A stretch of DNA of 64,000 nucleotides from Acidobacteria bacterium Mor1. Its GTDB lineage: Bacteria; Acidobacteriota; Polarisedimenticolia; Polarisedimenticolales; Polarisedimenticolaceae. Positions 1 through 64,000 of the stretch are shown here, one piece after another. The DNA lies in assembly GCA_001664505.1 (NCBI GenBank), contig CP011806.1, positions 5,323,873-5,387,872 on the forward strand, given 5' to 3'. Below the pieces are notes generated by a model that did no database searches, had not been told where the DNA came from, and worked only from the letters and a program-made list of their open reading frames with translations. The first letter of the stretch is position 1; each line of letters opens with the position of its first letter. The translations under genes were made by a program, and so were the position numbers.

Positions 1-1
1 T

Positions 2-331
2 CGACGAGCCCTTGCCACCACCGCGGTCTTCGCGATGGTAACCGTCTCGCTGCTGTTGCCTCAAACCGGCGCAGCCGGGCCTGGCGAGGTCGCGATCGTC
101 AGCCATTCCGTACAGGGTAACGTAGTCCTGGTCGACCTCGAAAACCGAGGAAAACGGGCGAAAAACGTGGTTCTCACGGTGACCGTCAAGCTAGGCAACG
201 GCGTGACGGTGGTCGGCAAAAAGCCGGCCTCGGTCCCGAAAGGGCAGTCCGTGGTCGTGCCCATCGGCTTCATCGCCCCGGTCAACGGGGTCAACGAGAT
301 GAAGATCAACGAGGAGCACGATCCCTTCTAG
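2..331 (+). CDS. Secreted small hypothetical protein, 5' end outside the window
   Basis: The frame is open to the left edge, so the true start may lie before base 1; an internal ATG at 35 would cut the signal peptide. The visible 109 residues begin with Arg-Arg, then a hydrophobic stretch ending near Gly-Ala-Ala-Gly, which looks like a Sec signal peptide. The mature part of about 85 residues alternates Val/Thr/Leu with Lys/Asn in a beta-rich pattern, resembling a small CARDB-like or Ig-like adhesion domain. The family was not recognised. It precedes the giant kinase gene by 75 nt. Function unknown. Confidence 0.6.
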   Translation, partial: RRALATTAVFAMVTVSLLLPQTGAAGPGEVAIVSHSVQGNVVLVDLENRGKRAKNVVLTVTVKLGNGVTVVGKKPASVPKGQSVVVPIGFIAPVNGVNEMKINEEHDPF

Positions 332-349
332 TCCCGAAAGGTGTCCATA

Positions 350-364
350 GTCTCAAACTGAGAC
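350..364. promoter_or_regulatory. Inverted repeat GTCTCA-AAC-TGAGAC
   Basis: A perfect 6-bp inverted repeat with a 3-nt centre lies between the small secreted gene and the kinase/sigma54-activator gene, about 30 bp upstream of the putative -10 box at 395. No T-run follows, so an operator for the downstream regulator is as likely as a weak terminator. Confidence 0.35.
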
Positions 365-394
365 AAACTAGTTCCGGAAGCTCGGCGTCGGCCG

Positions 395-400
395 TAGACT
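395..400 (+). promoter_or_regulatory. Putative -10 box (TAGACT) for leaderless start at 407
   Basis: TAGACT is followed by exactly 6 nt and then ATG at 407, with no Shine-Dalgarno sequence. The same geometry recurs at other genes in this window. No good -35 match is seen. Confidence 0.45.
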
Positions 401-406
401 TGTTCT

Positions 407-3400
407 ATGGCCGGCGCCGTTTCCTTTTCCGGACGTTTCAAGCCCATCCGTCGCCTGGGTGAAGGTGGGGCAGGTGAAGTCTGGCTCGTTGAGGACACCC
501 TGCAGCCCGGGCGCCGCCTGGCGCTGAAGAGACTCCTCCGTGCCGAGCCGGAGCGTCTCGACGAGCTTCGCTCGGAGTTCAGTCTTCTGGGCTCGCTGAG
601 CCACCCCAACCTCGTCCGAGTCTTCGACTTTCATCCGGCGGCCGACGAGGCTGCCTACTTCACCATGGAGTGGGTCGACGGCCCGGACCTGGTTCAGGCC
701 ATCGCCGAGCAGGGTCCCCAAGCACTTCCGGGACTGGCCGATGAGGCGTTGCGCGCGCTGGCTTTCCTGCATCAGTTCGGCGTGGTCCACCGGGACCTCA
801 AGCCGGGGAACGTCCTGGTGCGCCGGGAGCCGCGACTTGGGCGCCGAGTGGCGCTCCTCGACTTCGGCCTCGCGCAGCGTCGAGGTGTTCCGGGGGACGG
901 TGAGCCGGGGCTGGCAGGAACGATTCCCTACCTCGCTCCCGAGTTACTCGACGACCCGACCCCGTCGGCGCGATCTGATCTTTACGGGCTGGGTGCGGTG
1001 TTGTTCGAAGGGCTGAGTGGGAAGCCACCGATCACTCCGGCGGAACCGGCAGCGATGTTCGAGCAACTCCGCTCGGGGGATCGAACCGCGTACGTCCCGT
1101 CAGCCGACCTCGAGAGCCGGCTCCTCGAATGGATCGAACTGCTCCTGGCGCCGCCCGGCGATCGGCCCGGCAGTGCTGCGGCAGCTCTTGCGTCGCTGAA
1201 CAGCATCGTGGGAACCGACTTTTCACTGGATGACCCCGTCGAGCGACGGTCTCGCCTGCAGTCCGGTGAGCCTATCGGCCGCTCCGGACAACTCGATGAC
1301 CTGCTACCACAGGTCGAACGCCGTCGAGTTGTCTGGGTAACCGGAGCCGCGGGCATGGGGAAGACACGGCTACTGAGTTGGCTCCGCACCCAGGCCGCCC
1401 GTCGCGGGATGCCTGTCGAGCAGGCCCGTTGCGGAGAGGGGCACGGCAAGGACGAGGAGTTGGCAGCCTGGTTGGCGCAGCGTTTCGGCCAGGCCGTGGT
1501 CCTGTTGGACGACGCCGAACAGGCCGGCCCGCGGGTGTCGGAGCAGATTGATCGGATTCTCTCGGGAGCTGCTCCTGAGAGCTTTGCACTGGTCGTCGCT
1601 ATCGACCCGGGCTCGATTGCGAACCAGGGGCTCGAGCGCCGTCTCTCCCAGGCAGGCCTGGCTCCGATGTCGGCGCAGATTGCATTGAAACCTCTCGGGC
1701 ACTCCGAACTTCGACAGCTGATCGAACGGGCCACGGGGAGCGAGCAGGTCGGCAACGTGCAGACCGACTGGCTCCAAGAGCAAACCGAAGGAGTCCCGCT
1801 ATTTGCAGAGACCCTTCTGGTGGATCGGGTCTGGGAGCGCCGGGACCGGGTAGAAGTGCCTGAGACCCTCGAACAGGCGGTCGGAGCGCGCTTCCTGGCG
1901 CAGGGCAGTCTGTGTCGCCGGTTCCTTCTAGAGCTCGCCCTGCTCCAGGGGCCGGCAACGCTGGGACAGATCGTTTCAGCAGGACGCCTCGGACAAGAGG
2001 AAGCCCTGGCGGGCTCGGCCGAGGCCGAAGCGTCCGGCCTCGTTCGGCGGCATGGTGGGGTATTCGAGTTGGCGTCTCGCGTCCTGCTGGATGCCATCGT
2101 GTCCCGCCTGGCTTCCGAGGACTTGGAGGGGCGGCTCCCCGGAGTGTTGGGCGCCCTCGCAGACCTTCCCGAACCCCAGCGATTTTTCCGCGAGTTTCGA
2201 GTCCAGAGAATCTTCGGCAATGACGACGCGGCCATAGCGGCCGCTCTGCGAGGCCTCGACGGACTGGATCCAGCCAACGAGGCCGCGCGGCTCGCGGAAA
2301 TACTGCGCGCAGCACTGATGTTGATGCCCGGCTCCGATCCACGCCGGGCGGACCTTCGTGGCCGTCTCGGTGAAGCGCTGATGCGTCTGGGCAGGGGGCG
2401 TGACGCTGCGCGGTCTTTCGGAGCGGCTCGCTACTTGACGCAAGACCTTCGGGGGAAGATCCGTTGGGCGTTGAGACAAGCCAGGGCGTGTGTGGCGGCC
2501 GGCCGCGTGAAGGCCGGGTGCCGTATCGGTGAGTCCGCCCGGGCGAGAGCTCGTGAGCTCGGGGATCACCGTCTCGAGGCTCGCGCGGAGCTAGCACTTG
2601 GTGCCGCGTACGGTCGTGCCTATCTGGATGACGCTGCCCTGGAGAGTTTCGATCAAGCGGTGACGGGACTGCGTCAGGATGGAAGCTCCAGGGAGCTCGC
2701 GGAGGCGCTTCACTATCTAGGCTTCATCGAATCACGAAAGGCACGAGAGGACGCGAGCGCACGGTTGATCGAGGCGCGAGATATGTATCTCGCCCTGGGC
2801 GAGGAATCGGCGGCCATTCAGGTGCTGATCGCGATCGGTACTCATTGGGCCCAGCTGGGAAAGCAAGATCAGGCTCAGCAGGCCTACGAAGAAGCGATTG
2901 ATCGGGCTCGAGCCCTCGACGACGCGGCGAACTTACGCTACGCACTCAACCAACTTCAGCTTCTCGAGCTGAATCGGGAGCGGTTCGACCGGGCCCGAAA
3001 CCGGTGCGCGGAGATCGAATCGATCGCGCTACGTGACGGCGACTTGTCCCACGCGCTGAGAGCACGCAACATCTGGGCTGAAGCGACGTTGAATCTGGGA
3101 GGTGCTGTTGAGGCCGCAGCGGATCTTCGAGATGCGATCCGGTCCTACGTGACAGGGTCCGACCACTCGCGGAGTGATCTGTCCTACGCGACTCTGGCCG
3201 AGTGCCTCTGCCGAGTGCCCGATCCCCCGGCGTCGGAGATCCGGGAGATCACTCACCGTTTCCTCGAACACACCCGCGACAAAGCCAATCATCGCTCGCG
3301 ACTGTCGGCCCTGGTTCTCGAGGCGGAACGCTGTCAACTGTTGGGAGAGGATCAGGACCTGATCCCCGCGCTGATCGCGGAGTATCTGGATCTGGTTTCC

Positions 3401-5236
3401 AAGGGACGTGAGGCCCACGCGCTGAGGTTGACGGCGCGGATGCATCTGGTCGCTGCGAATCACTGGATTGCGAAAGGCCGTTCCGAGGACGCAGAGGCTT
3501 CCGCAAAGGCCGCGATCGAACTCGCGGAGCAGGGCGATCAACTCGGACTGTCCGCCCTCGGATATGCCGCGGCGGCGCGGGTGTTCGCCGCCCAGGGACG
3601 GGACTCCGATGCAGCGAAGCTTCTGGATACGGCGGCCGAGCATCTGCAGCGGGCCGCGGAGCGTATCGAGGACCCGGATCTGCGCGCCGACTTCCTGGCG
3701 CGCCCCGACTTCAAGTCGATCCGTAGCCTGGACGGCGCTTCCGCCGGTGCGGCCGATCCGCAGGTGCTTGCGCTCTACGACATGGTTCGTGCGCTTAACG
3801 AGGAGCCGGATCCACAGAAGATGCTCGAGTCGATCCTGGACAAGGCGCTGGCCGTGGTCCAGGCCGAGCGCGGGATGATCCTGCTGCGCAACGAGGACAG
3901 CAATCGCTTTCATGTGCATCTCGCGCGCAACCTGGAGCAGGAGACGATCCAGGATGTCGAGGCCTTCAGCGCCAGCGTCGTCGAGCGCGCCGGCGGCGGC
4001 GAAGCGGTGTTGGCCATCGACGCCGGGGAAGACGACCGCTTCAGCGCCCTGAAGAGCGTACACCTCCACGGGATCCGCTCCTTGATGTGCGTGCCGCTGC
4101 GCTCCCGCGGCAAGATCGTCGGCGCCGTCTACGTCGACAGCCGGAGCACCGGAGCGTTGTTCACCTCCGACGATCTCGAGTTCATCGAGGCCTTCGCCGA
4201 CCACGCGGCGCTGGCGCTGCAGAACGCACGGGAGCGGCAGCGTCTCGAAGGGGAGAACCGGAAGCTCAGGGAAGCGGTGACCCGCAGCGCTCACTTCGAC
4301 AACATCGTGGGCGCGTCGCCGGCGATGGAAGAGGTCTTTCTGACCCTGGGGCGCGTCGCCGGTTCCGAGTTGCCGGTGTTGATCCACGGGGAGAGCGGCA
4401 CCGGCAAGGAGCTGGCTGCCCGGGCGGTCCACTACAACAGCGCCCGCCGGGATGCCCCGTTCGTTTCCGAGAGCTGCGCCGCCGTTCCGTCGGAGTTGAT
4501 GGAGAGCACCCTCTTCGGCCACCGCAAGGGGGCGTTCACCGGCGCCATTGCCGATCACCGCGGTCTGTTCCAGCAGGCCGACGGCGGCACGCTGTTCCTC
4601 GACGAGGTCGGGGACATGCCTCAGGAGATGCAGGCGCGCTTGCTTCGGGTGCTACAGGAGCGGGAGGTGCGCCCCATCGGCGGCGAGCGGGCGATTCCGG
4701 TCGATGTGCGCATCGTGACCGCGACGCACCGCGACCTGCTCAAGGATGTGGCCGAGGGCGAGTTCCGGGAGGACCTGCTCTACCGTCTGCGCGTTCTGGT
4801 GGTTGAGCTGCCTCCGCTACGGGAGCGCGTGGGGGATGTTCCGCTCCTGGTGCATCGTTTCCTCGAGCAGGAAGCGACCTCACTCGGGCGCCGGATCCCT
4901 ACGGTCAGCCCCGACGTGATGCGGTTGCTCGAACGTTACCGCTGGCCCGGAAACGTGCGGGAGCTTCAGAACTACGTCCAGCGCCTGACGCTACTCGCGG
5001 GGCCCAATGACGTGACCCTGCCTGTGTTGCGGTCGGCACCGGACATCTGGGCCGAGCTCTCGGTGGATGCGGACAGCACCGACAACGAGAGCCGCTTCTC
5101 GCTGGCGCGGAACGAGAAAGAGCGCATCGAGCAAGCCCTCGAGGCGGCCGGCGGCAACCGCACACGAGCGGCCAAGCTGCTGGGAATCGGACGCGCGACC
5201 CTCTACCGCAAGATGCAGCAGTACCGGCTGGAGTGA
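407..5236 (+). CDS. Ser/Thr kinase - AAA ATPase - TPR - GAF - sigma54 activator fusion
   Basis: A 1609-residue one-protein signalling chain. Residues 10-270 form a eukaryotic-like kinase with an intact glycine loop, Lys in LALKRLL, HRDLKPGN near 128 and DFG near 152. A STAND-like ATPase follows, with Walker A GAAGMGKT near 312. Helical TPR-like repeats span about 620-1100 and a GAF domain about 1130-1280. Then comes a sigma54 AAA+ domain with GESGTGKE near 1328 and GAFTGA near 1376. The C-terminus is a Fis-type HTH (AGGNRTRAAKLLGIGRATLY). By family knowledge it should activate sigma54 promoters in response to a ligand or phosphorylation; the signal is unknown. It converges on a paralogue at 5541-9014 that lacks the kinase. 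Probably leaderless. Confidence 0.93.
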   Translation: MAGAVSFSGRFKPIRRLGEGGAGEVWLVEDTLQPGRRLALKRLLRAEPERLDELRSEFSLLGSLSHPNLVRVFDFHPAADEAAYFTMEWVDGPDLVQAIAEQGPQALPGLADEALRALAFLHQFGVVHRDLKPGNVLVRREPRLGRRVALLDFGLAQRRGVPGDGEPGLAGTIPYLAPELLDDPTPSARSDLYGLGAVLFEGLSGKPPITPAEPAAMFEQLRSGDRTAYVPSADLESRLLEWIELLLAPPGDRPGSAAAALASLNSIVGTDFSLDDPVERRSRLQSGEPIGRSGQLDDLLPQVERRRVVWVTGAAGMGKTRLLSWLRTQAARRGMPVEQARCGEGHGKDEELAAWLAQRFGQAVVLLDDAEQAGPRVSEQIDRILSGAAPESFALVVAIDPGSIANQGLERRLSQAGLAPMSAQIALKPLGHSELRQLIERATGSEQVGNVQTDWLQEQTEGVPLFAETLLVDRVWERRDRVEVPETLEQAVGARFLAQGSLCRRFLLELALLQGPATLGQIVSAGRLGQEEALAGSAEAEASGLVRRHGGVFELASRVLLDAIVSRLASEDLEGRLPGVLGALADLPEPQRFFREFRVQRIFGNDDAAIAAALRGLDGLDPANEAARLAEILRAALMLMPGSDPRRADLRGRLGEALMRLGRGRDAARSFGAARYLTQDLRGKIRWALRQARACVAAGRVKAGCRIGESARARARELGDHRLEARAELALGAAYGRAYLDDAALESFDQAVTGLRQDGSSRELAEALHYLGFIESRKAREDASARLIEARDMYLALGEESAAIQVLIAIGTHWAQLGKQDQAQQAYEEAIDRARALDDAANLRYALNQLQLLELNRERFDRARNRCAEIESIALRDGDLSHALRARNIWAEATLNLGGAVEAAADLRDAIRSYVTGSDHSRSDLSYATLAECLCRVPDPPASEIREITHRFLEHTRDKANHRSRLSALVLEAERCQLLGEDQDLIPALIAEYLDLVSKGREAHALRLTARMHLVAANHWIAKGRSEDAEASAKAAIELAEQGDQLGLSALGYAAAARVFAAQGRDSDAAKLLDTAAEHLQRAAERIEDPDLRADFLARPDFKSIRSLDGASAGAADPQVLALYDMVRALNEEPDPQKMLESILDKALAVVQAERGMILLRNEDSNRFHVHLARNLEQETIQDVEAFSASVVERAGGGEAVLAIDAGEDDRFSALKSVHLHGIRSLMCVPLRSRGKIVGAVYVDSRSTGALFTSDDLEFIEAFADHAALALQNARERQRLEGENRKLREAVTRSAHFDNIVGASPAMEEVFLTLGRVAGSELPVLIHGESGTGKELAARAVHYNSARRDAPFVSESCAAVPSELMESTLFGHRKGAFTGAIADHRGLFQQADGGTLFLDEVGDMPQEMQARLLRVLQEREVRPIGGERAIPVDVRIVTATHRDLLKDVAEGEFREDLLYRLRVLVVELPPLRERVGDVPLLVHRFLEQEATSLGRRIPTVSPDVMRLLERYRWPGNVRELQNYVQRLTLLAGPNDVTLPVLRSAPDIWAELSVDADSTDNESRFSLARNEKERIEQALEAAGGNRTRAAKLLGIGRATLYRKMQQYRLE

Positions 5237-5540
5237 CCCGGCCAGGGTTGACTGTCTGTGGGGGGGGTAAAGAGAGGCGCCCGCCGGCCGGGACCTGTTA
5301 AATGCCGACGAGCGCCAGGAGGCTCGGCACACCATCGGGGGGGGAATGAGGTGCCGGGCTTTGCAACTTCGAGTCCGTCGCGCGATCGACGTCCTCAACG
5401 CCCTAATCTAGGTTTCGACCCTGGGGATGCAAGGGCAAAATTCGTAATGTCTATATGCGGGCGGGAAGGGCGCTGAGCAGGGCTCAGGAGGCCTCTCAGC
5501 GGCTCAGGAGTCCCTTTCGGCGCGGTCCGGAGCCCCTGGC
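5237..5540. other. Non-coding gap between two convergent regulator genes
   Basis: This 304-bp convergent intergenic stretch has no convincing gene. It holds short direct repeats near its right end (listed separately) but no hairpin with a T-run that I can identify. Confidence 0.5.
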
Positions 5541-5547
5541 TCAGGAG
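5481..5547. repeat. Three copies of GGCTCAGGAG
   Basis: Exact 10-bp copies lie at 5481-5490, 5501-5510 and 5538-5547. The last overlaps the stop codon of the minus-strand regulator, so the repeat probably grew from the end of that gene. Confidence 0.6.
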
Positions 5548-8500
5548 AGCCCGTAGCGCTGGATCTTGCGGTAGATGGTGGCCTTGGAGATGCCGAGCAT
5601 CTCGGCGGCTCGCAGGCGGTTCCCGCCCGAGGCGATCAGGGCGCGCTGGATCTGCTCCCGTTCGCTGTTGAGCAGGCTGACCGGGGCGTTGGTGCGCTCG
5701 CCGCCGAGCATGGTGCGGAGCTCCGGGTCGGCCTTGACGGTGTCGAGGCTCAGACTCAGGCCGTCGCCCAGGACGAACAGCCGCTGGATCACGTTGTGTA
5801 GCTGGCGAATGTTCCCCGGCCAGCCGTACTGCTCCATCGCCTGCAGAAGTTCCGGGTCGATCTCGGGAATGCTGCGGCCGGCTTCCTCGGCCACTCGGCG
5901 CACGAAATGCTGAACCAGGAGCGCGACGTCCCCGTGCCGTTCCCGCAGCGGGGGCAGCTTGACCACCAGGACCTTCAGCCGGAACAGCAGGTCCTGGCGG
6001 AAGCGGCCGGCCCGGACCTCTTGTTCGAGGTTTCGGTTGGTCGCGGCCAGGACGCGCACGTTCACCTTGAGGGTCCCGGTGCCGCCCAGGCGGCGAACCT
6101 CGTTCTCGTTGAGCACCCGCAGCAGCTTGGCCTGCATCGCGAGCGACGTCTCGCCGATCTCGTCGAGGAACAGCGTACCCTCGTGGGCGTTCTCGAACAG
6201 GCCGGGCATCGAACGTTCGGCGCCGGAGAAGGCACCCTTCTCATGCCCGAACAGCTCTCGTTCCAGCAGGGAGTCGGGTAGGGCCGCGCAGTTCTCCGAG
6301 AGGAACACCCGGCGCCGGCGCGGGCCGAGGCCGTGGAGCGCCCGGGCGACCAGTTCCTTTCCGGTGCCGCTCTCTCCCTCGATCAACACCGGAAGCGAAC
6401 TGGGTGCGAGGGTGTCCATCAGGTCGAAGACCCGTTGGATCTCGGCGGACTTGCCGACCATGCCGGCGAAGTGGGTCCGCTCTTCGGCCTGGTGGGCGAG
6501 CTGCCGGTTCTCCCGGGTCAACGCGTCCAGGCGGTTTGCGTTCTGCAAGGCAACGGCGGCGTGATCGGCGAAGGCCTCGAGGAACTGCAGATCTTGCTGG
6601 GTGAAGGGCGTGCGTCCCTGCCGGCTGTCCAGATAGACCGTGCCGATCAGCGTGCCGTGGGCTCGGAGCGGCACGCACATCATCGAGCGGATCCCGAACA
6701 GGCTGACGCTGCGCAGATCGCGGAAGCGCCCGTCCTCCTGGGCGTCCACCGCGAGGAGCGACTTGCCGCCGGCCGCCTGGTCGACGATCCCGCGGCTGTA
6801 TTCCAGGGCGTCCCGTTCGGTCTCCGGTTCGAGGTGGGTTGCCGCACTGATCCGTAGCTCGCCGCTCTCCGGCTCACGCAGCAGGATCATGCTTCGTTCG
6901 GCTCCGACGGTGCGGAGCGCCATCTCGAGAATCGACTCCAGCAACTGCTGAGGATCGGTTTCGGAATTGAGTGCCCGGATCATCTCGAACAACGCGTTGA
7001 GCCGCGGGTCCCGGACCCGTCCGGCGAAGGTCCGCGGCCGCCGCAGTTCCTTGATGGCGCTGCGCTCCAGAATCGAGCGGCGGACCTCGGCGTCTTCGAT
7101 CAGGGAGCAGGCATCGTCGACCAGATCCTGGGCCCGGGCGGTGGCCCGGTCGGCGTCGGCGCGTCGGCCCAGCCGCACCGCGGCCTGGGCCCGCAAGGTG
7201 TGGGCGGCGATCTGTTCCCAGATCAGCCGGGCCTGCTCCGCTTCCAGCCGGGCCCGGCTGGCGCTTTCCAGTGCCTGGTCCAGGTCTCCGCGATGGAGCT
7301 GGCGGGTGGCCTGGGCCAGCGCGGCCCGCACCCGGAGCGAAGCGGTCCAGTCTCCGCCCAGTTGGGTCGCCAACCGTTCCAGCTCGTGAGCGGTGGACTC
7401 GAACGGATCGTTGTTGCCCGGCAGTGCGCAGCGTTCCAGCTCGACGGTCAAGCCGAACAGCAGCGCCTCCGGTTCCTGGGCGTTTCGCAGCGTGGCCAAT
7501 CCGTCGACGTTGAGGTCCCGCCGCAGGGCCTCCTGCTCCGGCTCGACCTCGTAGAGCGCCTGGGCCAACAGCAGGCGGGCGATGCCGGTGTAGGCCTCGG
7601 TTCCTTCCGGCGTATCCGCGAGCAGTTCCCGTAGACCGTCGATGGCGGCCACCGCCTGTCCGGCTCGGAGTTGAAGCTCCGCGAGGCCGCAGGCGGTCAG
7701 CGCCTGGAGCGTGCCGATACCGGTACTGGCGGCGGTGCGCCGGGCGTCGTGTGCGTAGGTCAGTGCGTGGTCGAGTTGCCCCCGTCCCGCGGAGATGCCG
7801 GCGAGCAGGTAGCGGACGAGGACCCAGGTCGGCGCCAGGGTCGCGCTTCCGTCGGACGCCTCGGCCAGGCGCGCATCGGCGTCATCCCGTCGCCCGTCGG
7901 CCGCCGCGGCGAGGACCCGCAGCGCTTCCGCCCGGGCGATCTCCTCTCGGGCGTCGCTCTCCGACAGGGCGGCGACCGCCTCCTGCAGGAGCCCGTCGAC
8001 ATCGGTATCGCTCTGCTTCCAACGCACCACGGCGAGGATCCGCCGTACGGCGGCAACGAGCTCCGGCGACACCGGCCGTTTTCCGCTGTGGGTCAGAGCG
8101 TCGCCGAGCAGCCGCTGCGCCTGATCGAGCCATCCGAGCCGAATCAGCGCACGGGCCTGGGCACAGGCGGCCATGATGCGGGTTTCGTCGACCCGGGAGC
8201 GCCGGGCCAGGGTCATTGCTTTCTCGGCGGCTTCGCGGGCTCGGGCCGGCCGGCCGGCCCGAGTGAGGGCCAGGGACTGGCGACAAAGAATCTCCGCCCG
8301 TTCCGCGACCGACGAGGCCAGCACCAGGGCGGCGCCCAGAGCACGTACACAATCGGCATAACGTCCCGCGCGCCAGAGCGCCGTCGCCTGATGCATGCGC
8401 AGCACCCTGCGCCGGGAGTCCCGGCGTTCGATGTGGCGCAGCGCAAACGCGAAACGATCGGCGGCGATCGCGGGATCGCCGCGACGGAGCTCCCGTTGGG

Positions 8501-9014
8501 CATCGCGGATCGCGAACTCGGCGGCCCGCACCGGGTTGCCCGCCCGGCTCCACAGCATCGAGAGCGAGCGGGAGGGCGCCTGGGCGCCCCGTGAGGCCAG
8601 CAGCGCCTCGGCGGCCCGGGCGGCGAAGGCGCTCAGCGCGGCTTCGTCCAGTTCGGGAGCCCGGTAACGCCGGCCATCCCGTTCGGCCACGCTCCAGCAC
8701 TCTCCGTCGAGGCGTGCCAGCTCTTTGGGCAGGATCTCCTCGACCGCCTTGCGGGCGGCCTTCTCGTCCAGGCCGCTGGCCGGCAGGAGCTCTTCGGTGG
8801 TGGCGCCGTCGCCGAGTAGGTGCAGGGCGGTCAGCCAGGCGCCGGCGGCGTCGGAGAGGGCCGGCAGGGCCGTGGTTTCCTCCGGACGTGGCGGGGAGGC
8901 CGAGGTTCGGGGCTTCGCGGCACAGAGGAGTGCCCAGCGGTCACGATAATCCGCCTCGGCGTGGAGCAGCTCGTCGGCGAGGGCCCACAGGTCCGCGTTG
9001 ACACCCCCGTTCAT
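5541..9014 (-). CDS. TPR - GAF - sigma54-dependent activator (kinase-less paralogue)
   Basis: A 1157-residue regulator. The first 650 residues are Ala/Arg/Leu-rich helical TPR-like repeats. A GAF domain (about 670-820) follows, closely similar to that of the 407-5236 protein (shared stretches such as EAFADHAA and ALQNA). The sigma54 AAA+ domain has Walker A GESGTGKE near 880 and the loop GAFSGA at 927-932, with Ser where GAFTGA has Thr. A Fis-type HTH ends the protein ([21 protein letters not shown]). It lacks both the kinase and the N-terminal ATPase. It should act as an enhancer-binding protein; the ligand is unknown. The start is supported by TATACT placed 6 nt upstream of the ATG. It is divergent from the CPBP gene. 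Confidence 0.92.
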
Positions 9015-9020
9015 GGTTCA

Positions 9021-9026
9021 AGTATA
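9021..9026 (-). promoter_or_regulatory. Putative -10 box (TATACT) for leaderless start at 9014
   Basis: Read on the minus strand, TATACT is followed by TGAACC and then ATG, a 6-nt gap. It is the best -10 match among the leaderless candidates here. Confidence 0.55.
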
Positions 9027-9064
9027 CGGGCGCCTCGGGGACAATCCGTTACCATCTGGGTGAG

Positions 9065-9814
9065 ATGTCAGAGGAATTCGAGCCTTTCGGCGGGACCCGG
9101 CAGGGCCCCGGTGCCCAGCCGACCCGGCGTGAGCAGCTGGTGACCCAGTGGGTCACGATTGCCGAGGTTTGCGTCGCGTTGATCATGGGGTTCGCCCTGA
9201 CGTTTGCTGCCATGTTGCCCCTGTTCGGTCTGCTCGACATCGATTTCAAGGACAACGTGGCGGTGATCGCCTTCTTGCTGCCGATCCAGGCGCTGATCTT
9301 CTCTGGGCTTGCCTGGGTTCTGTCCCGCGATCGCGTCCCGCAGGACGTTCTTCCCGCTCCCCGGTCACCGCTCTTTTCCATCGGATTCGGTGTTGCGGTC
9401 GGAGGGTTGGGCTACGTCGTGGAAACCGGAGCGTTGTGGCTACTGGAGCAGGTAGATTTCACGTCCAGCGAGCAGCCGTGGGTCGCTGGTGTCTTCGACG
9501 ATCCGAGCAGTTGGTGGAAGATATTCCCCTTGATCGTGGTCGTCGGCCCCGTCGCTGAAGAGTTGTTCTTTCGGGCCTACGCCTTCAGGCACCTGTTGAC
9601 CCGAGTCGGTGCGCCGGTCGCATATCTGCTCTCGTCCTTGCTGTTCGCTCTCTCGCACGGCAACCCGTCGGGCATTCCTGCATACACGATCCTGGCGCTG
9701 TTTCTTGCATGGTCCTATCGCCGCAGCGGGTCGCTCTGGACGCCGGTGGTCGCTCACGTGGTGCACAACGCCATCGTGGTGATTACATATTTGTACCTCG
9801 GCGTCGACGGGTAG
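9065..9814 (+). CDS. CPBP family intramembrane glutamic endopeptidase (CAAX/Abi)
   Basis: A 249-residue multi-pass membrane protein with about six hydrophobic segments. It carries the family motif EELFFR near residues 164-169, the second motif SHGN near 198 and the third HNAIVV near 237, so the catalytic Glu/His set is complete. The family cleaves or matures membrane-associated substrates and includes prenyl-protein proteases and bacteriocin-immunity proteins; the target here is unknown. It is transcribed divergently from the sigma54 activator across only 50 bp, so the two promoters probably interfere. No strong ribosome binding site is seen; TACCAT lies 9 nt before the ATG. Confidence 0.9.
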   Translation: MSEEFEPFGGTRQGPGAQPTRREQLVTQWVTIAEVCVALIMGFALTFAAMLPLFGLLDIDFKDNVAVIAFLLPIQALIFSGLAWVLSRDRVPQDVLPAPRSPLFSIGFGVAVGGLGYVVETGALWLLEQVDFTSSEQPWVAGVFDDPSSWWKIFPLIVVVGPVAEELFFRAYAFRHLLTRVGAPVAYLLSSLLFALSHGNPSGIPAYTILALFLAWSYRRSGSLWTPVVAHVVHNAIVVITYLYLGVDG

Positions 9815-9934
9815 GTCCGCCCGCGCAACCGGAAAGTGATCTCGATATTGCGACCGCCGGTTTGCTCCCGTAAATCAAACAGGTGTAAGGGCCCCGATAG
9901 GCACATCGAGGTTCTGACGACGGGGATGGGCGCG

Positions 9935-10465
9935 ATGAATACTGGAACCAACAAGCAACGTTGCCGCAAGGCGGTGCCGCTGAGCACCGACTGGGATCCG
10001 ATTGCCGAGGCACGCTCCCGCAAGCCGGTCGAGCGGCCGATGACCGGCGAGGCGGAGCGGGCGGCCGCAATCCTCGACGGCCGAGCGGATTTCGAGGCGA
10101 GAATCCTGCGCACCCTGCAGCGGGGTGTGGTGGTGTTGAGTGTGGCCCGGCCGGTGGAAGTCACCGCCGAGAACGCGTTGGACTTCCTCCGCGCGCTTCG
10201 CGAACGCAGCGAAGGGGACCGCCTGGTCGTCCTCGACGCCATCGAGATCCGCCACATCGAGAACGACGGGATGGATGCCTTGCTGGATCTGCAGGACACG
10301 CTGGTCCGCTGCGGCGGCGGGTTCGCGCTGGCGCGCCCCAGCTCCCTCGTGGCCGAGGTGCTGCACCTGGCCGGGCTCGACTGTCAGATCAAGATCTACC
10401 CGACCCTTCCGACCGCCATCGATCGCCTGTTGCTGGAATCCGAGGGCGAGACTACCTGGTCGTAG
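9935..10465 (+). CDS. STAS-domain protein (anti-anti-sigma-like)
   Basis: About 176 residues; the N-terminal 60 are basic and probably disordered. The rest fits a STAS fold: a first strand VVVLSVARPVEVTAENA, a central strand LVVLDAIEIRHIENDG, then a helix and the sequence GGGFALARPSS. In SpoIIAA-like proteins the loop at this position is DSSG, with a phosphorylated second Ser; here it reads ENDG, so an acidic residue replaces the phosphosite. That suggests a non-phosphorylatable or permanently phospho-mimicking switch. No anti-sigma kinase gene adjoins it. ATG codons at 9836 and 9926 are alternative starts. Its end overlaps the convergent gene at 10452 by 14 nt. Confidence 0.7.
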   Translation: MNTGTNKQRCRKAVPLSTDWDPIAEARSRKPVERPMTGEAERAAAILDGRADFEARILRTLQRGVVVLSVARPVEVTAENALDFLRALRERSEGDRLVVLDAIEIRHIENDGMDALLDLQDTLVRCGGGFALARPSSLVAEVLHLAGLDCQIKIYPTLPTAIDRLLLESEGETTWS

Positions 10466-11846
10466 CCGGCGTCTGCGGCCCCGGCGTGAGCGGGTGACGC
10501 AGCGCAAAGGCGAAGCGGCGGTCCTCGGGCTTCTCGTTTTCCCAGGACAGCTCCCGCCGGAAGGCGATCTCGAGTCCGGCGCGATCCTCCGCCGTACGCA
10601 GCACCCACTCATCGTTGGGGCAGACCCGGGAAGGGGCGCTTCTGCTGCCGAGCAGCCCGGCACCCGTATCGCCGTTCAGGCGAGCCTGTCGAACCAGCAA
10701 CACCTCGCGGGTCAGTTCTTCCTGGAGTTCCAGGTGTACCAGCCGCAGCACGGTGCCGTCGAAGGAGGGCATCATGTTGTCGCCGAAAGCGTTCCACCAG
10801 GCACCTTCGGGGGAGAGGTCGATCTCGAACAGGTCGAGATCCCGATCGCACAGGTAGTCCAGCTTCGAGAGCTGCTCCAGGCTGCGGCGCAGTCGATCGC
10901 TGCTGTCGGCGGTGCAGAGGCGCACGTAGGGGCGACCGACCCGGCCGAGGAGCCGGTCGAAGGTGCGTCCCAGGTGGGTGTACGCGATGCGCTCTTCGTC
11001 TCCGATGGCCAGGAGCGAGCAACCCTCGTAGCGGATCGCCGTCTCGAGGCCGGCCCGGTGGTCCAGCCCCTCCAGTCGAGAGATCCAGCGGCCCGGGTCG
11101 ACGTCGATCTGCCGCAGGCTCACGGCGAGCCGGCTATCGATGGTGTAGCTCATCAGCTGGCAGATCAGGATCGGTTCGTCGCGCAATGCCCGATTGAGCT
11201 GCCAGGCGGCGTCGAGATAGCCGGCGGCCCTCTCCGAGCGTCCGCGATCCTGCTCGATCAGCGCCAGACCGGCGAACAGCCGTTGGAGGTTCATGTGTGC
11301 CAGGAGGTTGGGGATCGGCCCGCTATAGACTTCGGCCAGGTCCAGCTCCCAGCGGGCGGGCTCGCCGGAGCGGAGGGCGCGGACCAGCGCGTCGAGGGTT
11401 TGGCTGTTCTCGTCGGCCCAGGTGAGCAAGGTCTGCGGCGGGTCGGAACGGCGTCCTTCGGTCGCCCGGTCCCAGTAGTCGCTGGCCTCATGCCAGGCGC
11501 GGTAGCCCCCTACACGCGGGGGCGGGGGGCCGGAGCGGGGCGCCTGTTCCCGCTCTTGCCGGCGATAGCGGGGCGTCAGATCGTAGTCGCCCCCCAGCTC
11601 TCCGGAGAGTTTCTCGAGGGTCCGTGCGGTGGCGTTGGCCTCCCGGGAGGGGTACTCTCGTTCCAGGTCGTCGAGACCGCCGAGGGTTTCTTCCCAGCCC
11701 TGCTGAGCGGTCTCGTAACGATGGGTCCCCAGCGAGCCCACGATCGCCAGCAGAATCGCCAGCGATCCGACGATCAGTACCGTGATCACCAGCAAGGGCT
11801 TGATCAGGCTGAAGCGTAGATTGAAGAGTGGTTTTTCCCAGTCCAT
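10452..11846 (-). CDS. Hypothetical membrane-anchored protein
   Basis: About 464 residues from the ATG at 11846, which has GAGGA upstream; the frame is open further to 11888. Residues 14-42 form one transmembrane helix (LLVITVLIVGSLAILLAIVG), so most of the protein should lie outside the cytoplasm. The remainder is Arg/Leu/Glu-rich, mostly helical, with no motif I recognise. Stretches such as LLAHMNLQRLFAGLALIEQDRG resemble helical hairpin repeats. No catalytic signature was found. It converges on the STAS gene and is divergent from the secreted gene at 11958. Function unknown. Confidence 0.65.
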   Translation of the reverse strand: MDWEKPLFNLRFSLIKPLLVITVLIVGSLAILLAIVGSLGTHRYETAQQGWEETLGGLDDLEREYPSREANATARTLEKLSGELGGDYDLTPRYRRQEREQAPRSGPPPPRVGGYRAWHEASDYWDRATEGRRSDPPQTLLTWADENSQTLDALVRALRSGEPARWELDLAEVYSGPIPNLLAHMNLQRLFAGLALIEQDRGRSERAAGYLDAAWQLNRALRDEPILICQLMSYTIDSRLAVSLRQIDVDPGRWISRLEGLDHRAGLETAIRYEGCSLLAIGDEERIAYTHLGRTFDRLLGRVGRPYVRLCTADSSDRLRRSLEQLSKLDYLCDRDLDLFEIDLSPEGAWWNAFGDNMMPSFDGTVLRLVHLELQEELTREVLLVRQARLNGDTGAGLLGSRSAPSRVCPNDEWVLRTAEDRAGLEIAFRRELSWENEKPEDRRFAFALRHPLTPGPQTPATTR

Positions 11847-11957
11847 CGTCGTCCTCGGCAGGTGGTACGGAACAAACCCTCCCGGCATCTACTTGCCCGG
11901 ACGGGTTGATTTGCCCAAACTGAGAAGGAGGGGTGTGGGCACCCCCCGGAGGCAACG

Positions 11958-12755
11958 ATGACGAAATTGAAAACGGCCGTCATTTCGACCATTCTGCTGC
12001 TCCTCTGCGGAGGGGTAACCCAAGCGGAAGAGATGCCGCCTGCCGAAGAAGAGATGAAGGCGGCGCACCATGTGCGCTTCTACCTCGGTGGCAACGTGCG
12101 GACCACGGCGACGATGACCGTCGAATCCGCCGATGGGGATTCGACGGAGTCCCAGTTCGTGCTGTTCCGCTACGATGTCGACGATGAAGACGACGGCGAT
12201 CAAAAGCTGTTGGCCTACTTCACCGGAGGCCCCGCGGAAGGACGTTCGCTACTGGTCTACAAGCATGCGCGAGCGGTGGATGAAGGTTGGGTCTACGAGC
12301 CTGAACTCGGTGCCGAACAGTCGGTGCCTGCCGACGCCCGCACTCCCTTCTTCGGGTCCCACGTCTACTGGGAAGATGTGGTCGGCCGTCCGGTCGATGC
12401 CGACGAGCACGTGCTGGAGAACCGCGCGCTGACCTACGACACCTTGCTCAGCACGCCGCGTGACCCGGGCAGCGTCGAGTTCGACTACTACACGACCAAG
12501 ATTCACCGGCAGCGGGAAGCGCCGATGCTGGTCCGCTACTACAAGGACGACGAGGTCTACCGCGAAGTGGACACCCGCACGGTGCACCGCATCCAGGGCT
12601 ACGACACCCTCATCCGGATCGAGGTGCGCGACCTGGAGTCCGGCGGCAAGACGACCCTGTATCTCGACGGCACCCAGTACGACGTCGACGGCCTCGACGA
12701 GACGCTGTTTGCCCGTGAGGCTCTGCGCGGGGCGCCCAGCGAACTGATGCCGTGA
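11958..12755 (+). CDS. Secreted hypothetical protein
   Basis: A 265-residue protein with a clear signal peptide: a Lys-containing start, then AVISTILLLLCGGVTQAEE. The mature part is acidic and beta-rich, with strands such as HHVRFYLGGNVRTTATMTV and RIEVRDLESGGKTTLYLDG. It resembles outer-membrane lipoprotein-sorting folds of the LolA/LolB or DUF4292 type in general layout, but I cannot assign it. Its stop overlaps the GTG start of the ArfB gene by GTGA, so the two are translationally coupled. Confidence 0.7.
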   Translation: MTKLKTAVISTILLLLCGGVTQAEEMPPAEEEMKAAHHVRFYLGGNVRTTATMTVESADGDSTESQFVLFRYDVDDEDDGDQKLLAYFTGGPAEGRSLLVYKHARAVDEGWVYEPELGAEQSVPADARTPFFGSHVYWEDVVGRPVDADEHVLENRALTYDTLLSTPRDPGSVEFDYYTTKIHRQREAPMLVRYYKDDEVYREVDTRTVHRIQGYDTLIRIEVRDLESGGKTTLYLDGTQYDVDGLDETLFAREALRGAPSELMP

Positions 12756-13168
12756 TCGAGATCCCCGGGGGGCCGTCGATTCCGGAGACGGAGCTCGAGT
12801 TTGCCGCCTCCCGCAGTAGTGGGCCGGGCGGACAGCACGCGAACAAGGTGTCGAGCCGCATGACCCTGCGTTGGGATGTGCGCAACTCACCCAGCGTCGA
12901 CGACGCTCAGCGCGCCCGCATCGAAGAACGCCTGGCGACCCGGGTCACCCGGGAGGGTGTGCTGGTGATGCACGCCCAGAAGCACCGCAGCCAGTCCGCC
13001 AACCGGGAACTGTTGCTTGAGCGCTTCGCCGAGGTGTTGGGCACGGCGTTCGTGCGGCGCAAGCCGCGGCGCCGCACCCGGCCGAGCCGGGCTTCCAAAG
13101 AGCGGCGATTGCGCGACAAGAAGCGTCGCGCCGAGGTGAAACAGGGCCGTGGCCGCTACGACGGGTAG
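12752..13168 (+). CDS. arfB: Alternative ribosome-rescue hydrolase ArfB
   Basis: A 138-residue class I release-factor-like protein. The catalytic GGQ sits at residues 26-28 in SSGPGGQHANKV, and the C-terminal tail is strongly basic (RRKPRRRTRPSR, then KERRLRDKKRRAEVKQ). This is the ArfB (YaeJ) layout, in which the tail enters the empty mRNA channel of stalled ribosomes and the GGQ domain hydrolyses peptidyl-tRNA. No stop-codon recognition domain is present and the length is normal for ArfB. It starts with GTG, overlapping the upstream stop by GTGA. Confidence 0.92.
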   Translation: MIEIPGGPSIPETELEFAASRSSGPGGQHANKVSSRMTLRWDVRNSPSVDDAQRARIEERLATRVTREGVLVMHAQKHRSQSANRELLLERFAEVLGTAFVRRKPRRRTRPSRASKERRLRDKKRRAEVKQGRGRYDG

Positions 13169-13192
13169 TCGCCGCAGTTCGGCTCCGTGCTG

Positions 13193-13420
13193 CTAACGGA
13201 CCACGTCGAGCAGGGTGCCGGTGGTCTCGCTGGCTGCCTTGACCACGTCGACGCCGGCGTTCACCGCCGCCTCCTGAACGGTCAGATCGACCAGCTGTTC
13301 GGCGATTCGTTCCGGCGCGGGCAGTACCTCCGCCGCCAGCTTGCCCGCCGTTTCCTTGAACTGGTCCAGGGATTGCCGCAGCCCGTTGGTTGCCGCATGT
13401 AGGGACGCTCCTTCGATCAT
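13193..13420 (-). CDS. Small protein resembling the C-terminus of flagellar rod/hook proteins
   Basis: A 75-residue gene with an excellent ribosome binding site (GGAGGT, 3 nt before the ATG). It begins ASLHAATNGLRQSLDQF and ends EAAVNAGVDVVKAASETTGTLLD. These resemble the N- and C-terminal D0 helices of FlgC/FlgG-type axial proteins, joined without a central domain. Such mini proteins occur in many genomes, often without known function. No flagellar gene lies nearby. It overlaps no other gene. The resemblance is by eye only. Confidence 0.6.
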   Translation of the reverse strand: MIEGASLHAATNGLRQSLDQFKETAGKLAAEVLPAPERIAEQLVDLTVQEAAVNAGVDVVKAASETTGTLLDVVR

Positions 13421-13603
13421 GGGACCTCCATCGGAAGACTGCCGGTTCGCGCGTCTTATCGGCCGCCGGGGCCGGGTTCTAGAGGCCGATTGTCGTAAGC
13501 CCAGTCGCTTTTTGCCCATGTTTTCCGGGCTCGTGCGCTTGAGGTGAGGCCCGCCCCTGGATAGAGTGACGGTTCTGCAATCCCGCCGGAGAAGGAACCG
13601 TCG

Positions 13604-14854
13604 ATGACCCAGAAGCACCTGTCGATTCTGTTGCTGATCGCCGCTGCCACCCTGCCCGCTGCCGCCGGGGTGATGGAGCTGCCCCTGGGCGATCCCGAAC
13701 GCCGCGACCGCCAGGTCGAGTTGGTCCTCGATGGGATCGTCGACACCCACAAGGGGGATGCGATCTCGCCCGATGCCCTGGCCGCCCGGCTGGACGGCGT
13801 TTCGCTGGTCCTGTTCGGCGAGTCCCACACCAGCATGCCGGTGCACCGGGCTCAGCTGCGGTTGATCCGCGCCCTGAACGAGCGTGGCCGGTCTGTGATG
13901 ATCGGTCTCGAGATGTACCCGGCCACGGAGCAGGAGCACCTCGACCGCTGGTCCCGGGGCTACATGACCGAGGAGGGTTTCGTCGAGGACTCCGAGTGGT
14001 ACCGCAGCTGGGGCTATCACTGGGGTTACTACCGGGACATCTTCCTCTACGCCCGCGAGCACCGGATTCCGATGCACGCCGTCAACGTGCCGCCCAAGAT
14101 CGTCCGCGCCGTGCGCGAAAAAGGGTACGACGGACTGTCCGAGGAAGAGGCGGCGTTCGTTCCCGGCGAGGTGGACTCCCAGAGCGCCGACCACCTGCGG
14201 TTGTTCAAGGCCTTCTTCGAAGATGCGGACTTCCATAACTCGATGTCCGACGAGCAGTGGCAGTCGATGCTCGACGCCCAGTGCCTGTGGGATGCGGCGA
14301 TGTCCCACAACGCGATCAAGGCGCTGGAGGCCAGCGAGGCGGAGCGTCCGGTGATGGTCGTGCTCGTCGGATCGGGGCACCTGGCCTATGACCTGGGTCT
14401 CCAGCGGCAGGCGCGCCAGTGGTTCGACGGGCCGATCGCCACGGTGATCCCCGAGCCTGTGGTCGACTCCGGCGAGACGACCCCGAAGAAGGTTCAGGCC
14501 TCCTACGCCGACTTCCTCTGGGGGCTTCCCGAGGAACGTGAGCCGCTCTACCCCTACTTCGGGGCGTCGACGCGGCTGAGCGACGACGAGCAGCGGGAGG
14601 TGGTGTTCGTCGCCCCCGAGTCGGTGGCCGCTCTGAGCGGCCTGCAGGTGGGCGATGTAGTGCTTTCGCTCAAGGGGCAGACGATCGACAGCAAGCTGCG
14701 GATGAACCGGGTGCTGGCGTCCCTGGAGTGGGGGGACTCGGTTCCCGTCAAGGTGCGGCGGGGCGAGGAAACGTTGGAGCTGACGGCCCACTTCCGGCGG
14801 ACCCTTCCTTCGGACGATGACGACGAGGGTGAGTCGGCGGAGGATGGGGAATGA
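13604..14854 (+). CDS. ChaN-family (DUF399) protein with C-terminal PDZ domain
   Basis: A 416-residue exported protein. The signal peptide is about 22 residues (LSILLLIAAATLPAAAG). The ChaN/DUF399 core covers about 45-290, with the hallmark LVLFGESHTSMPVH, then GLEMYP and VLVGSGHLAYDLG. ChaN proteins bind haem and are linked to iron. After it, residues 320-400 form a PDZ domain (VAALSGLQVGDVVLSLKG). The tail is Asp/Glu-rich. A good AAGGAA ribosome binding site precedes the ATG. The stop overlaps the next start by ATGA, and that product is also a PDZ-ended envelope peptidase, so the two likely cooperate in the periplasm. Confidence 0.85.
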   Translation: MTQKHLSILLLIAAATLPAAAGVMELPLGDPERRDRQVELVLDGIVDTHKGDAISPDALAARLDGVSLVLFGESHTSMPVHRAQLRLIRALNERGRSVMIGLEMYPATEQEHLDRWSRGYMTEEGFVEDSEWYRSWGYHWGYYRDIFLYAREHRIPMHAVNVPPKIVRAVREKGYDGLSEEEAAFVPGEVDSQSADHLRLFKAFFEDADFHNSMSDEQWQSMLDAQCLWDAAMSHNAIKALEASEAERPVMVVLVGSGHLAYDLGLQRQARQWFDGPIATVIPEPVVDSGETTPKKVQASYADFLWGLPEEREPLYPYFGASTRLSDDEQREVVFVAPESVAALSGLQVGDVVLSLKGQTIDSKLRMNRVLASLEWGDSVPVKVRRGEETLELTAHFRRTLPSDDDDEGESAEDGE

Positions 14855-17800
14855 ACCGGATCCGGCCTCTCGCTGCCGCGCTTGCTGCCCTGTTCGCCGC
14901 GGCGACGATCGCCCAGGCCGCCGAACCGGCTCCCCGGCACCATCGCCTGGAGGTCACCCTCGACCCGGCGACCCACTCCATCGAGGTGGTCGATCGGATC
15001 ACCTTGCCCGAGGCCGTAGAGAGCGTCGAGTTCCTGCTCCTCGACGGCCTCGAGGTCGAAGCCGCCGCAGGCGCGCTGGAGCGCCTCGAGGGGCGGGGCA
15101 CCGGGATCTACGACGGCGAGGCGGCGGTCGATCTGGCCCGCTACCGGGCCCGCGTCGACGGGAATGCGCTGGAGCTGCGCTATCACGGCGTGATCGATTT
15201 TTCGTTGTCCGACCCCCGGGAGGAATACACCCGCGGGTTTCGAGAGACCGCCGGCTACATCGGCGCAGATGGCGTCTACCTGGCGGCAGGGACCTTCTGG
15301 GTGCCCTATTTCGGCTCGGGCTTGATCACCTTCGACCTCAGCGTCTCTCAGCCCGAAGGTTGGCACGTGATCAGTCAAGGGGAGGGCACCTCCCGCGGTG
15401 ACGACGGCCGCGCACGCTGGAACACCGGCGCGCCGATGGAAGAGGTGCACCTGGTCGGCGGCCCGTTGATCCGTTACCGGGATACCGCCGGTGCCGTCGA
15501 GGCGCTGGTCTACCTGCGGGAGCAGGACGAGGGTCTGGCCCGCAGCTACCTGACCGCCACCGCCCAGTACGTCGAGATGTACCGGGGGTTGATCGGGCGC
15601 TATCCCTACGGCAAGTTCGCGCTGGTCGAGAACTTCTGGGAGACCGGCTACGGCATGCCGTCGTTCACCCTGCTCGGCTCCCAGGTGATTCGTTTCCCGT
15701 TCATCCTCGCGTCGTCGTACCCCCACGAGATCCTGCACAACTGGTGGGGCAACTCGGTGTTCGTCGACTACGAACGGGGCAACTGGTGCGAGGGGTTGAC
15801 CGCCTACATGGCGGACCATCTGATCCAGGAGCAGCGCGGCAAGGGCTGGGAGTACCGACGCAACACGTTGCAGAAGTACCGCAACTACGTCCAGGCTTCC
15901 CGGGACTTCCCGCTGGTCGAGTTCACCAACCGCCACAGCGCCGCCACCGAGGCGGTGGGCTACGGCAAGTCGCTGATGGGTTTTCACATGATCCGCCGGC
16001 GGCTGGGTGACGAGAAGTTCGTCCGTGCGCTTTCCGGGGTCTATCGAAAGTTCAACGGCAAGCGCGCCTCCTTCGACGATCTGCAGGCGGCCTTCGAGGA
16101 GGAGTCGGAGGAGGACCTCGGCTGGTTGTTCGAGCCCTGGTTGTTGCGGGCCGGAGCGCCCTCGCTCTCGCTCTCCGCCGAGGCGGCGGTCTCGGGTGAT
16201 GACTGGACGCTGAGCGGAGTGCTGTCCCAGGCTCACGACAGCCCGGAATGGACGATGGATGTGCCGCTGGCGGTGGTTACCGATGCGGGCACCGAGATGC
16301 ACAGCGTCCGGTTGGAAGGGCGGGATACTTCGTTCGAGTTGGAGCTGGCCGCCCGGCCTCGTCTGGTCCAGGCCGATCCGCTGTTCGATCTGTTCCGGTT
16401 GTTGGATCCCCGTGAGGTGCCTCCTTCGATCGGGCAACTATTCGGTGCTCCGGAGGTCCTGGCGGTGTTGCCCTCGGCCGAGGGGGCCGAGCAGGTAGCC
16501 CGCTACCGCCGGCTGATGGAAGGCTGGCAGGCCGACAGCCACGCCATCGAGATCAAGCTGGACCGTGAGGTCGAATCGCTGCCGGGCGATCGCCCGGTCT
16601 GGGTGCTCGGCGTCGACAACATCCACCGGCCGCAAACCGATCTGAAACTCGAGGGTAGCTCGGTGTCGGTCTACGGGGACCGCTACGCCGCGGCCGGTCA
16701 TTCCTGGGTCGATATTCTGCGGCATCCCGCCGATCCGGCGCTGGCCGTGGGCTGGCTCGTGGTTCAGCCCCCCGAGGCGTTCCCGGGGATGGGCCGCAAG
16801 CTCCCGCACTACGGCAAGTACTCCTACCTGGCCTTCGCCGGCGACGAGCCGTCCAACGTGGCCAAGGGCCAGAAGGATGTGGTCGATTCGCCGCTACGGG
16901 TCGATCTGGCAACAGGGGAGCCGGCTCCGGCGATGGAGCTGGAGGCCCGAATGGCGCTGGCGGAACTGCCGCCGGTGTTCTCCGAGGCGAAGCTGCGTGA
17001 ACACGTCACCTGGCTCGCCGATCCGGCTCGGGAGGGACGCGGCGTGGGTACCCAGGGCCTCGACGCTGCCGCCGAGTACATCGCCGAACGTTTCAAGCAG
17101 GCGGGATTGAAGCCGGCGGGAGACGGCGGGAGCTACTTCCAGGCCTTCACCGTCGAGGGACCCGACGGCCCCACCGAGGTGCGCAACGTGATCGGGTCGC
17201 TGTCCGGCAGCGACCCGGCGATGAACGGACAGTCGTCGATCCTGATCGCCCACTACGATCATCTCGGTTTCGGCTGGCCTGACGTACGGGAGGGCTTCCA
17301 GGGACAGATCCATCCCGGAGCGGACGACAACGCCAGCGGCGTGGCGGTGATGCTCGAGGTCGCGACCGCCATGGCATCCGAGGGTGGCGGGGCACGCACC
17401 ATGCTGTTCGTGGCCTCGGCCGCCGAGGAGGCCGGGAAGCTCGGAGCCGAGCACTTCGTCGAACACATGCCCGCCGGGCTTCAGCGGGACAAGATCCTCG
17501 GCGCCGTCAACATCGACAGCGTCGGCCGCCTGTTCGACGGGAAGCTGTCGGTACTCGCGACCGACACCGCCTACGAGTGGCAGCACATCTTCCGCGGCGT
17601 CAGCTACGTGACCGGTGTCGAGAGCAAGAACGTGCCCGGCCTGTTTGACGCTTCGGACCAGGGGAGCTTCATCTCGCGGGGTGTTCCGGCGGTGCAGCTC
17701 TTCACCCAGCCCCACGATGACTACCACCGGCCCGGCGATACCGCCGACAAGATCGACTACGCCGGCCTGGTCAAGGTCGCGACCTTCCTCAAGGAGACCG

Positions 17801-18162
17801 CGGCGTACCTGGTCAGTCGTCCCGAGCCGATGAAGGTGACGATTCCCGGTGTCGAGACGGCCGGGGCGGAAGAAGCCCCGGCACGGCCCCGCGGCGGACG
17901 CCGGGTCAGCTTCGGCGCGTTGCCGGACTTCGGCTTCCCGGGGCCGGGCGTGAAGTTCCAGAACGTCACCGCCGGTTCGCCGGCGGAGAAGGCAGGCTTC
18001 GAGCCGGGGGACGTGCTGCTGTCGGTCGACGGGAAGGAGATCGCCGGCCTCCGGGCCTTCTCCGACCTGCTCAAGACCTTGGCGCCGGGGCAGACCGTGC
18101 AGGCGGTGCTGCAGCGGGGCGAACAAAGGCTGGAGAAGCAGGTCACGGTCCAAGCTCGCTAG
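14851..18162 (+). CDS. M1 aminopeptidase - M28 peptidase - PDZ fusion, exported
   Basis: An 1103-residue secreted protein with signal peptide LAAALAALFAAATIAQAA. The N-terminal half is an M1 gluzincin with HEILH at 292-296 and the ligand Glu in WCEG at 314, one residue closer than in classical M1 enzymes. The second half, about 700-1000, is an M28 zinc peptidase. Its ligands are visible in IAHYDHLG, HPGADDNASG, SAAEEAG, NIDSVG and DDYHRPGDT. A PDZ domain ends the protein (ASPAEKAGFEPGDVLLSVDG). Both active sites look intact, so it should trim peptides by two aminopeptidase activities. Translationally coupled to the ChaN-PDZ gene. Confidence 0.9.
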   Translation: MNRIRPLAAALAALFAAATIAQAAEPAPRHHRLEVTLDPATHSIEVVDRITLPEAVESVEFLLLDGLEVEAAAGALERLEGRGTGIYDGEAAVDLARYRARVDGNALELRYHGVIDFSLSDPREEYTRGFRETAGYIGADGVYLAAGTFWVPYFGSGLITFDLSVSQPEGWHVISQGEGTSRGDDGRARWNTGAPMEEVHLVGGPLIRYRDTAGAVEALVYLREQDEGLARSYLTATAQYVEMYRGLIGRYPYGKFALVENFWETGYGMPSFTLLGSQVIRFPFILASSYPHEILHNWWGNSVFVDYERGNWCEGLTAYMADHLIQEQRGKGWEYRRNTLQKYRNYVQASRDFPLVEFTNRHSAATEAVGYGKSLMGFHMIRRRLGDEKFVRALSGVYRKFNGKRASFDDLQAAFEEESEEDLGWLFEPWLLRAGAPSLSLSAEAAVSGDDWTLSGVLSQAHDSPEWTMDVPLAVVTDAGTEMHSVRLEGRDTSFELELAARPRLVQADPLFDLFRLLDPREVPPSIGQLFGAPEVLAVLPSAEGAEQVARYRRLMEGWQADSHAIEIKLDREVESLPGDRPVWVLGVDNIHRPQTDLKLEGSSVSVYGDRYAAAGHSWVDILRHPADPALAVGWLVVQPPEAFPGMGRKLPHYGKYSYLAFAGDEPSNVAKGQKDVVDSPLRVDLATGEPAPAMELEARMALAELPPVFSEAKLREHVTWLADPAREGRGVGTQGLDAAAEYIAERFKQAGLKPAGDGGSYFQAFTVEGPDGPTEVRNVIGSLSGSDPAMNGQSSILIAHYDHLGFGWPDVREGFQGQIHPGADDNASGVAVMLEVATAMASEGGGARTMLFVASAAEEAGKLGAEHFVEHMPAGLQRDKILGAVNIDSVGRLFDGKLSVLATDTAYEWQHIFRGVSYVTGVESKNVPGLFDASDQGSFISRGVPAVQLFTQPHDDYHRPGDTADKIDYAGLVKVATFLKETAAYLVSRPEPMKVTIPGVETAGAEEAPARPRGGRRVSFGALPDFGFPGPGVKFQNVTAGSPAEKAGFEPGDVLLSVDGKEIAGLRAFSDLLKTLAPGQTVQAVLQRGEQRLEKQVTVQAR

Positions 18163-18202
18163 GGCGATCCCGGCTCCAGGTTCGCGAACGGCGCGGGGTG
18201 GG

Positions 18203-19393
18203 CTACCAGCGGGTCTTGCGGTCTCTTACCCGCGGTTCGCGCTCTCCTCGCGGCATGTTCCCGAGCCTCGGCCGGTGCCGGACTTTCAGGCCCCGCTTCT
18301 TCAGCTTGATCCGGACCTTGCGCATCACCTCGTCCTGTTCCCAGCTCGGATCGAAGTGAATGCGGTAGTAGGCGCGGGCGTCGCGCATGACCGTGTCCCC
18401 GATGCCCAGCCGCCGGGAATCGACCAGGGCGAGCCCCCCGGTCAGGTCGGCCAGGGAGTGAAGGGTGTCGTGCAGGTCGGCATCCAACGTGCGGGAGCGC
18501 GTGCGCCCCTCCTCCGGTTGGGCATCCGGAGGGGCTATCCCGGGGACATCCACCGGATACAGGGTGAACCCGGTGCGGTTCGCCGCGTCGATCACCTGTT
18601 GGAAGATCCGCACCCCCTGACGATCGTCGACCACCGGGTTGTCGTTGCCGGCTCCGTAGACGAACCTCGACGGCGAGGCGGGCCAACCTCCGGACAGCAA
18701 GATCGCGACCTTGCGCCCCGGAGCGTCGGCGTAGTCCAGCAGGGAGTCGGTGACGGCGGTGGAGATGTTCTGAAGCCAGGAGACCAGCATCCGGCTACGG
18801 TCGTCGAGAGCGTGCGGGTTGTTCGGACTGCTGCGGATGCCGAGCCGTCCGGGGGCAGGGTTGCCGCGGGTCATCTCGACGCCGGTGAGGATCCCCTCGG
18901 CCGGCCGGGTCCTGGCGTTCTGCAGGAGATCCGGCAGGTTCTCCGGGGTCACCCAATCGCTCAGCGCCTCGGTCATGCCGCCGTCGAAAGCCACGACCGC
19001 CACCCGGTCCTCGGTTCCCAGGGACTCCAGCTGGGATTCCAACCGGTCCAGTATTCGGTCGCGTTCCCGGCGCCGGTTGAAGTGCTCGTCGATGAAGATC
19101 AGCACGTGGACGCCCGCTTCGGACCGCGCCTGGGCATCCTCCGAACCGGCGGCGACAGCGAGCCTGCCGTCACGAATCTCCTGAACGGCGGTCACGGCGT
19201 AGTCGCGCTTGCCGATCTTCAGCTCGAAGTCTTCAGCGCTCAGGCCGGAGACCGGGTTGCCCTTCTTGTCGGTGACCACCACCTCGATGGCGCCGGGTCG
19301 TCCGTCGGCCCGGTTGGCGCCGGAGTCCGACGCCAGGGACACGGTCAGGGAGAGTGCTGAGGCCGTGGCGAGTGTCAGCATCCATCGGATCAA
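18203..19393 (-). CDS. VWFA-related secreted protein (TIGR03436-like)
   Basis: A 396-residue protein starting with TTG, supported by GGGAGG 5 nt upstream. It has a signal peptide, then the family opening IEVVVTDKKGNPVSGLSAEDFEL, and a VWFA-like domain from about residue 95. The metal-site motif is not DxSxS but IDEHFN, so the MIDAS is probably non-functional. The family is expanded in Acidobacteria with no proven role. It is followed by only 40 bp before the convergent peptidase end. It lies 2 bp downstream of a paralogue in the same direction, so the two form an operon. Confidence 0.85.
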   Translation of the reverse strand: MIRWMLTLATASALSLTVSLASDSGANRADGRPGAIEVVVTDKKGNPVSGLSAEDFELKIGKRDYAVTAVQEIRDGRLAVAAGSEDAQARSEAGVHVLIFIDEHFNRRRERDRILDRLESQLESLGTEDRVAVVAFDGGMTEALSDWVTPENLPDLLQNARTRPAEGILTGVEMTRGNPAPGRLGIRSSPNNPHALDDRSRMLVSWLQNISTAVTDSLLDYADAPGRKVAILLSGGWPASPSRFVYGAGNDNPVVDDRQGVRIFQQVIDAANRTGFTLYPVDVPGIAPPDAQPEEGRTRSRTLDADLHDTLHSLADLTGGLALVDSRRLGIGDTVMRDARAYYRIHFDPSWEQDEVMRKVRIKLKKRGLKVRHRPRLGNMPRGEREPRVRDRKTRW

Positions 19394-19395
19394 GA

Positions 19396-20925
19396 CTACC
19401 TCCCGCGCTTCTTGCTCCTGGGGTCGATGGAAGTGCGCGCCACGAAGAGCGCATCTCCCACGGTATCGTGAAGGGTCAGGATCAGCCGCTGCTGTCTGGA
19501 GCGCAGTTCGATCTCGGTGGAAAAGGTCGATTCCGCGCCGGGATCCGGAAGGGCCGGGCCGTTGATCACCACCGGAATCGGAGCGATGTCATTGCGGTCT
19601 CCGCGATTGTCCAGCACGGCGACCCGGAGTTCGAGCAGCGCTTGATGCCCCTCGGGGCCCGGAAGCATCACGACCTGGTCCATCGGGATCTGCATGTCCA
19701 CCGTCACCCGTGTGCGCCGCTTGACCTTGCGGGGTTCGCCGAACCGAGCTTCGAGCGGTAGGGCGCCCGGGACCCGGTCGAACATCAACGCCGCCTCGGC
19801 CATGATCGTGCGCTCCGTGCTCTTGGACCGGTCGATGAAGTCCCGGCGTGTCCGAACCTCGAGCCCCGGCCGAAGCACCTCCAGTTTCACCCGGTGAAGC
19901 TGGTTGTCCTGCTTCCAGTCCGGGGTGAAACCGATCCAGTAGTACGAGCGAGTATCTTCGATCGCCTTGCGTCCCGAGGCGAGGCGGGCCCCATCGAGCA
20001 GGGCCTTGCCACCGGTCCGCTCTGCCAGGGTCGCCAGGGTGTCGTGGGGCGCCAGGTCGATGACCGGGACCGACGGATCCCGGTTGTCGGCGCTGGTCAT
20101 TGCCGACGCCCGGCCGGGAAGGTCCACCGGGTAGAGGGTGTAGCCCAGAAGGTTGGCGGTGTCTCCGACGGTCTCCACGGCTTGCCGCCCGGCGATGTGG
20201 AAGCGGCCGCCGACCGGCCACCCTCCGGACAGCAGCAGAGCCGCCTTGCGGCCCCTGGGTTCGGAGAAGCTCCGCAGGGTCGAGCGCAGCGCCGTCCAGA
20301 GATCGTCAAGCAGACGCAGCCGCTCTACCCGGCCGACGTTCTCGGTGCCGCCGAGGCTGCGCAGGCGCGCCTGGGTGGCGAGTCCGTAGGATTTCCGTTT
20401 CTTGGCCTGATTGAAGGCCTCGTCGATCGCGCCGGAGATCGGCTGCCAGTCGGCGATCATTTCTACCGTACGCCCGTCGTAGGCGACGAGAGCGACTCGG
20501 TCGTCAGGCTTCAGCTCCCGGAACTGTTCGAGCAGCCGGTCGAGCACCAGGTTCCGGTCCCGGTGGATCCCGAACATGTCGTCGATGAATACCAGGTAGT
20601 GGGTCGGGACCGGAGCTCCTTCGGGAGCGCCCGGTGCGCCGGCCACATCGCTGCGTTCGGTGATGTCGAGCGCGATCCCGTCGTGGATCTCGCTGAAGTA
20701 TTTGATCGGGATGATGTTCCCGCCGACGCGGAGCTGAAAGTCTTCGGGACCCAGGCCCTGAACCCGGTTGCCCTGTTTATCGACGACGACGGCCTCGAGA
20801 TTGACCGACCGGACCTCGAGTTTTTCCGTCAGACCGCTGCGCTTGGGGTCTTGCGCCCAGGAGATCCCCGGGAGTGCAGTCGCGCAGAGAAGTAGCGGTA
20901 GCAGCAGGCGGATAAGCGAAGTCAC
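19396..20925 (-). CDS. VWFA-related secreted protein (TIGR03436-like), larger paralogue
   Basis: A 509-residue protein from a GTG start preceded by a G-rich stretch. The signal peptide LIRLLLPLLLCATALPGISWA is followed by LEAVVVDKQGNRVQGLGPEDFQL, the family's N-terminal beta domain. The VWFA-like domain then begins at HYLVFIDDMFG, where the MIDAS serines are missing. Compared with the downstream paralogue it carries an extra C-terminal beta domain of about 120 residues (RTRVTVDMQIPMDQVVMLPG onward). Extracytoplasmic; partner unknown. First gene of the two-gene operon. Confidence 0.85.
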   Translation of the reverse strand: MTSLIRLLLPLLLCATALPGISWAQDPKRSGLTEKLEVRSVNLEAVVVDKQGNRVQGLGPEDFQLRVGGNIIPIKYFSEIHDGIALDITERSDVAGAPGAPEGAPVPTHYLVFIDDMFGIHRDRNLVLDRLLEQFRELKPDDRVALVAYDGRTVEMIADWQPISGAIDEAFNQAKKRKSYGLATQARLRSLGGTENVGRVERLRLLDDLWTALRSTLRSFSEPRGRKAALLLSGGWPVGGRFHIAGRQAVETVGDTANLLGYTLYPVDLPGRASAMTSADNRDPSVPVIDLAPHDTLATLAERTGGKALLDGARLASGRKAIEDTRSYYWIGFTPDWKQDNQLHRVKLEVLRPGLEVRTRRDFIDRSKSTERTIMAEAALMFDRVPGALPLEARFGEPRKVKRRTRVTVDMQIPMDQVVMLPGPEGHQALLELRVAVLDNRGDRNDIAPIPVVINGPALPDPGAESTFSTEIELRSRQQRLILTLHDTVGDALFVARTSIDPRSKKRGR

Positions 20926-21028
20926 GGTGCCCCCCGAAGCCGGGGAAAATCCCGGCGCTCCCCTCGATTTGACCCAGCTTAACGGGGGTGGCGGGCGGCG
21001 GCAATCCCGCCACCCGCCAATTTGGGCA

Positions 21029-23617
21029 TCAGGGGCAGACCGTGGCGTCCTGGGTCGCCACGCAAACCGACGTCGAGACCGGCCGCTCGCTGCCCGAGGA
21101 GTCGGGGCCGTAGCTGCCCTCGGCGGTCGTCGAGGTCGGGACCACCAGGTAGTAGCGGCTGCCCGCGCCGGGGACCAGGCCGCTGAACGAGGTCGCGCCG
21201 GCGGTGGTGCACTCGGTCGCCGTGTGGCTGTAGTAGGAGCCGATCACGCCCTCGTGAATCGTGTAGTCGCTGGCGCCAACGCCGCAGCTGGCGCCCCAGC
21301 TCAGATCGAGCCACGCGGGGTTGGCGTTCTTGTCCACCTGCAGCGAGGCGATCTCACCCGGGATGCCCGCGGCCGCATCGGCGGCGACCAGTAGCGAGTA
21401 GTCCTCGACCTGGCCGAACTCGATGTTCTCGCACGGCGAGCTGATCGAGGAGAAGTCCGAGAGGACGCGCATGCGCAACGCGGTTTCGCGTACGGCGCTG
21501 GTCGGCACGCTGATGCTGCCGCTGTGGTTCTCCAGCATGTTGATCGATTCGAAGGCCAGCTCGCCGGCCTCGAGGATGCCGTCATTGTCCCAGTCGACGT
21601 AGACCCGCACGTTCTCGTTGTTCGAGGGGCCGGTGGTCACCGAGATCGGGTAGCTCTGGCCGGCTTCGAGGCCGGCCATGTCGCTGCAGGTGAAGTTCTC
21701 CTGCAGGGGATCCCCCTCGGTGTTGGTATCGGTGGTCTTGTTCAGGCCGGCCAGGGTCACGTTGATCAGGCCGATGCGGCAGCAGTTGTTGTGACCGGCG
21801 AAGGTCGGGTTGCAAGAAGCGCTGACCGGGGCGTCGGCTACGGCGATGAAGTTGTCCTTGGTCTCGGTGCTGCCGCCGTTCTCGTCGGTCGCCTGCAGCG
21901 AAACCGTGTAGAGGCCCTGGGAGGTGTAGTTGTGAGCGGGGTTGCGGACCGTGGAGCTACCGCTGTCTCCGAAGTTCCAAAGCCAGCTGTTGGGGCCGTT
22001 GGTCGAGAGATCGGTGAAGTTGACCGTGGCCGAGCTGCCGCAGTTCATCGTCGGCGCAGCGGTGAAATCAGGCACCGGCGGGTCGACGCAGCTGTAGTTC
22101 TGCATGCCGGATTGGCCGCAGCCGCTGAAACCCGAGGAGTGGTTGACGATATCGGCCCCGCCCTGAACGTCGGCGGTGGACAGGTTGCGGCTGGTCGTGC
22201 CCTGGGTCAGCGAGAAGTACATCACGTCACTGGTGTCGTTGATGTGGTTGTGCTGGACGTGGTGCCCCAGCTCGTGGAGAGCCACCGAGTAGAAGTCGCT
22301 GTCGAAGATGCCGATACCGCCGGGGCTGGCGCCGTAGTACCAGTTGACTCCGTCGGTGCCGTTGCGCCGGAACACGATGTCCATGCCGGTCACCCGCCAG
22401 GTGTCGCCGCCGCAACTCGAGAAGTAGCTGGTGGCGCGGCCGAGCACTCCCGAGGGCAGCGCGGTGGTGTCGCTGTCGAACGCGGCAATGTTGACGCCGT
22501 CGTCGACCGGTGCGGCGATAGTCGTAGTGCCGTCCACATCGACGTTCCAGTCGGAGCTGCAGTTCCAGTCGGAGATCGCGTCCTCGAATCGGGCGGTGGC
22601 GTCGGGGATCGTGGTGATGTCGACGCCGTTGTTGGCGGTGCTGGTGGAGTACTTGTAAGTCACGCCGCCGCGGCCGTTGAGGTCCAGCGTCTTGATCCGG
22701 TAGATCTGGCCGCCGCTATTGATCGAGTTGAGGCCGTACTGGATGGTCAGATCCGACGAGGACTGGAAGTCCTGGCCCGAGGAGTTGCGCACGATGATGC
22801 GGCCCGTTCCGGCGCTGACGCCGTTGACCCGGGAGGGCACCAGGACCTGAATCTGGGTGTTGCTCCACGAGACCACGTGCTCCGGGTCGATCGAGCCGAA
22901 ACTCCCGCCCTGGCCGTCGTCGGCGTCGTCGAAGAAGACCGTGGCGGGCCCGGTGTTGGTGCCGAAGTTGTTGCCGTTGATCGTCAGGACTTCGAGGACG
23001 CCCGCACGGACGGTGGTCGGCGTGAAGTTGGTGATCGTTTCGAGGTTCGCAGAACTTCCCGGAGCGGTCTGCTCCAGGTGAGCCGGCACGAAGGGGGCGA
23101 TCTCGGTCAACGGGGCGCCTGTTTGTTCGCGCACCACATCGAACAGTTCGCTCGCCACGTCCCGGTAGGTGTGGAACGGATCTTGCGCCTGACCGTCGGA
23201 CAGGTACTGCACGAAGCTCTGGACGCTGGCCTCCGGGACATAGGCTCGTTCGAGCCCTGCGTAGGCTTTCCTGGAGGTGAGAAAGAAGAGCCCGGCGGCC
23301 CCCGCATGGAGGTCCAGCGACGGGTGGACCACGTGAAGGGACCCGTCGAACTCTCCGCCGGGGGTGACCACGGTCAGGTCGCGCAGGGTATCCAGCGGGC
23401 TCGCATCCAGCTTCAGCGCCTTGGACACGGCGAGGCGGTGGGCGGTGTAGATCAGGCCGTCGTCTTCGTTGCGGAAGGGGGTGGATTCCACTACCCGCGC
23501 TTCGACGATGAGCGAGGCCTGTTCGATCCGCTGGTCAAGCGGAACCTCGCGGATCATGCCGAAGCTGGAGACGAAGGACAGAGACAGAAAGGCGGTCAGC
23601 AGGATTCGTTGACGCAT
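21029..23617 (-). CDS. Secreted metzincin-like metalloprotease with IPT, PKD and GEVED domains
   Basis: An 862-residue secreted protein with a signal peptide ending near residue 20. After a 190-residue N-terminal region comes an IPT/TIG domain (TPTTVRAGVLEVLTINGNNF). The protease domain follows with HELGHHVQHNH, matching HExxHxxGxxH except that Gly is replaced by Gln, plus a plausible Met-turn (SDVMYFSL). Next are a PKD domain (WLWNFGDSGSSTVRNPAHNY) and a GEVED domain (VRVYVDWDNDGILEAGE, FGQVEDYSL). A fibronectin-like C-terminal domain ends the protein. The layout suits an extracellular protein- or polymer-degrading enzyme. Confidence 0.85.
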   Translation of the reverse strand: MRQRILLTAFLSLSFVSSFGMIREVPLDQRIEQASLIVEARVVESTPFRNEDDGLIYTAHRLAVSKALKLDASPLDTLRDLTVVTPGGEFDGSLHVVHPSLDLHAGAAGLFFLTSRKAYAGLERAYVPEASVQSFVQYLSDGQAQDPFHTYRDVASELFDVVREQTGAPLTEIAPFVPAHLEQTAPGSSANLETITNFTPTTVRAGVLEVLTINGNNFGTNTGPATVFFDDADDGQGGSFGSIDPEHVVSWSNTQIQVLVPSRVNGVSAGTGRIIVRNSSGQDFQSSSDLTIQYGLNSINSGGQIYRIKTLDLNGRGGVTYKYSTSTANNGVDITTIPDATARFEDAISDWNCSSDWNVDVDGTTTIAAPVDDGVNIAAFDSDTTALPSGVLGRATSYFSSCGGDTWRVTGMDIVFRRNGTDGVNWYYGASPGGIGIFDSDFYSVALHELGHHVQHNHINDTSDVMYFSLTQGTTSRNLSTADVQGGADIVNHSSGFSGCGQSGMQNYSCVDPPVPDFTAAPTMNCGSSATVNFTDLSTNGPNSWLWNFGDSGSSTVRNPAHNYTSQGLYTVSLQATDENGGSTETKDNFIAVADAPVSASCNPTFAGHNNCCRIGLINVTLAGLNKTTDTNTEGDPLQENFTCSDMAGLEAGQSYPISVTTGPSNNENVRVYVDWDNDGILEAGELAFESINMLENHSGSISVPTSAVRETALRMRVLSDFSSISSPCENIEFGQVEDYSLLVAADAAAGIPGEIASLQVDKNANPAWLDLSWGASCGVGASDYTIHEGVIGSYYSHTATECTTAGATSFSGLVPGAGSRYYLVVPTSTTAEGSYGPDSSGSERPVSTSVCVATQDATVCP

Positions 23618-23669
23618 CAGACTCCCCCGAGAGCTCAGACGTAGCGTTCCGGATCAGCTTATCCGATCT

Positions 23670-23680
23670 GACGTTACGTC
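23670..23680. promoter_or_regulatory. Palindrome GACGT-T-ACGTC upstream of the metzincin gene
   Basis: An 11-bp palindrome lies about 53 bp upstream of the start at 23617, with a diverged copy at 23638-23648. It may be an operator; no regulator is assigned. Confidence 0.3.
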
Positions 23681-23723
23681 GAGTTCACCGGGGAGGCCGT
23701 GGGGAAGTAACGCATCCGGCCTC

Positions 23724-23756
23724 AAAAAAACGAAGGGCCGGTTTCAGGGGCCTGAA
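23724..23756 (-). terminator. Possible rho-independent terminator after the TlpA-like gene
   Basis: On the minus strand a 6-bp stem (TTCAGG/CCTGAA), or an alternative GGCC/GGCC stem, is followed about 11 nt later by seven T. The T-run is further from the first stem than usual. Confidence 0.4.
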
Positions 23757-23824
23757 CGAGAGGTTCCCGCGACCAAACGGATGCGGCAGGTTGCGTTATT
23801 TTCGTTGCCGTCGCGGCGGGCGTT

Positions 23825-24409
23825 CTATTTCGGTCCGGCCTCCGGGCCGGGCTCGGCCAGCAACTGGTCGATGACCCGTTCGGCGGCAGCGGGGTCAAAG
23901 CCGCCGAAGCGAGTCCAGCGCAGACGGCCCTGCTTGTCCACGATGACGACCTGGGGCGTTCCCCGGGTGCGGTAGCGCTTCATCGTCAGAGGGGTCTCGT
24001 CGTCGTCGGGACCGTAGGCGTCGATCCCCACCGAATGGGTCAACTGGTGATCGGCGAGGTAGTCGCGCAGGCGGGTCACGGTCTGGTGCCCGTGACCCTC
24101 GAACACGCTGTGGATCGAGACGAGCCGGATGTCGTCCCGTTCTCCGTAGAGCCTGTCCCAGCGCCGGAACAGGGGACGGGAGAACCTGGTGCAGCCGGGG
24201 CACCAGAGCTGGAAGAACTCGATCAAGACCACCCGGCCGCGGTTGTCCTCCAGGCTCCCGGGGTCGCCGTTGAGCCACTCGGACACTTCCCACTCCGGGG
24301 CGGGGACCGGCGCCGCCGGCCGGGTCGCGGCTCCGTAAGCCGTTCCGCCGAGAACGAGAGTCAGGATGAACATCGCCGGGGCCGTTACGTATCGGGTCGA
24401 AGGTCGCAT
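23825..24409 (-). CDS. TlpA-like membrane-anchored thioredoxin
   Basis: A 194-residue protein from the ATG at 24409, which has GGAG in good position. The N-terminal hydrophobic segment MFILTLVLGGTAYGA is a signal peptide or anchor. The thioredoxin-fold domain has the active site WCPGC (FQLWCPGCTRFSRP) and the cis-Pro segment RGTPQVVIVDKQG. The family acts as periplasmic thiol-disulfide oxidoreductases, often in cytochrome c maturation. The neighbours give no pathway clue. It is divergent from the hydrolase gene at 24522. Confidence 0.85.
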   Translation of the reverse strand: MRPSTRYVTAPAMFILTLVLGGTAYGAATRPAAPVPAPEWEVSEWLNGDPGSLEDNRGRVVLIEFFQLWCPGCTRFSRPLFRRWDRLYGERDDIRLVSIHSVFEGHGHQTVTRLRDYLADHQLTHSVGIDAYGPDDDETPLTMKRYRTRGTPQVVIVDKQGRLRWTRFGGFDPAAAERVIDQLLAEPGPEAGPK

Positions 24410-24509
24410 GCTGGAGTCTCCGTGGTGGACAGGGTCGTCAACAGCCTGATCCGGCGCTTCATTCCCGGGGCCCCGCCTCGATTCGACGAGCAAAGGGTCG
24501 CCGTTGCGC

Positions 24510-24515
24510 CATAAT
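24510..24515 (+). promoter_or_regulatory. Putative -10 box (CATAAT) for leaderless start at 24522
   Basis: CATAAT is followed by CGAAGC and then ATG (6 nt). No Shine-Dalgarno sequence is present. This supports the ATG at 24522 over one at 24504. Confidence 0.45.
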
Positions 24516-24521
24516 CGAAGC

Positions 24522-25370
24522 ATGTCGATCCTGGGCAGCCTGGAACCGGCCTTCGCCTACCAGTCGGGCGGGGTGCTGCTGCATACCCGCCGGGTGGGGC
24601 GCGGCCCACGGGTGGTGCTGCTTCACGGAGGCCCGGGGCTGGACCACCACGTCATGCTGCCGTTGGCGCTGCCCCTGGCCGAGCGATTCGAGGTCTGGAT
24701 CCCGGATCTTCCCGGCCACGGCCATTCGCATGAGGGGGACGGTGGACTGCCGGATCTCACCAGCCTCGTCGAGCGGACCACTCGCTGGGTGGCGGATCTG
24801 GAGCCTGCCCCCGACCTGCTGATCGGCCACTCCCTGGGAGCGTGGTTGGTGCGCAGCATGGTCGCCCGTTGCCGTTCGCGGCCCCGGGCGGCGGTGTTGA
24901 TGGCGCCGCCGGTTCCCGAACCCGAGGCGATGGACATGCGCCGTGCCCGCTCCTGGGCCGGGGCGCGGCGGGGGCGCCGCCCGGCCCGTGGCGGGGAACT
25001 GGCCCGGGAGTTCCTGGAAGTCTGCGGCGCCGAGGTCGACGGCGAGTTGTCGCCGGCATTCGTCGAGTCGATTCGCAGCTCCCGGTTGCGAGACGCGACC
25101 TCGTACACCGCGCTGCTGGGCCAGTTCCGGCGCGCGCTGCGAGAACCGCTGTCGCCCTGGAAGGGGGAGTGTCCGGTGTTGCTTCTGACTGGGGATGCCG
25201 ACTCCCTCTGTAGCCGGAAACAGGTCGAGGGGCTCGCGGCGATCACGCCGGCCTCGGCGGTGCGGTTCGTCTCCGGTGCGGGACACGTGCTGTTTTCGGC
25301 AGACGTGGATCCGGTGGTCGGGCCGATCGTCGACTTCTGGGAGCGGACTCAGCGCTCGAAGATGAAGTAG
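24522..25370 (+). CDS. Alpha/beta hydrolase
   Basis: A 282-residue hydrolase. The oxyanion region VVLLHGGPGLDHH is followed by the nucleophile elbow GHSLGAW. The acid is likely the Asp in LLTGDADSLCS and the His lies in SGAGHVLFSAD, so the triad is complete. The HGGPG motif resembles proline iminopeptidases and small-ester hydrolases, but the substrate cannot be read from sequence. No signal peptide, so cytoplasmic. The last 22 bp overlap the convergent methyltransferase gene. Confidence 0.88.
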   Translation: MSILGSLEPAFAYQSGGVLLHTRRVGRGPRVVLLHGGPGLDHHVMLPLALPLAERFEVWIPDLPGHGHSHEGDGGLPDLTSLVERTTRWVADLEPAPDLLIGHSLGAWLVRSMVARCRSRPRAAVLMAPPVPEPEAMDMRRARSWAGARRGRRPARGGELAREFLEVCGAEVDGELSPAFVESIRSSRLRDATSYTALLGQFRRALREPLSPWKGECPVLLLTGDADSLCSRKQVEGLAAITPASAVRFVSGAGHVLFSADVDPVVGPIVDFWERTQRSKMK

Positions 25371-26128
25371 ATCCAGGGGACCTCGACCTGCTGGTCGGCA
25401 TCGATCCGCCGGCGCACCCGCTCCAGCAGCCGGTCGCGACCGATCTCGTCGAGATGTTCGGTCAGGGGACCGATCATCGCCGGGATCGACATCAGCTCGA
25501 AGAGCTCCCCCTGATTTGCCTCGTAGACCAGTCGACGGGCCTCGAGCAGGCGGAAGCCGCTTTCGGAGCCCCGGGTGCGCAGATGCTCGGGATCGACCAG
25601 CGTCGGTTGGCCGCCGAAGCTGCGCCCGGACTCCCGTTCGATCTCGGTGATCAGCGCGGCCTGGATCGGGTGAATCGTCGACGTCTCGCCCTGCACCCGC
25701 TCGGCGGGGACGTTGAAGACGAAGCGGCTGCCCTCCGGCGCGTGCGAGGCCAGGGCCCGGAAGACGGCTCCTGCCGAGGGGAACTGCCAGAACGCTGCGC
25801 AGCAGACCACTCGCTGGAACGGCCCCGGCAGGCCCTCCAGTTCCGAGGCGGGGGTGCGGACGAAGCTTGCCCGGGGGTCGTGGACGTTGGCCTGGGCGAC
25901 CCGGATCATCGCCTCGGAGGCGTCGATGCCGACGATTTCGGCCCGGGCGGGCATGGCCCGCAGGCAGGCCAGCACCGTGGCGCCGGTACCGCAGGCCAGG
26001 TCGAGGATGTGGTCGGCCTGCTCCAGCTCGGCCAGCTCGACCAGGCGCCGGTTGAGCCATTCGTAGACCGAACGTTCGCGAACGAACAGGTCGTAGATCT
26101 CGGCGTTGAGCGCGGAGTTCCAATCCAT
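25349..26128 (-). CDS. Class I SAM-dependent methyltransferase
   Basis: A 259-residue Rossmann methyltransferase. Motif I is HILDLACGTGATVLACL near residues 37-53, followed by EIVGIDASEAMIRVAQ (acidic end of beta 2). The substrate is unknown. The N-terminal sequence with YDLFVRERSVYEWL resembles ubiquinone/menaquinone-type methyltransferases only loosely. Cytoplasmic. The gene stands alone. It has TAACAT 7 nt before the ATG and no ribosome binding site. Confidence 0.85.
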   Translation of the reverse strand: MDWNSALNAEIYDLFVRERSVYEWLNRRLVELAELEQADHILDLACGTGATVLACLRAMPARAEIVGIDASEAMIRVAQANVHDPRASFVRTPASELEGLPGPFQRVVCCAAFWQFPSAGAVFRALASHAPEGSRFVFNVPAERVQGETSTIHPIQAALITEIERESGRSFGGQPTLVDPEHLRTRGSESGFRLLEARRLVYEANQGELFELMSIPAMIGPLTEHLDEIGRDRLLERVRRRIDADQQVEVPWIYFIFER

Positions 26129-26135
26129 GGGGCGG

Positions 26136-26141
26136 ATGTTA
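26136..26141 (-). promoter_or_regulatory. Putative -10 box (TAACAT) for leaderless start at 26128
   Basis: On the minus strand TAACAT is followed by 7 nt (CCGCCCC) and then ATG, with no purine-rich site between. Confidence 0.35.
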
Positions 26142-26202
26142 GCAATCCGGCCGGGGGAGGCACAACGGGCGTGGGCGCGGTGCCGGGATCGGGCGGCGTT
26201 GC

Positions 26203-26625
26203 CTAGTCGACGTGCTGGCGCCTCTTCTCGGCGACCCCCTGGGCCACGATCTCCCGCAGCACGTCCAGGTCCACGTCGGACAGCCGCTTGACGTAGAGGC
26301 AGGCCTTGCCGGTGGAATGCTTGCCCAGCTTCTTCAGCAGGTGGATCTTGCCGCCGCCGAACCCGCTCATCACGTAGAGCGTCAGCGCCTGCTTGCGCGG
26401 CGAGAAACCGGTGAGCATCCAGTCACCTTCCTGCCCGCTGGCGTAGCGGTAGTGGTAGCTGCCGAAACCGATGATCGAAGCGCCCCACATCATCGGTGGT
26501 TCGCCGGTGATCTCCTGCATCATCTCGAGCAGGGTGAAGCTATCGGCCCGCTTCTGCTCGTCGGCCACCGTCTTCAGGAACGCCTTGACGTTTCCGGGAT
26601 TGCGCTTGGTCTTGAGTCCGCCCAT
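26203..26625 (-). CDS. DUF1801-family protein
   Basis: A 140-residue cytoplasmic protein from the ATG at 26625, which has GGAGGAT in ideal position. Recognisable DUF1801 features are an early helix with ADSFTLLEMMQEITGEPPMMWG, then IIGFGSYHYRYASGQEGDWMLTGFSPRK and the GGGKIHLLKKLGKHSTGKACLYVKR region. The fold is a small dimeric alpha-beta type; the biochemical role is unknown. It lies downstream of, and in the same direction as, the methyltransferase, but 74 bp apart and with its own ribosome binding site. Confidence 0.85.
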   Translation of the reverse strand: MGGLKTKRNPGNVKAFLKTVADEQKRADSFTLLEMMQEITGEPPMMWGASIIGFGSYHYRYASGQEGDWMLTGFSPRKQALTLYVMSGFGGGKIHLLKKLGKHSTGKACLYVKRLSDVDLDVLREIVAQGVAEKRRQHVD

Positions 26626-26778
26626 CGGGATCCTCCATGCCGTGAGGCGCGAGTATAGCCGCATGGAGGGGGCCGGGTGGGACCCGTGGCGGGTATGGTC
26701 GAGCCCCGCCGCCACGGTGTCCGTTCATGCGCTGCGCCGGGGGACGCGACAGCGCGTGAGAAGTCGCGTCAAACGGGG

Positions 26779-27132
26779 CTAGGACAGGATGATGCCCTTG
26801 GCCTTGCCTGCCAGGTAGAGCTGGACCAGTTCCTTGCCGCCGTCGGAGGTCGGCTTGTAGACGAGTTCGTCGCGGCGGATCTTGCCCGGGGCATCGACCA
26901 TCTTGCCCTTGGCGGAGGCGATCATCTTTTTGCCTTTGTACAGCTGGAGTTCGGCGGAGCCGCCGTTCTCGACGATCTTGACCTTGTAGCTGCCGGCCTT
27001 GAGCGCCTTGCCGGCCAGGGTCGTCTTGCCGTCGACCTTGATCCAGTGGTTGTCGGCCAGAGCCGGGGTCGCAAGCAGGGCAGCAGCGATCATCAGGATG
27101 GCGGCGGTACGGACCATGGTGTGCTTCAACAT
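26779..27132 (-). CDS. Small secreted hypothetical protein
   Basis: A 117-residue protein. The second of two closely spaced ATG codons (27132) has AAGGAG at the best spacing. The signal peptide is TAAILMIAAALLATPALA. The mature 90 residues are Lys/Gly-rich beta strands (WIKVDGKTTLAGKALKAGSYKVKIVENGG), resembling small beta-sandwich proteins found beside Acidobacteria envelope genes. No enzyme motif or cysteine pair. Divergent from the cyclophilin gene. Function unknown. Confidence 0.75.
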   Translation of the reverse strand: MLKHTMVRTAAILMIAAALLATPALADNHWIKVDGKTTLAGKALKAGSYKVKIVENGGSAELQLYKGKKMIASAKGKMVDAPGKIRRDELVYKPTSDGGKELVQLYLAGKAKGIILS

Positions 27133-27323
27133 GCGCATCTCTCCTTCGCCTCGTGGCGTGGTTGCCCTCCTCTCGCAAGCTACAACGCGGCAAATCGAGA
27201 ACTGTTGCGCGGCACCGGGGGCTTTTACGTTCTTTTTCAACGAGTGGCCGAGGGCTTACATCGCGCTCCAGGGCGGCGGTCGTCCCTGGCCTTCCCAGGG
27301 GGCGCAGAGGCGCCCGGTTTGGG

Positions 27324-27329
27324 TATGAT
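27324..27329 (+). promoter_or_regulatory. Putative -10 box (TATGAT) of the cyclophilin gene
   Basis: TATGAT lies 28 bp upstream of the ATG at 27357, leaving room for a short leader with the GGGGAGG ribosome binding site. The -35 is unclear. Confidence 0.35.
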
Positions 27330-27356
27330 CGGCTTCTGACCAAGGGGAGGATCGCG

Positions 27357-28733
27357 ATGCGTGTGCTGAAGTTCGTGGCCGTTCTTGCGTGTTTGACGGC
27401 GGTCGCCGTGGGAAACGTCGTTGCCTGTGAGGAGGACTCGCCTGCGATGCGCTGGGTCCGCACCATCGAGGCCCTGGACTGGGACGGTCTCCACGACCTG
27501 CTGGACGAGAACGCGACCTATCACGACCCGACCATGGAGTTCTTCGACCGGGAGGCGATCGAGCTCGCCGGCCGGGACGCGATCCGCGATTTCTGGCGCA
27601 AGGCGTCGGAGGACAGCGGCACCAGGAACCTGCGCTACACGGTGAACAACTGCTTCACCGCCGGAGCGACCACCGTTCTCGACCTGGATCTTTCCATCGA
27701 AGTTGCCGGGGAGTACTGGAACGTGGCGCTGGAACACCTTTCCCTTACGGGTACCCAGCGCACCGTCATTAGGGTCGATGGAGACCGCATCGTCGAGGTT
27801 TCGGATCTGGTGGACTACGGGGCGGCGGTCGCGGATATCGACCGCCTGCGCGAGAGCTGCGGCGCGGTGCGGCCCGAGGGCGGCGCACGGGTCGGCCCGG
27901 CGCCGGAACCGACCATGGGGCAGGTCCTCGAGTGTTCGAGTGCCGCCGACTGGCGGCGCCCGGATCCGGAGAACGTGCTGTATCTGCAACTCGACAGTGG
28001 CCGGGTCGTGATGGAGCTGGCTCCGGACTTCGCGCCGAACCATGTCGCCAACATCCGCACCCTGGTGCGGGAGGGTTTCTTCGACGGGCTGGCGATCATT
28101 CGCAGCCAGGAGAACTACGTGGTGCAGTGGGGGGACCCCGCGGATGGCCAGGAAGGGGCCCGTTCCCTGGGGAGCGCCGCGGCCAAACTCGTGGGGGAGT
28201 ATTTTCGTCCTGCCGCGGGACTGGACTTTCACGGGATCGAGAGCCGCGACGCCTACGCCGATGAGGTCGGTTTTGTCGCCGGCTTTCCCGTGGGCCGGGA
28301 CGGCGCCGGCGGCCGCGCCTGGCTGGCTCACTGTTACGCCAGTCTCGGCGCCGGCCGGGACGTCGCCTCCGACAGCGGCAACGGCGCCCAGCTCTACGTG
28401 GTTACCGGTCACGCGCCACGCCATCTGGACCGCAACGTGACGCTGGTCGGCCGGGTCATTCAGGGGATGGAGCATTTCACGACCCTGCCCCGGGGCACGG
28501 GAACACTCGGTTTCTTCGAAGACCCCGCCGACAACGTGCCGATCCGGTCGATCCGCCTCGAAGCCGACGTGCCCGAGAGTGAGCGCAGCTCCCTGGAATT
28601 GCTGCGCACCGACACCGGAACCTTCCGGCGTTTCGTCGACGCCCGGCGCAACCGGCGCGAGGGCTGGTTCCTGGATTCGGTGGGCCGGGTCGGACTTTGC
28701 AACGTGCCGCTGCCGGTGCGGGAGGCGCGCTAA
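27357..28733 (+). CDS. Secreted NTF2/SnoaL-like - cyclophilin (peptidyl-prolyl isomerase) fusion
   Basis: A 458-residue protein; the start is fixed by GGGGAGG 6 nt before the ATG. Signal peptide LKFVAVLACLTAVAVGNVVA. Residues about 28-160 form an NTF2/SnoaL-like domain (RTIEALDWDGLHDLLDENATYHDPTM, AGRDAIRDFWRKA). Residues about 200-400 form a cyclophilin-type isomerase (VLYLQLDSGRVVMELAPDFAPNHVANIRTLVREGFFDGL, YVVQWGDP), with a long insertion before VTLVGRVIQGME. It should catalyse proline isomerisation outside the cytoplasm. The combination of domains is unusual; the NTF2 part may bind a ligand or partner. Confidence 0.85.
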   Translation: MRVLKFVAVLACLTAVAVGNVVACEEDSPAMRWVRTIEALDWDGLHDLLDENATYHDPTMEFFDREAIELAGRDAIRDFWRKASEDSGTRNLRYTVNNCFTAGATTVLDLDLSIEVAGEYWNVALEHLSLTGTQRTVIRVDGDRIVEVSDLVDYGAAVADIDRLRESCGAVRPEGGARVGPAPEPTMGQVLECSSAADWRRPDPENVLYLQLDSGRVVMELAPDFAPNHVANIRTLVREGFFDGLAIIRSQENYVVQWGDPADGQEGARSLGSAAAKLVGEYFRPAAGLDFHGIESRDAYADEVGFVAGFPVGRDGAGGRAWLAHCYASLGAGRDVASDSGNGAQLYVVTGHAPRHLDRNVTLVGRVIQGMEHFTTLPRGTGTLGFFEDPADNVPIRSIRLEADVPESERSSLELLRTDTGTFRRFVDARRNRREGWFLDSVGRVGLCNVPLPVREAR

Positions 28734-28801
28734 ACGTCGTAGTCCCTCCGCAACAGCGGGTGTAGACTCGGATCAATTCCGATCGCATGAAGGGGGCTAC
28801 C

Positions 28802-30202
28802 ATGCATCACCGCCGGCGCGGGACCACCGCTCTATCGTTCTGGGTCGCACTCTTTTGGAGCTTCGGCGCGACCTGTGCCCAGGAGCTTCGCTGGGAGCAG
28901 CTGACCATCTCGGGGCCGCCGGCTTCGGTCGCCCCGAAGAGTGTCTTCGACCCGCTTCGCGGCGTGCACGTCCTCTTCGGAGGCACCACCCCGTCCGGCC
29001 GCCACCTTTCGGACACCTGGGAGTTCGATGGTGAGTCGTGGACGCGGATCGCGACCTCGACGGTTCCGCCGGGGCGCCGTGGCCACGTCATGGCCTTCGA
29101 CCGCGCCAGGGGAGTGGTGGTGATGTTCGGAGGTGGGCCGGGATACCTCTCGGACACCTGGGAATACGACGGCTCCGACTGGACCCGAATTGCGACCCCG
29201 ACCGTGCCGCCGGGAAACTGGCAGCAGGCGATGGCCTACGATCCGATCCGCGAGGTCATGGTGATGTTCGGTGGCCAGGTTTCAGGCGGGAGGAATACGA
29301 ACGCAACCTGGGAGTACGACGGCTTCGATTGGCGTCCCGTGGCGGTCTCCGGCCCCCAGGCTCGCAAGGGGCCGGCGATGGCCTGGAGTGAGGAACTCGG
29401 AGGGGTCCTGCTATTCGGCGGCGCTACCGGGTTCGATGTTTTCGGCGATCTGAACGACACCTGGAAGTTCGATGGGAGAAACTGGACCCGCATCCGGCCG
29501 AGCCTGGGCCCGTCAATCCGCGGCGAGCACGGCATGGTGGGCCTGTCTCGCGCAGACGGCGTGCTGCTGTTCGGCGGCTTCCAGGGCGACCGATTGACCA
29601 CGTTCCGCGTCCTCGGAGATCTGTGGCGTTTTCGCCAGGGCACCTGGGAGCCGGTTGCGTCTTCCAACTTGCCGTCGCCACGGAATCTGTTCGCCATGAG
29701 CTTTGACCCGCTGCGAAAGCAGGTGTTGGTCCATGGGGGGCGGGTGACGAGGACACAGTACGTCGATGAGACCTGGGTGCTCAACTTCCCCCGGTCCGCT
29801 TCGGAGTTTGCCTCGCTCTCCCCGCGCTTCGTGCGCGCACGATTGGGAGAGCCGGGGGGCGAGGGTTTTCGCGCAGCAATCGCGTTCGAGCTCGACCCGG
29901 GCAGCGACGGAATCGACCCGGCCCGTGAGTCGATCGTGATCGCCTTCGGCCCCTTCGAGACCGAGATCCCCGCCGGTTCCCTGGACTGCGTCGAGGGAAG
30001 CTGTCGTCTGGGGCCTGGTTACGAGCCGGTTCGGGAGCTCGTGGTCACCGAGTCCGAGTTGCTGCTGGACGTTCAGGGTCTGGACCTCAGCGGCCTGGCC
30101 AACCCCGTGAGTCTCGCGGTTGCCATCGGTAACGACTCGGGGAGCGCCACGTTGCGGCTTTCCGGCTCGCTGGTGGCGGGGGAGACACCCGGCGTTCAGT
30201 GA
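28802..30202 (+). CDS. Secreted Kelch-repeat protein
   Basis: A 466-residue secreted protein; the ATG at 28802 has AGGGGG upstream, with an alternative at 28787. After the signal peptide there are about six Kelch-type blades. Each has a hydrophobic-Met-Phe-Gly-Gly turn followed by DTWEYDG or a variant (for example VVMFGGGPGYLSDTWEYDG), together making a beta-propeller. Residues from about 335 form a separate beta domain with no clear family. Probably a carbohydrate- or protein-binding surface protein. Next gene: a Wzz-like protein 125 bp away with its own promoter. Confidence 0.82.
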   Translation: MHHRRRGTTALSFWVALFWSFGATCAQELRWEQLTISGPPASVAPKSVFDPLRGVHVLFGGTTPSGRHLSDTWEFDGESWTRIATSTVPPGRRGHVMAFDRARGVVVMFGGGPGYLSDTWEYDGSDWTRIATPTVPPGNWQQAMAYDPIREVMVMFGGQVSGGRNTNATWEYDGFDWRPVAVSGPQARKGPAMAWSEELGGVLLFGGATGFDVFGDLNDTWKFDGRNWTRIRPSLGPSIRGEHGMVGLSRADGVLLFGGFQGDRLTTFRVLGDLWRFRQGTWEPVASSNLPSPRNLFAMSFDPLRKQVLVHGGRVTRTQYVDETWVLNFPRSASEFASLSPRFVRARLGEPGGEGFRAAIAFELDPGSDGIDPARESIVIAFGPFETEIPAGSLDCVEGSCRLGPGYEPVRELVVTESELLLDVQGLDLSGLANPVSLAVAIGNDSGSATLRLSGSLVAGETPGVQ

Positions 30203-30269
30203 GCCGCTCTCTTCTCGGGGTTATCTCGGGTTTCCAGTCTTGGTGTTCGTATATGTTCGGATAAATCCC

Positions 30270-30298
30270 TTGAAATCCGAATCCTCTCGGCGTATTCA
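30270..30298 (+). promoter_or_regulatory. Putative sigma70-like promoter of the Wzz-like gene
   Basis: TTGAAA (30270-30275), 17-bp spacer, TATTCA (30293-30298). A GAGGAG ribosome binding site follows before the ATG at 30328. Confidence 0.4.
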
Positions 30299-30327
30299 CT
30301 CCGCCAAACCGACGAGAGGAGACATCC

Positions 30328-31785
30328 ATGGGATCCGACCTGCGCCGTATCGAGCTTCTCGAGCTCCTGGATCGATTGCTCCAGTCCTGGTGGACCGTGG
30401 TCGCCGGGGTCGCTCTGGGCCTTGCCGGCGGCCTGATCGCCCTGAACCAAACCCCGGCGGTCTATGAGGCTGCGACGTCGGTTCTCGTCGTGACGAGCGG
30501 ATTGCCCGCCGCCGCCGAGGATCGGAACATCGAGCGGGAGTTGCCCCTTCGGGTGGCGACTCTGGAAGAGTCAGTAGTTCGGGGAGCCCCCGACGTTGCT
30601 GCACTTCTGGATCACGCCGAGTTCCGTTTCGCTCGTTCGGTGTTCGAGGTCCGCTATCGGAACGGTGCTGCAGCCGCTGCTCGGGATGGTGCAGATCGAA
30701 TTGCTCGGGCCTACGTCGTTGCACAGGCAGAGGAAGCGGGGCGACATGCGCGGGAGCGTATTCGCGTGCTCGAGCAGATTGCAGAGCGGTTGCGGAAAGA
30801 ACTCGACGTCCGCGAGCAGCGAATCGCCGAGTTCCGCTCGGGCCAGATGGGGTACTCCGAAGAGGAACAGGGTCGGCAACTCGATGCAGCGCGCGTGGAG
30901 CTGGCCGGGGTCGTTGCCTCGCTTGAAGCGAAGCAGCAGATCCTGGAGTCGATGATTCGTGCAGACGACGTAACGCCAACGCCGCAGTCGAGGACGCGCG
31001 GGGAGTTCTCCGAAGCGGCCCCACCCGAGTCTCCCGAAGTCGCCGCTCTGCAACAGGAACTCGAGCAACTCCGGGAGCGCTACGTCGACGGGCATCCCGA
31101 CATCCAGGCCCTGCTGCGCAGAATCGAGCGCGCGAAGAGACGCCACGTCGAGCAGTTGCAGGCAGGGGAGGCCGGGTCAAAGCCCGAGCGGATCCGGCTG
31201 ACCGATTCGATGATCAACATGACGCGAGGGAACGATCGTCTCGAAGATCGACGGATGGGTCTCGAACGGGAGATCATGGCCCTAAAGAAACGGATTGAAG
31301 GGCTTCGGGGCGACATCGCCGAACACCAGCGGGCGCTGGCTCATGGCCCCGAGCGTCAGCGACGCCTTGGAGAACTCAGCGAAGGCGTGCGCGTCATGCG
31401 GTTGCAGTATGAACAACATCTGGCGCGTCTAGAGCAGGAGCGGAACGCCCAGCTGATTCTCGACGAGGAGCAGGGGACGCGCTTCGAGGTTCTCGCCGCA
31501 GCCCCGTTGCCCGATGCACCGATCCACCCGTCGGTTTCGCTCTACCTCGGCGGGGGCGTCCTCTGTGGACTACTGTTGTTCGTCGGCCCCTTGTCGTTGC
31601 GCGAGCTCTGGCGCCCGATCGTTCGCTCCTCCAGGGGGTTGGCGTTGCTCGACGATCTTCCGGTGCTCACATCGATTCCTCGGGTGAATACTCCCTCGAC
31701 CCTGCGGCGTCTGTGCCATCTCCGCAACTTCTCGCTCTCGACGGCAGCGATCCTGTTGCTGGCAGCCGTCGTCAAGTTGCAGTAA
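30328..31785 (+). CDS. Wzz/GumC-like polysaccharide co-polymerase
   Basis: A 485-residue inner-membrane protein. Helix 1 (WWTVVAGVALGLAGGLIAL) lies near residue 30, followed by a Wzz-type beta-alpha domain. A long coiled-coil (about 140-360, rich in Glu/Arg/Leu with EVAALQQELEQLRERYVDGHPDI) comes next, then PDAPIHPSVSLYLGGGVLCGLLLF as helix 2. A third hydrophobic segment ends the protein (STAAILLLAAVVKL). The Pro-rich motif before helix 2 is typical of chain-length regulators. No tyrosine-kinase domain is attached, and no polymerase, flippase or glycosyltransferase gene is beside it, so the polysaccharide it serves must be encoded elsewhere. Confidence 0.85.
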   Translation: MGSDLRRIELLELLDRLLQSWWTVVAGVALGLAGGLIALNQTPAVYEAATSVLVVTSGLPAAAEDRNIERELPLRVATLEESVVRGAPDVAALLDHAEFRFARSVFEVRYRNGAAAAARDGADRIARAYVVAQAEEAGRHARERIRVLEQIAERLRKELDVREQRIAEFRSGQMGYSEEEQGRQLDAARVELAGVVASLEAKQQILESMIRADDVTPTPQSRTRGEFSEAAPPESPEVAALQQELEQLRERYVDGHPDIQALLRRIERAKRRHVEQLQAGEAGSKPERIRLTDSMINMTRGNDRLEDRRMGLEREIMALKKRIEGLRGDIAEHQRALAHGPERQRRLGELSEGVRVMRLQYEQHLARLEQERNAQLILDEEQGTRFEVLAAAPLPDAPIHPSVSLYLGGGVLCGLLLFVGPLSLRELWRPIVRSSRGLALLDDLPVLTSIPRVNTPSTLRRLCHLRNFSLSTAAILLLAAVVKLQ

Positions 31786-31824
31786 GGCCGGGCACTACGC
31801 GGGAGGACGGGATACCCTGATCCG

Positions 31825-34482
31825 ATGAGCCACCCACCGGACAACGCGCGGGTCCTCGAACTGTTCAACGCGGTGCTGGAACTCACACCCGAGCAGCGCG
31901 ACACGTTCCTGCAGGAGGCCTGTGGCGGCGACGAAGTGCTGTTGGGTCAGGTCCACGACCTGATTCGAGACCACGATGCGGCGCGCACGACCTCGGTCGT
32001 CGCCCACCCTCCCGGCCGCAACCCGGAGTCCATCGGCCCCTACAAGGTGCTGGAACGCTTGGGCGAAGGAGGGATGGGGGTGGTCTTCCTCGCCGAGCAG
32101 TCTCAGCCGGTGCGCCGTCGGGTGGCGATCAAGGTCATTCGCGGGGAACTGGTGACCCGGGAGATGGTCGCCCGCTTTCAGGTCGAGCGGGACGCATTGG
32201 CGCGGATGGATCATCCGGGGATCTCCCGGATCCTCGACGCCGGCGAGACCGAGGAGGGCAACCCCTACTTCGTGATGGAGCACGTCGCCGGCGTGCCGTT
32301 CCTCGAGTACTGCGATGCCGGCCGGCTCGGGATCGAGGAGCGGCTGCGGTTGTTCGTCGAGGTGTGCAACGCCGTGCAGCATGCGCATCAACGCGGCGTG
32401 ATTCATCGGGACATCAAGCCGTCCAACGTGCTGGTCACCGAACAGGACGGCAAAGCGGTGCCCAAGGTGATCGACTTCGGCGTGGCCAAGGCGACCCATC
32501 AGCCTCTCGGAGAGTTGACCGTCCACACCCGGGCCGGCGGCCTGGTCGGGACCCCGGAGTACATGAGCCCCGAGCAGGCCAAGGCCACACCGCTGGATGT
32601 CGACACCCGGGCCGATGTGTACGCGCTGGGGGTGCTGCTCTATCAGCTCCTCACCGGGAGCCTGCCGTTCCGCTTTGCCCCGACGGCGGACCTCGCAGAG
32701 ATCCAGCGGGTGATCGCCGAACGGGACCCGGACTCACCGAGCACCCGGGTCCGCATCGAAGGCAACGCTGCCGCCGCGGCGTGCAGGGCCACCGGCGTCA
32801 GCGCCCTGGCGCGGCGGCTGCGCGGCGACCTGGACTGGATCACCCTCAAGGCGTTGGAGAAGGAACGTGGTCGCCGCTACGGGTCCGCGTCGGAACTGGG
32901 GGCCGACGTCAACCGCTACCTGGCGATGGATCCGGTTTCCGCCGGTCCTCCCAGCTTCTTCTACCGGCTGCGCAAGCTCGTGCGGAGGCACAAGCTGGAA
33001 GCCGCGTTCGTCGGGTTGCTGATGGTGCTTCTGGCCGGCTTTGCTCTGCGCGAACGGATCCAGGCGTCGCGCATCGCCCGAGAGGCGGCGACGACCCAGG
33101 CGGTTTCCGACTTTCTCGTCGACCTGTTCGAAGTTGCCGACCCCAATGAGGCACGCGGCAACCGGGTGACCGCCCGAGAGATCCTCGATCGGGGCGCCAT
33201 CGAGGTGCGGCGCCGGCTCGAGGACCAGCCGGTGGTCGGTTCCCGGCTGCTCGGCGTCATCGGCAACGTCTATTCGAATCTCGGCCTGTGGACTCGTGCC
33301 GAACCGTTGTTGCTGCAGTCCTACGAGCAACGCCTCGAAGCCCAGGGCCCGGCTCATCCGGACACCCTGAGGTCTCGGGCGGACCTGGCGAAGCTCTACG
33401 GCCGGTTGGGACGCTACGACGAGGCGGAGTCGATCCAACGGGAGATTCTGGAGACACGCCGCCGGGTGCTAGGCGCGGAGGATCCGGAGACCCTGCGTGG
33501 GATGGTGGCGCTGGGAGATACCCTGCGCCGTCTGTCACGCTACGACGAAGCGGAGTCGTTGTTCGCCGCGGCGTTGGATGCCCAGCGTTTGCAGCTGGGA
33601 GAAACGCATCCCGATGCCCTGGACAGCCTGCTCAGCATGGCGTTCTTGCGTCAGGCCCAGGGGCAGTACGACGAGGCTCTCGAGTTGGCCCGGGAGGCGC
33701 TGGAACTGCACGCGTCTTCCCTGGGCCGGGACCATCCGGCGACGTTCATGGCGATGGACGTGGTCGCGATGCTCCATACCAATCACGGCGCTTACGCCGA
33801 GGCTGCCGAGGTTCACCGCGAGATCCTGGAGTTACGCCGCGAGGTGATGGGCTCCGAGCATCCGTCGGTGTTCAACACCCTCAACAATCTGGCGAACACA
33901 CACTCCTACCGGGGTGAGTTCGAGGCCGCGGAACCGCTCTACCAGGAAGCTCTTGAAGCCCAGCGTCGCCTGGTGGGCGCCGATCATCCCGATACCCTCA
34001 ACACTCTGGACAACCTGGCCGCCCTGGCTCTGGTGACGAAGAACTACGGGCTGGCCGAGGTGCTGTTGCTCGACGCGGTCGAGAGTCGCCGCCGGGTCAA
34101 CGGTCCGAGGCACAGCGACACCCTGCTGGCCATGGGCAACCTCGCCGTGCTGCGCCGCTCTCAGGAACAATTCACCGAGGCGGAATCGCTCTACCTTCAG
34201 ATCCTGGAGGGCCAGCGGCAGACGCTGGGTGAGGACCACCCGGACACCGCGCTCACCATCCACGGCCTGGCCTGTGTCCTGCGCGAACTGGTCCGCGAGG
34301 AGGAATCCGACCGGCTGTTCCGCCAGGCGCAAAAGGTGTTTGACGCGCGGTTCGAACCGGCCCATCCCTGGCCGGTCGAGAACCTCAAGCAGCACTCCAT
34401 CCTGTTGCGCAACATGAAACGGGATGTCGAGGCCGAGGAGATGGAGCGGCGGGTTTTCGCCCTGATGGACTCGTCGGAGTAG
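31825..34482 (+). CDS. Membrane Ser/Thr protein kinase with TPR tail
   Basis: An 885-residue kinase. A short N-terminal helical region (ARVLELFNAVLELTPEQRD) is typical of Acidobacteria and Planctomycetes kinases. The kinase domain covers about 70-360, with GEGGMGVVFLAEQ, VAIKVI, HRDIKPSNVLV, DFGVAKA and [11 protein letters not shown], all intact. One transmembrane helix follows (AAFVGLLMVLLAGFALRE). About ten kinesin-light-chain-like TPR units then span residues 450-880, so the sensor region is extracytoplasmic. TACCCT lies 6 nt before the ATG. It ends 10 bp from the convergent ABC permease gene. Confidence 0.92.
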   Translation: MSHPPDNARVLELFNAVLELTPEQRDTFLQEACGGDEVLLGQVHDLIRDHDAARTTSVVAHPPGRNPESIGPYKVLERLGEGGMGVVFLAEQSQPVRRRVAIKVIRGELVTREMVARFQVERDALARMDHPGISRILDAGETEEGNPYFVMEHVAGVPFLEYCDAGRLGIEERLRLFVEVCNAVQHAHQRGVIHRDIKPSNVLVTEQDGKAVPKVIDFGVAKATHQPLGELTVHTRAGGLVGTPEYMSPEQAKATPLDVDTRADVYALGVLLYQLLTGSLPFRFAPTADLAEIQRVIAERDPDSPSTRVRIEGNAAAAACRATGVSALARRLRGDLDWITLKALEKERGRRYGSASELGADVNRYLAMDPVSAGPPSFFYRLRKLVRRHKLEAAFVGLLMVLLAGFALRERIQASRIAREAATTQAVSDFLVDLFEVADPNEARGNRVTAREILDRGAIEVRRRLEDQPVVGSRLLGVIGNVYSNLGLWTRAEPLLLQSYEQRLEAQGPAHPDTLRSRADLAKLYGRLGRYDEAESIQREILETRRRVLGAEDPETLRGMVALGDTLRRLSRYDEAESLFAAALDAQRLQLGETHPDALDSLLSMAFLRQAQGQYDEALELAREALELHASSLGRDHPATFMAMDVVAMLHTNHGAYAEAAEVHREILELRREVMGSEHPSVFNTLNNLANTHSYRGEFEAAEPLYQEALEAQRRLVGADHPDTLNTLDNLAALALVTKNYGLAEVLLLDAVESRRRVNGPRHSDTLLAMGNLAVLRRSQEQFTEAESLYLQILEGQRQTLGEDHPDTALTIHGLACVLRELVREEESDRLFRQAQKVFDARFEPAHPWPVENLKQHSILLRNMKRDVEAEEMERRVFALMDSSE

Positions 34483-34492
34483 GGCCGGCGTC

Positions 34493-35643
<1,151 letters not shown>

Positions 35644-35647
<4 letters not shown>

Positions 35648-36627
35648 TCCCGCAGCTCCCGGCCGGTCAGTTCGGTGAAGACCTCTTCCAGGCTCGGTGC
35701 TTCGACCCGCAGACCCTCGATCTCGGCGCCGGAGACCCGCACCCGTTCGAGCACCGAGGGGAGTTCCGCCGCGACGTCGTGGAGGGTGCCGCGCAGCACG
35801 CCGCCCTCGAGGGCGAACCCGTCGAGGGGGAGCGCGGCGGGGGCGTGGGAGAGGGTGATCGTGACCCGGCGTTCGCCGAGGATCGTATGTGCGGCCAGTT
35901 CGGCGAGGGTTCCCTCGGCGCGCACCTGGCCCCGGTCGAGGATCAGCATCCGGTCGCAGCGGGACTCGATCTCGTCAAGCTGGTGGCTGCTCTGGAGCAG
36001 GGACGCGCCCCGGGCGCGCAGGCCGTCGAGCATGGTCCAGATCCGCTGACGCCCCTGGGGGTCGACGCCGACCGTCGGCTCATCGAGCAGAACCACCTTC
36101 GGTTGGTGCAGCACTCCGCAGGCGATATTGAGCCGGCGCTTCATCCCCTCGGAGAACTGACGCACCGGTACTGCGGCCCGGGAAGCGAGCCCGGTCCAGT
36201 CCAGCGCCCATTCGATGCGCTCGGCCAGTTGGGGTGGCCGCACACCGTGAAGACGGCCGAAGACATCCAGGTTTTCCCGGGCGGTCAACATCGGGTAGAG
36301 CGCAAGTTCCTGGGGGACCAGTCCGAGACCCGCACCGGCGCTGCCGCGCCCCTCGACCCGTGTTCCGAACAGGGCGATCACGCCGGCGTCCAGGGACTGA
36401 AGCCCGGAGATCGAGCGCATCAGGGTGGTCTTGCCGGCCCCGTTGGGGCCGATCAGGCCGATCCATTCCCCGGGGTGAAGGGTCAGGTCGACCCCGTCCA
36501 GCGCCTGGAGATCGCCGTACCGCTTGCGGGCCCGGTGGACCCGCAGCGCGGCCGACGCATCGGTCAGGCCGTCCGGCCCTTCCAGGGAACCGGCTGACCG
36601 AAGGTCTGCTTGAGGAGTGCGAACCAT
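35644..36627 (-). CDS. ABC transporter ATP-binding protein (carotenoid operon)
   Basis: About 327 residues if it starts at the ATG at 36627, inside the end of the glycosyltransferase gene (64-bp overlap); a non-ATG start nearer 36570 is possible. It carries Walker [17 protein letters not shown], signature [14 protein letters not shown], Walker [17 protein letters not shown] and the switch His in [10 protein letters not shown]. The C-terminal 90 residues are an accessory domain of the DrrA type. Pairs with the permease that follows. All catalytic motifs are intact, so the exporter should be active. Confidence 0.9.
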
Positions 36628-37685
36628 TGAATTGCCAGTAGCCCCAGGATTCCGAACGGATGAAGTATCGCCCCGATCCACGATTGTCCGAAGCGCAGGG
36701 CCAGTCCGAAGCGGGTGGCAAACGCCAACCCCGTTCCGGCCAGCGCCCAGCCTAGCACCGTCGGTATGCCGGCAGCTGCGGCGACGCCGGCCAGCAGCAG
36801 CGGCAACACCTGTCCGCCGAACAACAGCACCGTCCACGGCAGGATACCGCCGGGGGACGCCATGCCCTCGGTGGCGTTCTTGGCCAGGCCGCTCCAGACG
36901 GCGGCGGCCGAGTCGTACATCCGGCAGTCGGCGATGTCGGTGGCGTCGAACAGGTCGGTGGGCCGGCCGGCCTTGCGGAAGGCCCGGGGCAGGGTAATGC
37001 CGTCGTGGCGCGAACTCCGGATGGCCGCATGACCGCCGGACGCGAGATAGCCGCTGCGCCGGACCGCCATCAACTGGCCGCAGCCCGCCGAGTAGGCCGG
37101 CTGGGTCGTGAAGCGCACGCCGGGGAAGGGTAGGAAGCCGAGCAACACGAAGTGAATCAATGGCAGCAGCATGCGTTCGGCAAGGCTGCCCGTGATCTGG
37201 CGGGGCACGCCGCTTAGCAGGTCGAGGCCGCGCTTCTCCATCAGGCCGGCGATGCGGGACAGCGCGTCCGGCTTCAGCGTGACGTCGGCGTCGACGAACA
37301 GCATCAAATCGTGCCTGGCCTCGAGGGCCAGCGCCGCGCAGGCATGCTGCTTACCGCACCACCCGGCCGGCAGCGCCGGCGCACGGGCAAGGCGTACTCT
37401 CGGATCTTCCCGGGAGATACGGTTGACGATCTCGGCTGTACGGTCGGTCGAGGCGTCGTCCATCACGACCACTTCGAGGTCGACCCCGCGGCTCTGCCGC
37501 AGGGCCGCCAACGCACGTCCGATGGTTCGTTCCTCGTCCCGCGCAGGAATCAGCACCGAGATGCCGTGCCGGGCTCCGGCGGTCGCTCTCGGCGCGCTGC
37601 GGTAGAAAAGCAGGTTGAGGGCGACCATGCTGCAGGGGATCGCGGCGAGGATGAAGGCGGCGACGGCGAGGATCTCGAGGGTCAT
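36564..37685 (-). CDS. Family 2 glycosyltransferase, CrtQ/HpnB-like
   Basis: A 373-residue membrane glycosyltransferase. One N-terminal helix is followed by a GT2 domain with ISVLIPARDEERTIGRALAA, VVVMDDASTDRT, LPAGWCGKQHACAAL and the metal site LMLFVDADVTL. Several C-terminal helices follow (VLLFGGQVLPLLLAGVAAAAG and others). The layout matches the glycosyltransferases of staphyloxanthin (CrtQ) and hopanoid (HpnB) loci. Here it sits between an acyltransferase and an exporter in a carotenoid operon, so a glycosyl transfer to a carotenoid carboxylate is the natural reading. The sugar is unknown. It overlaps the upstream stop by ATGA. Confidence 0.85.
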   Translation of the reverse strand: MTLEILAVAAFILAAIPCSMVALNLLFYRSAPRATAGARHGISVLIPARDEERTIGRALAALRQSRGVDLEVVVMDDASTDRTAEIVNRISREDPRVRLARAPALPAGWCGKQHACAALALEARHDLMLFVDADVTLKPDALSRIAGLMEKRGLDLLSGVPRQITGSLAERMLLPLIHFVLLGFLPFPGVRFTTQPAYSAGCGQLMAVRRSGYLASGGHAAIRSSRHDGITLPRAFRKAGRPTDLFDATDIADCRMYDSAAAVWSGLAKNATEGMASPGGILPWTVLLFGGQVLPLLLAGVAAAAGIPTVLGWALAGTGLAFATRFGLALRFGQSWIGAILHPFGILGLLAIQWFALLKQTFGQPVPWKGRTA

Positions 37686-38524
37686 TCCCGCTTCTCCTCA
37701 TGGCGCGGGTCGAAGTGCTTTCCCTGGGCCATGGCGCGCAGGCGACGCCAGGCATCGTAGACCCCGCCGACCCCCCGCTTGCCGTCGATCAGCAGGTCGA
37801 AGGCCTTGGGATCCCGGCGTTGGGCCATCCGCGCGAGGGTGTTCTGGTTCTCCTCGAGTGCTTCCTCGAATACGCCTCGCAGGTCCCGGGCGTGTCCCGC
37901 CGGCGTTTCCGGTTGGTGCACCGGAGCGCCGAAGCGAACCAGGACCTCGGGCCGGGGCTCATTCCAGAAGACGTACTCGATGGCCAGGGGAATCGCCGAG
38001 AGGTCGGGAACTCGTTGGGCGAGATGGGCGATTCCCGGCGCCAGCTTGACCGGGCGCTCACGGGCGTCGGTGAACTTGCCCTCGGCGGTGACCCAGAGCG
38101 ACGCTTTCGGGCGAGCGAGCACGGCGCGTCCGGTGTTCAGGAAGTCGATGGCGCCGCGGCGGGAGTCCCGCTCGACGGGGAAGGCACCGAGCTTGCGGAA
38201 GAAGCGGTACTTCTCCAGGGCCTTGGCATCCATCGGCCCGTAACCCTGGTGGCCCGGGTAGAAGTGGGAGCAGAGCACCATGAACAGCACCGGATCCCAC
38301 CAGGATGCGTGGTTGGAGTAGAAGAGGGTCGGACCGTCGAGGCTCTCGGGGGGGAGGCCGTCCCAGGCGATCCGCACGCCGGTAAAGCGCCTGGCGAAGA
38401 AGCGCCGCAGGTAGATCACGAACCAGCGATAGAGCCGAGGAGAAAACTCGAGCGGCACCGCGGGGATCGCCTCAGGCTTCTCCCCGCGGCCGTCGCCGGG
38501 TCTCTTGACCGCGGCGAGTTTCAC
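37682..38524 (-). CDS. PlsC-type acyltransferase, likely CrtO-like
   Basis: A 280-residue acyltransferase. The catalytic HX4D motif is in YSNHASWWDPVLF; a substrate-binding segment GAFPVERDSRRGAIDFL and a later WVTAEGKFTD block follow the usual PlsC order. It begins with GTG overlapping the upstream stop (GTGA). In the staphyloxanthin pathway an acyltransferase (CrtO) esterifies the sugar; this gene occupies the same functional niche beside the glycosyltransferase. A general lysophospholipid acyltransferase role cannot be excluded from sequence alone. Confidence 0.82.
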   Translation of the reverse strand: MKLAAVKRPGDGRGEKPEAIPAVPLEFSPRLYRWFVIYLRRFFARRFTGVRIAWDGLPPESLDGPTLFYSNHASWWDPVLFMVLCSHFYPGHQGYGPMDAKALEKYRFFRKLGAFPVERDSRRGAIDFLNTGRAVLARPKASLWVTAEGKFTDARERPVKLAPGIAHLAQRVPDLSAIPLAIEYVFWNEPRPEVLVRFGAPVHQPETPAGHARDLRGVFEEALEENQNTLARMAQRRDPKAFDLLIDGKRGVGGVYDAWRRLRAMAQGKHFDPRHEEKRE

Positions 38525-40092
38525 CGCACTGCACTCCTCAGAACCTGCTCGGCGTCGCCGCCGGCCAGGGGCGTTTTCGAGGCGACGCCGTCCTGGTCGA
38601 GGGTATCGGCGGCGATCCAGCCGGACATCAGCGCCATCGGCATGCCCGGCCCCGGGTGCGCGGAGCCGCCGGCGAGGTACAGGCCCTCGATGTCGCGGCT
38701 GCGGTTGCCCGGTTTGAAGGCTCCGTTGAAGGTGCCGTGGCTGGCCAGTCCGTAGATCGCGCCACGGAGCACGCGGTAGCGCTCGTGGATGTCCTGGGGC
38801 GTCAGCGCCCGGTCGACGACGATACGGTCTTCGATGTCGTCCATGCCGGCGACCCGCTTGAGCTTGTCCAGGATGACCTTGCGGTAGGCGGGGTACATCG
38901 CCGACCAGTCCTGGCCGTCGCGCAGGTACGGAGCGTGGACAAGCACGTACAGCGCTTCTCCACCCTCGGGAGCGACTTCGGGTTCCGAGCGGGCGGGGGC
39001 GGCCACGTAGCAGGTCGGGTCCGGCGCCGGGACACCCTCGCCGTAGATCGCTTCGAACTCCGCCTCAGGATCCTCGGAGAAGACGAAGTTGTGGTGCAGC
39101 AGGTGATCGTATCCCTGCTTGAGTCCGAGGTAGAGCACGACGCCGGAGCAGGCCGGCTCGTACTTGCGCCGGCCCATGAAGCGGGTACCGACGTCGCCGT
39201 TGATCAATTCCTTGTGGGTGCGCACCGTGTCCATGTTGGAGACGACCGCCGAGACCGGAATGGTCTCTCCCCGGTGGGTGACCACGCCGGTGGTCCGGCC
39301 GTCCTTGGTCTCGATCCGGTCGATGCCGGTGGAGTGACGCATCTCGACGCCCAGTTCGGTGGCCAGCTTGGCCAGGGCGACCGGAACCGCGCGGGTGCCG
39401 CCGCGGGGGTACCAGACGCCCCCTTCGGTTTGCATGTGGGCGATGCTGCAGAGCACCGCCGGCGAGTTGTAGGGCGAAGAGCCGACGTACTGGGTGAAGT
39501 GGTCCAACATCTGGGCGACCCGGTCGTCGCCGATCCGCGAGCGGATCGTTCCGGCGACGGTGCGCCCCATGCGCAGGGCGGCCACGTCGCTCAGGGTCGA
39601 CAAGCTCAGGCTGCCGCGGAAGTTCATCGTGTCCGTGAAGTCCTCGACCGACTTCCAGAAGAAGAACTTCTCGGAGATGCCGTGGAGCCGTTCGGACAGT
39701 TCGATGAAGCGCTTGTACCCGGCGGCGACCTGCTCGCCGGCGTAGTGCTGCAGCTCGCCGGTCATCTTCTCGATGTGCTCGTGAAGATCCAGTACCGAGC
39801 CGTCCTCGAAGAAGCAGCGCCACTGCGGGTCGAGACGGATCAGGTCCAGTTCGCGGTGCAGGTCCCGGCCGGACTCGCCGAAGATGCGCTCGAGCACCCG
39901 CGGTACGGTCAGGATCGTCGGGCCCATGTCGAAGCGGAAGCCGTCTTCTTCGAGCACCGCGGCCTTGCCGCCGAACCAGGGGTTCTTCTCCAGCAAGGTC
40001 ACCTGATAGCCCCGGGCGGCCAGGGTGCAGGCGGCCGCGAGGCCTCCCAGTCCGCCACCAATCACAGCAACTCGTTCATCTCGGTTCGTCAT
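38521..40092 (-). CDS. CrtN/CrtP-type carotenoid desaturase or oxidase (second copy)
   Basis: A 523-residue flavoprotein from the ATG at 40092 (GAGGGA upstream). The dinucleotide motif VAVIGGGLGGLAAACTLAARG sits at the N-terminus, followed by LEKNPWFGGKAAVLEEDGF and DMGPTILTVPRVLERIF. The C-terminal FAD motif is GLYLAGGSAHPGPGMPMALMSG. This is the CrtI superfamily. With another copy in the operon, one probably desaturates and one oxidises a terminal methyl group (CrtP/CrtNb role), but the split cannot be decided by eye. It starts 8 bp after the aldehyde dehydrogenase stop. Confidence 0.88.
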   Translation of the reverse strand: MTNRDERVAVIGGGLGGLAAACTLAARGYQVTLLEKNPWFGGKAAVLEEDGFRFDMGPTILTVPRVLERIFGESGRDLHRELDLIRLDPQWRCFFEDGSVLDLHEHIEKMTGELQHYAGEQVAAGYKRFIELSERLHGISEKFFFWKSVEDFTDTMNFRGSLSLSTLSDVAALRMGRTVAGTIRSRIGDDRVAQMLDHFTQYVGSSPYNSPAVLCSIAHMQTEGGVWYPRGGTRAVPVALAKLATELGVEMRHSTGIDRIETKDGRTTGVVTHRGETIPVSAVVSNMDTVRTHKELINGDVGTRFMGRRKYEPACSGVVLYLGLKQGYDHLLHHNFVFSEDPEAEFEAIYGEGVPAPDPTCYVAAPARSEPEVAPEGGEALYVLVHAPYLRDGQDWSAMYPAYRKVILDKLKRVAGMDDIEDRIVVDRALTPQDIHERYRVLRGAIYGLASHGTFNGAFKPGNRSRDIEGLYLAGGSAHPGPGMPMALMSGWIAADTLDQDGVASKTPLAGGDAEQVLRSAVR

Positions 40093-40100
40093 CGTTTCCC

Positions 40101-41558
40101 TCACTTGCGACCCGCCCGGGCGATCACGGTCTTCAGAAGCTCGATCCATCCACGAACGCGCATGCCGGGACTGCCGTGGGCAGCCCGGGCGTACGCGCTG
40201 AAAAGTCTAGTCTCGTCGCCGACCGGCGGATCCAGGTGCGGACGTCCGCGTCCGCTCCGGGTGCTGACCGCCTTGGTCCGCGTCAGTTCCAGCAGCCCCT
40301 CGGCACCGCGAGTCACGCCGAAGCCGCTCAGTCCGCTGCCGCCGAAGGGGAGGCGGGGGTCGGCTGTCGGCACGACGGCGTCGTTGATCACCACCACGCC
40401 GGCGCGGATCCGCTGTGCCAATGCCCGGGCACCGGCTTCCCCGCCGAACACCGTCGCGCCCAGGGCGTAGGGGCACTCCGAGTCGCGAATCAGCGCCTGC
40501 TCGTCACCCTGGACCGGGATGACCGAGATCAGCGGCAGCATCAGGTTGGCGGAGAGCAGGGGAGAGCCGACCGGTACGCCGTCGACGACCGTCGGCGCCA
40601 TCGTATCCTGTTCGTCGATGCCGCCGCAGACGACCTGGGCGCCATCCCGTTCTGCTTCGGAGAGCCAGCCCCGAAGCTTCCCGGCCATTGCGGCCGGGAT
40701 CGGGACTCGTTCGGCGTTACGGACCTCTGCCGCCAGGTGTTCGACCATCCCCTGGTGAATATCCTGATGCACGAACATACGGCGGGGGCCGATGCAGGTC
40801 GCACCCCCGTTGAGTTTCAGCGCGAAGGCGAGGGAGCGTGCGGTCAGCTTCAGGTCGGCGTCGTTGCGCACGAAGACCGCGTCGCAGCCGGAGAGCTCCA
40901 TGGTTGCCGGGGTTGCCGAGCCGGCCAACCGGCTGAGCACGGTCTGACCGGTTGCGAGGGAGCCGGTAAGCAAGACCTTGTCGACACCCGCCTCGATCGC
41001 GGTTTCGGCTGCTTCCACCGACTCGTCGAGAATCGTCAGGGTCCCCGGGGGCAGACCGGCGTCCTGCAGCCAGCCTGCCAGCAGACGCATCGGCGCCGAA
41101 CATCCCGGAGCCGGTTTGACCAGCACGCTGTTGCCTGCGGTCAGCGCCTGGAGCAACTGAACACCGGGCAGGAACAGCGGGTAGTTGGAGGGTGCGAGGA
41201 TCAGCACCAGGCCCAGAGGTTCCCGCAGGATCTCGAGGCGGGTTCCGGCGAGCCAGGCGGGGCGCCCGCGGCGCTCGGTCCTCGGGGCGAGGAGCGCGGC
41301 GGCCCGCCGCTCGAGGAACTTGCAGGCGTCGGCCAGGGGGAGCACCTCGGCGGTCAAGGTGTCGGGCACCGGGCGGCGATCGACGCTGGCGGCCAGAGTC
41401 TCGGCATCCTCGGCGATACGGCGGCGCAGCCGCTCGACCACCCGAAGCCGCTCGGCAATCGAATCCCGTCTCCAGCGTCTGCCGGCGGCGCGAGCCGAGC
41501 GGATCAGGTCGTCGAAGGCTTTGCGGCTCATCGACTCGATGGAGACCGGTTCGATCAT
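40101..41558 (-). CDS. Aldehyde dehydrogenase, likely carotenoid-aldehyde oxidising (CrtNc/AldH-like)
   Basis: A 485-residue NAD(P)-dependent aldehyde dehydrogenase. The cofactor site [18 protein letters not shown], the Glu motif [12 protein letters not shown] and the catalytic Cys in [11 protein letters not shown] are all present, and [16 protein letters not shown] marks the C-terminal part. It sits between two carotenoid flavoproteins and overlaps the first by ATGA. That is the place expected for oxidation of a carotenoid aldehyde to the carboxylic acid in staphyloxanthin-like pathways. The substrate is inferred from context. Confidence 0.88.
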
Positions 41559-43126
41559 CGTGCGTTGGCTACCGATCGTGCGGGAGCGAGTTCCGGCGCT
41601 TCGGCGGCCGGGGTGACCTGTTCACGGTAATCCGCGACGCCGAGATCCCGGCTCAGCAGTTCCGAGCTGATCTTGGCCGACTCGAAGATGACCGGCAGGC
41701 CGCTTCCCGGGTGGGTGCCGCCGCCGACCAGGTAGACCCCTTCGAGATCCTCGAAGCGGTTGCGGGGGCGCATGTGCAGCATCTGGTCGAGTGAGTGGGC
41801 CAGGTTGAAGGTCGCGCCCTTGTAGATCCGCTGCTCGTGCTGCCAACCGGCAGGGGTCAGCACCTTCTCGTAGCGGATCCGGGACTCCACGTCCTCGAGG
41901 CCGATCTTCTCCAGCTGCTTGAGCACCAGCGAGCGGAAGCGCGGGGTTTCGACGGACCAGTCCACGTTGGGATGCTGGTGGGTCACCGGGACCAGCACGT
42001 AGAGGCTGGACATTCCCGGGGGCGCCATGGCCGGGTCGGTGACGCAGGGGTTCTGCACGTAGAACGAGGGGTTGTCCGACAGCACGTGCCGCTTCTCGAT
42101 GTCCTTGAGGTTCTGCTGGTAGTCCCGGGTCAGGAAGATGTTGTGGTGGTCGAGCTTTTCCTCCCGACCGGTGATGCCCAGGTACATCATGAAGGTCGAG
42201 CAGGAGTACTTCTTCTTTTTCAGCTTGCGGTCGGTCCAGCGCTTGCGCAGCCGGTCGGGGACCAGCCGGCTCATCGCGGCGGCGAAGTCGGCGTTGATCA
42301 CCATGGCGTCGCCACGGTAGATGCCTTCGGGGGTGCGCACGCCGACCGCTCGGCGGCCCTCGAAGAGAATCTCTTCAACCGGTTCGTTGAGCCGGATGTC
42401 GACCCCCTGATCGGTCGCGACACGGGCCATGGCCCGGGACACCGCGCCGCAGCCACCCTTGGGGTGGTAGACGCCGTGCTCGTACTCGAGGAACGCCAGG
42501 ATCGTGAACAGGCTGGGGCACTGATAGGGGGACATGCCCAGGTACTTGCTCTGGAACGAGAAGGCCAGCCGGATGCGCGGGTCGCGGAACCAGCGGCCGA
42601 GGTCGCGGTCGACGCTTTGATGGGGGCGCACCAGCGGAAGAATCTTGGGGGATATGCGCAGTAGATCGCGCCAGCTGTTGAACGGAGACTCGAGAATCGG
42701 CTTGAACGCCTCGAGCTTGGCCCGGTTGTCGGCGACGTAGCGGTCCAGACCGTCGGCATCGCCGGGGGAGAGTCTCGCGATCTCCGCCCGGAAGCGGCCC
42801 ATGTCCGAGGTCGCGGTCAGTTCGCCGCCGTCCTCGAAGGTCAAGCGGTAGTGCTTGTCCAGGCGAATCAGGTCGACCTCTTCGTCAAGGTTCCGGCCGC
42901 AGGCCTCGAAGATCGAGCGCAGGACCTGGGGATAGAGAAAGAAGGTCGGTCCGAGATCGAACTTGAAGCCGTCCTGTTCCAGCGTGGAGGTTCGCCCCCC
43001 GACCTGGTCCTGGCGTTCGACCACGGTTACTTCGAAGCCGGCTCTGGACAGCAGCATGGCGCTGGCCAGGCCCCCCGGCCCCGCTCCTACGACGATCACC
43101 CGTTTCCCGTTGGCTGCGTTATTCAC
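41555..43126 (-). CDS. CrtN/CrtI-type carotenoid desaturase (first gene of operon)
   Basis: A 523-residue CrtI-superfamily flavoprotein. FAD-binding motif [20 protein letters not shown] at the N-terminus, then [20 protein letters not shown] and [15 protein letters not shown]-terminal motif [20 protein letters not shown]. Its start has GAGGAG 9 nt upstream and a promoter about 60 bp away. As first gene it probably performs the desaturation steps on dehydrosqualene, squalene or phytoene. No synthase for any of these is in the window, so the precursor must come from elsewhere, possibly squalene. Confidence 0.88.
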
Positions 43127-43185
43127 GACATCTCCTCAGGCTGAGTCCTGCGCCGGGCAGCTCCCCAGTGCGCCCGACCCCGATC

Positions 43186-43213
43186 ATTCTAGCTTCTGTC
43201 CAGAAAGTGACAA
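43186..43213 (-). promoter_or_regulatory. Sigma70-like promoter of the carotenoid operon
   Basis: On the minus strand: -35 TTGTCA (plus 43213-43208), 16-bp spacer, -10 TAGAAT (plus 43191-43186). It lies about 60 bp upstream of the desaturase start. The -35 falls between the arms of the inverted repeat at 43197-43229. Confidence 0.6.
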
Positions 43214-43229
43214 GAATTTTTTCTGGACA
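43197..43229. promoter_or_regulatory. Inverted-repeat operator TGTCCAGAAA - N13 - TTTCTGGACA
   Basis: Perfect 10-bp arms at 43197-43206 and 43220-43229 enclose the -35 box of the carotenoid promoter; one arm fills most of the -35/-10 spacer. A dimeric repressor bound here would block RNA polymerase. MerR-type light regulators (CarH/LitR) are known to act this way on carotenoid promoters, but no regulator gene is in the window. Confidence 0.6.
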
Positions 43230-43253
43230 AAGCCGTATCAAGTGAGTCGTTTG

Positions 43254-43272
43254 GCGAAAATTTTGCGAAAAT
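43254..43272. repeat. Two copies of GCGAAAAT, 11 bp apart
   Basis: Copies at 43254-43261 and 43265-43272, one helical turn apart and upstream of the operator. They could be an additional regulator site or an UP-like A/T element. Confidence 0.35.
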
Positions 43273-43381
43273 GAATTCCTCTGTCGACTCTTTGTTCGTG
43301 TCGTGAAGGGTTTCGGTCCAGATCGGGGTCTGGATTCGGCCCGGGATGATTTTAAGCCAGAGAATGGGGCGAGCAGAGCGC

Positions 43382-43387
43382 TAGACT
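43382..43387 (+). promoter_or_regulatory. Putative -10 box (TAGACT) for leaderless start at 43394
   Basis: TAGACT is followed by GCCCCC and then ATG (6 nt). There is no purine-rich site, so initiation is probably leaderless. Confidence 0.45.
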
Positions 43388-43393
43388 GCCCCC

Positions 43394-44266
43394 ATGCGTT
43401 ACGAAGGGACCGTCTACCGGCCGCCCAGCGAGGCGGATGCATTCATCCTGCAGGCCACCATCGGTTGCTCCTGGAACGCCTGCACGTACTGCGACATGTA
43501 CCGGGCGAAGCAATTCCGGGTGCGCGACATGTCCGAGGTCCTCGCGGACATCGAGGAGGTCCGGCAGGCGGCCGGGGACCAGGTGGACAAGGTCTTCGTT
43601 GCCGACGGCGACGCCCTGGTGATGGAGCTGGGCCACTGGCGGGAGATCCTGGATGCGTGCCGCGAGGCGTTTCCGCGGCTCCGCCGGGTGAGTTGCTATG
43701 CCACGGCGATGAACCTCAAGGCCAAGTCCGTCGAAGAACTGAAGTCGCTGCGGGAGTGGGGTCTGCGCCTCTGCTACATCGGGCCGGAGTCGGGGGACGA
43801 CCCGACCATGAAGAAGATCGCCAAGGGGGCCGGGTTCGACGACCATGCCGAGGCCGCCCGCCGGGCTCACGAAGCGGGGCTCAAGCTCTCGGCGATCTTC
43901 CTGCTGGGAGCCGGCGGTGTCGAGCGCAGCCAGGAGCACGCTCGGGCGTCGGCGGAGCTGGCGACGGCGATGAACCCGCGCTTCGTCTCCCTGCTGACCC
44001 TGACGGTGATTCCGGGGACTCCGATTGCCAAACTTCAGGAGCGAGGCAAGTTCACCCTGCCGGGGGTCGAGGCCCTGCTGCGTGAACTTCGGACCTTCGT
44101 TGCGCACGCCGAGCCGCGGGATGCGATCTTCCGCACCAACCACGCGTCGAACTACTTGCCGCTCTCCGGACGCTTGCCCAGGGACCGGGAGCGGATCGTC
44201 GGGGTCGTCGATGCAGCCCTGGGCGGAGACGCGCCGCTACGGCCGGAGTGGGCCCGGGGGCTCTGA
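43394..44266 (+). CDS. Radical SAM protein
   Basis: A 290-residue radical SAM enzyme. The cluster motif is C25-x4-C30-x2-C33 in IGCSWNACTYCDMY, the variant found in a COG1032-like group. Later parts include KVFVADGDALVM, YIGPESGDD and FLLGAGG, consistent with a TIM-barrel-like core. No B12-binding domain or extra cluster motif is visible. Substrate unknown. It is divergent from the carotenoid operon, with its promoter 200 bp away, so a functional link is possible but unproven. Confidence 0.87.
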   Translation: MRYEGTVYRPPSEADAFILQATIGCSWNACTYCDMYRAKQFRVRDMSEVLADIEEVRQAAGDQVDKVFVADGDALVMELGHWREILDACREAFPRLRRVSCYATAMNLKAKSVEELKSLREWGLRLCYIGPESGDDPTMKKIAKGAGFDDHAEAARRAHEAGLKLSAIFLLGAGGVERSQEHARASAELATAMNPRFVSLLTLTVIPGTPIAKLQERGKFTLPGVEALLRELRTFVAHAEPRDAIFRTNHASNYLPLSGRLPRDRERIVGVVDAALGGDAPLRPEWARGL

Positions 44267-44290
44267 CCGCGGGTGGCGCGGCCGCAGCCG

Positions 44291-44755
44291 CTACCAACCC
44301 AGGGTGCCGGGTCCGCCCTTGAACGGGCCGCGCAGGTCCTCGGTGATCCACCCGCCGTAGAAGTCTCCTTCCTGGGGCTTGACCCGTTCGTCGTCAACGA
44401 AACAGGCGTCCATCTTCCCGGCGTAGAACGAGAGGTAGCCCGCCATCGCCTCGAACCCGCGGGTCGGCTCCGGATAGGCCCAGGCGGCATGGCCGGCGGT
44501 GCGACCGTCGACGGTGACGTCGAAGTAGCGGGCCAGCCCCTTGAACTCGCAGTAGCTGCTGCTGGGCGATTCGGTCAGGTACTCCATCCGCACATCCTCG
44601 GGGGGCACGTAGTAGGCGGGAGGATGGCTGGTCTCGAGCACCCGGTAGGCCCGGGCCGTGTCCAGAAGCAACACGCCGTTGAATTCGATGCGCAGCCTGC
44701 GGCCGGTGGGCTCCAGCCGTGGCGGACGGGGATAGTCCCAGACGGATTCGCTCAT
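44291..44755 (-). CDS. DUF427-family protein
   Basis: A 154-residue protein from the ATG at 44755. DUF427 hallmarks are RLRIEFNGVLLLDTARAYRVLE, HPPAYYVPPEDVRMEYL, SYCEFKGLARYFDV and AWAYPEP. These are small beta-rich cytoplasmic proteins of unknown role. The start is supported by TACGCT 6 nt upstream; an in-frame ATG lies at 44782. Confidence 0.88.
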   Translation of the reverse strand: MSESVWDYPRPPRLEPTGRRLRIEFNGVLLLDTARAYRVLETSHPPAYYVPPEDVRMEYLTESPSSSYCEFKGLARYFDVTVDGRTAGHAAWAYPEPTRGFEAMAGYLSFYAGKMDACFVDDERVKPQEGDFYGGWITEDLRGPFKGGPGTLGW

Positions 44756-44761
44756 GTGTCG

Positions 44762-44767
44762 AGCGTA
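44762..44767 (-). promoter_or_regulatory. Putative -10 box (TACGCT) for leaderless start at 44755
   Basis: On the minus strand TACGCT is followed by CGACAC and then ATG, a 6-nt gap, with no ribosome binding site. Confidence 0.35.
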
Positions 44768-44815
44768 GCAGGGTCGCGCCACCCGGGCGGGCCGGGCCGG
44801 TAGAGGCTCCCGGGG

Positions 44816-45154
44816 CTAGTTGTCTTCCCCGGGTTTGTAGACCGCGGGGAAGGGCATCAGGTTGCTCTCGCTGTCGGACCGCTGGGAAATGCGGCTCTGT
44901 CCTTCTTTTTCGACCTGATCGATGCGGACCACCGCGTGCATCGGCACGAAGAAGCGGCGTACGCCCTTGAACTCGTTGCGCAGCCTTTCCTCGGAGGGAT
45001 CGACAACCACCTGAGTCGTCTGACCGAAGAGCAGGCCCTCGATCTCGACGAAGCCCATCATGCCGCCCTGGGTGACCGACTCGCAGTAGATCTCGTAGAT
45101 CTGGCCGCGGTTGTAGAAGATCACCTTGTAGCGCGTTTCGGTCTTTTCGCTCAT
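44816..45154 (-). CDS. DUF1820-family protein
   Basis: A 112-residue cytoplasmic protein. It matches the DUF1820 pattern known mainly from Gammaproteobacteria: YKVIFYNRGQIYEIYCESV, GFVEIEGLLFG, TQVVVDPSEERLRNEFKGV and RFFVPMHAVVRIDQVEKEG. Role unknown. A GAGGTGAG ribosome binding site precedes the ATG. It is divergent from tspO across 101 bp and upstream of the DUF427 gene in the same direction. Confidence 0.88.
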   Translation of the reverse strand: MSEKTETRYKVIFYNRGQIYEIYCESVTQGGMMGFVEIEGLLFGQTTQVVVDPSEERLRNEFKGVRRFFVPMHAVVRIDQVEKEGQSRISQRSDSESNLMPFPAVYKPGEDN

Positions 45155-45255
45155 GGCCGTTCGCTCACCTCGCTGCTAACCATAGTTCAGGGGCTCGCGC
45201 CGGCACAAGCCGCGGCCCCGTCCTCCCGGAGTCACCGAGCGCAAGGAGAAGCCTA

Positions 45256-45765
45256 ATGCAGGCCACCAACGCCGAAGCCCCTGCCGAGTCCTTCGGCCGC
45301 AGTCTTGTTGCCCTCGTGGTCGCTGTCCTGGCTTGTCTGGGGATCGGCGGAGCGGGGTCGGCGTTGACCAACGTTTCGGTCAAGACCTGGTATCCCACGT
45401 TGACCAAGCCATCCTGGAATCCACCCGACGCGGCCTTTCCGATCGTCTGGACCACTCTGTTCGTGATGATGGGGATCTCCGCATGGCTTGTCTGGCGCCG
45501 GCGCCGGCTGGTCCGCGTCGACCGGGCGCTGATCCTGTTCGCCGTGCAGCTGGCGCTCAACATCGCCTGGTCGGCGTTGTTCTTCACCCTGCGCAACCCG
45601 GGTCTGGCCTTCGCAGAGATCCTGATGCTGTGGGTGATGATTGCGGCGACGGCCGCGGCCTTCTTCAAGGTGTCCCGGCTCGCCGGGTGGCTGCTGGTGC
45701 CCTACCTCGCCTGGGTCGGCTTTGCTGCGGTGCTGAACTTCACGATCTGGCGGCTGAACAGCTAG
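45256..45765 (+). CDS. tspO: TspO/MBR family tryptophan-rich sensory protein
   Basis: A 169-residue protein with five transmembrane helices. Family motifs are WYPTLTKPSWNPPDAAFPIVW, then WSALFFTLRNPGLAF and WLLVPYLAWVGFAAVLNFTIW. TspO binds porphyrins and sterols and tunes tetrapyrrole or carotenoid gene expression in some bacteria, where it is linked to light and oxygen responses. It lies 2 kb from the carotenoid operon, which fits but does not prove such a role. AAGGAG lies 7 nt before the ATG. Confidence 0.92.
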   Translation: MQATNAEAPAESFGRSLVALVVAVLACLGIGGAGSALTNVSVKTWYPTLTKPSWNPPDAAFPIVWTTLFVMMGISAWLVWRRRRLVRVDRALILFAVQLALNIAWSALFFTLRNPGLAFAEILMLWVMIAATAAAFFKVSRLAGWLLVPYLAWVGFAAVLNFTIWRLNS

Positions 45766-45790
45766 CGGGCCCGGATTGCTCCGGGCCCGC
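45765..45790. terminator. Hairpin between convergent tspO and subtilisin genes
   Basis: A perfect 11-bp stem GCGGGCCCGGA / TCCGGGCCCGC with loop TTGC. There is no T-run, but its place just after tspO and before the convergent stop suggests a bidirectional terminator. Confidence 0.65.
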
Positions 45791-45818
45791 GCCGTTCCTT
45801 GATCGCCGGTCGAGTCGG

Positions 45819-47780
45819 CTAGTCGTCGAGGCTGCCGGGCATCGCGTCACCCCAGAGCACGCCGTCGCCCCAGAAGACACCATCGCCCCAGAACACGCCT
45901 TCTGCCCAGAGGATGCCGTCGGCGAACAGCAGCCCGTCGCCCCAGAGCAGCCCGTCGCCCCAGAAGACGCCGTCGCCCCAGAAGACGCCGTCGGCCAGCA
46001 GCAGCCCATCGGCGAAGAGCAATCCGTCGGCCCAGAGGATGCCGTCGGCGCTGAGCGAGCTGTCGGCGAACAGCAGCCCGTCACCCCAGAAAACGCCGTC
46101 GCCCATCAGGATGCCGTCGGCCCAGAACACGCCGTCCGCCCACAGGGTGCCGTCGGCGAACAGCAGCCCATCGGCGAAGAGCAGGCCGTCAGCCAGCAGC
46201 AGTCCGTCGGCAAAGAGCAGGCCGTCCGCCCAGAGGATGCCGTCGGCCAGCAGGAGTCCGTCGGCGAAGAGCAGTCCGTCGCCCCAGAAGACTCCGTCGC
46301 CCCACAGCATGCCGTCGGTCCAGAGCGCGGTGTCGCCGAAGATCGGATCGTCGCCGTAGATCGAGTCGTAACCGCTGAGCAGCATCGGGCGGCCGTTTTC
46401 GTAGCGCAGCAAGTAGAGAGCGATGCCTTCGGGGGTGCGGGCCATCAGCGGCGAACTGCTGTTGAAGCGCTGGACGAAGGCCTCGGCCTCGGCTTCACCT
46501 TCCAGCAGTTCGATGGCGGCCTCGATGTCCATCATGCCGGCGCCCCGCTGCAGCACGTCGATGTCGGCCCGCTTCTCGGCGGACTTCATCAGCGCCGCCT
46601 TGATGCCGTCGTTGGTCAGCTGCGGCTGCGCCTCGAGCAGGAGCGCCGCGGCGCCGCTGGCGAAGGCGGTGGACATGCTGGTTCCGGAGAGTTCGATGCC
46701 TTCCTCGCTGAGTCGCTCGGGGAACATCTCGACCATGGTGGAGCCGCTGGCTGCCGGAGCGACGATACGGTTGCCGGGAGCCACCAGATCCGGTTTGACC
46801 ACCAGGTCGCCGTAGGAGGGGCCCTGGCTCGAGTAGGTGGTCATGATGTCGTCGCCCCGGGTGATGGTGCCGAGGTCGTTGAAGGCGCCGACGGTCAGGA
46901 CCGACGGATCGTTACCGGGAGCGTTGATGGTGAACCGCCCGTCGCGGCCGCGGTTGCCGGCAGAGGCGATGACGGTCAGGCCGGACTGCCAGGCGCGGCG
47001 CACGGCGACGTTGACGGGATCGTAGCGGAAGGACATCTGGGGCGCGTAGCCCAGGGACATGTTGACCACGTCGATGCCGTACTCGTCTTTGTGTTCGATG
47101 GTCCAGTCGACGGCGGCGAGAACGCCCGAGAGGGTGCCGGCGCCTTCGGCGTCGAGCACCTTGATCACGATCAGATTGACGTCGGGGGCCACGCCGTTGG
47201 GCGCGCCGATGATGCCGGCGAGATGGGTTCCGTGGCCGTGTTCGTCGTGGGCGTTGCCGTCGGGGTCCACGAAATCGACCCGGGCCAGCACGCGGCTCTC
47301 GTCGAGCGCCTCTCCGGGGTTGAGTCCGCTGTCGATCAGGGCGACGGTCACCCCACGGCCGGTCACGTCGAAGCGTTCCCGGGCGATGTCGCCGTTGCTC
47401 GCCGCGACCGCCACATCCAGGTTGGCGTGGAGCGCGCGGTCGGCGGTGATCGAGAGCACGTCGTCCCGGGCGGCCAGGCGGCGGATCTGCGACGGGGTCA
47501 TGCGGGCCGACGCGGCGTCGATGCGCTCGCGGAAGTTGCCGGCGGCCACGAGGCGGTGGGCGTCGTCGGCGGCGCCCTGCTTGAACTGAACCACCACAGG
47601 CAGCGCTTGCTCGACGGTCACGGCGGCGCGGGAGGCGCGTCCGGTGTTGGCTTCTGCCCGGGAGAGCTGTTCCTGGAGTTCGATGCCGATGCGGGCTTCA
47701 GCCTGGACGGCGGTCACGGCCAATGCCGCGAGGATCAGGGTGGTGAAGGTACGGGTCAGGGTCCGGATCATCTTCTTCAT
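45819..47780 (-). CDS. S8 subtilisin-like protease with 29 hexapeptide repeats
   Basis: A 653-residue secreted protein; the start at 47780 has AGGAGG in place. Signal peptide ends near AVQAEA (residue 28). After a propeptide-like region comes the subtilase domain with D150 (ALIDSGLN), H183 (HGHGTHLAGI) and S368 (SGTSMSTAF), all intact. Residues 474-647 are 29 consecutive six-residue units of the type [LF][WFL][GA]DG[VLI], ending in a short acidic tail. The repeats look like a regular beta solenoid with an Asp-Gly turn in each rung. They may mediate surface attachment, stability or calcium binding. No sorting signal follows. Confidence 0.92.
   Translation of the reverse strand: MKKMIRTLTRTFTTLILAALAVTAVQAEARIGIELQEQLSRAEANTGRASRAAVTVEQALPVVVQFKQGAADDAHRLVAAGNFRERIDAASARMTPSQIRRLAARDDVLSITADRALHANLDVAVAASNGDIARERFDVTGRGVTVALIDSGLNPGEALDESRVLARVDFVDPDGNAHDEHGHGTHLAGIIGAPNGVAPDVNLIVIKVLDAEGAGTLSGVLAAVDWTIEHKDEYGIDVVNMSLGYAPQMSFRYDPVNVAVRRAWQSGLTVIASAGNRGRDGRFTINAPGNDPSVLTVGAFNDLGTITRGDDIMTTYSSQGPSYGDLVVKPDLVAPGNRIVAPAASGSTMVEMFPERLSEEGIELSGTSMSTAFASGAAALLLEAQPQLTNDGIKAALMKSAEKRADIDVLQRGAGMMDIEAAIELLEGEAEAEAFVQRFNSSSPLMARTPEGIALYLLRYENGRPMLLSGYDSIYGDDPIFGDTALWTDGMLWGDGVFWGDGLLFADGLLLADGILWADGLLFADGLLLADGLLFADGLLFADGTLWADGVFWADGILMGDGVFWGDGLLFADSSLSADGILWADGLLFADGLLLADGVFWGDGVFWGDGLLWGDGLLFADGILWAEGVFWGDGVFWGDGVLWGDAMPGSLDD
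45840..46361 (-). repeat. 18-bp periodic repeat coding for 29 hexapeptides
   Basis: The DNA repeats with an 18-bp period over 522 bp, within the subtilisin reading frame. Units vary at first, second and third residues while Asp-Gly is nearly constant; four units break it (for example DDP, DTA, DSS, AEG). Confidence 0.85.
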
Positions 47781-47906
47781 GGCTTCCTCCTGCTTGTTTT
47801 CCCTCGAGCCTCGCGGCCGTCGGGGTGCTGTTTTCGCGTTCACCCCCCTTCTGCAGGAAGCGCCCGTGCCGGGTTACAGGGCCGCAGGATTTTTTTCGGA
47901 CTTTGG

Positions 47907-47912
47907 TAGGAT
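47907..47912 (+). promoter_or_regulatory. Putative -10 box (TAGGAT) for leaderless start at 47919
   Basis: TAGGAT is followed by TCGCCC and then ATG (6 nt); no ribosome binding site. Confidence 0.4.
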
Positions 47913-47918
47913 TCGCCC

Positions 47919-48641
47919 ATGAACGGCGAAAAACCGGGCAATTTCCCGCAAACACGCTGGAGTCTGGTGCTGGCCGCGGGGGATGCGGAGAACCCCAGGA
48001 CCCGTCTGGCGCTGTCGGATCTGTGCGAGGCCTATTGGGAGCCGCTCTACGCGTTCCTGCGGCGCAAGGGCAACGACCCCGACCGCGCCTCCGATCTGGT
48101 GCAGGGGTTCTTTGCCCGTTTCCTCGCCGGAAACTACCTGAGCCGCGCCGATGCGGAGAAGGGGAAGTTCCGCACCTACCTGCTGTCGTCGCTGACCCAC
48201 CACCTGATCAACGAGAAGGAGCGGGAGCGTGCCCAGAAGCGGGGAGGAGGGGAGGCGCCTCTGTCCCTCGACGTCGAGGGTGCCGAGCAGCGCTACCTCG
48301 ATGAACCGGCCCAGCACCTTACGCCGGAGCGGCTCTACGAACGGACCTGGGTGCTCGGCCAGCTCGACCGGGTGGTGGACCGTCTCAAAGAGGAGTACGC
48401 GTCCTCGGGCCGGGGCGCCGTGTTCGACGCCATCGCGGTGTACCTGACGCCGGCAGGCGGTCCCTCCTACGCAGACACCGCCCGGGACGCGGGGATGAAC
48501 GAGAGCGCGGTCAAGGTCGCGGTCCACCGTTTGAGAAAGCGCTATCGGGAGGCGCTGCGGGAGGAGATCGCCTCGACCGTCGAGACCGAGACCGAGATCG
48601 ACGGAGAGATCGCCTACCTGCTCTCGGTGCTGGCCGACTGA
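47919..48641 (+). CDS. ECF-type RNA polymerase sigma factor
   Basis: A 240-residue sigma factor. Region 2 ([31 protein letters not shown]) and region 4 ([32 protein letters not shown]) are present; the linker is long, about 70 residues. The N-terminal [14 protein letters not shown] is typical of ECF groups of Acidobacteria and Planctomycetes linked to Ser/Thr kinases. No anti-sigma gene adjoins it. Its end overlaps the convergent kinase gene by 28 bp, which suggests a kinase-controlled sigma factor. Confidence 0.9.
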
Positions 48642-50980
48642 GGCCTGGCTCGCTCCAGCCGCGCCAGCGTTCGTTCGCTCTGCGCGACCAAGGACGCAAA
48701 GCGCGGGTGACTGCGGATCGGCTCGAGGTCGGAGTCCTGCTTCATGAGTTCGGGGCGGGCCCAGCCGGCGTCCACCGATTGCTTCAGCCGTTCGATCGCC
48801 TGCTGCGGTTCACCGCGGAGCGATTCGTAGCAGGCCATGTTGTAGAGCACGGTTTGTACGTTGGGATGGGTCGGGCCGTGGACCCGGGTCATCGACTCCA
48901 GCGCTTCGGTGTAGAGCGGCTCCGCCTCGTCCCAGCGTTGAAGCGACTGGTAGATGTAGGCCAGGTTGCTGATCGAGCGCATGGTCGCGGGGTGCTCGTC
49001 CCCCTGGACCTTGCGCCGCGCCGCCAGGGCGTCCTCGAACATCGGCACCGCATCGTTGACCCGGCCCTGGCGGAAGTAGAACCGGGCCAGGTTGTTGAGG
49101 TAGTCGATGGTCTCGGGGTGATCGTCGCCGTGGCGCTGCCGCTGAGCTTCGAGGGACTCGAGGTAGAGCGGTTCGGCTTCGTCGGGGCGGCCGACATCGT
49201 CGTAGAGCACGGCGAGACTGTTCATCAGGCGAAGCAGCGCTTGATCGCCGGGGGGCAGCAGGCGCTTCAGTCCCTCGTAGGATTCGAGGTACAGCGGTTC
49301 GGCCTCTTCGAACCGCTGCTGTTGGCGGTAGACGAAGCCGAGCCGATCCATGGTCGAGAGGGTGTGCCTGTGGTCGTCGCCCAGGACCCGGCGTTGGGTC
49401 TCGAGGGTCTCGGTAAACAGGCGTTCCGCTTCGGCCAGTTCCCCCTGGCCGAATCTGGTGGCGGCGAGCTGCGCCCGGGCGTCGAGGGTCTTGAGGTGCT
49501 CCTGCCCCAGGCTGTGCTCGAAGGTTTCCAGCGCCTGCTCGATCAAGGGCGACGCCTGATCGAAGAGTCCCAGGTGGGCGTAGACCTCGGACATGGTGAA
49601 CATCAGTTCGCCGCGAGTCTCCGGTTGGTCGACGAGCATCGTGTCGATCCGGGCGGCGCCGCTATCCAGCACCTCCCGTGCGGTGATGCTGTTGCCGCGA
49701 GCTTCGCTGGGGCGCGACACCCGGAAGAGTTCCTTCAAGAAGTCGGAGACCTGTCCCTTGGCTTCTGCCTCGGCCCGGGCCCTGGCCTCTGCGGCCACCG
49801 CACGTTGTTCGGCCCGCTGGGCTCGCACCATGCCGACGGTCGCGGCAATCGCGCCACTGACCAACGCCAACAGCACCAGGGTGCCTGCCAGGACGCCGAC
49901 CCGGTGGCGCCGCATCGCCTTGCCCAGGCGGTAGCTCAATCCCGGAGGCCCGGCCAGGACCGGTTCACCCTTGCGGAAACGGTCGATCTCGGCGGCCAGC
50001 TCCGAGGGGGTGCCGTAGCGCCGGGTGCGGTCCTTTTCCAGGGTGCGCATCACGATCCAGTCCAGGTCGCCGCGCAGCCGCCGGGCCAGCGATCCCGGGT
50101 CGGTGCGCCGTGACCGGGCGATCTTCGCGTCGAGCTTGCTGGCCCGGGTGCTGGGGCGGGGCGGATCGGTTTCGCGAATCATCTGCCGCATCGCGTCCCA
50201 GCCGGCTTCCCGCAGCTCCTTGGACTCGAAGGGCAGACGCCCCACCAGCAGTTCGTAGAGCAGCACTCCGAGGGAGTACACGTCGGTGCGGGTGTCGACG
50301 TCGAGTTCCGATCGCTCGGCTTGCTCGGGGCTCATGTATTCCGGCGTGCCGATCTGCTGCCCGAGTTCGGTGTAGACCGTGTGTTCGGTGAGCCGCTGGG
50401 CGGTGGCCTTGGCCACGCCGAAGTCGATGACCTTGGGGGTCGGTTTGCCGTCGCTCATCGAGACCAGCACGTTGGACGGCTTGAGGTCCCGGTGAATCAC
50501 CCCCTTGTGGTGGGCGTGCTGCACCGCGTCGCAGACCCGCACGAACAGGTTCAACCGTTCGTCGGTGCTCAGCCGTTCCCGGTCGCAATACTCGGTGATC
50601 GGAACGCCGGGGACCAGCTCCATGACGAAGAAGGGGCGGCCGTTCTTCGTCGCCCCCGCGTCGAGCACCCGGGCGATGTTGGGGTGCTCCATCAACGCCA
50701 GCGCCTGACGCTCCGCCTCGAACCGGGCGATGACCTCCCGGGTATCCATCCCGCGCTTGATCAACTTGAGGGCGACACGCCGCTGCACAGGGCGCAGCTG
50801 TTCGGCCTCGTAGACCTCGCCCATGCCCCCTTCGCCGACCTTGCTCAGCAGGCGGTAGTTGCCGATCTCCCGGGGTGCATCGTCGACGGCGCCCTGGAGC
50901 AGGCAGTGGGGGCAGATACCGCCGGCGCGTCCGGAGGCGGGGAGGTCCTTTCCGCAGTCAGGACATCGTTCGCTTTCCAT
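48614..50980 (-). CDS. Membrane Ser/Thr protein kinase with N-terminal zinc ribbon and TPR tail
   Basis: A 788-residue kinase. A zinc ribbon begins it ([21 protein letters not shown]). The kinase domain, about 40-310, carries [40 protein letters not shown] and [12 protein letters not shown], all intact. A transmembrane helix ([20 protein letters not shown]) is followed by TPR repeats to the C-terminus. Similar in layout to the 31825-34482 kinase. The gene overlaps the ECF sigma factor tail to tail by 28 bp. TAGAAT lies 6 nt before its ATG. Confidence 0.92.
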
Positions 50981-50986
50981 CGGCGA

Positions 50987-50992
50987 ATTCTA
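50987..50992 (-). promoter_or_regulatory. Putative -10 box (TAGAAT) for leaderless start at 50980
   Basis: On the minus strand TAGAAT is followed by TCGCCG and then ATG, a 6-nt gap. Confidence 0.5.
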
Positions 50993-51154
50993 CAACCGAA
51001 CCGGTGTGCTCCCGTCGGCCGATGGGGCGGTGAGAGCCGCGGAACTTCGGAGATGTCGCCGAAGATTGCACTATTCGCGGAATGAGGCAGAGCCTGCGAG
51101 CGAAAGTGTGCCGCCAGGAGGACACTGGTGGCGGTCGTTCTCCAGCCCGCGGCT

Positions 51155-54100
51155 TTACTGGACGCGTAACCCCTCGGGGGCGTCCGGCGTCGTCGGTCCG
51201 GTGCCGCCGCCGACCTGGGTTTCGTTGGAGTATCCGCCCTCGCCGCCGGCTGCATCGATCGCGGTGACCCGGTAGTACCAGGTGCCCGCGGCGACGTTGT
51301 CGCTGAAACCGGCGTTGGAGGTCGTACCTACCTGGGTGAACCCACTGCCCGCCGTCGAGCTTCGATAGACCGCGTAGCCGGTGACGTCGCTCTCCAGGCT
51401 CGCGTCCCAGCTCAGGTCGATCCGGTTGCCGTTGCGATTGCCGCTGAGTCCGGTGAGTGCTGCCGGGAAGTCGTCGATCTCGGCGACCCAGACCTGGGCG
51501 GTGCCCTGAGAGATGTTGGGCGTGCGCACCCAGACGATTCGATCGCCCTGAATGTGCGGGTCGTTGTCTTCCAGCAGGCTGCGGGTGACCCGCCGTTCCT
51601 CGTCGAAGGTCAGGTCGTAGAGGAATACGTCCCACTGGCCGGTGGAGTGCCGCTGGTCGCGCCAGACCACCTTGTCGCCGTAGAGATGCGGGCGGCCCTG
51701 GGTGCCCGGCGCGTTGCTGACCACCCGCTCCTGCCCGCTGGCCAGGTCGTACAGATAGATGTCGGTGGAGCCGGTGCGGCTGTCGCCGTAGACCACCTGC
51801 TGCTCGTAGATGTCGGGATGCAGCGTCTGTCCGACCCCGCCGAGGTTGAGGTCGGTCTCGACGCCGGTGGCCAGGTTCTTGACGCTGATGCCGAATGGAG
51901 CGTCGTTGTTGAGGTAGACCATGCGGTCGCCCCAGATGGCCGGCGCTTCCTGCTGGCCGCCGAAGGTGAGCTGCTGGTTCTGGCCGGTGGAAAGATCGTG
52001 GCCCCAGATATGGGCCTGACCGAGACCGGCCCGGGCATCGACCCAGACGATCCGGTCGCCGAAGACGTCGGGGGTGACCTCGGCGGAGAAGCCGTCGGTG
52101 ATCTCCGTCTCCTGGTCCGAGGCCAGGTCGTAGTGGGAGATGTCGTAGGTATCGACCGGGTCCGGGGTCTCGAACAGATCGGCCCAGACGATCGAGTCCC
52201 CCTGGATCATCGGCGCGATCTCCACGCCGACGCGGCTGGTCACCTGGCGCTCCTGATCGGCGGCCAGGTCGTAGATGTAGATGTCCGGGAAGTCCCGCAG
52301 ATTGCGCTCATCGGCCCAGGCGATGCGGTCACCCCAGATCGTGGCGTTGTACTTGCGGCCCGCTGCGCTGGTCAGTTCCCGGGACTCGAAGCGGTAGGAG
52401 TAGGCCTCCACCGGGCGCACGGTGCGATTGTTCTGTTCGAAGTACTCGGCAACCTGATTGCCCCGGTCGACCACGGCGTAGAGGGTGCGGCGTCCCCGGG
52501 AGGGGAGGTCGATCAGGATCTGCCGGGTCACGGCGGATCCCGCCCCCAGGTTGGAGAGGGTGTCGCTGTAGAGCAAGGTGCCGCCGGCACCCGGGTCTCC
52601 GTCGAAGACTTCGAGAGTGACGTTGCTCGCGCCTTGCTGGCCGGCGTTGCGTGCGGTGACCGTCACCGGGAGCGGCGCTCCTACCGCGACGGTGGCCTTG
52701 CCCACCTGCAGGTCGGCGATCAGCTCGACCCGGTTGGCTGCGGCGTCGGCCTGCTGCACTGCGCGGAAGGCGTTGATCCGGCCCCAACCGAACAGATCGT
52801 CGAAACCGCCGCTCCCCAGGTCGTCGGCCGAGGCCTGAATCACCGCCCGGACCATCTCGTTGGAGAGATCGGGCTGCTGCGACAGCACCAGGGCGGCCAG
52901 ACCGCTGACGTGGGCGGCGGCGAAGGAGGTGCCGCCGTCCCGGTAGTAGCGGTCGCCGACCCGCTGGAACACGACGCTCTGGTTCTGGGCGGAGAGGGTC
53001 GAGAGAATGTTCAGGTGGTTGAAATTCGGATCGCCGACGTTGTCGTCGGACCCGGGGGCGGTGACGTCCAGGTTGAAGCCGAAATTCGAGGCGAAGTAGA
53101 TCCGGTCGTCGTGCTGCACGGCGCCGACCGCGATGGTCTGATCGAGGCACGCGGGGAAGCTGGCCAGATCGTCGTTGAGCTGGGAGATGTCGTTGGCGCA
53201 GTCGCCGATCTCGCTGCCGGAGTTGCCGGCCGAAACGACGATCACCGCGCCGAGGCCGTGGGCGTAGGCGATGGCGTCCCGCAAAGCCTGAGGCGCCTCT
53301 CCCTTGTTCGACAGGCTGATGTTGATCACGTCGGCGCCGTTGTCCGCGGCGTAGGTGATGCCCTGGATCAGCGCGGTCAGGTTGGTCGCTCCGGTGTCGG
53401 TGGAGACCTTGACCGCCATCAGCTGTACCTGCCAGACCATGCCCGCGATCCCGGTTCCGTTGTCGCCGACGGCGCCGATGACTCCGGCCATCAACGTGCC
53501 GTGCTGGAAGCGGTCGGTCACGTCGTTGTTGTTGAGGGCGAAGTTCCAGCCGGAGACGTCGTCGACGTAGCCGTTGCCGTCGTCGTCGACGCCGTTCCCC
53601 GGAGTTTCGCCGGGGTTGTTCCAGGCGTTGCCGGCCAGGTCCTCGTGGGCGAAATCGATGCCGCTGTCGATCACGGCGACGACCAGGTTCGGGTCGCCGG
53701 TCTGGAGATCCCAGGCCCGGTCGGCCTCGATGTTCTGCAGGCGCCACAGGTCGGGATAGGTCTGCCCCCACGCGCCGCTGCTCCAGCTTCCGTCCTGTTC
53801 CGGGTCGGCGTAGGTGTCGTCAGGGACGGCGTCGAGATGCAGCGCCACGTTGGCCTCGGCGTGGCGCACCTCGGGAAGCTCCCGGAGATGTTTGGCGACC
53901 CTGGCCGGGTCGATGTCGGTGGCGAAGCTGACCTTGCCCCAGCGAGCCAACGCCGGCATCTGCGGTTGCCGCGGGGCGCGGCCGCTGCGGCGGGTGAAGG
54001 TCGCGCGCACGGCGGCTTCCGATTGGGGCACGCGGAACAGTCGTTGGCCGGGGCCGAAACCGTAGGCCTCGAGTTCCGGGTATCGCGCCTGAATCTGGCT

Positions 54101-54301
54101 CCAACTCACGCCGTCATGAAGCTGGATCAGCACCTCGCCGGGTGCGGCCTCGGCGCCCCTGGCCGCGGGTGCGTTGTTTCCGGGCAGGGGAGTGTCGCCG
54201 GCGGCGCCGAGGGGCGCCCATAGAACAAGGAGCGTCAGCAGCAGTACCGACTGCCGTGCGGCTCGTTCTTGCCTGGATGCTCCCGGTCGGCTGGCGCTCA
54301 T
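51155..54301 (-). CDS. Secreted S8 protease with CARDB, beta-propeller and fibronectin III domains
   Basis: About 1048 residues from the ATG at 54301; a GTG at 54328 is an alternative. After the signal peptide and a pro-region of about 130 residues, the subtilase domain has D (VVAVIDSGIDFAHEDL), H (FQHGTLMAGVIGAVGDNG) and S (DGGTSFAAAHVSGL). Then come a CARDB-like domain (LQVGKATVAVGAPLPVTVTA) and TolB-like propeller blades (DIYIYDLAADQERQVTS and similar). A fibronectin III domain follows (LSWDASLESDVTGYAVYRSS). The protein stops at PDAPEGLRVQ, just as another such domain would begin, so the C-terminus may be truncated. Confidence 0.9.
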   Translation of the reverse strand: MSASRPGASRQERAARQSVLLLTLLVLWAPLGAAGDTPLPGNNAPAARGAEAAPGEVLIQLHDGVSWSQIQARYPELEAYGFGPGQRLFRVPQSEAAVRATFTRRSGRAPRQPQMPALARWGKVSFATDIDPARVAKHLRELPEVRHAEANVALHLDAVPDDTYADPEQDGSWSSGAWGQTYPDLWRLQNIEADRAWDLQTGDPNLVVAVIDSGIDFAHEDLAGNAWNNPGETPGNGVDDDGNGYVDDVSGWNFALNNNDVTDRFQHGTLMAGVIGAVGDNGTGIAGMVWQVQLMAVKVSTDTGATNLTALIQGITYAADNGADVINISLSNKGEAPQALRDAIAYAHGLGAVIVVSAGNSGSEIGDCANDISQLNDDLASFPACLDQTIAVGAVQHDDRIYFASNFGFNLDVTAPGSDDNVGDPNFNHLNILSTLSAQNQSVVFQRVGDRYYRDGGTSFAAAHVSGLAALVLSQQPDLSNEMVRAVIQASADDLGSGGFDDLFGWGRINAFRAVQQADAAANRVELIADLQVGKATVAVGAPLPVTVTARNAGQQGASNVTLEVFDGDPGAGGTLLYSDTLSNLGAGSAVTRQILIDLPSRGRRTLYAVVDRGNQVAEYFEQNNRTVRPVEAYSYRFESRELTSAAGRKYNATIWGDRIAWADERNLRDFPDIYIYDLAADQERQVTSRVGVEIAPMIQGDSIVWADLFETPDPVDTYDISHYDLASDQETEITDGFSAEVTPDVFGDRIVWVDARAGLGQAHIWGHDLSTGQNQQLTFGGQQEAPAIWGDRMVYLNNDAPFGISVKNLATGVETDLNLGGVGQTLHPDIYEQQVVYGDSRTGSTDIYLYDLASGQERVVSNAPGTQGRPHLYGDKVVWRDQRHSTGQWDVFLYDLTFDEERRVTRSLLEDNDPHIQGDRIVWVRTPNISQGTAQVWVAEIDDFPAALTGLSGNRNGNRIDLSWDASLESDVTGYAVYRSSTAGSGFTQVGTTSNAGFSDNVAAGTWYYRVTAIDAAGGEGGYSNETQVGGGTGPTTPDAPEGLRVQ

Positions 54302-54476
54302 GCTTGCCCCTACCCCGAATAGTCCCACTCGTCCAAAAATCTAGGGAATCTACCCTGATCTCTGCAACAGCGATGCCGCCGGTTCGGCGGCCACCCCGGG
54401 CCGGGGCGCGTAGAGAATACCCGTTTCGTGATCGAAAGTACCGGGTCAGACCTTCCCGGGGGTGCCCGGCGGTGGC

Positions 54477-55226
54477 TCAGCGCAATTCGGCCAGGATCGT
54501 CTCGGGGCGGACCCGGACGCGCCAGTTGTCGGTCAGCTCCCGCCAGGTGACGTCGCGCTGCTCGTCGAGGATGAAGACCGCGGGCCGGGAGATATCGGTG
54601 TCGGGCAGCCCGTCCTCGTGAAGCAACCCGAGTTTGCCGATCAACTCCAGGTTCGGATCGCACAGGACGGGGAAGTCGTAGCCCTGGGCCTCGATCGCCT
54701 CCCGCGATTCTTCGGGGTTGTCGGCGCTGACCGCGACCACCTCGGCGCCCAGGCTGCGGATCTCATCGATGCGTGACTGCAAACCTTGCAGTTCGGAGAG
54801 GCAGAACGGTCACCAGTAGCCGCGGTAGAACACCAGCACCACCTTGCGGCCGTCGAAGCTCGCCAGGTCGAAGGACTCGCCCCGGTGGGTTTGGAGGCTG
54901 AAGTTCTCGATCCGCGAGACTCCCGCTGCGGTTTCTCCCGTAGGCATCTGATAGCTCAAGACGAAGACGTAGAAACCGAACAGGCCGAGGAACCCGACCG
55001 ACAGCAGGGTGCCGAGTATGCCGAAGATCTTCGAGGCCAGGCGGCGGCCCTGGCCGAAGGCTCCGAACAGGCCTGCCAGGGAGAGAGCGACACCGAGTAG
55101 CGCCAGCGGCAGGTTGAGCCAGGGGAAGTCCCGCAGCGCAGGGATCGCGGCAAAGACCATGAAGTAGCTGATTACCGCGGCGAGGGTGACCAGCGGGCCG
55201 AGCCAGATGAAGTGCAGCCGGCTCAC
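54477..55226 (-). CDS. Membrane-anchored redoxin selenoprotein (in-frame TGA = Sec in UxxC)
   Basis: A 249-residue protein if TGA at 54812-54810 is read as selenocysteine; otherwise the gene splits into 138- and 101-residue pieces in the same frame. Residues 1-95 hold about three transmembrane helices. The redoxin (AhpC/TSA) domain follows, with VVLVFYRGYW-U139-PFC142-LSELQ. Cysteine homologues read FYRGYWCPFC, so Sec replaces the first active-site Cys. The sequence after the TGA continues the fold without a break (VVAVSADNPEESR, SRPAVFILDEQRDVTW). The start GTG overlaps the ccoS stop by GTGA, and it is the last gene of the cbb3 oxidase operon. A thiol/selenol redox role in oxidase or copper-site maturation is plausible but inferred. 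Confidence 0.9.
54776..54792 (-). promoter_or_regulatory. Candidate bacterial SECIS hairpin
   Basis: Starting 17 nt after the TGA on the mRNA, ACTGCAA-GGT-TTGCAGT forms a perfect 7-bp stem with a GGT loop (or AGGTT if the last pair opens). The E. coli fdhF element has a similar apical loop containing GGU, read by SelB. Distance and loop both fit the known bacterial pattern. Confidence 0.75.
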
Positions 55227-55393
55227 GGTGCCTTGGGCTTTCCGCTATCCGGATCCTGATCGTCGTGCAGCACCCGCATCGCCGGAGTCTCCATGTCGTC
55301 GAACTGGCCGGCCCGCGCCGCCCAGACGTAGGCGACCACGGCGATTCCGGCCATCAACAGAGCCAGCGGAAACAGGATGTAGAGCACTTCCAT
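55223..55393 (-). CDS. ccoS: cbb3 oxidase assembly protein CcoS
   Basis: A 56-residue gene read directly from the minus strand. It begins MEVLYILFPLALLMAGIAVV, one transmembrane helix, then AYVWAARAGQFDDME, the CcoS signature with the conserved GQFDD. The tail is acidic. CcoS is needed for cofactor insertion in cbb3-type cytochrome oxidase. It lies 21 bp after ccoI, and its stop overlaps the GTG start of the selenoprotein. Confidence 0.93.
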   Translation of the reverse strand: MEVLYILFPLALLMAGIAVVAYVWAARAGQFDDMETPAMRVLHDDQDPDSGKPKAP

Positions 55394-55414
55394 GGTGTCC
55401 GCTCCCAGGCGAGT

Positions 55415-57847
55415 CTAGAAGGTGCGCGAACGATACGACAACGTGACCACCGTCAGTGAGCTGATCGGCATCAGCACCGCCGCGATCAGCGGGTTGATCA
55501 ACCCCGCCACGGCCAGACCGCCGGTGACCAGATTGTACGCCAGCGAGGCCGCCATGTTGCGGCGAACCACGCCCATGGCTCGCCGGGAGCCGTCGATCAG
55601 CTCGACCAGCGGCGCGAGCCCGGGGCGGCTCAGATAGACGTCGGCGGCGCTCAGGCTGGCCTCGGCACCCCCCTGGACCGCCACGCCGACGTCGGCCGCC
55701 GAGAGGGCCGCGGTGTCGTTGACCCCGTCGCCGACCATGATCAGGGAGCCTTCGTCCCGGCGCAGAGCCTGGACGTGGCGGGCCTTGTCTTCCGGGGCGA
55801 CCCGCCCGTGAACCGCCTCATCCTCGAGGCCCAGGGTGCGGCCGATCGCCCGGGCGACCCGGGGATCGTCGCCGGAGATCATGCCCAGGTCGAAGCCCCG
55901 TTCCCGCAGGGCTTCCAGGGCGCCTGCCGCATCGGCTCGCAACGGGTCGCCGATTCCGGCGACGGAGACGACCTCCCCGTCCACGGCAATGCAGACCGGG
56001 GAGAGACCGGAAGCGATGACGTCACGCTCCCAGCCGGCTGCCCGAGAGGGGAGGCCGTCCGGCGCGGTGAAGGTGGCGCTTCCGATGCGTACTTCCCGGC
56101 CTTCGCAGCGGCCCGCGACCCCTTCGCCCGGGGCGTAGCGGATCCCCGAGCAGGCCACCGGGGCGCCGGCGCGCTCCCGTCCGGCCTCGACGAACGCGTG
56201 GGCGATCGGGTGGGCGACGCCCAGTTCCAGGGCGGCCGCGTAGCGGATGGTGTCGCGATCACCATGCAGCTCGATGAGCTCGGTGCGTCCTTCGGTCAGG
56301 GTGCCGGTCTTGTCCAGCAGCAGCCGGCCGTGGCGTGCCAGGGTTTCGATGGCCTCGCCCCCCTTGATCAGGATTCCCTTGCGGGCCGCCCGGCCGATGG
56401 CCGCGACCAGGGCCAAGGGCGTGGCGAGGCCGAGGGCGCAGGGGCAGGTCACGATCAGGAGGGCGATGGCGTTCTCTACCGCCGCGTCGGGGTCGACCCA
56501 CCACCAGCCGAGTAGCGTCGCCGCGGCCACGCTGAGCACCACCAGAACGAAGCGGTGGGCCACACGGTCGGCCAGGCGCACGACGCGCGGACGGTCCCGG
56601 GCGAAGGACTCGACCAGGTTCATCAGCCGTCCGACCCGGGTCTCCGCGCCGGTGCTGTCGACCCGGATGCGCAAGGGGGAGCCGAGGTTGGTCGTACCGG
56701 CGAAGACCCGGTCCCCGGGTTCGACGTTGACCGGCTCCGATTCACCGCTGAGCAGGGACAGGTCGAGACTCGAACGCCCGTCCTGGACTTCGCCGTCGCC
56801 GGGGATGCTCTCTCCGGGCAGCACCTCGACCCGGTCACCGGATTCGAGTGCCTCGACCGGGACATCCTCCAGGGAGCCGTTCCGCTGCACCCGATGCACG
56901 ACCCCGGGGGTCAACCCGTAGAGCAGGGCGACGGCATCGTGGGCCGCGTGTTGCTGGCGCTGCATCACGTAGCGTCCGACCAGCAGCAGGAAGATCACCG
57001 CGGTCAACGACTCGAAGTAGGTTTCCCCGGCGCCGCGCACGGTGTTGACCGCACCCCAGATCGTCCCGGCGGCCAGGGCCAGCGCAACCGGCAGATCCAT
57101 GTGCATCACGCCGGTACGGATCGACGCCCGGGCGCCGGCGAAGAAGGTGCGGCCGGGCCAGATCACCGCCAGCAGCGTCAGCCCCAACCCCGACCAGCGG
57201 AACAGTTCCCGGTACTCCGCCTCCATCCGGTCGAACATCCCGGCGAAGAGGGCGAAGGACATCAACATCACGTTGGCCGCGAGAGCTCCAGCCACGGCCA
57301 TACGCACCAGCAGACGGCGGGATTCCCTGCGGCGGATCTCGTCGAGGGGGGAGCCGACGTAGGGACGCGGCGTGTAGCCCAGGGAATCGAGGGTCTCGGC
57401 GATCCGGGACAGCCCGACCCGGGAGGGATCCCAGACGACCTGGGCACGCTTGCGGCCGAAATCGACCTGGATCGAGTTGATCCCGTCGACGACCCGGGGC
57501 GTGTGCTCGATCAGCCAGATGCAGGCAGCGCAGTGCATGCCCTCGAGTTGCAGCTCGATGCGCCGCAGGTTGCCGGGAAGCTCTTCGACGTGGCGCTGTT
57601 GAAAGGCGTCATGGTCGAAGGTGGCGAAGCTGCCCCCATCGGGGTTGGCCTGCAGGCCGGCTTCTTCGTCTCCCCGAAGCGAGTAGTAGCGGTCGAGGCC
57701 GAAGCCGCGGATGGTCTCGTAGACTGCGCGGCAGCCGGCACAGCAGAACTGGTGTTCCGCTTCGGCATCGTAGAGACCGGCCGGAACCGGCAGCCCGCAA
57801 TGATCGCAGGCGTCGGGAGCCAGCGGCTCCTGGCGCAGCACGCTCAC
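55415..57847 (-). CDS. ccoI: Copper-transporting P-type ATPase CcoI/FixI
   Basis: An 810-residue P1B-type ATPase. The start is GTG at 57847, overlapping the upstream stop by GTGA. The N-terminus has a cysteine-rich zinc/copper module (CDHC at 14-17, CCAGC at 35-39) and an HMA domain with C106-A-A-C109. Then come eight helices with the CPC motif in VTCPCALGLATPLA, the phosphorylation site DKTGTLTEG near 508 and GDGVNDTAALSAADVGVA. All catalytic motifs are intact. CcoI exports copper for assembly of the cbb3 binuclear site; position between a TauE/SafE-like gene and ccoS agrees. Confidence 0.94.
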   Translation of the reverse strand: MSVLRQEPLAPDACDHCGLPVPAGLYDAEAEHQFCCAGCRAVYETIRGFGLDRYYSLRGDEEAGLQANPDGGSFATFDHDAFQQRHVEELPGNLRRIELQLEGMHCAACIWLIEHTPRVVDGINSIQVDFGRKRAQVVWDPSRVGLSRIAETLDSLGYTPRPYVGSPLDEIRRRESRRLLVRMAVAGALAANVMLMSFALFAGMFDRMEAEYRELFRWSGLGLTLLAVIWPGRTFFAGARASIRTGVMHMDLPVALALAAGTIWGAVNTVRGAGETYFESLTAVIFLLLVGRYVMQRQQHAAHDAVALLYGLTPGVVHRVQRNGSLEDVPVEALESGDRVEVLPGESIPGDGEVQDGRSSLDLSLLSGESEPVNVEPGDRVFAGTTNLGSPLRIRVDSTGAETRVGRLMNLVESFARDRPRVVRLADRVAHRFVLVVLSVAAATLLGWWWVDPDAAVENAIALLIVTCPCALGLATPLALVAAIGRAARKGILIKGGEAIETLARHGRLLLDKTGTLTEGRTELIELHGDRDTIRYAAALELGVAHPIAHAFVEAGRERAGAPVACSGIRYAPGEGVAGRCEGREVRIGSATFTAPDGLPSRAAGWERDVIASGLSPVCIAVDGEVVSVAGIGDPLRADAAGALEALRERGFDLGMISGDDPRVARAIGRTLGLEDEAVHGRVAPEDKARHVQALRRDEGSLIMVGDGVNDTAALSAADVGVAVQGGAEASLSAADVYLSRPGLAPLVELIDGSRRAMGVVRRNMAASLAYNLVTGGLAVAGLINPLIAAVLMPISSLTVVTLSYRSRTF

Positions 57848-58566
57848 CGTTGGCTCGCACAGCAGGATGGGGCGGCGTGGATGTCGACCGGTTCGGCGGC
57901 GCGCAGCGGCGGCATGTCGAATCGAGAGGAGATGGTCAGCAATCCGACCACCACAAGCGCGGTCGCCGTCAGCGCCGGAACGAAGCGCAGCGCCGGCCCG
58001 GCAAGGCGGCGGGCCAGCACGCCCAGAGCGGTCAGGACCGGCAGGGTGCCCAGCCAGAAGGCGACCATCAGGGCCGCGCCGTTCCAGGCCGATCCGCTGC
58101 CTGCCGCGGTCACGACGAAGGCGTAGAGCCAGCCGCAGGGCAGCAGGGTCGACGCCGCGCCGATCGCCAGGGCCCGGGGCATCGGAGGCACGCCCTCGAG
58201 GGAACGGTGAACGGCGGCGGACAGCCGGCGCAGAAACCCGGGAGGTTGGAAACGCGCCAGCCGTATTCCCGACAGGCGCAGCAACGACACCAGTCCGAAG
58301 GCGACCATCGCCCCGCCGGCCGCGGCCAGAGCCAGACGCTGCACGCCGAACACCGCGCCGCCGAAGTCGAGAGCGGAGCCGACCACCCCGGCCACGAGCC
58401 CCAGGGCGGTGTAGCTCAGCAGGCGCCCACCGTGGTACACCGCGACCCGACCGGCCGAGGGGCCGCGGGTACCCACGGCAAAGGCGACGAAGGGCCCGCA
58501 CATTCCGGCGCAGTGCAGCGAGCCGGTCAGGCTCGCGACCAGTACCGTGAGGAACAGTGCGGTCAT
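57844..58566 (-). CDS. TauE/SafE-like membrane protein of the cbb3 assembly cluster
   Basis: A 240-residue membrane protein with about six helices. It opens with MTALFLTVLVASLTGSLHCAGMCGPF, whose HCAGMCG motif is characteristic of the metal-linked TauE/SafE group found in cco clusters. The C-terminus is Cys-rich (AAPSCCASQR). A role in copper handling for the oxidase is proposed in the family; the exact function is not settled. It overlaps ccoH and ccoI by 4 nt each. Confidence 0.9.
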   Translation of the reverse strand: MTALFLTVLVASLTGSLHCAGMCGPFVAFAVGTRGPSAGRVAVYHGGRLLSYTALGLVAGVVGSALDFGGAVFGVQRLALAAAGGAMVAFGLVSLLRLSGIRLARFQPPGFLRRLSAAVHRSLEGVPPMPRALAIGAASTLLPCGWLYAFVVTAAGSGSAWNGAALMVAFWLGTLPVLTALGVLARRLAGPALRFVPALTATALVVVGLLTISSRFDMPPLRAAEPVDIHAAPSCCASQR

Positions 58567-59060
58567 TGCCGTGCGTCCCGAGGTTCGGTCACGACGCTCT
58601 TGCGGAAGCGGTCGACGTAGAGGTCATCCCCCCGTTCGATCCGCACCCGGAATTCCCAGACGCCGGCACGTTGCAGGGGAAGCAGGTCGCTGTAGAGACC
58701 GTCTCCTTGATGAGGAAGCTCCCAGCCCCGGAGGTCGCCGAGCCGGGCGTTGTGGAACCCTTCCAGGTGCACGCGGGCATCGTCGATCGCCGCGCCCAGT
58801 TCATCGACCGCTTCCAGGCGCAGTTCGACCTGGCCACGGGTCGTCGCCGGCAGAGCCCGTAGCTTGACCTCCCAGCCGAGGGCCTCGCTTTGTTGCCGTT
58901 CCCGCTTGAGGGCATCCCACTCCAACGCCTTGCGTTCGTATTCGGGCTCCAGGGCGAAGGACGGGTCGCTGGAGGCGATGACGATCATGGCCGCCTGGAT
59001 ACCCACCGACAGCAGCAGCAGACCCACGACCAGGCCGATCCAGACTCTTCCGTTGTTCAT
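58563..59060 (-). CDS. ccoH: FixH/CcoH family protein
   Basis: A 165-residue protein with one N-terminal helix (VWIGLVVGLLLLSVGIQAAMIVIAS) and a periplasmic beta domain (VELRLEAVDELGAAIDDARVHLEGFHNAR). This is the FixH layout, a protein that accompanies CcoI and CcoG in cbb3 oxidase assembly. It overlaps ccoG at the start (ATGA) and the TauE-like gene at the end. Confidence 0.9.
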   Translation of the reverse strand: MNNGRVWIGLVVGLLLLSVGIQAAMIVIASSDPSFALEPEYERKALEWDALKRERQQSEALGWEVKLRALPATTRGQVELRLEAVDELGAAIDDARVHLEGFHNARLGDLRGWELPHQGDGLYSDLLPLQRAGVWEFRVRIERGDDLYVDRFRKSVVTEPRDARQ

Positions 59061-60478
59061 CGTGTGCCTCCCTGCGGCATGTTGCCGCGGTTGCCGCCGG
59101 AGTAGAGCGGCCCCATCAGGTGGTGGGGGAAATTGCGGTCGAATTCGGCGCCGTCCTCGACACGGACGCCGATGTCGGCGCGGCCCTCGGCGAACCGGTC
59201 CGGCGCGACGGTCAGGTGCAGGGTGATCTGGCCCGAGGCTCCCGGTTCCAGCAGCAGCGGCAGGTCGCCGCTCCGTTGTTCCCGGACGCCGTCGACGGTG
59301 ACCCGGTAGCTCCGGGCCGACTCATCCCGGTTGACGATCTTGATCAGCAGGGTGCTGGTGATGTCCCCCGAGGGCAGCACCTGGTAGGGCTGGCCCCGAT
59401 GCCGGAGGAAGGAAACGTCGGCGCTGCCCTTCTTGGCCAGGGTCAGGCTGAACAGGCTTACCAGCACGATCAGCGCCAACGGATAGACCACCACCCGAGC
59501 CCGGAGCAGCCGGGAGCGGCCTTCTTCCATCGCCTGCTGGGAGCTGTAGCGGATCAGGCCGCGGGGCTTGCCCACCTTGTCCATGATCGTGTCGCAGGCG
59601 TCGATGCACTGAGCGCAACCGATGCACTCGAGCTGCAGGCCGTCGCGGATATCGATGCCGGTGGGGCAGGTGACGACGCAGGCCTTGCAGTCGATGCAGT
59701 CTCCGGTACTTGCCGGAGCGTCTTTCTTGAGCTTGCCCCGGGGTTCCCCCCGTTTCACGTCATACCCGATGATCAGCGATTGACGATCGAGCAGCACCGA
59801 CTGGAAGCGGCCGTAGGGGCAAGCCAGGGTGCACATCTGCTCACGGAAGAAGCAGAAGTCGATCATCATCAGCAGCGTCGTTCCAGCCATCACCAGAAAG
59901 GCCGCCGGATGAGACAGCGGGCTCTGCCGCACCCACTGAGCCAGGGTCTCCACCCCGACGAAATAGGCCAGGAACACGTGGGCCAGGAACATCGAGATCA
60001 GGAGAAAGGTCAGGTACTTGCCGATAGCACGTGGGGCGCTCAGCGGGACCCGGCCGCCGGACTTGTAGTGCTTGCCGTCGAAGAAGCGCTCCACCGGCCG
60101 GTAGACCAGCTCCATGTAGACCGTCTGGGGGCAGCCCCACCCGCACCACACCCGGCCGAAGAGCGCCGTCAGCAGGAAGATCGTGACGAAGATCGTCAGC
60201 AGCAGGAAGGCCAGCAACAGGGTGTCGGTGGGCAGGAAGGTGCGGCCGAAGAAGGTGAACTGCCGGTTCGGCAGATCGAGCAGCATCGCCGGCTTGCCGT
60301 TGATGCGGATATAGGGCAATGCCGCGAACAGAACGATCAGGGCATACCCGACCGCCTTGCGCCCGATCAGGAATCGTCCCGGGGAGAGGCGCGGACGGAG
60401 CCAGCGGCGCGATCCGTCCTTGTTCAAGGTCGCCAGGACCCGCTCTTCGGCGGTTGGGATCGAGTGTGGGTTGCTCAT
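59057..60478 (-). CDS. ccoG: Cytochrome oxidase accessory protein CcoG (RdxA/FixG)
   Basis: A 473-residue membrane iron-sulfur protein; a GTG at 60496 is an alternative start. There are about five helices, a polyferredoxin-like region with the motif VWCGWGCPQTVYMELVYRPVE, and FREQMCTLACPYGRFQ. Two 4Fe-4S motifs follow: CIDCKACVVTCPTGIDIRDG and CIGCAQCIDACDTIMD. The C-terminal part is an Ig-like periplasmic domain. CcoG reduces copper(II) in cbb3 maturation. It is preceded by a strong hairpin at 60503-60530. Confidence 0.94.
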   Translation of the reverse strand: MSNPHSIPTAEERVLATLNKDGSRRWLRPRLSPGRFLIGRKAVGYALIVLFAALPYIRINGKPAMLLDLPNRQFTFFGRTFLPTDTLLLAFLLLTIFVTIFLLTALFGRVWCGWGCPQTVYMELVYRPVERFFDGKHYKSGGRVPLSAPRAIGKYLTFLLISMFLAHVFLAYFVGVETLAQWVRQSPLSHPAAFLVMAGTTLLMMIDFCFFREQMCTLACPYGRFQSVLLDRQSLIIGYDVKRGEPRGKLKKDAPASTGDCIDCKACVVTCPTGIDIRDGLQLECIGCAQCIDACDTIMDKVGKPRGLIRYSSQQAMEEGRSRLLRARVVVYPLALIVLVSLFSLTLAKKGSADVSFLRHRGQPYQVLPSGDITSTLLIKIVNRDESARSYRVTVDGVREQRSGDLPLLLEPGASGQITLHLTVAPDRFAEGRADIGVRVEDGAEFDRNFPHHLMGPLYSGGNRGNMPQGGTR

Positions 60479-60502
60479 GGTGCGACTCGCTTCCACCTCG
60501 AG

Positions 60503-60530
60503 GGGAGCGGCGTCGCGCGTCGCCGCTCCC
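60503..60530. other. Strong hairpin between ccoP and ccoG
   Basis: A perfect 10-bp stem GGGAGCGGCG / CGCCGCTCCC with an 8-nt loop lies in the 95-bp gap between the structural and the assembly genes. No T-run is seen, so an mRNA-processing or stability element is more likely than a full terminator. Confidence 0.55.
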
Positions 60531-60573
60531 GGTTCTTGTCAAACGGTGTACAGGCGTGGCCGGGCCCGCCTGC

Positions 60574-61182
60574 TTACTCGCCGGCGTTCTCGTCGATGCC
60601 GGCGGCCGACGCTGCGGGCCAGGCGGGAATCGGATCGCCCTCGGGCGCCTTGCCCGGCAGCGGGTTCTCGCGGAGATGGGCCACGTAGGAGCTGACCAGC
60701 ACCAACTGGGTTTCGGTGAACTGGTCTCCCCAGGCAGGCATGCCCTTGGTGGTGATCCCGGTGCGGATCACCTCGGCAATGTCGGTGACCCCCTTGACGT
60801 TCTTCCAGTGATCGTCGGTCAGGTTGGGCCCGACACTGCCGGAACCGTCCGCCAGGTGGCACTGGGAGCACTTGCCCTTGAACAGGCCCTTCATCGCCAG
60901 CATGGCGTTCTCGTCTTCCATCATCCGCAGGATCGTCGGTTCGTCGACGCTGAGGTCCCCGTAGGTAGCCAGCAGCTTCTCGGCGTAGGCCGCCTGCTCG
61001 GCTTCCAGGGCGTCGAGGATCGAGGGGCCGTTGCCGATGTGGTACCAGAGCACGTAGGGGAAGGCGAACAGGGCCGACAGGACGAACATCCAGACCCACC
61101 AGGCGGGCATCGGGTTGTCGTACTCGCGGATCCCGTCGTACTCGTGATCGAACAGCTTGTCGTGATAAGGCTCTTCGGCCAT
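60574..61182 (-). CDS. ccoP: cbb3 oxidase subunit CcoP, single-haem form
   Basis: A 202-residue membrane cytochrome c; the start has GGAGGA 5 nt upstream. The N-terminus HDKLFDHEYDGIREYDNPMP is the CcoP signature, followed by one helix (WWVWMFVLSALFAFPYVLWY). A single haem site is present (GKCSQCHLADG), then PNLTDDHW and KGMPAWGDQ with the Met ligand. Most proteobacterial CcoP subunits have two haem sites and about 300 residues, so this is a short form. It passes electrons to CcoNO. Confidence 0.93.
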   Translation of the reverse strand: MAEEPYHDKLFDHEYDGIREYDNPMPAWWVWMFVLSALFAFPYVLWYHIGNGPSILDALEAEQAAYAEKLLATYGDLSVDEPTILRMMEDENAMLAMKGLFKGKCSQCHLADGSGSVGPNLTDDHWKNVKGVTDIAEVIRTGITTKGMPAWGDQFTETQLVLVSSYVAHLRENPLPGKAPEGDPIPAWPAASAAGIDENAGE

Positions 61183-61193
61183 GGGTTCCTCCG

Positions 61194-61393
61194 CTACTCC
61201 GGACGGGTGGCGTGGTCGACGCCTTGGGGTTCGTCTTCCAGCGGGATGCGTGATGCGCGCTGGAACATTTTCGATTTGCTGAAGCAGAGCCACAGCACCA
61301 GGCCGGTGAAGGAGATGAAGAAGACCAGCATCAGCACGGTCTTGATCTGGGTCACCGCGGACTCGGTAATGGCCAGGAGGGCGATGGCGGCGT

Positions 61394-61397
<4 letters not shown>
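61194..61397 (-). CDS. ccoQ: cbb3 oxidase small subunit CcoQ-like
   Basis: A 67-residue membrane protein with one helix (VLMLVFFISFTGLVLWLCF) and a short polar tail containing RASRIPLEDE, the usual CcoQ form. It overlaps the ccoNO stop by ATGA. It stabilises the complex in other bacteria. Confidence 0.88.
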
Positions 61398-63649
<2,252 letters not shown>

Positions 63650-64000
63650 CGGACTCGTTTCCTCCCCGTCGAAAACACCTTGATTCCGAGGCGCCCCGGG
63701 ACCCTTCGACCCGCCCGGGGAACGTCAAAATAGCGACGAAACAGGGGGCTTCCTCGGGGCAAAAGGGATGGACTCGATCTACTTTCAGCTCGTTCGGGCG
63801 CGGCGGGAAACCGGCGGGTTTGCTATTCGCCGAACCGGTCCCGGCCCCGTGGTGCGAACGGTTTTCGTTCGCTCCTGAATTCGGCTCTCAGGTCGGAATG
63901 GTTATTGGGTCGCAGTCGCTAGCGAGAACGCCGCGGGCAGGCCGAAACTCCGACCGGATTGGTCTCGTTTGGACAGGCGGGGCTGCTGCGGATCAGGCCG
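63650..64000. other. Non-coding region upstream of ccoNO
   Basis: A 351-bp stretch with no convincing gene to the window edge. It should hold the promoter of the oxidase operon. One hairpin is listed separately. A TTGAT half-site near 63680 has no partner, so no FNR-type box is claimed. Confidence 0.5.
63854..63872. promoter_or_regulatory. Inverted repeat GCGAACG-GTTTT-CGTTCGC
   Basis: Perfect 7-bp arms with a 5-nt centre, about 205 bp upstream of ccoNO. No T-run follows. It could be an operator for the oxidase operon or the terminator of a gene beyond the edge. Confidence 0.35.

Follow-up and report, generated by a model that had tools for sequence, protein, structure and literature searches.

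A predicted three-helix, membrane-anchored selenoredoxin with an in-frame TGA codon in Acidobacteria bacterium Mor1

A gene on the minus strand of the window (the whole 64,000-nucleotide stretch of Acidobacteria bacterium Mor1 DNA analysed here) probably encodes a 249-residue membrane-anchored selenoprotein. UGA codon 139 is predicted to be read as selenocysteine (Sec) by means of SelA, SelB, SelD, tRNA-Sec and a hairpin, and the product would be a periplasm-facing UxxC thiol-disulfide oxidoreductase; we give this reading as a whole a probability of roughly 0.88. The in-frame TGA is confirmed as an observation, and its reading as selenocysteine is supported by the comparative evidence below.

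One reading frame with a membrane part and a redoxin domain

The preliminary description had joined two same-frame pieces into one 249-residue protein with FYRGYW-U-PFC at TGA 54812-54810, and both the coordinates and the residue count were verified. A single 249-codon frame runs across 54480-55226 on the minus strand with codon 139 as its sole internal TGA, and in an alignment of homologues its GTG start matches the ATG of most of them. The features of the gene are as follows.

54477..55226, minus strand: selenoredoxin gene, GTG start 55226-55224, 249 residues, TGA stop 54479-54477
55158..55214, minus strand: membrane helix 1, residues 5-23 (AlphaFold2 and hydropathy)
55059..55115, minus strand: membrane helix 2, residues 38-56 (AlphaFold2 and hydropathy)
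54963..55040, minus strand: membrane helix 3, residues 63-88 (AlphaFold2 and hydropathy)
54543..54911, minus strand: AhpC-TSA/redoxin domain (PF00578), residues 106-228
54810..54812, minus strand: in-frame TGA, predicted selenocysteine, codon 139; shared by 11 homologues and 79 of 80 loci
54801..54812, minus strand: UPFC active-site motif, predicted Sec139 plus Cys142; Cys142 in 57 of 57 aligned rows
54582..54587, minus strand: Arg214-Pro215; Arg in 57 of 57 rows, Pro in 55 of 57

Three transmembrane helices had been proposed to precede the redoxin domain, and the AlphaFold2 helices agree with the three main Kyte-Doolittle hydropathy peaks found N-terminal of that domain. The fold had also been said to continue unbroken across the TGA. 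This holds: a single uninterrupted PF00578 match spans the codon (98.8 bits; cut-off 26), and the AlphaFold2 model has a mean pLDDT of 95.0 and a pTM of 0.87, with every residue at 50 or above.

Around the gene (54200-55500), no sigma-70-like promoter was found, and three terminator-like sites were seen where 0.7 would be expected, none of them between the selenoredoxin gene and the next gene. The downstream neighbour on the same strand is a large subtilase (S8) with a CARDB domain (window 51155-54328, minus strand).

Active site and probable activity

The TGA takes the first position of a redoxin CxxC, as had been claimed; the site reads UxxC, and Cys142 is one of six residues (C142, S144, E145, D190, R214 and R238) that are invariant downstream of the TGA in the 57 aligned rows. 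Pro215 is presumed to be cis by analogy with thioredoxin (Trx) folds, and the three-helix subfamily has a conserved FPxTRDFPW-type loop. The canonical peroxiredoxin motif is PxxxT/SxxC. A phmmer alignment to 2cx3 shows this motif to be absent from the window protein: Arg135 and Sec139 occupy its Pro and Thr/Ser places, and position 215 is Pro in the window protein where 2cx3 has Arg. Given the UxxC site, the conserved Arg-Pro and the missing PxxxT/SxxC, the protein is likely to be a periplasm-facing selenothiol-disulfide oxidoreductase.

A fold search with residues 98-249 retrieved mostly peroxiredoxins as the closest solved folds, and peroxidase activity therefore stays a candidate. The selenoprotein might act mainly as a membrane-tethered peroxidase of the GPx or Prx type, shielding the cell surface or the oxidase from peroxide. 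Against this stand the substitutions at positions 135, 139 and 215, and, in the part of the 2005 Sargasso survey drawn on here, Prx-like UXXC proteins are contrasted with Sec-Prx of the TXXU type (PMC1088965). We consider a mainly peroxidatic role possible, if on the unlikely side.

Position at the end of a cbb3-oxidase cluster

In the Mor1 genome, the selenoredoxin gene is the final gene of a cbb3-oxidase cluster, listed here outward from its start.

55223..55393, minus strand: ccoS/fixS (PF03597, 68.7 bits), overlapping the selenoredoxin start by 4 nt
55415..57841, minus strand: ccoI-type copper P-type ATPase (PF12156, PF00403, PF00122, PF00702), start approximate
57844..58566, minus strand: DsbD_2-family membrane protein (PF13386, 131 bits), candidate transmembrane electron donor
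58563..59060, minus strand: ccoH/fixH (PF05751)
59057..60496, minus strand: ccoG/fixG (PF13746, PF11614)
60574..61293, minus strand: ccoP/fixP (PF14715, PF13442)
61394..63649, minus strand: ccoN-ccoO fusion, cbb3 oxidase subunits I and II (PF00115 plus PF02433), one 751-aa frame

The last of these joins COX1 and FixO in a single frame. The gene at 57844-58566 was also considered as a TauE-type exporter, a candidate dropped since Pfam gives DsbD_2. DsbD-type proteins (DsbD, CcdA) are natural electron donors to periplasmic redoxins, and a CcdA-type homologue lies elsewhere in the genome, at 1354059.

If the N-terminus is cytoplasmic, the three helices would place the redoxin domain outside, where the Sec139 selenolate may attack an oxidised substrate (a disulfide or a peroxide) and Cys142 may resolve the intermediate as a selenenylsulfide. 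A DsbD-type protein, either the DsbD_2 protein of the cluster or the CcdA homologue, could then re-reduce the Sec redoxin from cytoplasmic thioredoxin.

The GTG start overlaps the ccoS stop by 4 nt (GTGA, 55226-55223), an indication that gene and cbb3-oxidase cluster are co-translated and, through this, of a task for the oxidase. The protein might be dedicated to cbb3-oxidase assembly in Mor1, with electrons from DsbD_2 keeping copper- or haem-ligand thiols reduced, the weak step of the scheme. The gene's place at the end of the cluster, the ccoS overlap and the DsbD_2 gene within the same cluster all speak for this. Against it, cco genes were not detected close to any of the 11 relatives' copies (0/11, some contigs being short and one only 4.3 kb), nor in the best 80 loci described below, with flanks of up to 5 kb, bar one P-type ATPase. 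That ATPase (locus L099) was judged by eye to be a generic copper pump. On these searches, the link to the oxidase would be lineage-specific or accidental, and the assembly role stays a weak hypothesis that we consider unlikely.

We also clustered the frames on either side of 70 loci and of 12 others, naming them by eye. Of the neighbour clusters common to at least seven loci, almost every one stems from a single verrucomicrobial group, while common ABC-F and response-regulator-like genes of varying orientation make up two clusters of six; since the clusters are thus either group-limited or made up of common genes, the context of these 70 plus 12 loci yields no partner gene conserved across the selenoredoxin family, a further point against a dedicated assembly role. 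At two loci, a selD-like frame, recognised by eye, stands head to head with the selenoredoxin gene (L050, 10903-11898; L051, 3447-4442).

The widest version of the selenothiol-disulfide oxidoreductase reading would make this large, overlooked Sec subfamily the periplasmic end of a path from a DsbD-type donor through a three-helix Sec redoxin to extracytoplasmic thiols, here recruited to a cbb3 assembly operon. We hold this version to be doubtful. If true, it would mean that Mor1 requires selenium for building a respiratory oxidase, a connection of selenium to a terminal oxidase that can be tested.

Conservation of the TGA in relatives

Three sets were searched for relatives of the gene. In the first (100 genomes, Mor1 included, i.e., 99 related ones), 95 of the 100 genomes have a match to the protein at E 0.001, in most cases confined to the redoxin domain. 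The top 12 rows, being the window and 11 homologues, take in the helices as well, except for one that lacks the first residues (L031), and each of the 12 has one in-frame TGA in the same alignment column. Five of the 11 homologues end in a TGA stop, as the window gene does.

The second set comprised 396 genomes of the phylum, again including Mor1. Here a profile search gave 16 rows of at least 291 bits over nearly the whole length, all with TGA (for Mor1's own row, the TGA tally includes the stop of the gene), and two further genomes with the gene in two pieces, which show the TGA too. Lower rows were mixed: among the matches listed, two distant multi-helix ones (G367 and G376) have TGA, and a third (G169) is free of stops, with a CPxC site in RGNW-C-PLC.

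The third set held 502 stretches encoding relatives in a named genome collection, of which the best 80 were kept. A regular expression classified 70 of these and tblastn settled the other 10; the codon at the Sec site is TGA in 79 of these best 80 of 502 loci and TGC in one (L115), counts in which Cys forms of other motifs are under-sampled because one of the patterns searched with, L[VI]FYRG[YH]W, ends right at the Sec site. Relatives with the same TGA share 35-51% identity, and the titles of the loci name Acidobacteriota, Verrucomicrobiota, Planctomycetota, Myxococcota/Deltaproteobacteria and a few others. A search of plasmid records gave 165 matches, none of which covers 80% of the query.

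Two further checks named in the preliminary description bear on these alignments. One was whether Cys aligns with the TGA in homologues, and it does so as TGC in L115 and as CPxC in the more distant L036, L040, L044 and L046. Random stops and decayed downstream sequence in close relatives would have spoken against a selenoprotein. The relatives show no such decay: at least 113 open codons follow the TGA site in the 70 loci measured, and the lone exception to TGA among the 80 is Cys. A tree of 57 chosen rows (43 Sec and 14 Cys, of which 13 Cys rows are database proteins seen as protein only and L115 was read on DNA) requires at least nine Sec-Cys switches. L115, with its TGC at 2696-2698, has the Sec row L110 as its sister (support 100/94), and the two make a pair suited to testing what Sec adds.

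Public proteins cut at the active site

An ordinary gene finder was predicted to miss the gene, and at the protein level this is borne out for the proteins listed. A single-sequence search retrieved 156 proteins; lengths among the 120 listed run from 137 to 180 residues, and every one of these 120 ends in [FY]RGxW, with the W directly before the TGA. One public protein (P0002) has exactly 138 residues and 90% identity. Since the listed proteins are cut at the active site, databases would carry a redox enzyme without its catalytic half, often as a "hypothetical protein".

A profile search found 1440 proteins among 7996 candidates scored. The 120 matches listed, all read at the protein level, comprise 93 GCRAC-type Cys forms, seven of RGxW-C-xxC-like type, 18 with W and one with G at the Sec site, and one without the site. 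The entries with W or G (P0123, P0125 and others) suggest genes called under codes 4 and 25.

Selenocysteine machinery of the genome

A genome with no Sec machinery would likewise have refuted the proposal, and we searched the Mor1 genome (5.985 Mb, one contig) for the four genes concerned. All are present: selA at 442.6 bits, selB at 330 bits (above its cut-off), selD at 358 bits and tRNA-Sec at 72.7 bits against a gathering cut-off of 47. The selD gene has one in-frame TGA itself, read CAG-U-ASK. Besides the selenoredoxin gene, the genome holds at least three TGA-bearing candidates: SelD, an FYRGGW-U-PYC redoxin with a signal-like N-terminus (L178) and another redoxin, peroxiredoxin-like, in which the motif is STPG-U (L179).

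Across genomes, selA occurs in 17 of 17 with the selenoredoxin family versus 15 of 20 without it, and selB over its cut-off in 16 of 17 versus 16 of 20; one genome (G039) has the selenoredoxin gene and no selB over the cut-off. This co-occurrence is consistent with the selenoprotein reading but discriminates little.

A predicted SECIS hairpin and constrained codons

The bacterial SECIS model, as given in the portion of PMC13188914 used here, asks for a loop of 3-9 nt with G within its first two positions, a stem of 4-16 bp, 16-37 nt from UGA to loop and an energy of -7.5 kcal/mol or lower. One predicted hairpin behind the TGA falls within the ranges for geometry, with a GGU loop, a 7 bp stem and 24 nt spacing.

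54776..54792, minus strand: predicted SECIS hairpin ACUGCAA-GGU-UUGCAGU, loop 54785-54783, 24 nt after UGA

Its energy is borderline against the -7.5 of the model, at -7.8 kcal/mol for 39 nt and -6.4 for the 17 nt alone. Stability z scores for the window are -0.62 (61 nt), +0.78 (39 nt, relative to synonymous recoding) and -1.17 (the 17-nt hairpin), i.e., by itself the window's hairpin is not unusually or significantly stable. An Rfam scan of 50000-60000 returned two chance-level matches and no SECIS family.

We then placed hairpins in 108 distinct sequences, five of them with Cys, from three-helix and soluble relatives; the 10 loci left unclassified by the regular expression are absent from this set and from the 59-gene codon analysis below. 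The window's place was found in 19 of the 108, two of which (L029 and L122) fit a second place about equally. That second place, AACUCCG-AGUUR-CGGAGUU at 16 nt from UGA, was found in 50, and 39 fit neither place at six of seven pairs. At the window's place, 16 of the 19 rows (L115, L029 and L122 left out) are 99.1% paired with six of seven pairs invariant, and the covariation score was reached by 55 of 500 shuffles. For the second place, 31 of the 50 rows are 96.8% paired and 1 of 500 shuffles reached the score; a third place, GCARCUC-GGU-GAGYUGC, is 98.4% paired in nine soluble relatives picked by eye (3 of 500 shuffles). All three percentages are inflated, as the rows were picked for each place. 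The sequences with the third place are UxxC redoxins from the same phylum that lack the three helices (L033, L035, L037, L038, L039, L041, L045, L047 and L049). Different hairpin positions within one protein family offer a natural SECIS series.

The window's own clade contains 16 genes, of which 15 were kept after a near-copy was dropped, and L100, L104 and L114 differ in stem letters. Wherever two genes share the residue at stem codons +7, +8 and +11, they also share the synonym (100% of pairs), where 26, 53 and 54% would be expected from the genes' own usage; for codon +10 the figures are 66% versus 26% expected. In the loop, codon +9 (GGN) is free (32% versus 31% expected), and +5 and +6 lie at expectation. 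A GGN-loop hairpin has just this pattern. The 17-nt stretch, which was picked from the data, has a mean z of -2.14 in the clade versus -0.75 to +0.33 at seven other places; the 39-nt stretch is unremarkable there (-0.45 versus -0.62 to +0.44 for controls). Among 59 of 71 genes, L115 included, the 39-nt z is -1.11 versus -0.22 to +0.17, with only 10 of the 59 reaching p 0.05 singly, and in this wider set the codons that stay fixed, +4 AAC and +8 CGG, are those of the second hairpin group.

Two side observations concern the same alignments. The Cys gene L115 keeps a relict stem with loop GAU instead of GGU. Further downstream, codons +27 and +28 after the TGA (window 54726-54731, minus strand) are ATC and AGC in most of the 59 relatives, with a synonym constancy of 0.87 and 0.63 versus 0.45 and 0.20 expected.

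The SECIS-type hairpin, whose stem codons are fixed, is independent support for the Sec reading, on which SelB would bind the GGU-loop hairpin and bring Sec-tRNA to the UGA.

Other readings of the TGA

The TGA could be a real stop behind a 138-residue membrane protein, the downstream domain being decayed or unused through a pseudogene, a strain mutation or a sequencing error. P0002 has just this length at 90% identity, and the window's hairpin taken by itself shows no unusual stability, but the same TGA recurs at 35-51% identity in 11 homologues and in all but one of 80 loci, the one exception has TGC, six downstream residues are invariant and synonymous codons are fixed in the stem. We regard a real stop as very improbable. 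A variant code reading UGA as Trp or Gly is still harder to credit: W or G stands at the site in 18 and 1 of 120 listed entries, but the window gene and five of the 11 homologues terminate at TGA, the genome has all four Sec genes, the exception read on DNA is Cys and the stem is under SECIS-type constraint.

Comparison with known systems

TlpA and ResA are tethered extracytoplasmically by one helix. The window protein resembles them in its Trx fold and CxxC-type site, and a ResA chain matches at E 1.2e-8. It differs from them in having three helices and a predicted Sec for the first Cys, and it scores 41 bits on the ResA model NF002854, below the cut-off of 170. It is set apart from the PrxQ/BCP and AhpE peroxiredoxins by its active-site motif (Arg135, Sec139, Pro215). 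The best NCBIfam match, the SelL-related redox protein NF040769, reaches 49 bits against a cut-off of 120, and six relatives score 30.7-64.1 bits on it. None of the seven members of the three-helix subfamily tested passes any NCBIfam cut-off, which makes the subfamily a clear curation target. The GCRAC proteins belong to the same three-helix family and are full-length (mostly 90-98% query coverage), but they carry Cys where the window protein has its predicted Sec (93 of the 120 listed, at the protein level).

The closest likeness is to the Prx-like UxxC selenoproteins, which share the PF00578/PF08534 domain and Sec as the first residue of UxxC. In the parts of the sources covered here, such proteins are listed as already known in the 2005 Sargasso survey (PMC1088965), and a table gives selenoproteins as "Prx-like thiol:disulfide oxidoreductase" (PF00578) and "Redoxin family protein" (PF08534) (PMC13188914). 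The GOS survey has Prx-like 1 and 3 as Sec-first UxxC proteins and reports fusions of Prx-like 2 and 3 to unknown domains, and neither "transmembrane" nor "membrane" occurs in its main text (PMC2398784). In the paper listings and passages searched, no account of the three-helix subfamily was found. Going by their descriptions, the Prx-like families (named reference for the PF00578 one, WP_010940744.1) would differ from the window subfamily, which adds three N-terminal helices and the FPxTRDFPW-type loop. UxxC Prx-like selenoproteins as such are thus already known, and the three-helix, membrane-anchored subfamily, as far as the searches reach, appears to be new.
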